The notes under the pieces were generated by a model, which saw nothing but the letters and a program-made list of their open reading frames with translations, did not search any database and had not been told where the DNA came from. From positions 1 to 25,271 of IMG/VR virus record IMGVR_UViG_3300025012_000732: a DNA stretch of 25,271 bases; one strand, 5' to 3'. Source of the DNA: a virus. Positions within the stretch are counted from its first letter, which is position 1, and the number at the start of each line of letters is the position of its first letter. Positions 1-25,271 of the stretch are shown here, one piece after another. A program made the position numbers and the translations under genes.

Positions 1-693
1 AGGCGTGTTTGTCGCTCCACCCGCACCGAGAGAGGCCGTGTAGAAATCGTCAAGCTTTGCCGTGATCGTGTCGGTGCTATTGCCGAGCCACGCGTAAAAA
101 CCCGTCGAAAGGTCGTAGAGTGTATCAGACACAAGACCTAAAGAGTCCCGCGTCCCCGCCGCCCGGTACCGCCACGCCGACGCTGAGAATGGACTCAGGT
201 TCCAGATACGGATAGATATGGTGTCCCCCCGCGCCCACTGCGAAGCTCCACCAGGCAGGTAGAGGGTGGAAATGATCGTTCGACCCGACCCTGTTTGACG
301 ATGAAAGCGTAGAGCGTTCGATCCGGTAGGAGCATACATCGCCCTGAAATTGTACCCGTTATTTCCAGAGCCATACGCCTTGCCCGGCATGGCGTTTATC
401 AAGACCGGATCGGTGCCCGCCGTTCCGGTGGATAGGGAGTCCCATTTGATACGAAGTTCGGTATTCGACAGCATGAGCGAATCCCACGCCACCATGCCGA
501 GTCCAGCGAATGACGGGTTGGACGATTTCGCCGCGCCACTTGAGGCCGTTAGGCCGTTGGTAATGCCGGTAATTGCCACCCATTTCTTTTGACCGGCGAC
601 TGCCCCGGTATAGGCGAAGTCATCCCGGACTTGGGCGATAAGGGATGCGGAGATGAACAGGACCGAAGCGGCCATTGTGAGTAGGCATTTCAT
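1..693 (-). CDS. Exported, possibly jelly-roll virion/tail protein (partial)
   Basis: The reading frame runs without a stop from the ATG at 693 to the window edge, so the C-terminus is missing; 231 codons are visible. It begins with a basic n-region, a hydrophobic core and a signal-peptidase-like end (residues 1-20, MKCLLTMAASVLFISASLIA) followed by Gln. The mature part starts VRDDFAYTGAVAG and is rich in Gly, Ser, Thr, Trp and Asp. A later LDDFYTASLG segment looks like the repeated Asp-Asp-Phe edges of concanavalin/LamG-like beta sandwiches, but that fold is inferred only. An AAAGGGA stretch before the ATG can serve as ribosome binding site. It lies 2 bases after the stop of the fibre-like gene, so the two are probably co-transcribed. 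Role unknown; a surface or receptor-binding function is likely from position. Confidence 0.75.
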   Translation of the reverse strand, partial: MKCLLTMAASVLFISASLIAQVRDDFAYTGAVAGQKKWVAITGITNGLTASSGAAKSSNPSFAGLGMVAWDSLMLSNTELRIKWDSLSTGTAGTDPVLINAMPGKAYGSGNNGYNFRAMYAPTGSNALRFHRQTGSGRTIISTLYLPGGASQWARGDTISIRIWNLSPFSASAWRYRAAGTRDSLGLVSDTLYDLSTGFYAWLGNSTDTITAKLDDFYTASLGAGGATNTP

Positions 694-695
694 TA

Positions 696-1868
696 TTATT
701 CCCTTTTCCGTTTGTAGACCTTAAGAATGGTTTGATCGACTTCTTCTCCGTTTGTCGAAAACTTCATAGAATCTGTGCCGACCTCAATCATGATGATATT
801 GCCGATCGGCGCATAGCCCCCCACAACGACGTGCTGGATGTCGGTGGACCCCGCTTCCGGAATATACACGGTTGTCGATGGGAGTATGCCGGATGGGATG
901 ATGACGCTGAACATTGTCGTCGGACTTTTCGAGGTCTCAAATATCCGCTGTCCCGTTGTCGTTCCGACCTTGAGCGAATCATTCTGGCGGACAAACTCGC
1001 CAAGGGCGGGGGTGTACGACAAATTGGTCATTGTGAAATTGCTGAGACCAACACCGGCGGTGAATGTCTGCCCGGCGGTCCAGGTGTTTGCCGTACCGAA
1101 GAGATTGTAGGCGGTCGGCGTTCCAGATCCAGCGAACCGCGGGAAATATCCATTCGTACCGGAAAGCCCCAGATAATTCGCCCCATTGGAGTAGATCATG
1201 CTCCCAGCCGCCGGCGCAACGCTCGCCCCCGTTCCACCTTGCGTGATCGGGACGATGCCGGAAAAGGATATGATCCCCGCTGGACTGATTGAGAGGGGTG
1301 TTAATGCCGACGATACTAATACCCCGCTTACAGAAGGCAGCTGAATCCCCGCATTCGAGACAGAGGAAGCGTTTGGGATTAAGGAAACGGTGTAGAGGCC
1401 GCCAGATTGACGCATATACACCCCGCCGCCGTCCTGGATGTACACGCCACCGAATTCCGGCTGCGCCCAAACCCCGAGATTTTGCTTGAGGGCGATTTGG
1501 AGTTGGCCGATAATCGTCTGGACGGTGTTGAAGTTCGCCGTATCAAGATCGAGTTGTGAGAGGCCAGTGTATGTCGCGTCCCCGACCACGGTAATACTCC
1601 CCCCCGCACCCGCTCCGGCGGTGAGCCGCTTGCGACCGCCGGAAGTGTCAGCCACCAGAGTTTGCCCCGTTAATAAACCCGCGAGAGAGGCCGAGTCAAT
1701 ATACCATCCCGCGATATAGATGCCCTTCATATTGTAGATGGTATCGACCACGATTGTCCGATAAATGGGATTGCGCCGGTCGCGGGCAGAATATTGACAT
1801 TCGGCTTTCTCCCCTCCGGGCCAGAAAATCGCGCAAACAATCCCGAGAGTCATCAGGGCTTTTTTCAT
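696..1868 (-). CDS. Tail-fibre-like protein with N-terminal signal-like sequence
   Basis: 390 aa from the ATG at 1868. The frame is open further upstream, but that part overlaps the previous gene and reads out of register with it, so MKKALMTLGIV is the better start. Residues 1-25 have Lys-Lys then a hydrophobic stretch ending KAECQ, a weaker signal peptide than in its neighbours. The body is low in charge and rich in Gly, Ser, Thr and Ala, and contains PITQGGTGA, a motif very common in phage tail fibres and other trimeric fibrous virion proteins. The ending is charged (KVYKRKRE). Eight G residues directly follow the TA of the preceding stop codon and sit 6 bases from this ATG. Likely a fibre or spike; a cytoplasmically assembled fibre would not be expected to carry a Sec signal. 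Confidence 0.75.
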   Translation of the reverse strand: MKKALMTLGIVCAIFWPGGEKAECQYSARDRRNPIYRTIVVDTIYNMKGIYIAGWYIDSASLAGLLTGQTLVADTSGGRKRLTAGAGAGGSITVVGDATYTGLSQLDLDTANFNTVQTIIGQLQIALKQNLGVWAQPEFGGVYIQDGGGVYMRQSGGLYTVSLIPNASSVSNAGIQLPSVSGVLVSSALTPLSISPAGIISFSGIVPITQGGTGASVAPAAGSMIYSNGANYLGLSGTNGYFPRFAGSGTPTAYNLFGTANTWTAGQTFTAGVGLSNFTMTNLSYTPALGEFVRQNDSLKVGTTTGQRIFETSKSPTTMFSVIIPSGILPSTTVYIPEAGSTDIQHVVVGGYAPIGNIIMIEVGTDSMKFSTNGEEVDQTILKVYKRKRE

Positions 1869-1874
1869 GGCGTT

Positions 1875-1882
1875 CCCCCCCC
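1875..1882 (-). repeat. Homopolymer G8 tract in ribosome-binding region
   Basis: Eight C on the plus strand (G8 on the coding strand) lie between the TA of the upstream stop codon (the first G completes TAG) and AACGCC-ATG of the fibre-like gene. The tract occupies the Shine-Dalgarno position, so a change in its length would alter the spacing. Confidence 0.8.
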
Positions 1883-2289
1883 TAAGCGTTTGGAATAGCG
1901 TGGTAATACACCGTTTCGCCATCGGTGACGGTCGAGGCCGTGAAACCCGACGCATCGGCCCCGGACACGATCACATTGAATCCGGTATCGGTCCAGGCTA
2001 CGACGGTAAAGCTTCCGGTGATGGGTCCGGTGTCGAAGTTGATCCGCGTTCCGGCGATGTTGCAGACACCAGAACCGCTGCGGATGTTGGACGCGCTCAA
2101 CGGGCTCACCGAGGCTCCGGTGTGGGTGGATTTCTTCAGGTCCGTCTTACCGGCTAAGTTTATTAGGTCGGCGATTTCCTGATACACGCTATTCAATCGT
2201 GCCATCTTTTCGGTATCCGTCAAGGCGTTGAACGTGGTCCCGGCCTCCAAGGCCAGATCGGTATTCAGGATGTTCGAAAGTGAGGGCAT
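1882..2289 (-). CDS. Small virion-associated protein of unknown function
   Basis: 135 aa, no signal peptide. The N-terminal half (residues 1-55, starting MPSLSNILNTDLALEAGTTF) is predicted helical with charged residues; the second half is Gly/Ser/Thr rich and probably beta-structured (SGSGVCNIAGTRINFDTG, then FTVVAWTDTGFNVIVSG). A helical base followed by a beta domain suits a short fibre, adaptor or decoration protein. The ATG at 2289 is preceded by GGAGGACGC, a good ribosome binding site embedded in a G8 tract. It sits between a signal-peptide protein and the fibre-like gene with 13- to 16-base gaps, so it is in the same operon. I recognise no specific family. Confidence 0.75.
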   Translation of the reverse strand: MPSLSNILNTDLALEAGTTFNALTDTEKMARLNSVYQEIADLINLAGKTDLKKSTHTGASVSPLSASNIRSGSGVCNIAGTRINFDTGPITGSFTVVAWTDTGFNVIVSGADASGFTASTVTDGETVYYHAIPNA

Positions 2290-2298
2290 AAGCGTCCT

Positions 2299-2306
2299 CC
2301 CCCCCC
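2299..2306 (-). repeat. Second homopolymer G8 tract in ribosome-binding region
   Basis: Same arrangement as the tract at 1875-1882: TA of the upstream stop codon, then eight G, then A. Here AGGACGCTT follows before the ATG at 2289, so the tract merges with the GGAGG ribosome binding site. Confidence 0.8.
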
Positions 2307-2650
2307 TATCTCAGCGTGAGAATTCGGTAAACGGCCGTTGAACTCGCCGTCTTCGTTCTCAGGTATGAGCGCTGGATTACATAGGGCAGCGTCCTGGTCG
2401 AACTGACCGGCACGGTGAAGTAGGTTCCGGCTACCGTATCGTCTTCGAACGCCACCAAGAGCGGTATTGTGGCTGAGGTATTGGTGATCTCGATATGCTT
2501 GGCGAGGTTCTTTCCGCCGATGGCGACGCTATCCCATGTGACGGTTGCCGTATCGCTAAATTCGCGGGCTTCGAAGATTGAAACGATTTGCGAGTGGGCG
2601 ACACTTGAGAGTCCGCACACCAGGAAGAGGGAGAGAATGAGAGTTTTCAT
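2306..2650 (-). CDS. Small exported protein in virion module
   Basis: 114 aa. Residues 1-20 form a textbook Sec signal peptide (MKTLILSLFLVCGLSSVAHS) with an AxS cleavage end, followed by Gln. The mature 94 residues have repeated short beta-type strands (TATVTWDSVAIGG, IEITNTSATIPLLVAFEDD, YFTVPVSSTRTLPYVIQRS), consistent with one small beta-sandwich. AAGGAATC precedes the ATG at 2650. It lies in line with the capsid and fibre genes and is probably co-expressed with them. Function unknown; it could be a host-surface factor acting in the periplasm or outer membrane rather than a virion part. Confidence 0.75.
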   Translation of the reverse strand: MKTLILSLFLVCGLSSVAHSQIVSIFEAREFSDTATVTWDSVAIGGKNLAKHIEITNTSATIPLLVAFEDDTVAGTYFTVPVSSTRTLPYVIQRSYLRTKTASSTAVYRILTLR

Positions 2651-2670
2651 TGTTGAATCAGATTCCTTAT

Positions 2671-3114
2671 TTAAGTGGACACTTTGCCCGATGCTTCGGC
2701 CCTTTTGCGATCGGCGAGGTTTTCGGCTTCCTTTTTCTTGTTGCGCTCCAACTGGGCCTTGTTCTCGGCCTCCTTCTCCTTCTTCGATTTCTCCTCGGCC
2801 TTCGCGTTGAGCTCGTCGATGAGTTTGAAGACCTTTACCTGGTCATCACCGCTGAGACGGGTGATCTCATTGCCCATGACGCGGTTCACGAAATCACGTT
2901 TCCAGATGTATTTCTTCGGGTCGGCCTCGGTCTTCGGGGCGAGTTCGAAGATATGGGGAGAGGTTAGGAGCTGTGCGTCGGCCTCCTTGTCGGGGAGTTC
3001 ACCATCAGGCGAGAAGACGACGAAAGCAGCGGCTCCCAGGGCTTCGACGGAGCCGATCTGGATGCGATAGGGAAGCTCAATCTTCGATTCCGGTTTGATG
3101 CGTAATGTTTTCAT
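2671..3114 (-). CDS. Hypothetical protein with highly charged coiled-coil tail
   Basis: 147 aa. The first ~90 residues look globular (MKTLRIKPESKIELPYRIQI, then a WKRDFVNRVMGNEITRLSGD segment). Residues ~100-147 are almost entirely Lys, Glu, Ala, Asn and Arg and should form a long helix or coiled coil. There is no signal peptide. AAGGAAGGA lies 12 bases upstream of the ATG at 3114. The position after the capsid genes suggests a virion assembly or connector role, but no family is recognised. Confidence 0.75.
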   Translation of the reverse strand: MKTLRIKPESKIELPYRIQIGSVEALGAAAFVVFSPDGELPDKEADAQLLTSPHIFELAPKTEADPKKYIWKRDFVNRVMGNEITRLSGDDQVKVFKLIDELNAKAEEKSKKEKEAENKAQLERNKKKEAENLADRKRAEASGKVST

Positions 3115-3243
3115 GAGAGTGGCAAGATCCTTCCTTGGAAAGTTTGGTTGATAAAGTCCCCCGGGCGGCCAAAGCGAATAGGGACGTATTCTCTTGCACC
3201 GTCCGGGGTTTAACGTTACATCATCCCCTACAAAAAGAGATGA

Positions 3244-3513
3244 TTAGGTCTGCACCCAGGAACCCGCGATGCCTGAGCCAACGGCCCCGGCCTTGACGTA
3301 GGTGTCTGAGTTGGTCGTATCGACGAGCGTGGAACCGTTCGGCGATTTGGTGAAATCCGTGCTGGGAGCACCGGCGTTCCAGATTTCATGAATTTCACCC
3401 AACCCGTTCTGCGAGATGCGAAGACCCGAAACAGTGACGGGATAGCTAAATGCCGCCACCGGGTCGATCGCCACTTCCCGCGTTACGAGAATGAGGTTAT
3501 TGTAGGTTGCCAT
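3244..3513 (-). CDS. Small putative virion protein
   Basis: 89 aa from the ATG at 3513, chosen over an upstream in-frame ATG because AAAGGAGAT lies 8 bases before it and the upstream part overlaps the preceding gene. The protein starts MATYNNLILVTREVAIDPVA and has mixed beta-type character with no signal peptide or membrane segment. A weak hairpin (8-bp arms, ATCATC-type) directly follows the stop codon but has no U tail. The following 129 bases (3115-3243) hold no gene that I can see. A small head or decoration protein is possible from position only. Confidence 0.7.
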   Translation of the reverse strand: MATYNNLILVTREVAIDPVAAFSYPVTVSGLRISQNGLGEIHEIWNAGAPSTDFTKSPNGSTLVDTTNSDTYVKAGAVGSGIAGSWVQT

Positions 3514-3529
3514 GTTTCGTTGATCTCCT

Positions 3530-4003
3530 TTAGCGTTTGGGAAGTGTGAAAAACTGACGAACTTGCAGCCAGAGCTTGTTCGCACCGGTTAAGGTGTTCC
3601 CCGCTGCGCGGGCTGTGATCTTGACCGCCATGACATCGGACGCGGCGTACACGCTTCGAGGAAGTACGCGAGTCCCAAGTCCGGCGACTTTAACGGTGTC
3701 GTAGACGACATAGGAACTCAGACCGCTTCCCATGAAGTCCACGGCGACAGCAGGCTCCGCTTTAATGGAGTCGCCAGTTGCCGTTGCCCGCCATTCCAGG
3801 CGGACGGAATCGGGACGAACGCCGTTGAGCTGACCGGCATACGTTACCCCGGAATAGACGAGCGGTATATCCGTCACCGTCACCACCTCATCGTTGAGAA
3901 TGGTGTTGTTCGCGGTAACGAGGTAGTCCACCGTCACGATCTGAGCCAACCCAGAGGCAATCAGGGCCAGCGTGAGTGCTGCGAGAAGAAGGATGCGTTT
4001 CAT
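3530..4003 (-). CDS. Exported protein next to the capsid gene
   Basis: 157 aa. Residues 1-20 (MKRILLLAALTLALIASGLA) are a strong Sec signal peptide with the cleavage site GLA followed by Gln. The mature region is beta-rich with several VxVTDIPLVYSGVTY-like strands and ends LQVRQFFTLPKR. GGGAGGACGG precedes the ATG. It lies only 18 bases after the major capsid protein gene, a place where other phages have decoration or head-completion proteins, which makes the signal peptide notable. No lipobox Cys is present. Function not recognised. Confidence 0.8.
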   Translation of the reverse strand: MKRILLLAALTLALIASGLAQIVTVDYLVTANNTILNDEVVTVTDIPLVYSGVTYAGQLNGVRPDSVRLEWRATATGDSIKAEPAVAVDFMGSGLSSYVVYDTVKVAGLGTRVLPRSVYAASDVMAVKITARAAGNTLTGANKLWLQVRQFFTLPKR

Positions 4004-4021
4004 ATGGTCTTCCGTCCTCCC

Positions 4022-5347
4022 TTACGCATAACTCAAGGCGTGCGGTGAATAGGTGACGCCCTCCAGCGACGACGTATTCTCGTAAAAATCGCCAGCCGTA
4101 AGGCCGGTAATCCCGAGAGTGTCATACGTCTCGTTGCGGACGATGGATTTTATCATGTCAATCGCCATCCCCTTGATCGCACCATAATCCTCTTCGTCGT
4201 CAATCAGGTCCATCTCTTCGCCGGTGCCAATCGAGAGCATCGACTGGCCGACGAGGATACAGACGGCCTTCGTGCCGGTGTCAAGGGCGTTGATCGTGTT
4301 GGCGGTGTAAAGACCCTGCGCCCTTTGACCCGCCGTCGGACGTGGGCCGTATTCCACCAACCCGGAGGTGATGAGAGGATCGGTCGTGTTGGTGTAGGCG
4401 TTCCAGAGCATCGAATCGACGTAGATCACCGCGTTGTCGATGATCGCCACCGCTCCGTTCCCTAAGGGGTGCTTCGACATCTCGGATAAGGTCAGGCTCT
4501 GCGCGTAGGCTATGAATTCCGCCGACGTGCGCAGCTGCAACCATGCCGAATCCTTCATCCAGATGGGATAGAATTCGTATCCGTCTTTGGTGACGAGGGG
4601 TTTGATGTTGGAGCGGTTCGCCTCGAAAACCAAGTTCCGGACGAATGCAACCGACATCTTATCCTCGGCGGTGTTGGTGAGACCGTCGATGGCTGTGGCG
4701 CAGGAGTTTTCATACCCGACAGTTCCGGGACGGCCTGCGGTATAGGCCACGCGGCCCGTACCAGCGACGATCATGTTGGGATGGGAGACGATTGCCTGAC
4801 CCAACCCACCATTGACCACGGGGGCCACCACTTCACGCGAATAGCCGCCCAAGATTGCCGAGAGGATATTCGACGGCAGGAAATTCCTGTACCAGTCCAT
4901 GAGCGAATTGGAGGCGCTCATTACGTCCTGCTTCGCCCACTGTTTGATCTTCTGACGGTTCATGCCGACCGGAGGGGCGACAGCCTTCCTCCATCGGTTG
5001 ATCTTGACGGCCCTGAAGGTGAAGGCCATCGGTTCCTCCGAGCCCCGGAGTTGGGAGTCGCCGAATTTCGGCAACCCGGTGAGGATCGAGCGGACCGGGA
5101 TGACCATGTCCGTTCGGCCCTGCTGAATGAAGGCATCGACGGCTTCGATTGGAGCGCTGGTCCATTTCGGGCCCATCGGTCCTGTCGATACCACTTCCTC
5201 GGCGGTGTTCTGACCGCCGGCGGCGAGGTAGTTTGGCGCGATCCAGCGGGCAAACCTGGAACCCTTGAACTGCTGACGCCGCATTTTCTCGGCGAGCAGC
5301 GTCCTGAGTTCCGCGTTGCTGGAAAGATTTAAGATTGTTGCTGGCAT
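4022..5347 (-). CDS. Major capsid protein, N4-gp56/DUF4043-like
   Basis: 441 aa. The region around residues 81-140 (MVIPVRSILTGLPKFGDSQL, then GSEEPMAFTFRAVKINRWRK and VGMNRQKIKQWAKQD) follows the pattern of the N4-gp56/DUF4043 capsid family: a hydrophobic strand, a loop with Gly-Asp-x-x-Leu-x-Gly-x-Glu-Glu, a strand, then a Met-x-x-Gln helix. The remaining part has the expected mix of strands and a long central Ala/Gly-rich domain. The length is normal for an HK97-fold capsid protein. AAGGAGAT stands 9 bases before the ATG at 5347. It follows the candidate scaffold gene and is probably the most highly expressed gene here. The family match is from remembered pattern, not a search. Confidence 0.85.
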   Translation of the reverse strand: MPATILNLSSNAELRTLLAEKMRRQQFKGSRFARWIAPNYLAAGGQNTAEEVVSTGPMGPKWTSAPIEAVDAFIQQGRTDMVIPVRSILTGLPKFGDSQLRGSEEPMAFTFRAVKINRWRKAVAPPVGMNRQKIKQWAKQDVMSASNSLMDWYRNFLPSNILSAILGGYSREVVAPVVNGGLGQAIVSHPNMIVAGTGRVAYTAGRPGTVGYENSCATAIDGLTNTAEDKMSVAFVRNLVFEANRSNIKPLVTKDGYEFYPIWMKDSAWLQLRTSAEFIAYAQSLTLSEMSKHPLGNGAVAIIDNAVIYVDSMLWNAYTNTTDPLITSGLVEYGPRPTAGQRAQGLYTANTINALDTGTKAVCILVGQSMLSIGTGEEMDLIDDEEDYGAIKGMAIDMIKSIVRNETYDTLGITGLTAGDFYENTSSLEGVTYSPHALSYA

Positions 5348-5382
5348 AGCTGAAAAATCTCCTTAATCGTTTTTTAGGCTTC

Positions 5383-6549
5383 CTATTCGGAAGCGAGTTC
5401 TTTGAGTCGTTGATCGAGTGCGTCGTCACCAGCTCCCCGTACGTTCTCGGGGTTGGTGAAGTCGATTTTGCCGGTCACGCCTGAGCGGTTCTTGGACCCC
5501 GGTAATGCGGCTTGGGAGACCGTATCGGTCGTCTTATCACGCATCTTCCTCAGATCTTCGGTGTGCTCGGTGCGGCCTTTGGCCCTCGCGCTTTCGGTTG
5601 CGCGATTCATCACCTCTTCGTGACGATTCAACCAGAAATAACGACGGACCGCCTCTTTGATTGGATAGTCGATCCCGAATTTCTGCTCACTGACCGCCTT
5701 ATCTTGCAAGGCAGCGTCCACGACAGCCTTCATCTCGTCCTCGGTGTAGCCCAATCCCATTTCAGAGTTGATCTTCGTGAGGTAGGCCGTCCCTTCGGTC
5801 TTGGCCTCATCGGTAGCGGCGTACACACCCGCCAAGGCTTCGGCGTAACCGGTGGCTTCCTTTTCGAGTTTGGTCTGGACTTCGGAAATGGCGCTCTTCA
5901 AGGCCATGTAGAGCCCGTAATTCGCCTGCTTGAGGTCGGTGAGGGTGTCTTTGGTGATCGGGAATTCCACCCCGGCGTCTGCCAGGTCGCGGATCACGGG
6001 ATGCTCGGAGAGTTCCATGTTGAACCGCTCCTTGGTCTCGTTCTTGATCCGCTGGATTTCCTCCGCGCTGAGGGTGGTTACGTCGCCTGTGGGTTTCACG
6101 GCTGCGGGAGTGAGCTTCGCCTTATCGGCTTCGGCCTTGCGCGTGAGTTCGGCGTCGAGCTTCTTGTAGACTTCTTCGACGCCCTTCCAATCACCGGAGG
6201 CTTTTGCCGCTTCGATCTTCTCGGTTAAGAGAAATTCGGGCAGGTTCAGCCGTTTGGTGATCTCCGCTACCCCTTTGGTGAGGTCGTCCGGGGTTTTGTA
6301 TTTCCCGGCCAAGAGTAACGCTTGATCGCCTTCAGTACCGGTTGTGGTCGCGTCGTCCTTCTTTCCAGCGGGTTCCCCGATCGGGGCCGCTCCCCGGGTT
6401 CCCTTCTGCACATTCGGGTCCGCCCCGGTAGAGGCAGGAGTACCCGTGCTATCAGCAGGGCCAGGGGAAGAGATCGCATCACTATCCGGTATATCGGTGA
6501 TCCTCTTGTCGAGGTCTTCGGTCTTGAGGTCCTTTAATTCATCCGGCAT
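5383..6549 (-). CDS. Candidate capsid scaffolding protein
   Basis: 388 aa, very acidic at the N-terminus (MPDELKDLKTEDLDKRITD), with a disordered Pro/Ser/Gly/Thr-rich stretch at ~25-70 and mostly long charged helices after that. Size, composition and place between portal and major capsid protein are typical of scaffolding proteins in P22- and N4-like gene orders. No protease motif is visible, so maturation by an internal protease is not suggested. AAGGA lies 8 bases before the ATG at 6549. An intrinsic terminator is found between the preceding gene and this one. The assignment rests on position and composition. Confidence 0.65.
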   Translation of the reverse strand: MPDELKDLKTEDLDKRITDIPDSDAISSPGPADSTGTPASTGADPNVQKGTRGAAPIGEPAGKKDDATTTGTEGDQALLLAGKYKTPDDLTKGVAEITKRLNLPEFLLTEKIEAAKASGDWKGVEEVYKKLDAELTRKAEADKAKLTPAAVKPTGDVTTLSAEEIQRIKNETKERFNMELSEHPVIRDLADAGVEFPITKDTLTDLKQANYGLYMALKSAISEVQTKLEKEATGYAEALAGVYAATDEAKTEGTAYLTKINSEMGLGYTEDEMKAVVDAALQDKAVSEQKFGIDYPIKEAVRRYFWLNRHEEVMNRATESARAKGRTEHTEDLRKMRDKTTDTVSQAALPGSKNRSGVTGKIDFTNPENVRGAGDDALDQRLKELASE

Positions 6550-6584
6550 CTGGTTTTCCTTAAAAAAGCGTTCTGTAAAAAATG

Positions 6585-6619
6585 AAAAAGGGCCGGAAGG
6601 TGAATATCACCTTGCCGGC
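6585..6619 (-). terminator. Intrinsic terminator before the scaffold/capsid genes
   Basis: On the minus strand GCCGG-C-AAGGTGA pairs with TCACCTT-CCGGC (12 bp with one bulged C, 3-base loop), followed by CC and TTTTT, then A and TTTTTT. It lies in the 124-base gap between the small gene at 6674-6967 and the scaffold gene. No clear promoter follows it, so it may act as a partial terminator that sets expression levels. Confidence 0.7.
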
Positions 6620-6673
6620 GAATCTCTCTTTCAGCCGTGCCCGGAGGAAGTAGTCTCTTGAGGGCTTGGAAGT

Positions 6674-6967
6674 TCAATCCTCATCCTTCATCTCCTTGAG
6701 TTTCCCGTCAAGTTCCTCGTCGGGCATATCCTTTGGGGCGTCGGATATTTTCTTGATGGAGCCGGAGGCGATCTGCAATTCGCAGTTGTAGCGACCCTTT
6801 GTGTATTGGTCTTCGCTCACGCCGACCACTTTCCCGGTGATGATATATTTTACCTTGTCGCCAAGCGAGAGTCCCTTGATCCCCTCCACGCTGTCGGAGT
6901 TGATGTGGGTGGTCGGCGTGGGTGTCTTATCTTTCGACGTCACCGGGCCCTGTTCAGCTTTTCCCAT
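6674..6967 (-). CDS. Small hypothetical protein downstream of portal
   Basis: 97 aa. The central part (residues 33-70, GDKVKYIITGKVVGVSEDQY onward) has the strand pattern of a small beta-barrel, and the C-terminus is very acidic (DAPKDMPDEELDGKLKEMKD). The start overlaps the portal stop by 14 bases, and GGAG lies 6 bases before the ATG at 6967. The terminator at 6585-6619 lies 55 bases beyond its stop. It may be an accessory head protein; I do not recognise a family. Confidence 0.7.
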   Translation of the reverse strand: MGKAEQGPVTSKDKTPTPTTHINSDSVEGIKGLSLGDKVKYIITGKVVGVSEDQYTKGRYNCELQIASGSIKKISDAPKDMPDEELDGKLKEMKDED

Positions 6968-8918
6968 TCGAGGCTCCGTTCTTTTTCGCTGGTTCGGAGA
7001 GTTGCTTCACCTGCCTGGCTGCTCCGAGTTGGTCTGAGACTGCCTGCTGTTGCGCCTGCATCTGCTCGGCATTGACCGCCACGCCAATGCGCTGCTCTGC
7101 GAACGCGGCCAATTTCTTCGCTTCCGGTACGTCCATGTTGCGGAGGATCGCAGCTCCAACGGCCATGCCCATAACCGGATCAGCGCTGAAAAGTTCCGAT
7201 ACACCGGCCAAAGTTGCAACGGCCTCCTTGCGGGCGGTTTCACCAATCGCGGCAATGTCCGGCTTGAAATCGTACTCGCCTTTGGTAAGGTCGTTCATCA
7301 CACCTTCAAGGGTCTCTCGATTCACCGCCAACCAGTACGGATCGCCTTCGTCATTAAAGAGCCTGAGTGTTCGCTCGAACGTCATAAACTTTTGGATCGA
7401 GGCGAAAGTGTAATCAAAAACGTTACACATGAACTCCTGCATATTGTCGAAGAAATGGGCCGTCATCACCTCCGAGGCGGCCCTGCGGGATTCGAATAAT
7501 ACGCCGGACTCCTTTGATGATTCCTGATAGCCCCGGGCGTTGGGGCTGATTGCCGATATATAATCACCCAAGTTCTTCCCCTCTTCGGCCAGGACCTGAA
7601 GGATGTTGAAGACACTCATATCGGGCTTGCGGGGTTCGGGTTTGAACCCACCTCTGATATTCCAGAACCGGATGACGCCACGGGCCCGGGATCTCCATGA
7701 CGACATATCATCCGGGTCGATCGAACCCTTCGGCGCGTCGATGGGGGGATTCAAGGTGTCGCCGACCAGTTGAACGCTACTCATCATCCGCTGGTTATAC
7801 ATATCGACCGGGGCAATGAGCGAATCGAGGACGGACTGCGTTTTCAACACGTCGGGGTGGAAGTTGTAACACAACACCCATTTGATCGAATAGCCGTGGC
7901 CCTGGACCATGTAGGGCTGCTCTAAAATGAACTTGTCCTTGATGAGAGCCGGGCAGGCTACCGTGATATACTGCAATTCGGTGGAGTCGTCCTGTACAAC
8001 CGCACCGGGGATTTTCTTCATCTCACTGACGATGTACGCTTCGTCCAAGTGTTTCTCTTCGGGGATTTCAATAACGTCGCGGGTCACTGGCGAGTAGACG
8101 TACTTTTTCGTGACGGTGCGGCGGTCGTGCCATTCGATGACGCGGTAGAGGCCCTCTTTCGCATCGACGAAGGGGGTTAGAAGTCCACTCTTACGACGGG
8201 CTTCCCTTTCGACGTTGAAGGGTGTTCCTACCGGGGTTCCGATGCGGTCAAACCACGCACGGGCTTTCTGGAAGACTGAAACGGTGGCGTTCTCGTAGAG
8301 TGAGGCTTCTTGCCTGATCTCTGAGATGAGTTCGGGGGTGAGATAGCGTTTATAGACCTGAATGATCTCGTCGGCGCTCATCATCGGAGAATAGGACACG
8401 AAACGGCAATCATCCTGATCGAGCTTTTTACAGTCAGGGTCGAACATCACCAGGAAGGGATCAATGCGCCCTGTGTACCACTTCCCCTCGGGATCTCTGC
8501 GGATGTCCCAATAATTCGAGACATATCCTACCTTGCCAACGGCAGCGTCAATACCGGCTCCGGCCATTTCGTTATAGCCGTCACAGTTGCCCATCGCCCA
8601 ATCGTTCACCAGTGAGGTGATAAACTCCGAATCGTCCACGTCTTCACTTCGCACGGGGACGGCCTTGATCCTTGTGGTGTCCTTTTTGAGTTTACCTGCA
8701 AGATAGAGAATCGTCTGATTCGGGAGTTGGAATTCGAAGATAGGACGGCCTTCGGCCTTGAGTTCTTTGCGTACATCAGGGTCGAGCATATCGCCGATGG
8801 CGTAATTGTAGGATTTCACCTGAGCGTCGCGGAAATCGGACCAGCGGTTTTGAAGAGCGGTCCAGGCCGATGAGAGTTGCGCCACCCTGGAATCGGTATG
8901 GAGTTGGGGGTCGGTCAT
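6954..8918 (-). CDS. Portal protein, P22-like
   Basis: 654 aa. Starts MTDPQLHTDSRVAQLSSAWT with a helical N-terminus containing the WSDFRDAQVKSYNYAIGDML motif, then RPIFEFQLPNQTILYLAGKL, which matches the opening of P22-type portals (Arg-Pro-x-x-x-x-N, then a helix). Later there are a receptor-like GRIDPFLVMFDP segment, long helices around 370-520 and an Ala/Gln-rich C-terminus as in portal barrels. It forms the dodecameric vertex through which terminase pumps DNA. P22 portal is about 725 aa; this one is slightly shorter. The start overlaps the stop of the 63-aa gene by 4 bases. The genes run in the order terS, terL, small gene, portal. Confidence 0.85.
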   Translation of the reverse strand: MTDPQLHTDSRVAQLSSAWTALQNRWSDFRDAQVKSYNYAIGDMLDPDVRKELKAEGRPIFEFQLPNQTILYLAGKLKKDTTRIKAVPVRSEDVDDSEFITSLVNDWAMGNCDGYNEMAGAGIDAAVGKVGYVSNYWDIRRDPEGKWYTGRIDPFLVMFDPDCKKLDQDDCRFVSYSPMMSADEIIQVYKRYLTPELISEIRQEASLYENATVSVFQKARAWFDRIGTPVGTPFNVEREARRKSGLLTPFVDAKEGLYRVIEWHDRRTVTKKYVYSPVTRDVIEIPEEKHLDEAYIVSEMKKIPGAVVQDDSTELQYITVACPALIKDKFILEQPYMVQGHGYSIKWVLCYNFHPDVLKTQSVLDSLIAPVDMYNQRMMSSVQLVGDTLNPPIDAPKGSIDPDDMSSWRSRARGVIRFWNIRGGFKPEPRKPDMSVFNILQVLAEEGKNLGDYISAISPNARGYQESSKESGVLFESRRAASEVMTAHFFDNMQEFMCNVFDYTFASIQKFMTFERTLRLFNDEGDPYWLAVNRETLEGVMNDLTKGEYDFKPDIAAIGETARKEAVATLAGVSELFSADPVMGMAVGAAILRNMDVPEAKKLAAFAEQRIGVAVNAEQMQAQQQAVSDQLGAARQVKQLSEPAKKNGASNGKS

Positions 8919-9106
8919 ATCTGCAACGGTTTACACTGTACGTTTTTGATGGCGACAAACCAGACGGCATCACAAGGTAAAAACTCTCTTTTCTTCATCC
9001 CGTCATAGCGTTCCACCAGGTGCCCCCTGACTCCTTCGTGTTCAAAGGATTCGATGGCTTGGACTACTTCACCTGTTGAGCGGATTTGGTAGAGGGTGGT
9101 CATCAT
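8915..9106 (-). CDS. Small hypothetical protein between terL and portal
   Basis: 63 aa, beginning with two Met codons (MMTTLYQIRSTGEVVQAIES). Strands then alternate with charged turns (HLVERYDGMKKREFLPCDAV), giving the look of a small beta fold. The stop overlaps the portal start (ATGA) and the start lies 9 bases after the terL stop, so it is translationally coupled to packaging genes. No family is recognised. Confidence 0.65.
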   Translation of the reverse strand: MMTTLYQIRSTGEVVQAIESFEHEGVRGHLVERYDGMKKREFLPCDAVWFVAIKNVQCKPLQI

Positions 9107-9115
9107 GCGATACGC

Positions 9116-10630
9116 CTATCCCCTTCCCACCTTGAACTCCGGGACTTCCGGGTTCTGCTTTTTCTTCAAGCGGTCCATCCATGTCCCCGGTTCAGGCATG
9201 GGTTTTGAATACCCGCGGGCGGCCATGATGCTATAACGGTCAGCGTCGAGGGCGTGCGCAACCACGTCGGGATTCTTGCCCTTGCCTAAGATGTCTTCCG
9301 GGTTCTTTTCGTCTGCGACACTGGCCGCGATTTCATCGAGGAAGGGTTCGTTGAATGTGTCGAAGTAGAAATACCGCCCCTGCTCCATCAAGTTTTTCAT
9401 CGCCCACCAGCCGTTTACCCTGTCGGTCACGGCTTTTTCAAGGGAGAGTCCCTCCTTCTCGAACTGATCGCGGAATGTTTCTTCACTTGATTCGACGGCG
9501 AAGCGGTCTTTACGCGCCCATGCGTCCGTACCCGATACAATGACGTTCGGCATTCGCCCGGCGGTCCACTCGAAATTCTTGAGACGTTCGGCGATGGATT
9601 TGGCGTGGTCTCGGGAACTTTTTTCACGCTCGTAGTAGGTGAAGAGTTTGTAATGGTTTCCCTCGAAATCGACGGTGCGAAGCGTGAAGGCGCAGGGCGA
9701 TGACCAGCCCGGATCGAGGCCGCCGATCAGGGGCCACTCCTCCGGGATTGGGAAGGGTTTCACTTTCGATTTTGCAGGATCGAACATCTTGAAGAAATCA
9801 CCGCCGAAGGCGTACCAGTCACCTTCCAGGAGAGCTTTTTCGACCGTCTCCCCCTGTTGTTTGATCTTGCTGCGATAATCGTCTTTGAGGACGAATTTAT
9901 TATCCTCAAGATTTCCGGGAATGAATATCCTTGTTTGGGAATACTTGGTCTTGTAGGGAACCTCCAAGCCTCTCGGATTGCGCTCGGGGTCGTCAGGATC
10001 AGCGAGAAAGGAATACCGGCGATACGGTTCTGAATTCTGGATGAACCGCTTGCGGACCCAGACCAAACCCGTACCCATCGGCATCGCCGTTGAGCGGATG
10101 CGAGGATTCAAGCCCAGGACTTTCGAGCGTGCGCGGGTGAAGAGGTATATATACTGGCCGAAGGTGAACTGCTGGAGCTCATCAAAGCCGACGAACTGAT
10201 ACTCCGCGCCGTCATGGTTGAACTTGTCCTTCTCCTGGTCCATGTGGCAGAAGAATATTACTGCGCCGGACCGGGTAGTGGAGATTGTATCGCCTTTACG
10301 GGTGTAGGTTGGGAAGATAAAGGACGGGCCGGGATCGCCTTTGCGCTGCGCGACGTACTCAGCTTTGAAGGTTGAGGAACAGTACATCTTGTACGCTTCG
10401 TCGATAAGTTTTTGGAGATGGTTGGACTGGCGACGGAAGATCACGGCACGGTAGTCGGGAACTTCGATGGCGTTACGCCCGAGCGAGGTGAAGCGGTATT
10501 GTGTGCCCAGGGCGTCATAGACCAGCCACCAAGATTTACCGGGCCCGGCCTTGCCACCAAAAAGGACTTCATCTTCGGGGCGGTCTGAACAGATTTGCTG
10601 TCCGCCTGCTTGCGGTCCGATTTCGACCAT
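9116..10630 (-). CDS. terL: Terminase large subunit
   Basis: 504 aa from the ATG at 10630. It packages DNA: an N-terminal ATPase drives translocation into the procapsid and a C-terminal RNase-H-like nuclease cuts the concatemer. Walker A is GGKAGPGKS at residues 25-33, Walker B is FVGFDEL at 146-152, and the nuclease domain starts at LIGGLDPGW (Asp306), with further Asp in SGTDAW and HALDADRYS. The frame stays open upstream through an ATG at 10663 (17-base overlap with terS) and beyond, but that stretch (MSLLISLILVLM) is hydrophobic and unlike terminase N-termini, while MVEIGPQAGGQQ fits. Neither start has a strong ribosome binding site, so translation may be coupled to terS. Confidence 0.9.
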   Translation of the reverse strand: MVEIGPQAGGQQICSDRPEDEVLFGGKAGPGKSWWLVYDALGTQYRFTSLGRNAIEVPDYRAVIFRRQSNHLQKLIDEAYKMYCSSTFKAEYVAQRKGDPGPSFIFPTYTRKGDTISTTRSGAVIFFCHMDQEKDKFNHDGAEYQFVGFDELQQFTFGQYIYLFTRARSKVLGLNPRIRSTAMPMGTGLVWVRKRFIQNSEPYRRYSFLADPDDPERNPRGLEVPYKTKYSQTRIFIPGNLEDNKFVLKDDYRSKIKQQGETVEKALLEGDWYAFGGDFFKMFDPAKSKVKPFPIPEEWPLIGGLDPGWSSPCAFTLRTVDFEGNHYKLFTYYEREKSSRDHAKSIAERLKNFEWTAGRMPNVIVSGTDAWARKDRFAVESSEETFRDQFEKEGLSLEKAVTDRVNGWWAMKNLMEQGRYFYFDTFNEPFLDEIAASVADEKNPEDILGKGKNPDVVAHALDADRYSIMAARGYSKPMPEPGTWMDRLKKKQNPEVPEFKVGRG

Positions 10631-10646
10631 GAGGACCAGTATGAGG

Positions 10647-11225
10647 CTAATGAGGAGCGACATCGGAGCCCGAGGTGTCGAACTTTGACGCCCGCAGCAC
10701 AACCATTCTGTCGAGGTCTTCGCCGTTGAATGAAACACTCACGTCGGCGCCGACGATCTTGTGATAATGGGCGAGTTTGTCGAAGGCCAGCGTGCGGATT
10801 TTATCGGAGAGGGAGACCGACACCCTTTCCTTTTTGCCCGGGTTCTCCACTGAAAAGGTAAGCGCGATTAAAAATTCGGGGTCGATCAGTGAGGGGTCTT
10901 TGAAATGTAGGCCACCCTTTTTGTCGATCGTGAAAAAGTCGGTCAGCTTTGCCTCGGTTAATGTGTTGAGTTTCTTCAACATGCGCTCGGCCTTGAGGTC
11001 GAGTTTTGTTTCACGTTCTCGCTTGCGGGCTTCGATGAATTCAGAGACCTTGACTTTCTTGATGGTCCGTGAGGCCCATTGGGCGGCAGAATCGACCGTG
11101 CCGCCACAGCCTGCGCGGATCGCGGCCTGAGTCTGGTTCAAATCCACCAGATATTCAAGGCAAAACATTTTTTCGAGAGGAGTGAGGCCATGAACGCGCG
11201 TGTTATATCGCCTCGGTTTTTTCAT
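10647..11225 (-). CDS. terS: Terminase small subunit (Terminase_2-like)
   Basis: 192 aa. The opening LTPLEKMFCLEYLVDLNQTQ then AAIRAGCGG and IKKVKVSEFIEAR is the helix-turn-helix pattern of the Terminase_2 (PF03592) family, which recognises the packaging site and hands DNA to TerL. The middle (AERMLKKLNTLTEAKLTDFF) and the following segment are also usual for the family. A GTG at 11228 directly precedes the ATG at 11225, so either may be used; no ribosome binding site is visible before them. A strong terminator ends only 13 bases upstream, an odd leader for a late gene. Confidence 0.88.
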   Translation of the reverse strand: MKKPRRYNTRVHGLTPLEKMFCLEYLVDLNQTQAAIRAGCGGTVDSAAQWASRTIKKVKVSEFIEARKRERETKLDLKAERMLKKLNTLTEAKLTDFFTIDKKGGLHFKDPSLIDPEFLIALTFSVENPGKKERVSVSLSDKIRTLAFDKLAHYHKIVGADVSVSFNGEDLDRMVVLRASKFDTSGSDVAPH

Positions 11226-11240
11226 CACGATTTACACGAT

Positions 11241-11279
11241 AAAAAAAGGGTGCAGTGGGACTCGCGGCCCACTACACCC
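11241..11279 (-). terminator. Intrinsic terminator directly upstream of terS
   Basis: On the minus strand GGGTGTAGTGGG pairs with CCCACTGCACCC (12 bp with one G-U pair, 8-base loop) and is followed by seven T. It should stop transcripts from the accessory genes to the right. No U run exists on the other strand, so it works in one direction only. Confidence 0.85.
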
Positions 11280-11339
11280 GTAGGAGGAATAACACCATGC
11301 TTCACTGGGATGAAATTTACATACTTTTGCCCTATCGTG

Positions 11340-11561
11340 TCAACGGGAATTTCCCAAAATCTTTTTACGCCGATCTTTGCGTACCGGATCAACGCGGGCG
11401 ACAACATCCAAAATATAGGAGGGCTTATACCCCAAGATGTTAATCTCCGGGTCTGCGGCGATTCGATCAACCGCTTCACCTTGAGACATTTCACCGTCCC
11501 TGGTCAGGTTCCAGTACGCCTTCCTGATACGGGTGTAAATCCTCGCCCGAGAGCGATTCAT
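11340..11561 (-). CDS. Small basic hypothetical protein
   Basis: 73 aa, rich in Arg and Lys (MNRSRARIYTRIRKAYWNLT), with an Ile-rich middle (VDRIAADPEINILGYKPSY) and a basic tail (VRKDRRKKILGNSR). The pattern suggests a small nucleic-acid-binding helical protein. The ATG overlaps the stop of the HNH gene (ATGA), and it is the last gene before the terminator at 11241-11279. A competing frame on the same strand (start 11494) is less likely, since it has no coupled start and unusual composition. Not assigned to a family. Confidence 0.65.
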   Translation of the reverse strand: MNRSRARIYTRIRKAYWNLTRDGEMSQGEAVDRIAADPEINILGYKPSYILDVVARVDPVRKDRRKKILGNSR

Positions 11562-12226
11562 AGTTCTTTCTTCGCAGCTTCTGAGAGACGGTGTTTCTCC
11601 CCGTTTGTTGGGATTTTCCTCTCAGGATGGGGTACGACTTGGGATTCGGGAGGAGTGGCCTGGGCCCTCAAGCGGACACACTTTTCACCATCTTGGTTAC
11701 GGAATATCTCCATCGAACCCGCGAAAGAGCACATTTTCTCCAAGTACCGGTCCGCGGTCTGGGCTGAAACCCCCGCATACTCGGCTCCTGCAACCTTCAG
11801 CTCTTTATACACAACCACCCCAAACTCTCTCACGATCTTATATACATACTTCCTGAACTTAGGCTCACACTCCATGTTTTTCACCATTTCCCCCGACATC
11901 ATCCTCACTCCCTCTCTCTCTCCCTCTCTCTCACTCTCTCTCAAGGTATTAGGAGATACCAAATTTTTATCCCCACCCGGGAGAATGGATGACGCTGCCT
12001 TTTTCGAGCGTTTTCCCGGTCCGCGACGTGGACCCTTCGCCTTGTTGCACCGGCCACAGGCCGGCGCCCAGTTTGAACCGTCGGAGGGATTGTACTCGGG
12101 ATCGCCGTTTAGGTGATCGACTTCGAGGGGCCGATCCGTTCTATTGCAGATGTGGCAACGATTCCCGTATTCCTCGACGGCTTGGGTAAGTGCCCGTCGT
12201 GTTTGAGTAGGGTTGAGCTTCGACAT
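11558..12226 (-). CDS. HNH endonuclease with C-terminal DNA-binding-like region
   Basis: 222 aa. An HNH (beta-beta-alpha metal) nuclease lies at residues 20-65: Cys24-x2-Cys27, the EVDHLNGDP catalytic segment (Asp37-His38), then PACGRCN with Cys57, Cys60 and Asn61. Residues 85-100 (SEREGEREG) come from a CT-rich simple repeat. The remainder (residues 110-180) contains EPKFRKYVYKIVREFGVVVY and VSAQTADRYLEKMCSFAGS, which looks like a winged-helix or similar DNA-binding fold. HNH proteins next to terminase are known to assist genome packaging in other phages, so this may be a packaging nuclease rather than a homing enzyme. The start abuts the next gene (12226), within a run of overlapping genes. 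Confidence 0.85.
   Translation of the reverse strand: MSKLNPTQTRRALTQAVEEYGNRCHICNRTDRPLEVDHLNGDPEYNPSDGSNWAPACGRCNKAKGPRRGPGKRSKKAASSILPGGDKNLVSPNTLRESEREGEREGVRMMSGEMVKNMECEPKFRKYVYKIVREFGVVVYKELKVAGAEYAGVSAQTADRYLEKMCSFAGSMEIFRNQDGEKCVRLRAQATPPESQVVPHPERKIPTNGEKHRLSEAAKKEL
11908..11942 (-). repeat. CT/GA simple-sequence repeat inside the HNH gene
   Basis: A 35-base plus-strand stretch made almost only of CT dinucleotides broken by single CC or CA. It encodes the alternating Glu/Arg linker of the HNH protein. Change of length by a non-multiple of 3 would shift the frame between nuclease and C-terminal region. Confidence 0.75.
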
Positions 12227-12456
12227 TAAAATTTCCCGAATGTTCTAAGAAAGAGAGTGGCGCAGTTGCGGTAATGGCCGCCGGGATGCTTGCAATAATC
12301 ACATCGAACGGCCTTCGGCTTCTGTCTGAGGGGCTCTATCACAGGCGGCATGGAATCTGCGGCGAGGCTGCTCCGATGCCTCGGCAGGTCATACCCCCTT
12401 ACTTTGCGGAGTTTATATTCTGATCTCAAAGGCGATCCACTGGGGAAGGCTCCCAA
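12226..12456 (-). CDS. Small CxxC protein, start uncertain
   Basis: Up to 76 aa. The C-terminus carries VRCDYCKHPGGHYRNC, a Cys-x2-Cys...His-x3-Cys zinc-binding-like cluster, and the protein ends FLRTFGKF at the HNH start. There is no ATG for the full frame: the longest start is TTG at 12456, another TTG at 12429 overlaps the stop of the preceding gene (TTGA), and the first ATG is at 12351. The coupled TTG at 12429 is the most natural start. Likely a small nucleic-acid-binding or structural zinc protein. Confidence 0.55.
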   Translation of the reverse strand: MGAFPSGSPLRSEYKLRKVRGYDLPRHRSSLAADSMPPVIEPLRQKPKAVRCDYCKHPGGHYRNCATLFLRTFGKF

Positions 12457-12662
12457 TTACTGATTGTTTTAATGTGATCTTCGATCCATGCGAATCCTGG
12501 TTTCCCATTGTCGGGCTTGAAATTCCTTTTCCGGGAGCTCTCTCGGGATCTAATCGTTTTGAGGATGATGTTGGAGCAGGTCGTAAAATACCTCTGATTG
12601 CCCGTTTTACGCTTGAAGGCTTTACCACATTGATCGCACTGAAGCATTTCGCCACTGGGCAA
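12426..12662 (-). CDS. Small zinc-finger-like protein
   Basis: 78 aa if it starts at TTG 12662, which directly abuts the preceding stop; an ATG at 12647 gives 73 aa. The N-terminus LQCDQCGKAFKRKTGNQRYF followed by TTC is a Cys-x2-Cys-x(~16)-Cys pattern like a C2H2 or treble-clef finger. Residues 35-70 are Lys/Arg/Ser rich (TIRSRESSRKRNFKPDNGKP). A different frame (12413-12670) covers the same bases but lacks the Cys pattern and was not kept. Likely DNA- or RNA-binding. Confidence 0.6.
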   Translation of the reverse strand: MPSGEMLQCDQCGKAFKRKTGNQRYFTTCSNIILKTIRSRESSRKRNFKPDNGKPGFAWIEDHIKTISNWEPSPVDRL

Positions 12663-12851
12663 CTATTCACCTTTTGCCATTCGCACAGAGTACATCGTGT
12701 ACCAAATTACGCTGAGGCCGGAGAAGACTAAGCCTATTCCGGTCCAGAAGTCTACGCCGGTCGTGAAAACACCCATAATGGAGATCCCCACACCGATCAG
12801 GGCTACCAGGATGCTCCACAAGATGAGGAATGTTTTCTGGTTGGGAGTCAT
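12663..12851 (-). CDS. Small two-helix membrane protein
   Basis: 62 aa with two hydrophobic segments at about residues 8-29 (TFLILWSILVALIGVGISIM) and 36-53 (TGIGLVFSGLSVIWYTMYS), and a charged C-terminus (RMAKGE). The ATG is at 12851 with AAGGA just before it. Holin-like in size and topology, but it lies far from the putative endolysin, so a superinfection-exclusion or other inner-membrane role is equally possible. Confidence 0.65.
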   Translation of the reverse strand: MTPNQKTFLILWSILVALIGVGISIMGVFTTGVDFWTGIGLVFSGLSVIWYTMYSVRMAKGE

Positions 12852-12974
12852 TCCTTCATCTCACTTCTCTCTCGTCCGCGTTTGCGCCAGAGCAGTTCCC
12901 TCTTCTCCCTCCTTCGTCTGGTCAGAGAGCTTCACTCCATTCTCCCTTCCTCGTGTGATGTTTGTTCCCCGGTC

Positions 12975-13235
12975 TTACCCTCTTCGGGGGAGGGGGGTGG
13001 GGAGAGGGTTGATAAATTCGTGCTCCCACTCGTAGTATCCGGACCGTCCATCAGCCCAAATCGAGACTGCGATGCAATGTGTACCCGAAAGGATGTCTTT
13101 ACCGCAGGAATCACACCTATAATCAGCCCTCGATAAGCCGTGTTCGAGTTGGTAGTGTTCGGTTGAATCATTTAGCTTGATAAAGATCGCTACGAGTTTA
13201 TCCTTACAGGGCGGACATAGGATTTCTCTTTTCAT
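12975..13235 (-). CDS. Small zinc-ribbon-like protein ending in a palindromic element
   Basis: 86 aa. Two Cys pairs, LCPPCKDKL (residues 7-10) and YRCDSCGKDI (residues 41-44), are a plausible four-Cys zinc site. The middle DSTEHYQLEHGLSRADY and end WADGRSGYYEWEHEFI look like ordinary protein. The last residues, NPLPTPLPRRG, come from an inverted-repeat sequence (12977-13009) of a kind that often encodes PLPxPLP peptides in bacteria, so the original stop may have lain elsewhere. The ATG overlaps the stop of the upstream gene (ATGA). The 123 bases beyond (12852-12974) show no gene. Confidence 0.65.
   Translation of the reverse strand: MKREILCPPCKDKLVAIFIKLNDSTEHYQLEHGLSRADYRCDSCGKDILSGTHCIAVSIWADGRSGYYEWEHEFINPLPTPLPRRG
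12977..13009 (-). repeat. Palindromic CCCTC...GAGGG element at gene end
   Basis: ACCCTCT (12977-12983) and AGAGGGT (13003-13009) are perfect 7-base inverted arms around a G/C-rich core. Its makeup resembles small palindromic interspersed repeats of bacterial genomes. It lacks a T run, so it is not a standard terminator. Confidence 0.45.
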
Positions 13236-13558
13236 CCCTTCCCTCCTTCCCCGGATTTATGTTTGGCGAGGTAAATATTAAGTGGTTCAATTATTTTATT
13301 CAAGTTCCGCACAATATCTTCTCGGTCTGGTAATTCCCGCTGAATTATCACGCCCAACATCAACGCCATCGTGGTTTCAAAAATTAGTCTGTGTGCCTCT
13401 CCTTTCTCCATCTCCCCCTCGTGCTCGGAGAGGGCGGCGGCGTGTCCGGCGAGATAACCATTTCTTGCACCCACACGTCCGCCACGCTCATAGGCATTGA
13501 CCTGGGCGGGCCATGCACCCTCTGCGTACTTTTCAGCCTTTTCCTCGATTGGATTCAT
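13232..13558 (-). CDS. Hypothetical helical protein
   Basis: 108 aa, starting MNPIEEKAEKYAEGAWPAQV, mostly helical by composition, with a middle GYLAGHAAALSEHEGEMEKG and a hydrophobic stretch FETTMALMLGVIIQREL that is too short and too polar for a certain membrane segment. The C-terminus is Gly/Lys rich. The stop overlaps the next start (ATGA). Similar small phage proteins with AERGGRVGARNG-like patterns often have no known role, and I cannot name a family. Confidence 0.65.
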   Translation of the reverse strand: MNPIEEKAEKYAEGAWPAQVNAYERGGRVGARNGYLAGHAAALSEHEGEMEKGEAHRLIFETTMALMLGVIIQRELPDREDIVRNLNKIIEPLNIYLAKHKSGEGGKG

Positions 13559-13606
13559 TATTTACACCATGCTCCGTCTAAATACATTATGATTACGGTC
13601 GTCATC

Positions 13607-14164
13607 CTACCCGCCCTCCTTCTTGTTTTTCATCTGTGTAGCGTACAATTTCAAGCCGTACCGAATTATTTTCTGTTTTATAGCGGCCCCTGCGGCGGCC
13701 TGTGCGGCCCATGCGGCGGCCTGTGCGTCCTGTGCGGCCCGTGCGGCGGCCTGTGCGGCGGCCCCTGCGGCGGCCTGTGCGGCCCATGCGGCCCATGCGG
13801 CGGTCCCTGCGGCGGCCTGTGCGGCCCGTGCGGCGGCCTGTGCGGCCCGTGCGGCGGCCTTTCTTTTGACGCCTCGCGCTTTCAGGTATGCCTTCACCGC
13901 CTGAATCGCCTTACGGGGCCTATTATCTTCTGGATATTTCTTCTCGTAGATATTCAACACCGCCTCTGCCGCGTGGATCGCGTACCAGACGTTATTATCT
14001 TTTGTGAGCAACCGGACGATCAGCCAATTTGCCCAATCGAAATGATCGTTTTCCAGGAGAAGGAGAGTCAACTTCCTCGGATCGGTTTCCTTCCGCTCTA
14101 AAAACCACTCAACGCCCTCTGAGCAAGCGTCTCTTGCCTCAAGCCACATCTTTGTGATCTCCAT
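13607..14164 (-). CDS. Helical protein with long alanine-heptad repeat
   Basis: 185 aa. The N-terminal ~100 residues form a helical domain with GVEWFLERKETDPRKLTL, FDWANWLIVRLL and YAIHAAEAVLNIYEKKYPED, followed by NRPRKAIQAVKAYL. This layout resembles proteins often annotated as putative immunity protein (Imm5-like), but that is from memory. Residues ~103-161 are nearly all Ala with Arg, Gln, Gly and Trp at heptad spacing (for example AAARAAQ repeated), as in an alanine-zipper coiled coil. The end is basic (YGLKLYATQMKNKKEGG). GGAGGAATAGC precedes the ATG. The repeat lies in a GCGGCC-rich DNA minisatellite with all frames open, and the frame chosen is supported by the unique ends. Confidence 0.75.
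   Translation of the reverse strand: MEITKMWLEARDACSEGVEWFLERKETDPRKLTLLLLENDHFDWANWLIVRLLTKDNNVWYAIHAAEAVLNIYEKKYPEDNRPRKAIQAVKAYLKARGVKRKAAARAAQAAARAAQAAAGTAAWAAWAAQAAAGAAAQAAARAAQDAQAAAWAAQAAAGAAIKQKIIRYGLKLYATQMKNKKEGG
13683..13860 (-). repeat. GCGGCC minisatellite coding for alanine heptads
   Basis: Imperfect tandem copies of GCGGCCTGTGCGGCC-like units cover about 178 bases on the plus strand. On the minus strand they read AAARAAQ, AAAGTAAW, AAAGAAAQ and related units, mostly of 7 codons (21 bases), with a few shorter or longer. The near-identity of units indicates recent slippage or unequal crossover. Confidence 0.85.
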
Positions 14165-14258
14165 GCTATTCCTCCTTCTCCCCCCGCCGTTCTGTGGTGG
14201 TCATACCGTAACTCCGTCTGGATATTTTGTGGTCAAGAGTCGTGTTCTTCGTTAGTCA

Positions 14259-14507
14259 TCATTTCCCCCTCTTCAATAAGTCCTGTACGGAGCGCGGGGA
14301 TTTATATTTTAGAAGTTTCATTATCTCGCGGATGCTGTACCCTTCCTTCCGCAAATATCTGGCCGTCCGCAACTTGATTATTCTCTCGGTGTCGGGGAAT
14401 TCCAAGATTGCCTCACACAAATCTCGTATAAGAATTAATGCCGTATTCACATCGCCCGGACCAGTCTGGGCGCACTCTCCTATTCCCTTAATCTTTTTAG
14501 TGTTCAC
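14259..14507 (-). CDS. Small helix-turn-helix DNA-binding protein
   Basis: 82 aa starting at GTG 14507 (reads MNTKKIKGIGECAQTGPG). The frame extends upstream to an ATG at 14534, but AAGGAG stands at the right distance before the GTG. The C-terminal half (ARYLRKEGYSIREIMKLLKY then KSPRSVQDLLKRGK) is a clear helix-turn-helix of the kind found in phage regulators and recombinase linkers. The start overlaps the end of the 57-codon gene by 11 bases. Target and direction of control are unknown. Confidence 0.65.
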   Translation of the reverse strand: MNTKKIKGIGECAQTGPGDVNTALILIRDLCEAILEFPDTERIIKLRTARYLRKEGYSIREIMKLLKYKSPRSVQDLLKRGK

Positions 14508-14670
14508 TCTTCCACTCCTTCGTCTTATTATCAATCTCCTCGGTGGCTACTTCGTACCACAACTCAACACCCTCCCAATCACTACGCAGAAGCCCTTGAA
14601 GGCCTGCGCGTCGCGCAAAGTCTACTACGTAGTGGCTGTTCCAGAGAAGCTTTTTCTGAAATTCTCGCAT
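14497..14670 (-). CDS. Small hypothetical protein, 57 codons
   Basis: 57 aa, beginning MREFQKKLLWNSHYVVDFAR and ending KEWKSEH. It is helical and mixed-charge, with an aromatic-rich middle (SDWEGVELWYEVATEEIDNK). GAGGAATAG lies just before the ATG at 14670. The end overlaps the GTG start of the HTH gene by 11 bases and the start overlaps the end of the preceding gene by 46 bases. Good coding appearance and a strong ribosome binding site support it, though it is short. Confidence 0.6.
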   Translation of the reverse strand: MREFQKKLLWNSHYVVDFARRAGLQGLLRSDWEGVELWYEVATEEIDNKTKEWKSEH

Positions 14671-14846
14671 CTATTCCTCGTTCTACGGGTGGCGCTTCTG
14701 AGAGCATTCAGTATGTGTCCATTGTGCTTGAACTGCTCCGGCAGATTAAAGCACTCTTCCTCCGCGATAGAGTCAAGGTCGCTGTCCGGCACGGCCTCTG
14801 GTGGGGTGGCGCGGGTGTTCCATTGCTCTGAATTTGAGTTATTCAT
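14625..14846 (-). CDS. Small hypothetical protein
   Basis: 73 aa. The first half is acidic (MNNSNSEQWNTRATPPEAVP, then DSDLDSIAEEECFNLPEQF) and the second basic (LNALRSATRRTRNRCENFRK). The ATG at 14846 overlaps the stop of the previous gene (ATGA), supporting translation, but the last ~15 codons overlap the 57-codon gene in another frame, so its true end may be affected by an error. No family recognised. Confidence 0.5.
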   Translation of the reverse strand: MNNSNSEQWNTRATPPEAVPDSDLDSIAEEECFNLPEQFKHNGHILNALRSATRRTRNRCENFRKSFSGTATT

Positions 14847-15268
14847 CTCTCGGTCTCTTTGTGTTCTATGTGGGGGGCGGGGAATCCTTTGTAAAAAGCA
14901 TAAGCCGCGTCATAGTCTGGTTCGGGTAGGAACATCAACACTTTGTGATTTGCCCAATCGTAAAACAATGGCGTTCCCCATCCTTCTGTTTGACCAGGAA
15001 TGTCATCGGGCATATAATGACAAGCGTCGATTCGATGCCCCATATCCGGCTCTTCGTCCATAAAGGTCAGGAAGGGGCCGGTCGTAGTTGGCTTGTATTC
15101 TGGGTACTTCCTCCACCCCCCATTGTTCTCCGAGGCGAGGCAGGAGGCGCGGAGTTTGACTATCTCGTCGGCAAGATATTGTCGGGCAAGAACGTCCCCG
15201 TGCTCGTTCTGCATCGAACGAATCCGCTCAACCTCTCTCCGCACCCTCTCCGGTAGTTTGTCTGTCAT
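14843..15268 (-). CDS. Hypothetical protein (DUF551-like pattern)
   Basis: 141 aa from the ATG at 15268, which overlaps the stop of the upstream gene (ATGA); the longer frame to 15361 is discarded. The N-terminus is a charged helix (MTDKLPERVRREVERIRSMQ). The C-terminal half has GGWRKYPEYKPTTTGPFLTF, then HRIDACHYMPDDIPG and FYDWANHKVLMFLPEP. The order W-x-x-x-P-x-x-x-P, a strand, then AxY/ACHY and a final PEP resembles DUF551-like phage proteins (small beta fold, unknown function). The match is from memory. Confidence 0.6.
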   Translation of the reverse strand: MTDKLPERVRREVERIRSMQNEHGDVLARQYLADEIVKLRASCLASENNGGWRKYPEYKPTTTGPFLTFMDEEPDMGHRIDACHYMPDDIPGQTEGWGTPLFYDWANHKVLMFLPEPDYDAAYAFYKGFPAPHIEHKETER

Positions 15269-15750
15269 TTGGCACTCCACCTGAGAAAATCCATGAAGCC
15301 CTTGAGTGTGGCCGGTCGAGGATATTTCTGTCCCCGAACTCTCGTAAATATGTCGCCGCAATTATCGCAGACATATACCTTGGCGCCCGGTATCCATGCC
15401 ACACTGCCGGAATACAGATCGTCATTCCCAACGGCGAGAGAGTTCCCCGGCCATGATGCCGTATCACCGCAAGACGGGCAAAGCGGAATGGCGGATGAGT
15501 CCAAGCGGCATGAGTCTACCCAATCGTCCCAACGCGAGAAAAAATCTTCCCACATCATTCCGTGTTTGAAGATGAAGGGGGTCGCCTGCTTGATTATCAT
15601 ATTATCCCATTTATAAACCACCCTCACCCTATAATCGGGTGGCGGCTCAACGGCGATACTATCCTGTCCCCTTGCCACCTGTGCGCCGAGTAAGAGCAGC
15701 ATACAGAGACCAAAGCCTATCCCCTCCATGCGTGAGTTATACCGGATCAT
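15265..15750 (-). CDS. Putative exported zinc-ribbon protein
   Basis: 161 aa. Residues 1-28 (MIRYNSRMEGIGFGLCMLLL then LGAQVARG) look like a Sec signal peptide and are followed by Gln at the expected cleavage site. The mature part carries two Cys pairs: PLCPSCGDTA near residue 92 and VCDNCGDIFTR near residue 130, forming a probable four-Cys zinc ribbon. The start at 15750 overlaps the stop of the HNH gene (ATGA); a second ATG at 15729 also starts before the hydrophobic core. A secreted zinc ribbon from a phage accessory region is unusual. Role unknown. Confidence 0.65.
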   Translation of the reverse strand: MIRYNSRMEGIGFGLCMLLLLGAQVARGQDSIAVEPPPDYRVRVVYKWDNMIIKQATPFIFKHGMMWEDFFSRWDDWVDSCRLDSSAIPLCPSCGDTASWPGNSLAVGNDDLYSGSVAWIPGAKVYVCDNCGDIFTRVRGQKYPRPATLKGFMDFLRWSAK

Positions 15751-16148
15751 TTCAGTTGTGACAATACCGTATTCCCCGTGCGCTTGGAATCTTGCAGTAA
15801 ATCCTTATCGCCTTTTTCTGAGTTACAAGTCGCACAAACAAGTCGGAAATTCCCCGCCGCGTGTAACCCGCCCTTCACAATCGGCTCAATATGATCTACC
15901 GTCATTTCGGCGAAGTTTTTTTCATCTCCGCACCGGGGACACTTCCCAAACTGCTTGTAAAATATCTTCCATTTATCTCTACACGAGATGGGTTTTCTTC
16001 TCTCTCGGTCGCCCTTCTCCAGACGTTCGCGCATGAGCATCTTAACCGCACGGTGAAACTCAGAGCGCGGATAACGATTGAAGATTGCGCGGAGTTCTGT
16101 TAAGCAGTTGGTCGTTTTAGTCCCGGCCCCTTCATAAATTTTCGCCAC
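15747..16148 (-). CDS. HNH endonuclease
   Basis: 133 aa. The HNH core is at residues 66-112: Cys70-x2-Cys73 (KCPRCGDEK), TVDHIEPIVKGG with Asp85-His86, Asn100 and CATCN (Cys105, Cys108, Asn109), the normal four-Cys, beta-beta-alpha metal layout. The N-terminal ~60 residues are basic (HRAVKMLMRERLEKGDRERR) and probably bind DNA. The start overlaps the end of the upstream gene by 49 bases, which is long but both frames look coding. It could be a free-standing homing-type nuclease or a packaging or replication nuclease. Confidence 0.85.
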   Translation of the reverse strand: MAKIYEGAGTKTTNCLTELRAIFNRYPRSEFHRAVKMLMRERLEKGDRERRKPISCRDKWKIFYKQFGKCPRCGDEKNFAEMTVDHIEPIVKGGLHAAGNFRLVCATCNSEKGDKDLLQDSKRTGNTVLSQLK

Positions 16149-16429
16149 ACTACTTTCAACCCTCCGAATAAGGTGTGACGGAAAACCATCGTACTCATCT
16201 CTTCAAAGTTGCGCTCTATTGCGTCGAGACGTTCTTGAAGAACGCTGTAATCTGATCTACCGATCCTCCCACATTCGCAGAGGTTGACCTTTGCCGAGCC
16301 GTCCTGGTCGAGTGTGATTGAGACGTATCCCCTTCCATGACAGCCTGAGCGTTTACAACTCGGGTTGCCGGTGATGCGGCGTATCGCTTCTGCGGCGTCG
16401 GCGATGGTTGTTTTAGGGGTTGGGGCCAT
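16100..16429 (-). CDS. Small zinc-finger protein
   Basis: 109 aa. CKRSGCHGRGYVSI and NLCECGRIG (about residues 25-55) form a four-Cys motif reminiscent of the DnaJ-type C-x-G-x-G zinc modules. A coiled helix follows (SVLQERLDAIERNFEEMSTM) and the C-terminus is basic (GGLKVVWRKFMKGPGLKRPT). The ATG at 16429 lies within the frame of the gene at 16216-16602, so two proteins share about 214 bases in different frames, or one frame is interrupted. Likely nucleic-acid-binding. Confidence 0.65.
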   Translation of the reverse strand: MAPTPKTTIADAAEAIRRITGNPSCKRSGCHGRGYVSITLDQDGSAKVNLCECGRIGRSDYSVLQERLDAIERNFEEMSTMVFRHTLFGGLKVVWRKFMKGPGLKRPTA

Positions 16430-16602
16430 GGCCTTTCAATGATGTTCTTAATGAGATTGGTGAACCGGACCCGCAGTATCAAGAGATCGTCCGGGTGGAC
16501 CGATAATTTATGCTCTGAATTGTTTGAGCGATCTTTGAGCCAATAGGAGAGTTCTTTGCGGATTACTTCGTCAAGAGCGTGGATATCCAGTTTAGGCATC
16601 AT
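16216..16602 (-). CDS. Hypothetical protein sharing DNA with the next gene
   Basis: 128 aa. The first ~58 residues (MMPKLDIHALDEVIRKELSY, then SEHKLSVHPDDLLILRVRFT) look like a normal small folded protein. The remainder (PQPLKQPSPTPQ, then Ser/Thr/Gln-rich) is disordered and overlaps the zinc-finger gene in another frame. The end may be a true overlapping tail, or the real end may join the zinc-finger protein through a -1 frame change near 16420. The start at 16602 overlaps the stop of the preceding gene by 11 bases. Confidence 0.5.
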   Translation of the reverse strand: MMPKLDIHALDEVIRKELSYWLKDRSNNSEHKLSVHPDDLLILRVRFTNLIKNIIERPWPQPLKQPSPTPQKRYAASPATRVVNAQAVMEGDTSQSHSTRTARQRSTSANVGGSVDQITAFFKNVSTQ

Positions 16603-17098
16603 CTATTTCCTCTGCTCCGAATATTTCCTGCAATGCCCTGATGATCTCTTTCCCATCGTCGGTGAAGGTGCGTTTGGGCTTCGGTAACTCAAAGAGTGTC
16701 GGTTCCGGTGCGCGGTTTGCCTGTTTTTCGGCTTTGAGGAGGTCCACACCGAGCGTGATGGGGAAATTTACCATCTGCGCCCCGTGGTAGACGTTCTCAA
16801 AGGCAGCTTTTCTTTTGATGATGTAGGGGTTGAAACGGTAGAAATCTTCCCTGATACCGAGGATTATGGGTTTGCGGAATCTCATGGCATCGGTCAAGAG
16901 GGATTTATGGACCGAGATCACCCCGCCCTTCATCGAATTTTTCGCCGCGAAATAGTACTGCCTTCCCGTTGGGGATTGGATGACGAGGGCGTAGATACCG
17001 TGTGTGTCCCGCATGATCCCGAGCTGCTTTACCCCGGGGAAAAGAGCGTTCAAGGCTTTGAGGCGTTCTGTGATGAAGGAATCCACTACGGTCTCCAC
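16592..17098 (-). CDS. Hypothetical protein of unknown fold
   Basis: 168 aa from a GTG at 17098, 13 bases inside the end of the previous gene. The body is alternating strands and helices (GIYALVIQSPTGRQYYFAAK, KGGVISVHKSLLTDAMRFRK, KPIILGIREDFYRFNPYIIK), a mixed alpha/beta order that would suit a small nuclease or regulator, but no catalytic triad is evident. The C-terminus (RTFTDDGKEIIRALQEIFGA) is helical and acidic. I do not recognise a family. Confidence 0.6.
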   Translation of the reverse strand: METVVDSFITERLKALNALFPGVKQLGIMRDTHGIYALVIQSPTGRQYYFAAKNSMKGGVISVHKSLLTDAMRFRKPIILGIREDFYRFNPYIIKRKAAFENVYHGAQMVNFPITLGVDLLKAEKQANRAPEPTLFELPKPKRTFTDDGKEIIRALQEIFGAEEIDDA

Positions 17099-17310
17099 GC
17101 CTTTACTCGGCGGATGAATCGGTCGAGACGGGTTTCAAGGGTATCGGCCGGCGTAGTGTCCAGCTCGGTCCAGAGATGAGCCGGGACTTTTGATGGGGAG
17201 CGCTTGACGATCTCTTGGTGTAGCAAGAATTCCCCCTTGTAGGAGTAGAGCCGTCCATCGCCTGAGCAGAATACGTCTGAGAGTTCTTTGCCATTGACGG
17301 TGTTAAGCAT
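17086..17310 (-). CDS. Small hypothetical protein
   Basis: 74 aa, starting MLNTVNGKELSDVFCSGDGR, with a strand-rich first half (YSYKGEFLLHQEIVKRSPSK) and a basic helical end (LETRLDRFIRRVKAWRP). GGAGG lies 6 bases before the ATG at 17310. It overlaps its neighbours on both sides by 8-13 bases, which supports coupled translation. No known role. Confidence 0.65.
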   Translation of the reverse strand: MLNTVNGKELSDVFCSGDGRLYSYKGEFLLHQEIVKRSPSKVPAHLWTELDTTPADTLETRLDRFIRRVKAWRP

Positions 17311-17491
17311 GGGGAGCCTCCGTTTCTTGGTCGCCTGAGTGGATTATTGATTCCGCCCTGGCGATTTGGTCGTTCCTACAACTCATGCAGATGTAGTCGC
17401 CGGAGGGGGTTTCGTATGGGCCGCCGTCCGTTCCCCCTGGGGGGGCTGACTCACCCAGGCAGGAGTCACATTCGTAGGTGTCGGCGATCAA
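17303..17491 (-). CDS. Small four-Cys zinc protein
   Basis: 62 aa from TTG 17491, which overlaps the stop of the upstream gene (TTGA). YECDSCLGES near the N-terminus and YICMSCRNDQ in the middle give Cys-x2-Cys pairs 25 residues apart, a typical zinc ribbon spacing. The rest is Gly/Pro/Asp-rich with an acidic tail. Probably binds zinc; partner unknown. Confidence 0.6.
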   Translation of the reverse strand: MIADTYECDSCLGESAPPGGTDGGPYETPSGDYICMSCRNDQIARAESIIHSGDQETEAPHA

Positions 17492-17733
17492 GGGTATATC
17501 CGCGGATTTGATTTCAGGGGAGCGTTCAGGCTGACGAGATCCGGATCTTCAATCAATCCGGCTTCCTCGATGCAGGCGGCGCAGAAATTGTACCCGCCTA
17601 TCTGGATTAGTTTCGCATCGGGATGGTAGATATCGCCGCAGCCACCATCACATTCGGTCCAACCGTCATAGACAAGTTGGAGATGGTTGCGGGAGTCCTG
17701 GGCATCTTTTGCGAGTGATTCGTCGGTTGACAT
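17488..17733 (-). CDS. Small zinc-binding-like protein
   Basis: 81 aa. TECDGGCGDIYHPDAKLIQI and YNFCAACIEEAGL hold Cys-x3-Cys and Cys-x2-Cys pairs about 22 residues apart, a probable zinc ribbon. AAAGGAGAA precedes the ATG at 17733, a strong ribosome binding site, and the stop overlaps the next start. Similar architecture to the adjacent 62-aa gene suggests the two belong to one functional unit or arose by duplication, but sequence similarity beyond the Cys pairs is weak. Confidence 0.65.
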   Translation of the reverse strand: MSTDESLAKDAQDSRNHLQLVYDGWTECDGGCGDIYHPDAKLIQIGGYNFCAACIEEAGLIEDPDLVSLNAPLKSNPRIYP

Positions 17734-17758
17734 GGTTTGGTTCTCCTTTTATTGATTT

Positions 17759-17944
17759 TTAGAGGTCCAATTTCTCCTGACCGGTCCGAGCTTCGTTGAT
17801 CGCCTCTTGGAGTGAGAGAATGGCGGCGTCCAGCTCATCCTTCGCGTCCTTGAGTTCCGCCTTGATACTCTCTACCGTTTTCTGATGGGTGAGAACCTCG
17901 TTGTCGCGCTTGATGATCTCTGCTAAGAATTTGTCTTTTGCCAT
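17759..17944 (-). CDS. Small coiled-coil protein
   Basis: 61 aa, almost entirely helical and charged (MAKDKFLAEIIKRDNEVLTH, then VESIKAELKDAKDELDAAIL), with heptad-like Leu/Ile/Val spacing. AAAGGAGAA precedes the ATG at 17944. It lies between the folded RNA element and the zinc-protein genes. Many phages have such short coiled-coil proteins of unknown role near recombination genes; an accessory of the Sak4 ATPase is possible but unproven. Confidence 0.6.
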   Translation of the reverse strand: MAKDKFLAEIIKRDNEVLTHQKTVESIKAELKDAKDELDAAILSLQEAINEARTGQEKLDL

Positions 17945-17986
17945 CGGTGTTCTCCTTTTATCTGATTCAAATACCCTCCCCCATTA

Positions 17987-18052
17987 CTCGTCCGGTACTC
18001 TCTCGGGTGCCGGGCGGGTGCAATCCGACTCTCCCGAGATTTCCCGAACGAG
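17987..18052 (-). ncRNA. Predicted structured RNA element after the Sak4 gene
   Basis: Three nested stems: 9 bp (17987-17995 with 18044-18052, one G-U pair), 7 bp perfect (18001-18007 with 18033-18039) and 5 bp (18009-18013 with 18025-18029, one G-U pair), with an 11-base tip loop. No T run follows on either strand, so it is not an intrinsic terminator, and the surrounding bases have no open frame of note. It may be an mRNA-stability or processing element, a translation control site for the coiled-coil gene 42 bases downstream, or a stand-alone RNA. It does not match a tRNA. Confidence 0.5.
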
Positions 18053-18070
18053 AAATAGGAGAAGAATGAG

Positions 18071-19405
18071 TTATACTGTGGCCGGTTCCTTCTTGGTAAT
18101 TATCGAGATCGAGGCCAACCGGTCGCTGATGGCGTTCGTGATCTGCTCCATCCCGCCGTTGACGATGATCCCCTGTGCGGCAAACGCTTCGGCTTCCTTC
18201 TGAAGATAGCCGAGGGCTTTTGCACTCTTCGCCTTTCTGATCTTGGCGAGAATCTCAATGATGAGGGGTCTATCATTCGTCGGCGCACCTGTCTCGCTGA
18301 AGAGAGCACTCTGGTTCCCTTCCGGCGCGGTGGTGTTCTCCGTCGCGGCGGGCTCAAGTTCAGCCCTCATCGAGTTCAGGGCCGCCTTCAGGATGTCCGC
18401 CTTTGTACTTTCCACCTGCGTCCAGGAGCGGGTCTTGAGATGCTTGTAGATCAGGTCCGATTTCGTCTGCTTCGATAGAGCATCCTGGCCGGGGAAATGG
18501 GCGACGAGCAATCCTTGAATCTCCTCGGAGAAGATGGCGCGGGAACGTTTCTCCCTCGCCCAATCGGTGTCTCCATCGTCGTCCACGTTGAGGGCGGTGG
18601 TGGTTTCGGTGTTAATGGTGGTGTGGGCGTCCGGCTTGAGGAGTTTGATGTGGGGCACGAAGAAATCGAATCCGGGATTGTCGCAGGATTTTCCGTCCAA
18701 CCCGGAGGAGGCGCCGAAGCGGTCACCGAGGACCGTTGCACGGCGGACGACCTGGATACGCTTTCCGTTTTCGGCGGGTATCTGCTCCTGTTCCATCAGC
18801 ACCAGAAGGGAGGGTTCATAGCCGAATTGACCCTCGACCCTCATCTTGACGCCCGTTTTTACCAGCTCCTTCTTGCCGGTTTCCTCATTCTCCTCACGCT
18901 CCCAGATGTCTCCGGCCCTGCCGCAGATGATGATGTGCAGCGGCGAGTTCAGGTAGAAGTCCGTCCAAGGCTTCCACTCCTTCTTGATCTGGCCCCAGTC
19001 TTCGAGTTCGAGGCGCTTGCGCGGGGGAAGGTTTTTGCCCTTGCGCATCTCGTTGACGCGCTTGAGCCATGAATCCATCAGTTCGTCCCAGGGATGGGTA
19101 ATCGAATCGACGATGAGGATGCCGATGCCCTCCTTGACGCATTCATGTGCGGTGGCGAGGAGGTCCGAGAAGGCCCGGCTTTTGATGCCTACCAGGTCTT
19201 GACCCGTTTCCTTCTTGATGAGAGGCGAGACGTACTCCGATCCGCCTTCGGTGTCGTAATAGGCGATCGGCGAGGCGATGTTGAAATACTTCTTCAGTCC
19301 GATCGCCAAGAGCGACGCGGTGTAGCTCTTGCCGGACTTCTGCCAGCCGAGGAATCCCGCCTTCAAGTATCCCTGACCGGCGCCGAGTGTTTTGAGGATT
19401 GACAT
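18071..19405 (-). CDS. Sak4/RecA-like single-strand annealing or recombination ATPase
   Basis: 444 aa. Walker A is GWQKSGKS at residues 20-27 and Walker B is GILIVDSI at 95-102; IICGRAGDIWE near residue 163 follows the RecA-core layout. This pattern (short N-terminal lead-in, GKS ATPase core, no L1/L2 Rad51 extension seen) matches phage Sak4-type Rad51-like ATPases. The RecA core is about 230 residues; the C-terminal ~200 residues are charged and linker-rich (for example SEEIQGLLVAHFPGQDALSK) and are not part of the usual Sak4 core. AAGGAG precedes the ATG. Function inferred: homologous recombination or annealing during replication. No SSB or DNA polymerase gene is visible in the window. Confidence 0.82.
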   Translation of the reverse strand: MSILKTLGAGQGYLKAGFLGWQKSGKSYTASLLAIGLKKYFNIASPIAYYDTEGGSEYVSPLIKKETGQDLVGIKSRAFSDLLATAHECVKEGIGILIVDSITHPWDELMDSWLKRVNEMRKGKNLPPRKRLELEDWGQIKKEWKPWTDFYLNSPLHIIICGRAGDIWEREENEETGKKELVKTGVKMRVEGQFGYEPSLLVLMEQEQIPAENGKRIQVVRRATVLGDRFGASSGLDGKSCDNPGFDFFVPHIKLLKPDAHTTINTETTTALNVDDDGDTDWAREKRSRAIFSEEIQGLLVAHFPGQDALSKQTKSDLIYKHLKTRSWTQVESTKADILKAALNSMRAELEPAATENTTAPEGNQSALFSETGAPTNDRPLIIEILAKIRKAKSAKALGYLQKEAEAFAAQGIIVNGGMEQITNAISDRLASISIITKKEPATV

Positions 19406-19454
19406 GGTGTTACTCCTTATGTTGTTTGGTGGTTTTTTGTGGAACGCGAGTTAA

Positions 19455-19736
19455 TTATTTCCCCTCCATTTGGGGGAACAGCAGTTTCTTCTTCAAATCG
19501 TACCCTTCTGGAAATACCGTCGTCACGAACAGCCTTCCCTCCTCGTCGGCGCTTAAACCCGCCTCATTTTTCGTGGCCCGGTAGAGCTTCTTTTCCGAAA
19601 GGCCGATAATCGGCGCAACAGTAGGGAGCGCCTTGAGCCTCGGGCAGATTTCTTCGTAATGGTCGAGGGCATTTTGGTAGATGTCGCCGAGGGTGAAGAC
19701 GGTGCGGTCTATTGGAATTTTCACGGACGTTTTCAC
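19455..19736 (-). CDS. Hypothetical protein at the start of the minus-strand operon
   Basis: 93 aa from a GTG at 19736. Starts MKTSVKIPIDRTVFTLGDIY and continues with mixed helical and strand segments (LDHYEEICPRLKALPTVAPI, EEGRLFVTTVFPEGYDLKKK). The start codon overlaps the stop of the 38-codon gene (GTGA), so it is probably translated together with it. No motif is recognised. Its place as the first gene of normal size after the control region, just ahead of the Sak4 ATPase, suggests early expression. Confidence 0.65.
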   Translation of the reverse strand: MKTSVKIPIDRTVFTLGDIYQNALDHYEEICPRLKALPTVAPIIGLSEKKLYRATKNEAGLSADEEGRLFVTTVFPEGYDLKKKLLFPQMEGK

Positions 19737-19849
19737 GGGACGATCTCAAGACGCAGAGGCGGAACATTATGGCCTTGCATCTGGGTGTGGAAATTGGTAG
19801 GAATGGAAAGGGGACATGCGATGAATCCTACCCAAGACGCGAATTTCAT
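19733..19849 (-). CDS. Short gene (38 codons) coupled to the next gene
   Basis: 38 aa, starting MKFASWVGFIACPLSIPTNF and ending VPPLRLEIVP. TTAGGGTGAAAAA precedes the ATG at 19849. The TGA stop overlaps the GTG of the 93-aa gene by 4 bases (GTGA), a classic translational-coupling arrangement. The terminator at 19887-19923 lies 37 bases upstream, so it would need transcription past that hairpin. It may act as a leader peptide or a true small protein. Confidence 0.5.
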   Translation of the reverse strand: MKFASWVGFIACPLSIPTNFHTQMQGHNVPPLRLEIVP

Positions 19850-19886
19850 TTTTTCACCCTAACGCTCTGCAAACTTCCAGGGCAAC

Positions 19887-19923
19887 AAAAAACCCCGTCC
19901 GATTTAGCGCGTCGAACGGGGTT
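19887..19923 (-). terminator. Strong intrinsic terminator in the control region
   Basis: Minus strand: AACCCCGTTCGA pairs with TCGGACGGGGTT (12 bp, one G-U pair) around a 9-base loop, followed by further T residues and GTT. The opposite strand has no T run. It may stop minus-strand transcription coming through the switch region, or act as an attenuator for the operon that starts at 19849. Confidence 0.85.
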
Positions 19924-19971
19924 GAAATATCAATCTTCGGGTGCTTCAATCTTACAGTGTCATGTTACACG
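19887..19971 (-). ncRNA. Putative short RNA or attenuated leader
   Basis: A candidate promoter (-35 TTGCAC, 17-base spacer, -10 CATAAT, at 20006-19978) predicts a start near 19971, and the strong terminator ends about 85 bases downstream. The transcript would carry a 3-codon ATG reading frame (Met-Thr-Leu-stop) and one arm of the palindrome. It is either a small regulatory RNA or the leader of the minus-strand operon under antitermination control. Inference from promoter and terminator only. Confidence 0.4.
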
Positions 19972-19995
19972 ATATATATTATGAGACACAGTAAG
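19951..19995. promoter_or_regulatory. Palindromic operator-like inverted repeat across the promoter
   Basis: CTTACAGTGTCAT (19951-19963) and ATGAGACACAGTAAG (19981-19995) are inverted copies (one mismatch and one inserted base), 17 bases apart. The right arm overlaps the -10 box of the minus-strand promoter. This is where a phage repressor such as one of the adjacent plus-strand helix-turn-helix proteins could bind. Confidence 0.55.
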
Positions 19996-20006
19996 AAGTC
20001 GTGCAA
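19978..20006 (-). promoter_or_regulatory. Candidate sigma70-like promoter P1
   Basis: Read on the minus strand: TTGCAC (20006-20001), 17-base spacer, CATAAT (19983-19978). The -35 box matches TTGACA at 4 of 6 and the -10 box matches TATAAT at 5 of 6. Predicted start near 19971, directed to the Sak4-side operon. Confidence 0.55.
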
Positions 20007-20023
20007 CCCCGCCCGACAATCTG

Positions 20024-20052
20024 AGTGTATAGAATATTCAAGTGAATGTCAA
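20024..20052 (-). promoter_or_regulatory. Candidate sigma70-like promoter P2
   Basis: Minus strand: perfect TTGACA (20052-20047), then TACACT at 17-base spacing (20029-20024) or TATACA at 15. It lies about 45 bases upstream of P1 in the same direction, so the two could be tandem promoters under different control. Confidence 0.45.
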
Positions 20053-20079
20053 GGGGGGGTCGCCATAATTGCCCTGTAT

Positions 20080-20095
20080 TGTGATTTCGGTCACG
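20080..20095. promoter_or_regulatory. CRP/FNR-family-like palindromic site
   Basis: TGTGA, six bases, TCACG is the TGTGA-N6-TCACA arrangement with one mismatch in the second arm. It lies 67 bases upstream of the plus-strand regulator start and 28 bases behind P2. It could be a host CRP-family site or a phage operator. Confidence 0.3.
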
Positions 20096-20161
20096 TTCTA
20101 AGTTCAATATTCCCCGTAAGATAAAAAAACCGGAAAATATATTTTTGTGGAGAGTGGGGCC

Positions 20162-20473
20162 ATGTCATTCATCAGTACACATAATTTCCTGAAAACGCGG
20201 GGCTTCGACGCTTTTATGGCTTTCTACGATGCCTTGGAGAAGGGCGCGGTGCTGCGAGAAATTGCCTTGACGCTTGGGGTGTCCATCTCACGAGCGGCGC
20301 AACTCAAAGACGCATTTTTTGAACAGCATTATTTTTTCCGGGGCGAGGTCGAGGAGGCTGTTGAGTTCTACCTGCAATCAATCGAGTCCTCCAGTGAGGA
20401 GAAGCGCACCCGGTACAAGAAGGTGCGCACCAGCCAGGATGAGCGGGCCGTCAGACCGAAGGTGTTGGCATGA
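20162..20473 (+). CDS. Helix-turn-helix regulator
   Basis: 103 aa from ATG 20162, with GGAGAG a few bases before it; an upstream in-frame GTG (20147) is less likely. MSFISTHNFLKTRGFDAFMA leads into VLREIALTLGVSISRAAQLK, a recognisable helix-turn-helix. The rest is charged and partly coiled (EEAVEFYLQSIESSSEEKRT) with a basic tail. It is transcribed away from the minus-strand operon and lies beside the palindrome at 19951-19995, the usual arrangement of a phage control gene next to its operator. Whether it acts as repressor or activator cannot be read. Confidence 0.7.
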   Translation: MSFISTHNFLKTRGFDAFMAFYDALEKGAVLREIALTLGVSISRAAQLKDAFFEQHYFFRGEVEEAVEFYLQSIESSSEEKRTRYKKVRTSQDERAVRPKVLA

Positions 20474-20691
20474 TCCTTACGGTGTTGGAGCGGACGGTTG
20501 AAGCCGTCGGTAAAGAACATGGCCCAGGAGGTGTGAGGCGATTAATACTGGCGTTGGCGGATGCGCGGACGAATAACTGGACACTCGCCCAAGAGTTCGG
20601 CATTACAATCTTCTCGGTCGCTCTTATGCGACGTGAACGTGATTCACTCGGCGTGGCACTTAAAATTCTATCTTCGCGCTCAAGAAAGTAA
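20470..20691 (+). CDS. Second helix-turn-helix regulator
   Basis: 73 aa, starting MILTVLERTVEAVGKEHGPG; NWTLAQEFGITIFSVALMRR is a helix-turn-helix-like segment. ATG 20470 overlaps the stop of the first regulator (ATGA). Its last 32 bases overlap the end of the minus-strand membrane-protein gene at 20660. Probably co-expressed with the first regulator. Confidence 0.65.
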   Translation: MILTVLERTVEAVGKEHGPGGVRRLILALADARTNNWTLAQEFGITIFSVALMRRERDSLGVALKILSSRSRK

Positions 20692-21283
20692 TAGGTTTGG
20701 TGCCGGCGGTCATCAACCGTCCGATACCGATACTCTTAAACCCGACGGTCCCCCCTCCTCCGTTCAAAGCGAGATGGCCCACAATCCAGAAGTCTTTTTC
20801 AGGAGCAGGGACGAATCTGGTATTTGTGATTGTTGTCAAGGCGGAGGATTCGGCTTGTGCCGGTATCCAGTCCCATGCGAAGCGTCTTGTTGCCGGATCA
20901 GCCGTAACGTCCACCTTGTTGCCGTACTCTTTAATGGTCGCTCTCATTACTCTGAGGGCCGAAGAAAGAGAAAGATTCTTCATTCCTACCAAGGTTTTAA
21001 GAGAATCAATCACTCCTAAAAGCCCCGGGATTGTTCCGGGATGCCGAGTTATTTCAGGTTCTGATTGGGTTGCCACCGGGCCATTATCAGGCCAGTTGGC
21101 GTCTGCTTCGCCATGCACCGGAGGCTTCCAGGGGATCAGGGGACCGTGCGTAGTGTCGCTTACGATGGGTTGGCTCAAGATCTCTACCCTCATGGACTCC
21201 CGGCCATAACGGTAACTCATGTAATGGGAGAAGGCGAGGATGATGACGATAACACCGGCGATGGTCCAGGATTTAGTGTTCAT
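20660..21283 (-). CDS. Membrane-anchored protein next to endolysin (spanin-like?)
   Basis: 207 aa. Residues ~7-22 (TIAGVIVIILAFSHYM) form a single N-terminal membrane helix followed by basic residues and a long soluble part with Pro-rich stretches (PLIPWKPPVHGEADANWPDN), a helical part (LLGVIDSLKTLVGMKNLSLS) and a C-terminal strand-rich part (GTVGFKSIGIGRLMTAGTKP). Its ATG overlaps the stop of the M15 peptidase gene (ATGA), so lysis partnership is plausible: an Rz-like inner-membrane spanin has one N-terminal membrane helix and a long periplasmic part, though coiled-coil content here is low. The end overlaps the plus-strand regulator by 32 bases. Confidence 0.6.
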   Translation of the reverse strand: MNTKSWTIAGVIVIILAFSHYMSYRYGRESMRVEILSQPIVSDTTHGPLIPWKPPVHGEADANWPDNGPVATQSEPEITRHPGTIPGLLGVIDSLKTLVGMKNLSLSSALRVMRATIKEYGNKVDVTADPATRRFAWDWIPAQAESSALTTITNTRFVPAPEKDFWIVGHLALNGGGGTVGFKSIGIGRLMTAGTKPITFLSAKIEF

Positions 21284-21735
21284 TGGCGTAGTCCTACATG
21301 AAGATGCGCATTAGGTGTCAATATGGATTCGGGGTAGATTTGCCAGATGTCGCCGAAATTCATTACGAGACTCATCCAGACGATGGAGAGGAATACTGCG
21401 GCCTTCTGTTGGGATACATCGTTCAGGCGAATGTCGATCGCGTGGCCCTCCCCCGCCCCGTTTTCAAGGTAGTGCCTGGACCGGACGACGTGGACTCTCG
21501 GGGGCTTGGGATCGGTCGAGTGCCCTTCGTGGCCTGATGTAATAACCATCCCGTCTTTATCCTCCGGGAATGTTCCGGCCCAGAGAAGAGAGAGTAGGGT
21601 AATCGCCTCTTTCAAGGTGGGATGCAACTTGTCGCTTTCAACTTCCGGTTTCTCGGCCCAGAGGGCAATGGTTTGGTTCAGGATTTCACCTAAAATAATA
21701 GCGGCGCCCGTTTCGCGGGGATTTGGTCGGGGCAA
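21280..21735 (-). CDS. M15-like peptidoglycan peptidase (putative endolysin)
   Basis: 151 aa from TTG 21735 with AAAGGGAA just before it; no other start gives a better fit. The family signature MVITSGHEGHS (63-73), SRHYL (86-90), GHAIDIR (97-103) and HLHVG (144-148) is that of M15-type zinc peptidases that cut cell-wall stem peptides; candidate zinc ligands are His88, Asp101 and His144/146. Compared with the usual SxHYxGxAxDIR order there is a six-residue insertion (ENGAGE) between HYL and GHAIDIR. No signal peptide, so export would need a holin. It is upstream of the spanin-like gene in the same direction, which fits a lysis unit. Confidence 0.75.
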   Translation of the reverse strand: MPRPNPRETGAAIILGEILNQTIALWAEKPEVESDKLHPTLKEAITLLSLLWAGTFPEDKDGMVITSGHEGHSTDPKPPRVHVVRSRHYLENGAGEGHAIDIRLNDVSQQKAAVFLSIVWMSLVMNFGDIWQIYPESILTPNAHLHVGLRQ

Positions 21736-21823
21736 TTCCCTTTCGCGCCTTGTGAGGAAGGAGGGCGCCGCATTGTAAGTTCAATATTCTACCGTTTTTA
21801 GATATGCCCGACATTTTTGACGC

Positions 21824-21851
21824 TTGACATTGGGAGCGGGGATTGTTTAAT
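21824..21851 (+). promoter_or_regulatory. Candidate sigma70-like promoter
   Basis: TTGACA (21824-21829), 16-base spacer, TTTAAT (21846-21851): perfect -35 and 5 of 6 in the -10. It lies 50 bases before the ATG of the plus-strand gene at 21901. Confidence 0.6.
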
Positions 21852-21900
21852 TCTGGCCTCTGAATGCACTCGCATGATTCGCATTCTTTCAGGAGGAATT

Positions 21901-22155
21901 ATGGCCCACCCGCCATTTCCAAGGATCAAAATTACCATTGATCCGGCGTTCAATGCGGAAGCTACACTTAATGCCCTTTTTTATCTCTACGTCGAACATA
22001 CGGTCCTTTGCGGTATGGTGGCGGAGATGTACGAGAAGGTTATGAATGTTCCACCACAAACTGCCGCAGAAAAGTGGAAATCCTCTTCGGAATTCGCACG
22101 TACAAATATGCAGGCGGCTTTTGCTCGGTTCGGCACGATAACGTTCCATCCATAA
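21901..22155 (+). CDS. Small hypothetical protein
   Basis: 84 aa from the ATG at 21901. AGGAGG lies 5 bases before it, so the longer frame starting at 21817 is not used. MAHPPFPRIKITIDPAFNAE leads into a helical region (TLNALFYLYVEHTVLCGMVA, EMYEKVMNVPPQTAAEKWKS) and FARTNMQAAFARFGTITFHP. A candidate promoter stands in front. The last 116 bases are also covered by the minus-strand gene at 22040-22279. Not recognised. Confidence 0.65.
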   Translation: MAHPPFPRIKITIDPAFNAEATLNALFYLYVEHTVLCGMVAEMYEKVMNVPPQTAAEKWKSSSEFARTNMQAAFARFGTITFHP

Positions 22156-22279
22156 ATGTTCCAAAAATCATTCGTTCCCCTTGTAGGCATATCTCGGTTA
22201 GATCGTACACCGTTCTGCCGTGTTCGTCTCTGTAGCTGGTGGGATTCTGGGATTCCGGTCCCTGGGCTATGGCGTTCAT
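22040..22279 (-). CDS. Small hypothetical protein, antisense overlap with neighbour
   Basis: 79 aa with AAGGAGAG before the ATG at 22279. The first ~50 residues (MNAIAQGPESQNPTSYRDEH, then RTVYDLTEICLQGERMIFGT) look coding; YDL...L...RMIF faintly resembles the N-terminal part of ClpP-type proteases, too weak to name. The last 37 residues lie opposite the plus-strand gene at 21901-22155. It may be a truncated remnant or a true overlapping gene. Confidence 0.5.
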   Translation of the reverse strand: MNAIAQGPESQNPTSYRDEHGRTVYDLTEICLQGERMIFGTFMDGTLSCRTEQKPPAYLYVRIPKRISTFLRQFVVEHS

Positions 22280-22297
22280 AACTTTACTCTCCTTTTT

Positions 22298-22414
22298 ATG
22301 AAGTTGATTGATAATATTGCGGCCAAGAATGAATGCAAAGTCTGGCTCCGGCGTACATGGCTGTCTGATGGTAAAATGGTTCGCATCCCTCCGCCGATAT
22401 TTAATGAGCGATAA
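22298..22414 (+). CDS. Short hypothetical frame, weak support
   Basis: 38 aa starting MKLIDNIAAKNECKVWLRRT and ending in IPPPIFNER. The stop overlaps the ATG of the next small gene by 11 bases. There is no visible ribosome binding site, and the start lies 18 bases from the opposite-strand gene. Kept because it sits directly before the membrane protein in the same direction. Confidence 0.3.
   Translation: MKLIDNIAAKNECKVWLRRTWLSDGKMVRIPPPIFNER
22311..22339 (-). promoter_or_regulatory. Candidate promoter for the minus-strand gene at 22279
   Basis: Minus strand: TTTGCA (22339-22334), 17-base spacer, TATTAT (22316-22311). The -35 matches TTGACA at 4 of 6 and the -10 matches TATAAT at 5 of 6. 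Confidence 0.35.
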
Positions 22415-22541
22415 ACTCGCCCTGTTCTATTTCGTCCTACTATGCTTCGTTGTCCCGACGATCATATTTTTCGTTGTTGGCGAGGTATGGAGTCTGATCT
22501 ACCTGTCGCTCCTCGGGGTCGGCTTTATGTTTAGCAGATAA
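22404..22541 (+). CDS. Small two-helix membrane protein (holin-like)
   Basis: 45 aa, starting MSDKLALFYFVLLCFVVPTI. Two hydrophobic segments (about 5-22 and 26-42) with almost no charges except at the start, and a short FSR end. Size and topology suit a small holin, and the nearby M15 peptidase would need one, but the gene runs in the opposite direction and has no clear ribosome binding site. It meets the end of the large minus-strand gene with a 2-base gap. Confidence 0.45.
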   Translation: MSDKLALFYFVLLCFVVPTIIFFVVGEVWSLIYLSLLGVGFMFSR

Positions 22542-22543
22542 CC

Positions 22544-25271
22544 TCACCACGTGATTCCCCTCCTGCGCTTCGTGCTGAGTGGCGCAAGTTCATCGAGTAA
22601 TTCTTTCGAGAGTACCCGATTGGTTGCCCTATTGACTACTCCCGCGAACGGGATAACGTTCAGCCCGTAGTTTAATACATCCCGCGTAAGCCCCCTGCCT
22701 GAGAACCGACCGTATCGGCTTGCGTTTTCAAGGTTTGGCAGAACTGGTGATCGGAGGAATGAGCCGGGGTTCGCCCCGTACCAGGGTATTGGGAGAATGT
22801 CCCAAAGGGCTTTATCCGCCGCCCTCGAAACCATATCCTCCCCCTTCTTCTTGTCACCCAAGAGGGATGAATCGACCGTATCCCAAAGAAGTGAGAACGC
22901 CATCGAAATCGCGGTTACTTTGGCGAAATACTTTGCCATGACTGCTGCGCGTCTCGGGCCACTCCCACCTGCGGGCTCCAATTCTCGGATGATACCGTTG
23001 AGTTCTCTTTCGTGGGTCTTGAGGTTATCGACGATCCTCTGAACGTCCGGGTACGATACGCCGAGGTCGTGCCTTGCTTTCTTCGCTTCGGTGAGCATCC
23101 GCTCCATTCCAACCCGATTCCCCTCTACCTCGCGCAGAACTTCAACAGGGGTGACTTCGCCGGTCATCCCCCTCCTCAAGATCAGTTGCGCCCGAGTGCC
23201 ATTGATACCTTCCTGACGCCCGAGGGCTTCACCCAAGACCTGAAGCTGTCGGGTCTTGAACGCGGTGAACATCCCGAGGATTCTGGCATACGGTTTATCG
23301 TAAAAGTCAGCCCTCATCGAGGGGGCGGCGGCGACCTGCGTTTCCGCCGAGGTCGTGGCCGCTTCACGGATCGCCTTGTCGAAAACGTCCTTGTCATTCA
23401 GGAGCTTCGATACGGCCTTGATCCTGTCCCCTCCGAGAGAAGAAAGGGTTTCCCTGTACCTGCGGTCCTTCATGACGCTATTGAAGATGCTCCCGAGTTC
23501 GGTCATGCCCCAGTTGCGGCCCTCGGATTTCTGGAAGGTGTCGATCTTGTTGAACATCTCTCCTACCGTACTGGGCCTGATCCCTTCCTCCGATTTTGCT
23601 ATTTCAAGATACCGGGGGGTTTCTGTTGTGGCGATCTCAACGGCGTCCGCCAGTGCGCCGGAGAAGGAGCTGCGATCACGCCACGTTTTTTTAAGGAGCC
23701 GGTCGGCTTCTGGTGTCCATCTCATCCGGGCGAAATCGACCTGTGTAAGATTCTGTGCCGAGGCTTTCAAGTTCATCCCGAGGAAGTTCCTGTACATCTG
23801 AGAACGAATCCAATTTGCTCCACGGAATGCCGTCCCTCTCCCCTTCTCGGGGTTTAAGACGTTCTCCATGAATTTGACGGCTCTGTCCTTCGAATTCCTC
23901 GATAACTCGACGGGGATGTCCCGCTTGAATTTCGTGTAGTAATAATCCACCCCATCACGGTAAGCGAGTTCCTTTGTCACACTCCGTAGATACGTGTTGA
24001 GAACGCTTGGGAGATCCCGGCGGATGTCCATTTCATAATCGAGGCGGGGCTTGAGGAACCGGGATTTATCGGAGATGAAGGTGTTGAGGTCTTTGATGTC
24101 TAACTGCTGGTCCTTCAGATGTCCGTCTAAGACCTGCTCAAGAAGGTCCACGTCCTTGATGTGGGTGAAATAATCTTCCCTCGTTCTGTATCCCTTGAGC
24201 TTTAACTGATCCTTGAAAAAGTCGAGCATTCGAACAGCGTTTTCGTAGACCTTTTTCTTGGTGGGAGTGTCGAGGATTTGTGCGGCTTGCGTGCGATCTT
24301 CAAGTGCCGTTATAATTGCGTCAGAGGTGGCGGATTTTTCAAAGGTGTTGTCGATCTTCTCGTAAGTCTCGCGGATGTTGTTAATGTAATTATTCCCCTT
24401 CTCCATCAACTGAGAACGGATGAGATCGCCCTGGTACATTCGGTTGGCAAGCTCACCGCCTGCGGCGCCGTAACTCTGGGCAAGGGTAGACACGCGAGAC
24501 TTGAATTTCGCCGTGACCTTCCACTGATTATCAGAATTCACCCGGAATTTCTGGGCTGTCGAGAGGAGTCTTTGTACCTGTTCGGGTGGTAGGTGTTGCT
24601 TGAGGATGCGGTCGGCGGTCTGATTCGCAATTTCCGTGTTGCGCCTATCGGTTTCCTCCCGGACGATCCGCTTTTTCTCTTCCTGCTCGAAGAACCTCAT
24701 CCAGCGGTCCACGTTCTCGCTTTCAAGGCGCTCAAAAGCGGTGAGCTTCCGACCGGGGGCCGCTCCTTTAATGTTGGGGTTTGTCTGTATCTCCTCGATC
24801 ATCTTGGAGCGGACGTACTCGATACGGTCGTTACTCCTTAAACCTCTTCCGGCAGCTTCAAGGGCATAGATACCGATTCGCTCGCGGACTGAAGAGATGA
24901 TCGGCCTTTGATAGTTCCTGGATTTGGGAGTGCGTTTTTCTTTCTTGAGTTCCTTGATGATCCGGTTGATGTAGGCGTCGTTCTGGGCCTTGGTGGGTGC
25001 AATCGGCGCGGCTTCATCTACTTTGCCGGCGAATTCCTTCCGGGTGTTGAACTCCCCCACCACGGGATTGAAGACAAGGTTCTTCGTGACATCCTTGACG
25101 TGATTGAAGATGGCCCTTTTTTGCTCCCCCGATAATCCTCTGAAATCTGGATGCTCTGATAAAAGCGTATTGATCGTCGAGCGAACTTCAAAGGGGAATT
25201 GCTCTGGCCTCATGCGTTGGTCAATAATCATCTTTCGGGCGTCGCTCGTGGCCTTCTTGATGATCGGGTCG
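22544..25271 (-). CDS. Very large virion protein, C-terminal part (partial)
   Basis: The frame continues to the window edge with no stop and no ribosome binding site before the first ATG (25231), so the ATG is probably internal and the N-terminus lies outside; at least 908 codons are visible. It is long-helix rich and Lys/Arg/Glu-rich (for example INRIIKELKKEKRTPKSRNY), with a region RSQMYRNFLGMNLKASAQNL that recalls large internal or ejection proteins and large polyvalent proteins of phages. A hydrophobic stretch (AAVMAKYFAKVTAISMAFSL) near residue 760 could be membrane-active. The C-terminus is basic (STKRRRGITW). Likely an internal virion protein that accompanies DNA into the cell; the resemblance is from general pattern only. 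Confidence 0.65.
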   Translation of the reverse strand, partial: DPIIKKATSDARKMIIDQRMRPEQFPFEVRSTINTLLSEHPDFRGLSGEQKRAIFNHVKDVTKNLVFNPVVGEFNTRKEFAGKVDEAAPIAPTKAQNDAYINRIIKELKKEKRTPKSRNYQRPIISSVRERIGIYALEAAGRGLRSNDRIEYVRSKMIEEIQTNPNIKGAAPGRKLTAFERLESENVDRWMRFFEQEEKKRIVREETDRRNTEIANQTADRILKQHLPPEQVQRLLSTAQKFRVNSDNQWKVTAKFKSRVSTLAQSYGAAGGELANRMYQGDLIRSQLMEKGNNYINNIRETYEKIDNTFEKSATSDAIITALEDRTQAAQILDTPTKKKVYENAVRMLDFFKDQLKLKGYRTREDYFTHIKDVDLLEQVLDGHLKDQQLDIKDLNTFISDKSRFLKPRLDYEMDIRRDLPSVLNTYLRSVTKELAYRDGVDYYYTKFKRDIPVELSRNSKDRAVKFMENVLNPEKGRGTAFRGANWIRSQMYRNFLGMNLKASAQNLTQVDFARMRWTPEADRLLKKTWRDRSSFSGALADAVEIATTETPRYLEIAKSEEGIRPSTVGEMFNKIDTFQKSEGRNWGMTELGSIFNSVMKDRRYRETLSSLGGDRIKAVSKLLNDKDVFDKAIREAATTSAETQVAAAPSMRADFYDKPYARILGMFTAFKTRQLQVLGEALGRQEGINGTRAQLILRRGMTGEVTPVEVLREVEGNRVGMERMLTEAKKARHDLGVSYPDVQRIVDNLKTHERELNGIIRELEPAGGSGPRRAAVMAKYFAKVTAISMAFSLLWDTVDSSLLGDKKKGEDMVSRAADKALWDILPIPWYGANPGSFLRSPVLPNLENASRYGRFSGRGLTRDVLNYGLNVIPFAGVVNRATNRVLSKELLDELAPLSTKRRRGITW

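What the first reader, a model, noticed from the sequence alone, without database searches (positions are those of the whole stretch)
1..4003. Sec-type signal peptides with Gln at +1 on several genes of the virion module
Genes at 1-693, 2306-2650 and 3530-4003 have textbook signal peptides; 696-1868 has a weaker one, and all have Gln right after the likely cleavage site. Virion proteins assemble in the cytoplasm, so export is unexpected in the middle of a capsid/fibre operon. The +1 Gln matches the Bacteroidetes Q-rule for signal peptidase I substrates. Either the phage exports a set of surface-acting proteins during infection (receptor masking, release, biofilm binding) or these virion parts are routed through the membrane. 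The exported gene in the accessory region (15265-15750) follows the same rule.
Basis: partly seen in the sequence, partly recalled or inferred. Interest (0 to 1): 0.65.

Follow-up and report, generated by a model that had tools for sequence, protein, structure and literature searches.

The report
Phage tail-fibre genes with export signals
A virus of bacteria carries, inside the gene cluster that builds its particle, several fibre-like and enzyme-like proteins tagged for export out of the host cytoplasm in the style of Bacteroidetes-type hosts; relatives keep the same tags on the same genes, so the signals are real, but whether the exported proteins end up on the virus particle or act outside the cell is not known.

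Summary
The four minus-strand genes 3530-4003, 2306-2650, 696-1868 and 1-693 begin with Sec-type signal peptides followed by Gln at +1; 696-1868 is the weakest. A 99%-identical, near-complete relative (G003, 42.7 kb) completes the truncated gene 1-693 as a 1,449-aa exported GH18 glycoside-hydrolase/TIG protein. It also has a further signalled gene, a 1,019-aa fibre-type protein in the tail-fibre slot. A 55-65%-identical phage (G004) has the same gene order: the same genes carry signals (atypical in the 696-1868 ortholog) and the interleaved genes do not. Two more distant phages (G007; G015, with a different capsid family) carry Gln+1 signals in equivalent slots. Other relatives (e.g. G005) have none, and G005 has a single-piece unsignalled fibre in the same slot. 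In G003, G004 and G015 a small unsignalled anchor-like protein is followed by the signalled fibre. Shuffled controls give signal-plus-Gln in about 0.15% of proteins. Export through host Sec/signal peptidase I is therefore well supported. Whether the mature proteins dock on virions at lysis or act at the cell surface is undecided. Q-rule exported phage genes have a published precedent (Porphyromonas phages); their conserved place in the virion operon, fibres included, is the new part.

The parts
3530..4003 (-). 157-aa exported beta-rich protein directly after the capsid gene; signal peptide = codons 4003-3944, then Gln
   Evidence: G004 ortholog 58% identical with a different but equally hydrophobic signal and conserved Gln+1; G007 homolog 28%; AlphaFold: signal helix plus beta strands, pLDDT 63
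3244..3513 (-). about 89-aa gene without signal peptide, interleaved; start set at the ATG of MATYNN
   Evidence: G004 and G007 counterparts also lack a signal
2671..3114 (-). 147-aa gene without signal peptide, interleaved
   Evidence: counterparts in G004 and G007 lack a signal
2306..2650 (-). 114-aa exported protein; signal = codons 2650-2591, then Gln
   Evidence: G004 ortholog 55% with signal SSA|QIH; no phage hit
1882..2289 (-). 135-aa protein without signal, directly upstream of the signalled fibre 696-1868; proposed fibre anchor (inference)
   Evidence: 55% identical, also unsignalled, in G004
696..1868 (-). 390-aa tail-fibre-like protein (GGTG-type sequence); weak signal = codons 1868-1797, Cys at -1, Gln at +1
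   Evidence: G004: N-terminal 78 aa 56% identical including ARDRRNPxYxTIxVDT, C-terminus diverged
1..693 (-). first 231 aa of a 1,449-aa exported GH18/TIG protein cut by the window edge; signal = codons 693-634, then Gln
   Evidence: Full gene in G003; GH18 E=1.6e-12, TIG 2.9e-7, CoaZ repeat 1.2e-23; GH18 with TAFG|QYT in the same slot of G004
4022..5347 (-). major capsid protein (phrog_334), anchors the operon; no signal
6954..8918 (-). P22-type portal
   Evidence: PF16510 3.5e-55
15265..15750 (-). 161-aa accessory protein with signal ...VARG|QDS and CxxC pairs
   Evidence: present in G003

Best explanation
The phage makes, with its late virion proteins, a set of appendage-type proteins (small beta-rich proteins, two tail-fibre-type proteins and a GH18 glycoside hydrolase) as Sec pre-proteins. 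Host Sec exports them, signal peptidase I cuts before Gln, and the Gln is probably cyclised to pyroglutamate by a host with the Q-rule. The mature proteins therefore lie outside the inner membrane while heads and tails form in the cytoplasm. Most likely mechanism from there (inference): the fibres meet the virions when holin opens the inner membrane and dock on the small unsignalled anchor proteins encoded just upstream, while the GH18 enzyme trims envelope or matrix glycans. Shown here: signals, their conservation, gene order, enzyme family. Inferred: export, cyclisation, docking, substrate. Export alone I put at about 0.85; the confidence below is for the whole chain including docking.
For: Conserved signals with Gln+1 despite diverged signal sequence; genes selectively signalled or unsignalled in the same order in G003 and G004; Gln+1 signals in comparable slots of G007 and of G015, whose capsid is phrog_1328; shuffle control. 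Fibre reading: the 1,019-aa protein lies in the tail-fibre slot after the hub (phrog_3287) and an anchor-like gene; the anchor-like proteins of G003 and G004 are homologous (3e-13) and G015's resembles them near the C-terminus (about 1e-4) and matches a tail-fibre family (4.5e-4); the same slot holds a single unsignalled fibre in G005 starting MGRLQNI, against RLQNI at the start of the G003 anchor. The G007 exported protein shares a domain with the unsignalled C-terminus of PPF1_31 near baseplate genes. The pre-adaptor slot of G009 has an unsignalled pectate-lyase-like protein (7.9e-4, below cut-off). I found no other obvious receptor-binding candidate in G003.
Against: No host is known; no virion or secretome data. 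None of 28 MS-identified virion proteins of phi14:2 and phi18:1 was flagged with a cleavable signal; in the Cellulophaga phages looked at, the Q-rule genes are not marked as virion genes. Structure models are weak and show only a generic beta fold. Anchor function is inferred from position and short similarity. Signal prediction used a home-made score.
Confidence: 0.45

Rival explanations
1. The proteins are exported but never become part of the virion. They act at the cell surface or outside during late infection: fibre-like proteins mask receptors on the cell and on debris, and the GH18 enzyme loosens matrix or envelope glycans to free progeny.
For: Same export evidence as above. In Cellulophaga phages, Q-rule genes are not marked as virion genes. 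Lambda Lom, a signalled outer-membrane protein, sits between tail-spike and tail-fibre genes (described in PMC12309495). Porphyromonas phages carry Q-rule genes of unknown function. The 1,449-aa protein has surface-protein-type repeats.
Against: It leaves the phage without an identified receptor-binding protein, and the signalled fibres occupy the tail-fibre slot next to anchor-like genes.
Confidence: 0.4
2. The hydrophobic N-termini are not used for export; they are uncleaved membrane or assembly helices of cytoplasmic virion proteins.
For: Virions of tailed phages are built in the cytoplasm; the 696-1868 signal is atypical; some distant relatives have a hydrophobic extension on the capsid protein itself (L039, L040).
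Against: Conserved small-x-small|Gln pattern with positively charged n-regions, consistent Gln+1, absence in relatives such as G005, hydrophobic character conserved rather than sequence.
Confidence: 0.1
3. Chance or wrong gene starts.
Against: Shuffle rate 0.15% per protein, Shine-Dalgarno-like sites at most signal starts, conservation in a phage with 55-65% identical core proteins and recurrence in a second capsid family.
Confidence: 0.03

Closest known systems
Q-rule signal-peptide genes of Porphyromonas gingivalis phages (Nixviridae), PMC10367356
   Same: Phage genes with Sec signals whose cleavage exposes Gln, matching the host phylum rule
   Different: Five genes of unknown function in that report; here they include fibres and a GH18 enzyme conserved inside the virion operon
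Bacteroidetes Q-rule (signal peptidase I / glutaminyl cyclase), PMC5837995 and PMC10653852
   Same: Gln at +1 after a Sec signal; also high in Ignavibacterium album (77%)
   Different: Described for bacterial proteins; the words phage and virus do not occur in PMC5837995
Lambda Lom (described in PMC12309495)
   Same: Signalled exported protein encoded among tail-spike and tail-fibre genes
   Different: Outer-membrane barrel, single gene, not a fibre or glycosidase
Unsignalled podovirus tail fibre (e.g. the 1,047-aa protein of G005)
   Same: Slot after the hub, GIGTTSP-type repeats
   Different: In G003, G004 and G015 the anchor-like part and the fibre are separate genes and only the fibre is signalled

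Membership tests
Sec/SPI substrate following the Bacteroidetes Q-rule | positive n-region, hydrophobic core, small residue at -3/-1 | tested here: met
   canonical for 3 of 4 operon genes; 696-1868 atypical
Sec/SPI substrate following the Bacteroidetes Q-rule | Gln at +1 | tested here: met
   4 of 4 in the finding, 15265-15750, the 1,019-aa fibre, and the signalled genes of G004, G007, G015
Sec/SPI substrate following the Bacteroidetes Q-rule | actual cleavage and pyroglutamate | not testable with these tools
   needs mass spectrometry
Sec/SPI substrate following the Bacteroidetes Q-rule | host belongs to a Q-rule lineage | tested here: inconclusive
   two genome-contig scans with capsid and portal alignments found no host
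Tailed-phage virion tail fibre | gene in the tail-fibre slot of a virion operon, fibre-type repeats | tested here: met
   1,019-aa protein of G003; phrog_16122 virion structural protein 1.4e-10 in the repeats
Tailed-phage virion tail fibre | protein present in the particle | not testable with these tools
   no proteomics
Glycosyl hydrolase family 18 | Pfam score above curated cut-off | tested here: met
   PF00704 48.1 bits against 29.6; G004 protein 53.7 bits
Glycosyl hydrolase family 18 | catalytic DxxDxDxE motif | tested here: inconclusive
   read by eye: DGITLDIE in G003 and DFFEFDFE in G004 keep the terminal DxE but not the middle D
Type IX secretion cargo | C-terminal secretion domain | tested here: not met
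   no such Pfam hit in the 1,449-aa or 1,019-aa proteins

The most novel reading that the evidence does not exclude
A tailed phage splits its fibres from their anchors and routes the fibres through the host Sec pathway, so that the particle is finished only when the inner membrane opens at lysis: a tailed virion with periplasmically matured, pyroglutamate-capped appendages.
Probability: 0.35. Interest if true: 0.85.

Novelty: new variant of a known kind. Interest (0 to 1): 0.6.

Why it matters
If the fibres are exported and then joined to virions, tailed-phage assembly has an extracytoplasmic step not described in the papers I found, with N-terminal pyroglutamate as a simple mass-spectrometric marker. 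If they act only outside, these phages secrete a coordinated late set of adhesin-like and glycan-cleaving proteins. Gln+1 signals may also point to the host lineage of orphan phages.

Tried and rejected
Protein searches of 50,697 phage records with the capsid, GH18 protein and 2306-2650 gave nothing. Host search with capsid and portal alignments in genome contigs found nothing. PHROG/Pfam/NCBIfam found no usable family for 3530-4003, 2306-2650 or 696-1868; the few hits are weak, and the NCBIfam ones (GvpM, ArsN1) far below cut-off. Fold search of 3530-4003 gave only generic jelly-roll or lectin-like hits, the named ones below TM 0.6; the 2306-2650 model was too poor to search. GH18 as the main endolysin: set aside, since 21280-21735 reads like an M15-type endolysin beside a spanin-like gene (by eye; no Pfam hit). 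Lipoprotein reading of 696-1868: no good lipobox in the window; in G004 a GSSC site keeps it open. Homology between the 135-aa and 126-aa anchor-like proteins: not found. A scan with the G007 protein 10450-11013 found only itself.

Full report
What is in the sequence. The late genes lie on the minus strand of the window: small terminase (10647-11228), large terminase (9116-10738), P22-type portal (6954-8918), scaffold-like gene (5383-6549, by position), capsid (4022-5347) and then the genes of the finding. 3530-4003, 2306-2650 and 1-693 have standard signal peptides, 696-1868 a weaker one; all put Gln at +1. The three genes between them (3244-3513, 2671-3114, 1882-2289) have none. 15265-15750 also fits. 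The window is a virus record.

Completing the picture. IMG/VR holds a 99% relative, G003 (42,670 b). Window ends map onto both ends of that contig, as expected for a circular or circularly permuted genome, so it is probably near-complete. In G003 gene 1-693 is a 1,449-aa protein with GH18 and TIG domains and surface-protein-type repeats. A general scan of G003 found one further signalled gene in the late region, a 1,019-aa fibre-type protein at 33.2-36.3 kb...LVSGWALA|QSP. Its start probably overlaps the end of the preceding 126-aa gene (TTG or CTG start).

Conservation. Portal searches gave relatives at 55%, about 35-39% and 22-26% identity. G004 (47 kb; portal 55%, capsid 65%) has the same gene order: after the capsid, signal / none / none / signal / none / signal (atypical) / signal (GH18), then a 155-aa gene and the adaptor, and further on the signalled 1,540-aa fibre. 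The two small signalled proteins are 55-58% identical, with signals that differ in sequence but not in hydrophobicity. In the fibre 696-1868 the N-terminal 78 residues are conserved and the rest is not. G007 (portal 39%) has two Gln+1 signal genes, first and fourth after its capsid. The remaining relatives of the closer group, such as G005 and G009, show no signal+Gln genes in the virion module as far as covered; several are fragments. In the portal tree G007 groups with these unsignalled phages (98/97), so the signalled phages are not one clade there and gains or losses are needed.

An independent case. A search with the 1,019/1,540-aa fibre alignment found G015 (20.8 kb), whose capsid matches another family (phrog_1328, 1.1e-6, rather than phrog_334). 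It has a signalled 149-aa gene (LAEA|QFS) just before an adaptor-position gene, and after its hub a 218-aa unsignalled protein overlapping the start of a signalled 708-aa fibre (GPAFS|QTR), followed by a second signalled fibre (TCNA|QEV) whose C-terminal part is 66% identical over 300 aligned positions to the G003 fibre.

Anchor and fibre. In G003, G004 and G015 an unsignalled 126-218-aa protein precedes the signalled fibre; G003 and G004 versions are homologous (3e-13) and G015's resembles them towards the C-terminus (about 1e-4). In G005 the same slot has one 1,047-aa unsignalled fibre beginning MGRLQNI, and the G003 small protein also begins with RLQNI after two residues; this is short and only suggestive. 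I read the small proteins as tail anchors; this is inference. The 135-aa gene 1882-2289 stands in the same relation to 696-1868. In G007 the second signalled protein shares a domain (43% over 84 aligned positions) with the C-terminus of Rhizobium phage PPF1_31, unsignalled and near baseplate genes. These point to appendage-type proteins, not to random cargo.

Chance. A strict signal+Gln filter gives 5/48 genes in G003, 3/44 in G004, 0/55 in G005; N-terminal shuffles give 0.15% per protein.

Controls. In Cellulophaga phages whose records mark MS-identified virion proteins, none of 19 in phi14:2 and 9 in phi18:1 was flagged with a cleavable signal; Q-rule genes such as phi14:2 gp001, phi38:1 gp052 and phi13:2 gp003/046/095/123 are not marked as virion proteins. 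So Gln+1 export genes occur in such phages, but placing them in the virion operon is not seen there. This is the main argument for caution.

Literature. The Q-rule is established for Bacteroidetes, with high values also in Ignavibacterium album (PMC5837995). Porphyromonas phages carry five Q-rule genes of unknown function (PMC10367356). Searches for tailed-phage structural proteins exported by Sec turned up no report that I recognised; the library is open-access only and I read few of the hits. That P22 tailspikes can join heads late in vitro is from my own knowledge and makes docking at lysis plausible.

Verdict. Signals are real and conserved; export is likely (about 0.85). Docking on virions (about 0.45) and purely extracellular action (about 0.4) are close. 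Structure prediction did not help.

Noticed in passing
L039 13555-14934 and L040 10133-11590: Capsid proteins of two distant relatives carry an N-terminal hydrophobic extension ending near VVGG, absent in L038; similar in kind to the signal peptides on capsid proteins mentioned for Porphyromonas phages.
   Followed up: partly
L039 11743-12216: A Gln+1 signal-peptide gene (GFISA|QTG) between portal and scaffold in a phage with 26% portal identity.
   Followed up: no
window 13607-14164: Protein with a long AAQAAARAAQ-type low-complexity stretch, DNA highly repetitive; possibly an immunity-protein-like family.
   Followed up: no
window 20660-21735: Probable lysis cassette: M15-like endolysin (SRHYLENGAGEGHAIDI...HLHV, by eye) and a single-TM spanin-like gene.
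   Followed up: partly
L057, 526-aa ORF on the minus strand (G009): Unsignalled pectate-lyase-like protein in the slot before the adaptor, where the window's phage has the signalled GH18 protein.
   Followed up: partly
window 15265-15750: Signalled accessory protein has two CxxC pairs (zinc-ribbon-like or disulfide-forming), odd for an exported protein.
   Followed up: no

Follow-up and report, generated by a model that had tools for sequence, protein, structure and literature searches.

Genes and Features of the Locus

The stretch of DNA analysed here, hereafter the window, is a virus record of 25,271 bp whose genes include those for a P22-type portal, the terminase and a major head protein. 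Within it, an early operon on the minus strand, which opens with a small gene followed by that of an AAA ATPase, diverges from two ORFs for helix-turn-helix-like proteins (HTH1 and HTH2), and the region between them holds promoter-like sites, a palindrome and an intrinsic terminator, while the late operon has a leader of its own on the same strand (Table 1). Both the terminator, which sits 94 nt downstream of the predicted start of the early promoter P1, and the complement that it finds at the 5′ end of the same RNA were overlooked in the first-pass annotation of this DNA.

Table 1. Positions of the features discussed in the text, numbered from the first base of the window.
Feature	Position	Strand	Remarks
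Early promoter P1, TTGACA-17-TACACT	20024–20052	−	10/12; present in G001
Weak second promoter-like site P2, TTGCAC-17-CATAAT	19978–20006	−	8/12; below scan threshold, read by eye
HTH1, ORF for a 103-aa helix-turn-helix-like protein	20162–20473	+	Divergent; 98% in G001
HTH2, ORF for a 73-aa protein, possible helix-turn-helix	20470–20691	+	96% in G001; weak
Palindrome, 12-nt arms (11/12), 23-nt gap	19950–19996		Core 19950–19961 / 19985–19996
Strand A, GUCGGGCGGGGUUG	20004–20017	−	First 14 nt of predicted leader RNA; complements B
Strand B, 5′ arm of the terminator plus one flanking base per side	19911–19924	−	Common to A:B and B:C
Strand C, 3′ arm of the terminator	19891–19902	−	Strand A is a near copy
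Intrinsic terminator of the early leader, 12-bp stem and U-rich run	19884–19923	−	Stem 19923–19891
First early gene, 93 aa, function unknown	19455–19736	−	ORF
AAA ATPase gene, early operon	18071–19405	−	Pfam AAA_24, PHROG 1366; 62% in G004
73-aa conserved gene	11340–11561	−	Directly upstream of late leader
Late promoter, TTGACA-18-TAAATT	11314–11343	−	G004 counterpart TTTACA-17-TAGATT
Terminator of the late leader	11248–11279	−	About 20 nt before terminase small subunit; G004 equivalent

The nearest record, G001 (IMGVR_UViG_3300025326_000085; 42,670 bp, its ends 98% alike over 150 bp), aligns with the window in three long blocks at 98–100% DNA identity and one short block at 96%. Two fragments, G002 and G003, have a TerL matching that of the window at 99–100% and were judged too short to cover the early-leader region. 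A distant relative, G004 (IMGVR_UViG_3300046737_000121; 47,327 bp; early locus L018), is probably complete, since it carries an exact 127-bp end repeat. Its proteins are 62% (AAA ATPase), 56% (portal), 66% (head protein) and 53% (TerL) identical to those of the window, and 23 of the 50 called G001 proteins match G004 at E 1e-3 or better, with the circular order kept. For the AAA ATPase alignment the best 80 of at least 441 relatives were kept, and among these several syntenic genes were common only to the G004 locus, one further gene being shared by each of L039, L044, L050 and L075; L101 (36%) entered only the background set of terminator-like hairpins described below.

Searches of viral contigs with TerL and portal recovered G001 and two near-identical fragments, the portal query also finding G004, and with the same queries no relative was found in genome contigs. 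G001 was the sole match for HTH1 and for the 93-aa early protein, as it was for the palindrome pattern in viral contigs, and the leader DNA gave no match in the phage collection. The absence of an integrase from the window, recorded in the first-pass annotation, extends to its relatives: PF00589 was found in none of three records (G000, which is a fragment, G001 and G004) and PF00239, used as resolvase/integrase test, in neither of two (G000, again the fragment, and G001). A lysogeny switch is hence less likely.

The window and G001 also differ in places. Over the greater part of 22300–25043, where a large 895-aa ORF lies, G001 gives no DNA match although the flanks are 96–99% identical, and by sequence comparison this is a swapped module. 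Two stretches of the early region, 14205–15106 and 12874–13401, are likewise unaligned between neighbouring blocks at 98–100% identity. The early region includes two HNH endonuclease genes (15747–16148 and 11558–12226). The 185-aa protein encoded at 13607–14164 has an alanine-rich repeat in its second half and resembles Imm5-like immunity proteins of Pfam only below the cut-off (E 0.00055). A further terminator-like hairpin lies on the gene strand at 6626 (minus) and is present in G001 as well.

Promoters, Palindrome and Divergent Regulator-Like Genes

A promoter scan of 19000–21500 returned four promoter-like sites against a shuffled mean of 1.9. Of the two minus-strand promoters that had been proposed for this region, P1 is a good one, with a predicted start near 20017, seven bases past its −10, whereas P2 is weak and indistinguishable from background; the RNA predicted from P2 would be devoid of strand A. 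A third site, TTTCCA-16-CATAAT (19793–19766, 9/12), stands in the window between the early terminator and the first gene.

Regarding the palindrome, its inverted arms are found where they had been reported, CTTACAGTGTCAT at 19951–19963 and ATGAGACACAGTAAG at 19981–19995, and they do flank a −10, that of P2. Taken alone, it is not above chance for a window of 25 kb: equally good inverted repeats number three in the window and average 2.06 in shuffled sequence. The surrounding 700 bases contain two such repeats against a mean of 0.055 (two or more in 1 of 1000 shuffles), in a stretch that was picked post hoc and where one of the two is the terminator itself. The first-pass annotation had suggested looking for the same palindrome elsewhere, and no second copy turned up: allowing one mismatch, the 11-base arm core occurs in G001 only at the site itself and is absent from G004, while in the window, with up to two mismatches, five matches (two of them the site itself) against 6.02 expected correspond to the background level.

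The two opposed helix-turn-helix genes of that annotation exist as plus-strand ORFs with helix-turn-helix-like models, but they are not backed by a family match: neither protein matched PHROGs or NCBIfam, and their Pfam matches were sub-threshold only. The AlphaFold models are middling (mean pLDDT 67.6 for HTH1 and 70.5 for HTH2), with a helix spacing that is helix-turn-helix-like. Compared with the PDB by Foldseek, HTH1 gave 85 matches, all at E 2.3 or above, with many DNA-binding helix-turn-helix proteins among the 50 listed, and HTH2 gave three, all of them designed coiled coils. In a PDB profile search, residues 55–76 of HTH1 matched designed TPR proteins with a best E of 8.3e-09 and no individual stretch above threshold, a result that says nothing for a helix-turn-helix.

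These elements invite the explanation that the palindrome is a binding site for HTH1 and/or HTH2, which would repress the early promoter on the minus strand and perhaps their own, the RNA structure being incidental. The genes do adjoin the early promoter and each strand has a possible −10 that overlaps the palindrome; however, 35 bp separate the centres of the half-sites, one of the longer arms has a 2-base insertion relative to the other, the arm core has no second copy in G001 or G004, no integrase was found in the records searched and G004, as described below, has the control region without the HTH genes. We regard such a DNA switch as unlikely, if a serious contender. In the predicted terminator form of the minus-strand RNA, the palindrome folds into the central hairpin between strands A and B, and it is probably one hairpin of the leader RNA and not the heart of a classic repressor switch.

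A Leader Terminator and Its 5′-End Complement

The non-random feature of the region is its RNA architecture. Strand A and strand B pair at 14 of 14 positions in the window (12 Watson-Crick and 2 G-U), 12 nt of strand A being a near copy of strand C (11/12), such that B can be taken by A or by C. The energy of A:B is −25.3 kcal/mol in the window and −24.0 kcal/mol in G001, and in each of them none of 2000 shuffled leaders did as well. When 12,665 windows of 16 nt (a random quarter of the contig) were compared, a single one was as good as A, at the complement of B itself on the other strand; all 50,502 windows of 20 nt were tested against B, and the 31 that form at least 12 pairs are taken to be A, C and B's complement, overlapping. 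Over 19880–20017 the window and G001 differ by six substitutions, of which A and C are free, and B has a single one that keeps a G-U pair.

As a background, 102 terminator-like hairpins were collected in 82 other phage loci, a set that includes some near-duplicates; the loci of the window and G001–G004 were left out, and terminators less than 150 nt from the locus start were dropped. With the arms cut as in this set, the window and G001 give 12 A:B pairs, which 1 of the 102 hairpins equals. This hairpin (L068, 7715–7749) has a 12-pair upstream complement as long as that of the window, and by energy its pairing is the stronger (−23.5 vs −20.5 kcal/mol).

The sequences, their complementarity and the terminators in the 5′ leaders are direct observations, and the competition between folds is that of an energy model. 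In this model, computed for every third length of the growing transcript, A:B is the best fold to within 0.1 kcal/mol in window transcripts of 103–124 nt, and in G001 it lies 1.4–1.8 kcal/mol above the best fold at 103–121 nt. At 130 nt the terminator form leads by 3.9 kcal/mol in the window and by 10.6 kcal/mol in G001, where it is thus favoured more strongly, and the minimum-energy fold of the full-length leader is the terminator form. Folding also indicates that a GCACCC stretch upstream of B is able to pair with A. The window leader folds better than all of 200 shuffles (z −3.55); it matched no Rfam family at the gathering threshold, and the three matches of a relaxed search (E 0.49–2.3) look like chance.

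An Early Region Devoid of the HTH Genes

In G004, a 201-aa gene homologous to the 207-aa protein of the window (31%) lies upstream of the early region. The 180 nt or so after its stop hold the promoter-like site TTTTCA-18-TATAGT (9/12), then a leader some 100 nt long and a terminator; a 186-aa gene and the AAA ATPase follow. From the stop of the upstream gene (5194 in L018) to the −35 (5233) there are only about 40 nt, which leaves no room for HTH genes in the gap. HTH1 had no match in G004, in a search made without a positive control, and for HTH2 every hit there stood at E 1.2 or worse. In the lineage of the window, the HTH pair probably serves as an additional regulator of the control region.

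A terminator between promoter and first gene, as expected of an attenuator, is thus found in the window, G001 and G004. An exclusive antiterminator strand above chance is found in the window and G001 and weakly in G004, whose A:B pairing is broken, with 9 bp, a longest contiguous helix of 5 and an energy of −13.4 kcal/mol; shuffles did as well in 155 of 2000 trials over the whole leader and in 14 of 2000 over the first 16 nt, as did 681 of 23,912 sampled genome windows. The stability of the G004 leader is that of its shuffles (z +0.26). With the pairing this weak in G004, which lends slight support, a convincing strand A is confined to a single lineage, that of the window and G001 (98%). The relation of the early leaders of the window and G004 is itself uncertain, because in an alternative local alignment, of modest quality (equalled by 28 of 1000 shuffles), the G004 promoter-like site comes to lie near P2. 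Covariation between the two was dropped as evidence, since they can be aligned either by their A strands or with the G004 promoter set against P2, the latter local alignment scoring better.

The terminator could also have a plainer role. As the 9/12 site TTTCCA-16-CATAAT follows it in the window, it could only end a late operon arriving from the 207-aa gene (20660–21283), the last same-strand gene before the region, which ends at 20660; the early genes would then start at that site and strand A would be a chance match, an equally long upstream complement being found in 1 of the 102 other terminators. Against this, the first early gene of G004 lies 42 nt beyond the end of the terminator stem, an interval free of promoter-like sites (8/12), from which it follows that the terminator belongs to the early leader there; A:B is moreover far outside the shuffles, and the order of promoter and terminator is repeated in the late leader. 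We consider this explanation rather unlikely.

The Late Operon Leader

Over 241 bases, the late promoter-terminator region of the window, with its strong terminator, recurs unchanged in G002 and G003. Late terminators stand close to the following gene, about 20 nt before it in the window and with the stem ending 15 nt before it in G004, and in neither interval was a promoter-like site (8/12) found. Together with the early terminator of G004, these terminators without a promoter after them imply that transcription either reads through the terminator or starts elsewhere. A strand equivalent to A was not found in the late leader (955 and 992 of 1000 shuffles as good), and late read-through would therefore need a factor. 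The gene directly upstream encodes a small, basic protein that is a candidate late regulator; it is conserved in G004 (45% over 66 aa, E 3e-14), has no Pfam match and has one marginal PHROG of unknown function (E 0.086). In phage lambda, the Q gene occupies the same relative place, directly upstream of the late leader.

Judged by sequence, what is conserved in the late region is its layout and the neighbouring gene. Indeed, the late promoter and leader alone are not significantly alike between the window and G004 (61 of 1000 shuffles), and a better late-leader alignment (4 of 1000) was not used as it included the coding end of the 73-aa gene. A motif common to both leaders of the window, TKACACGATA, was likewise dropped: with at most one mismatch it has four matches against 1.71 expected, 6 of 100 shuffles give at least four, and it is lost from the early leader of G001 and absent in G004.

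Proposed Control of the Early Operon by Read-Through

The explanation that we favour, tentatively and at slightly less than an even chance, is that the early operon is gated by RNA read-through of its leader terminator. The start sites, the read-through, its trigger and the role of the HTH proteins are what we infer. RNA polymerase would start at P1, near 20017, and strand A would pair with strand B as soon as B is made and before C exists, so that P1 transcripts would tend toward read-through. If A were held by the GCACCC stretch, by a bound factor or by another RNA, B would pair with C and transcription would terminate; a start at P2, from which A is absent, would likewise lead to B:C pairing and termination. 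Termination at B:C would release a short RNA of about 130 nt from P1 or about 90 nt from P2. HTH1 and HTH2 probably repress or tune this promoter region. Of the compact genetic switch described in the first-pass annotation, what stands is an early-operon control region with opposed regulator-like genes; the data do not demonstrate a DNA operator switch, nor do they require one.

Several results count against control by read-through, namely the one background hairpin in 102, the weak pairing in G004, the full-length fold being the terminator form, the 9/12 promoter-like site after the early terminator of the window and a late leader lacking an antiterminator strand.

A more specific scheme would give the choice of promoter a decisive part. 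A start at P1 would carry A and disarm the terminator without any protein, a start at P2, some 46 nt further on, would always stop and yield a short RNA, and an HTH protein at the palindrome/P2 or at P1 would switch the early operon via termination and not by simple repression. To this scheme we attach very little probability.

The short RNA might also be the main product, pairing in trans like IsrK of prophage Gifsy-1 and the P4 immunity RNA, with the read-through mRNA as its target. The unit from promoter to terminator is discrete, about 130 nt long, and A and C both complement B, so that one copy of the RNA can pair with another; on the other hand, Rfam contains no family for it at the gathering threshold and only the three relaxed matches mentioned above. 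We hold a trans-acting RNA to be improbable.

If control by read-through is correct, an uncultured phage family in which no integrase was found gates both its early and its late operons by leader terminators, and in one lineage the first 14 nt of the early leader supply its antiterminator. The region would then be a small system for the test-tube study of RNA-only antitermination, and it suggests checking the 5′ leaders of other phages for strands mimicking a terminator arm.

Comparison with Known Systems

Among known systems, a CI/Cro-type switch has divergent DNA-binding regulators; the divergent proteins here have middling helix-turn-helix-like models and no family match. Unlike such a switch, the present locus has no repeated operators (arm core with at most one mismatch in G001 and G004), and integrase or resolvase was found in none of the records searched (PF00589 in 0 of 3, PF00239 in 0 of 2).

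In P4 CI RNA immunity, a leader with repeated complementary strands decides early termination, the immunity RNA acting in trans by pairing. Unlike the P4 CI/C4 antisense RNAs, the window leader matches no such RNA family, either at the gathering threshold of Rfam or in the relaxed search.

The put RNA of HK022 likewise follows closely on an early promoter, and its structure enables polymerase to pass terminators. It differs in being about 70 nt long, with two stem-loops, and in acting on terminators at least 10 kb away, whereas here the predicted 5′ strand pairs with the arm of the leader's own terminator and modification of the polymerase is not indicated.

For the late leader, the lambda-type pR′-tR′-Q arrangement offers a parallel, with a promoter, a short leader, a terminator, the late genes and a small conserved gene upstream. 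The layout is indeed found here, a promoter then a terminator preceding the late genes and a regulator-sized gene standing upstream. The Pfam and PHROG search of that gene, however, did not reveal a Q homolog, the 73-aa protein having no Pfam match and the single marginal PHROG (E 0.086).

With respect to the pairing of a short and a read-through RNA, the nearest system is IsrK of prophage Gifsy-1, in which a short terminated and a long read-through RNA arise from one promoter with alternative folds (PMC4825925). IsrK differs from the present leader by acting on translation in trans.

Like a riboswitch or attenuator leader, the early leader precedes an operon and offers two pairings, A:B and B:C, that exclude each other. 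It departs from these leaders in that the searches recognised none of the described aptamers, inspection by eye gave no convincing leader peptide and the antiterminator strand forms the extreme 5′ end of the RNA. In the literature covered, which was partial and consisted of titles and abstract openings, a 5′-end antiterminator strand of this kind is not described. Terminators ahead of phage early genes are already known, and the early leader described here is filed, not as a member of any named family, but as a variant of phage leader antitermination/attenuation.
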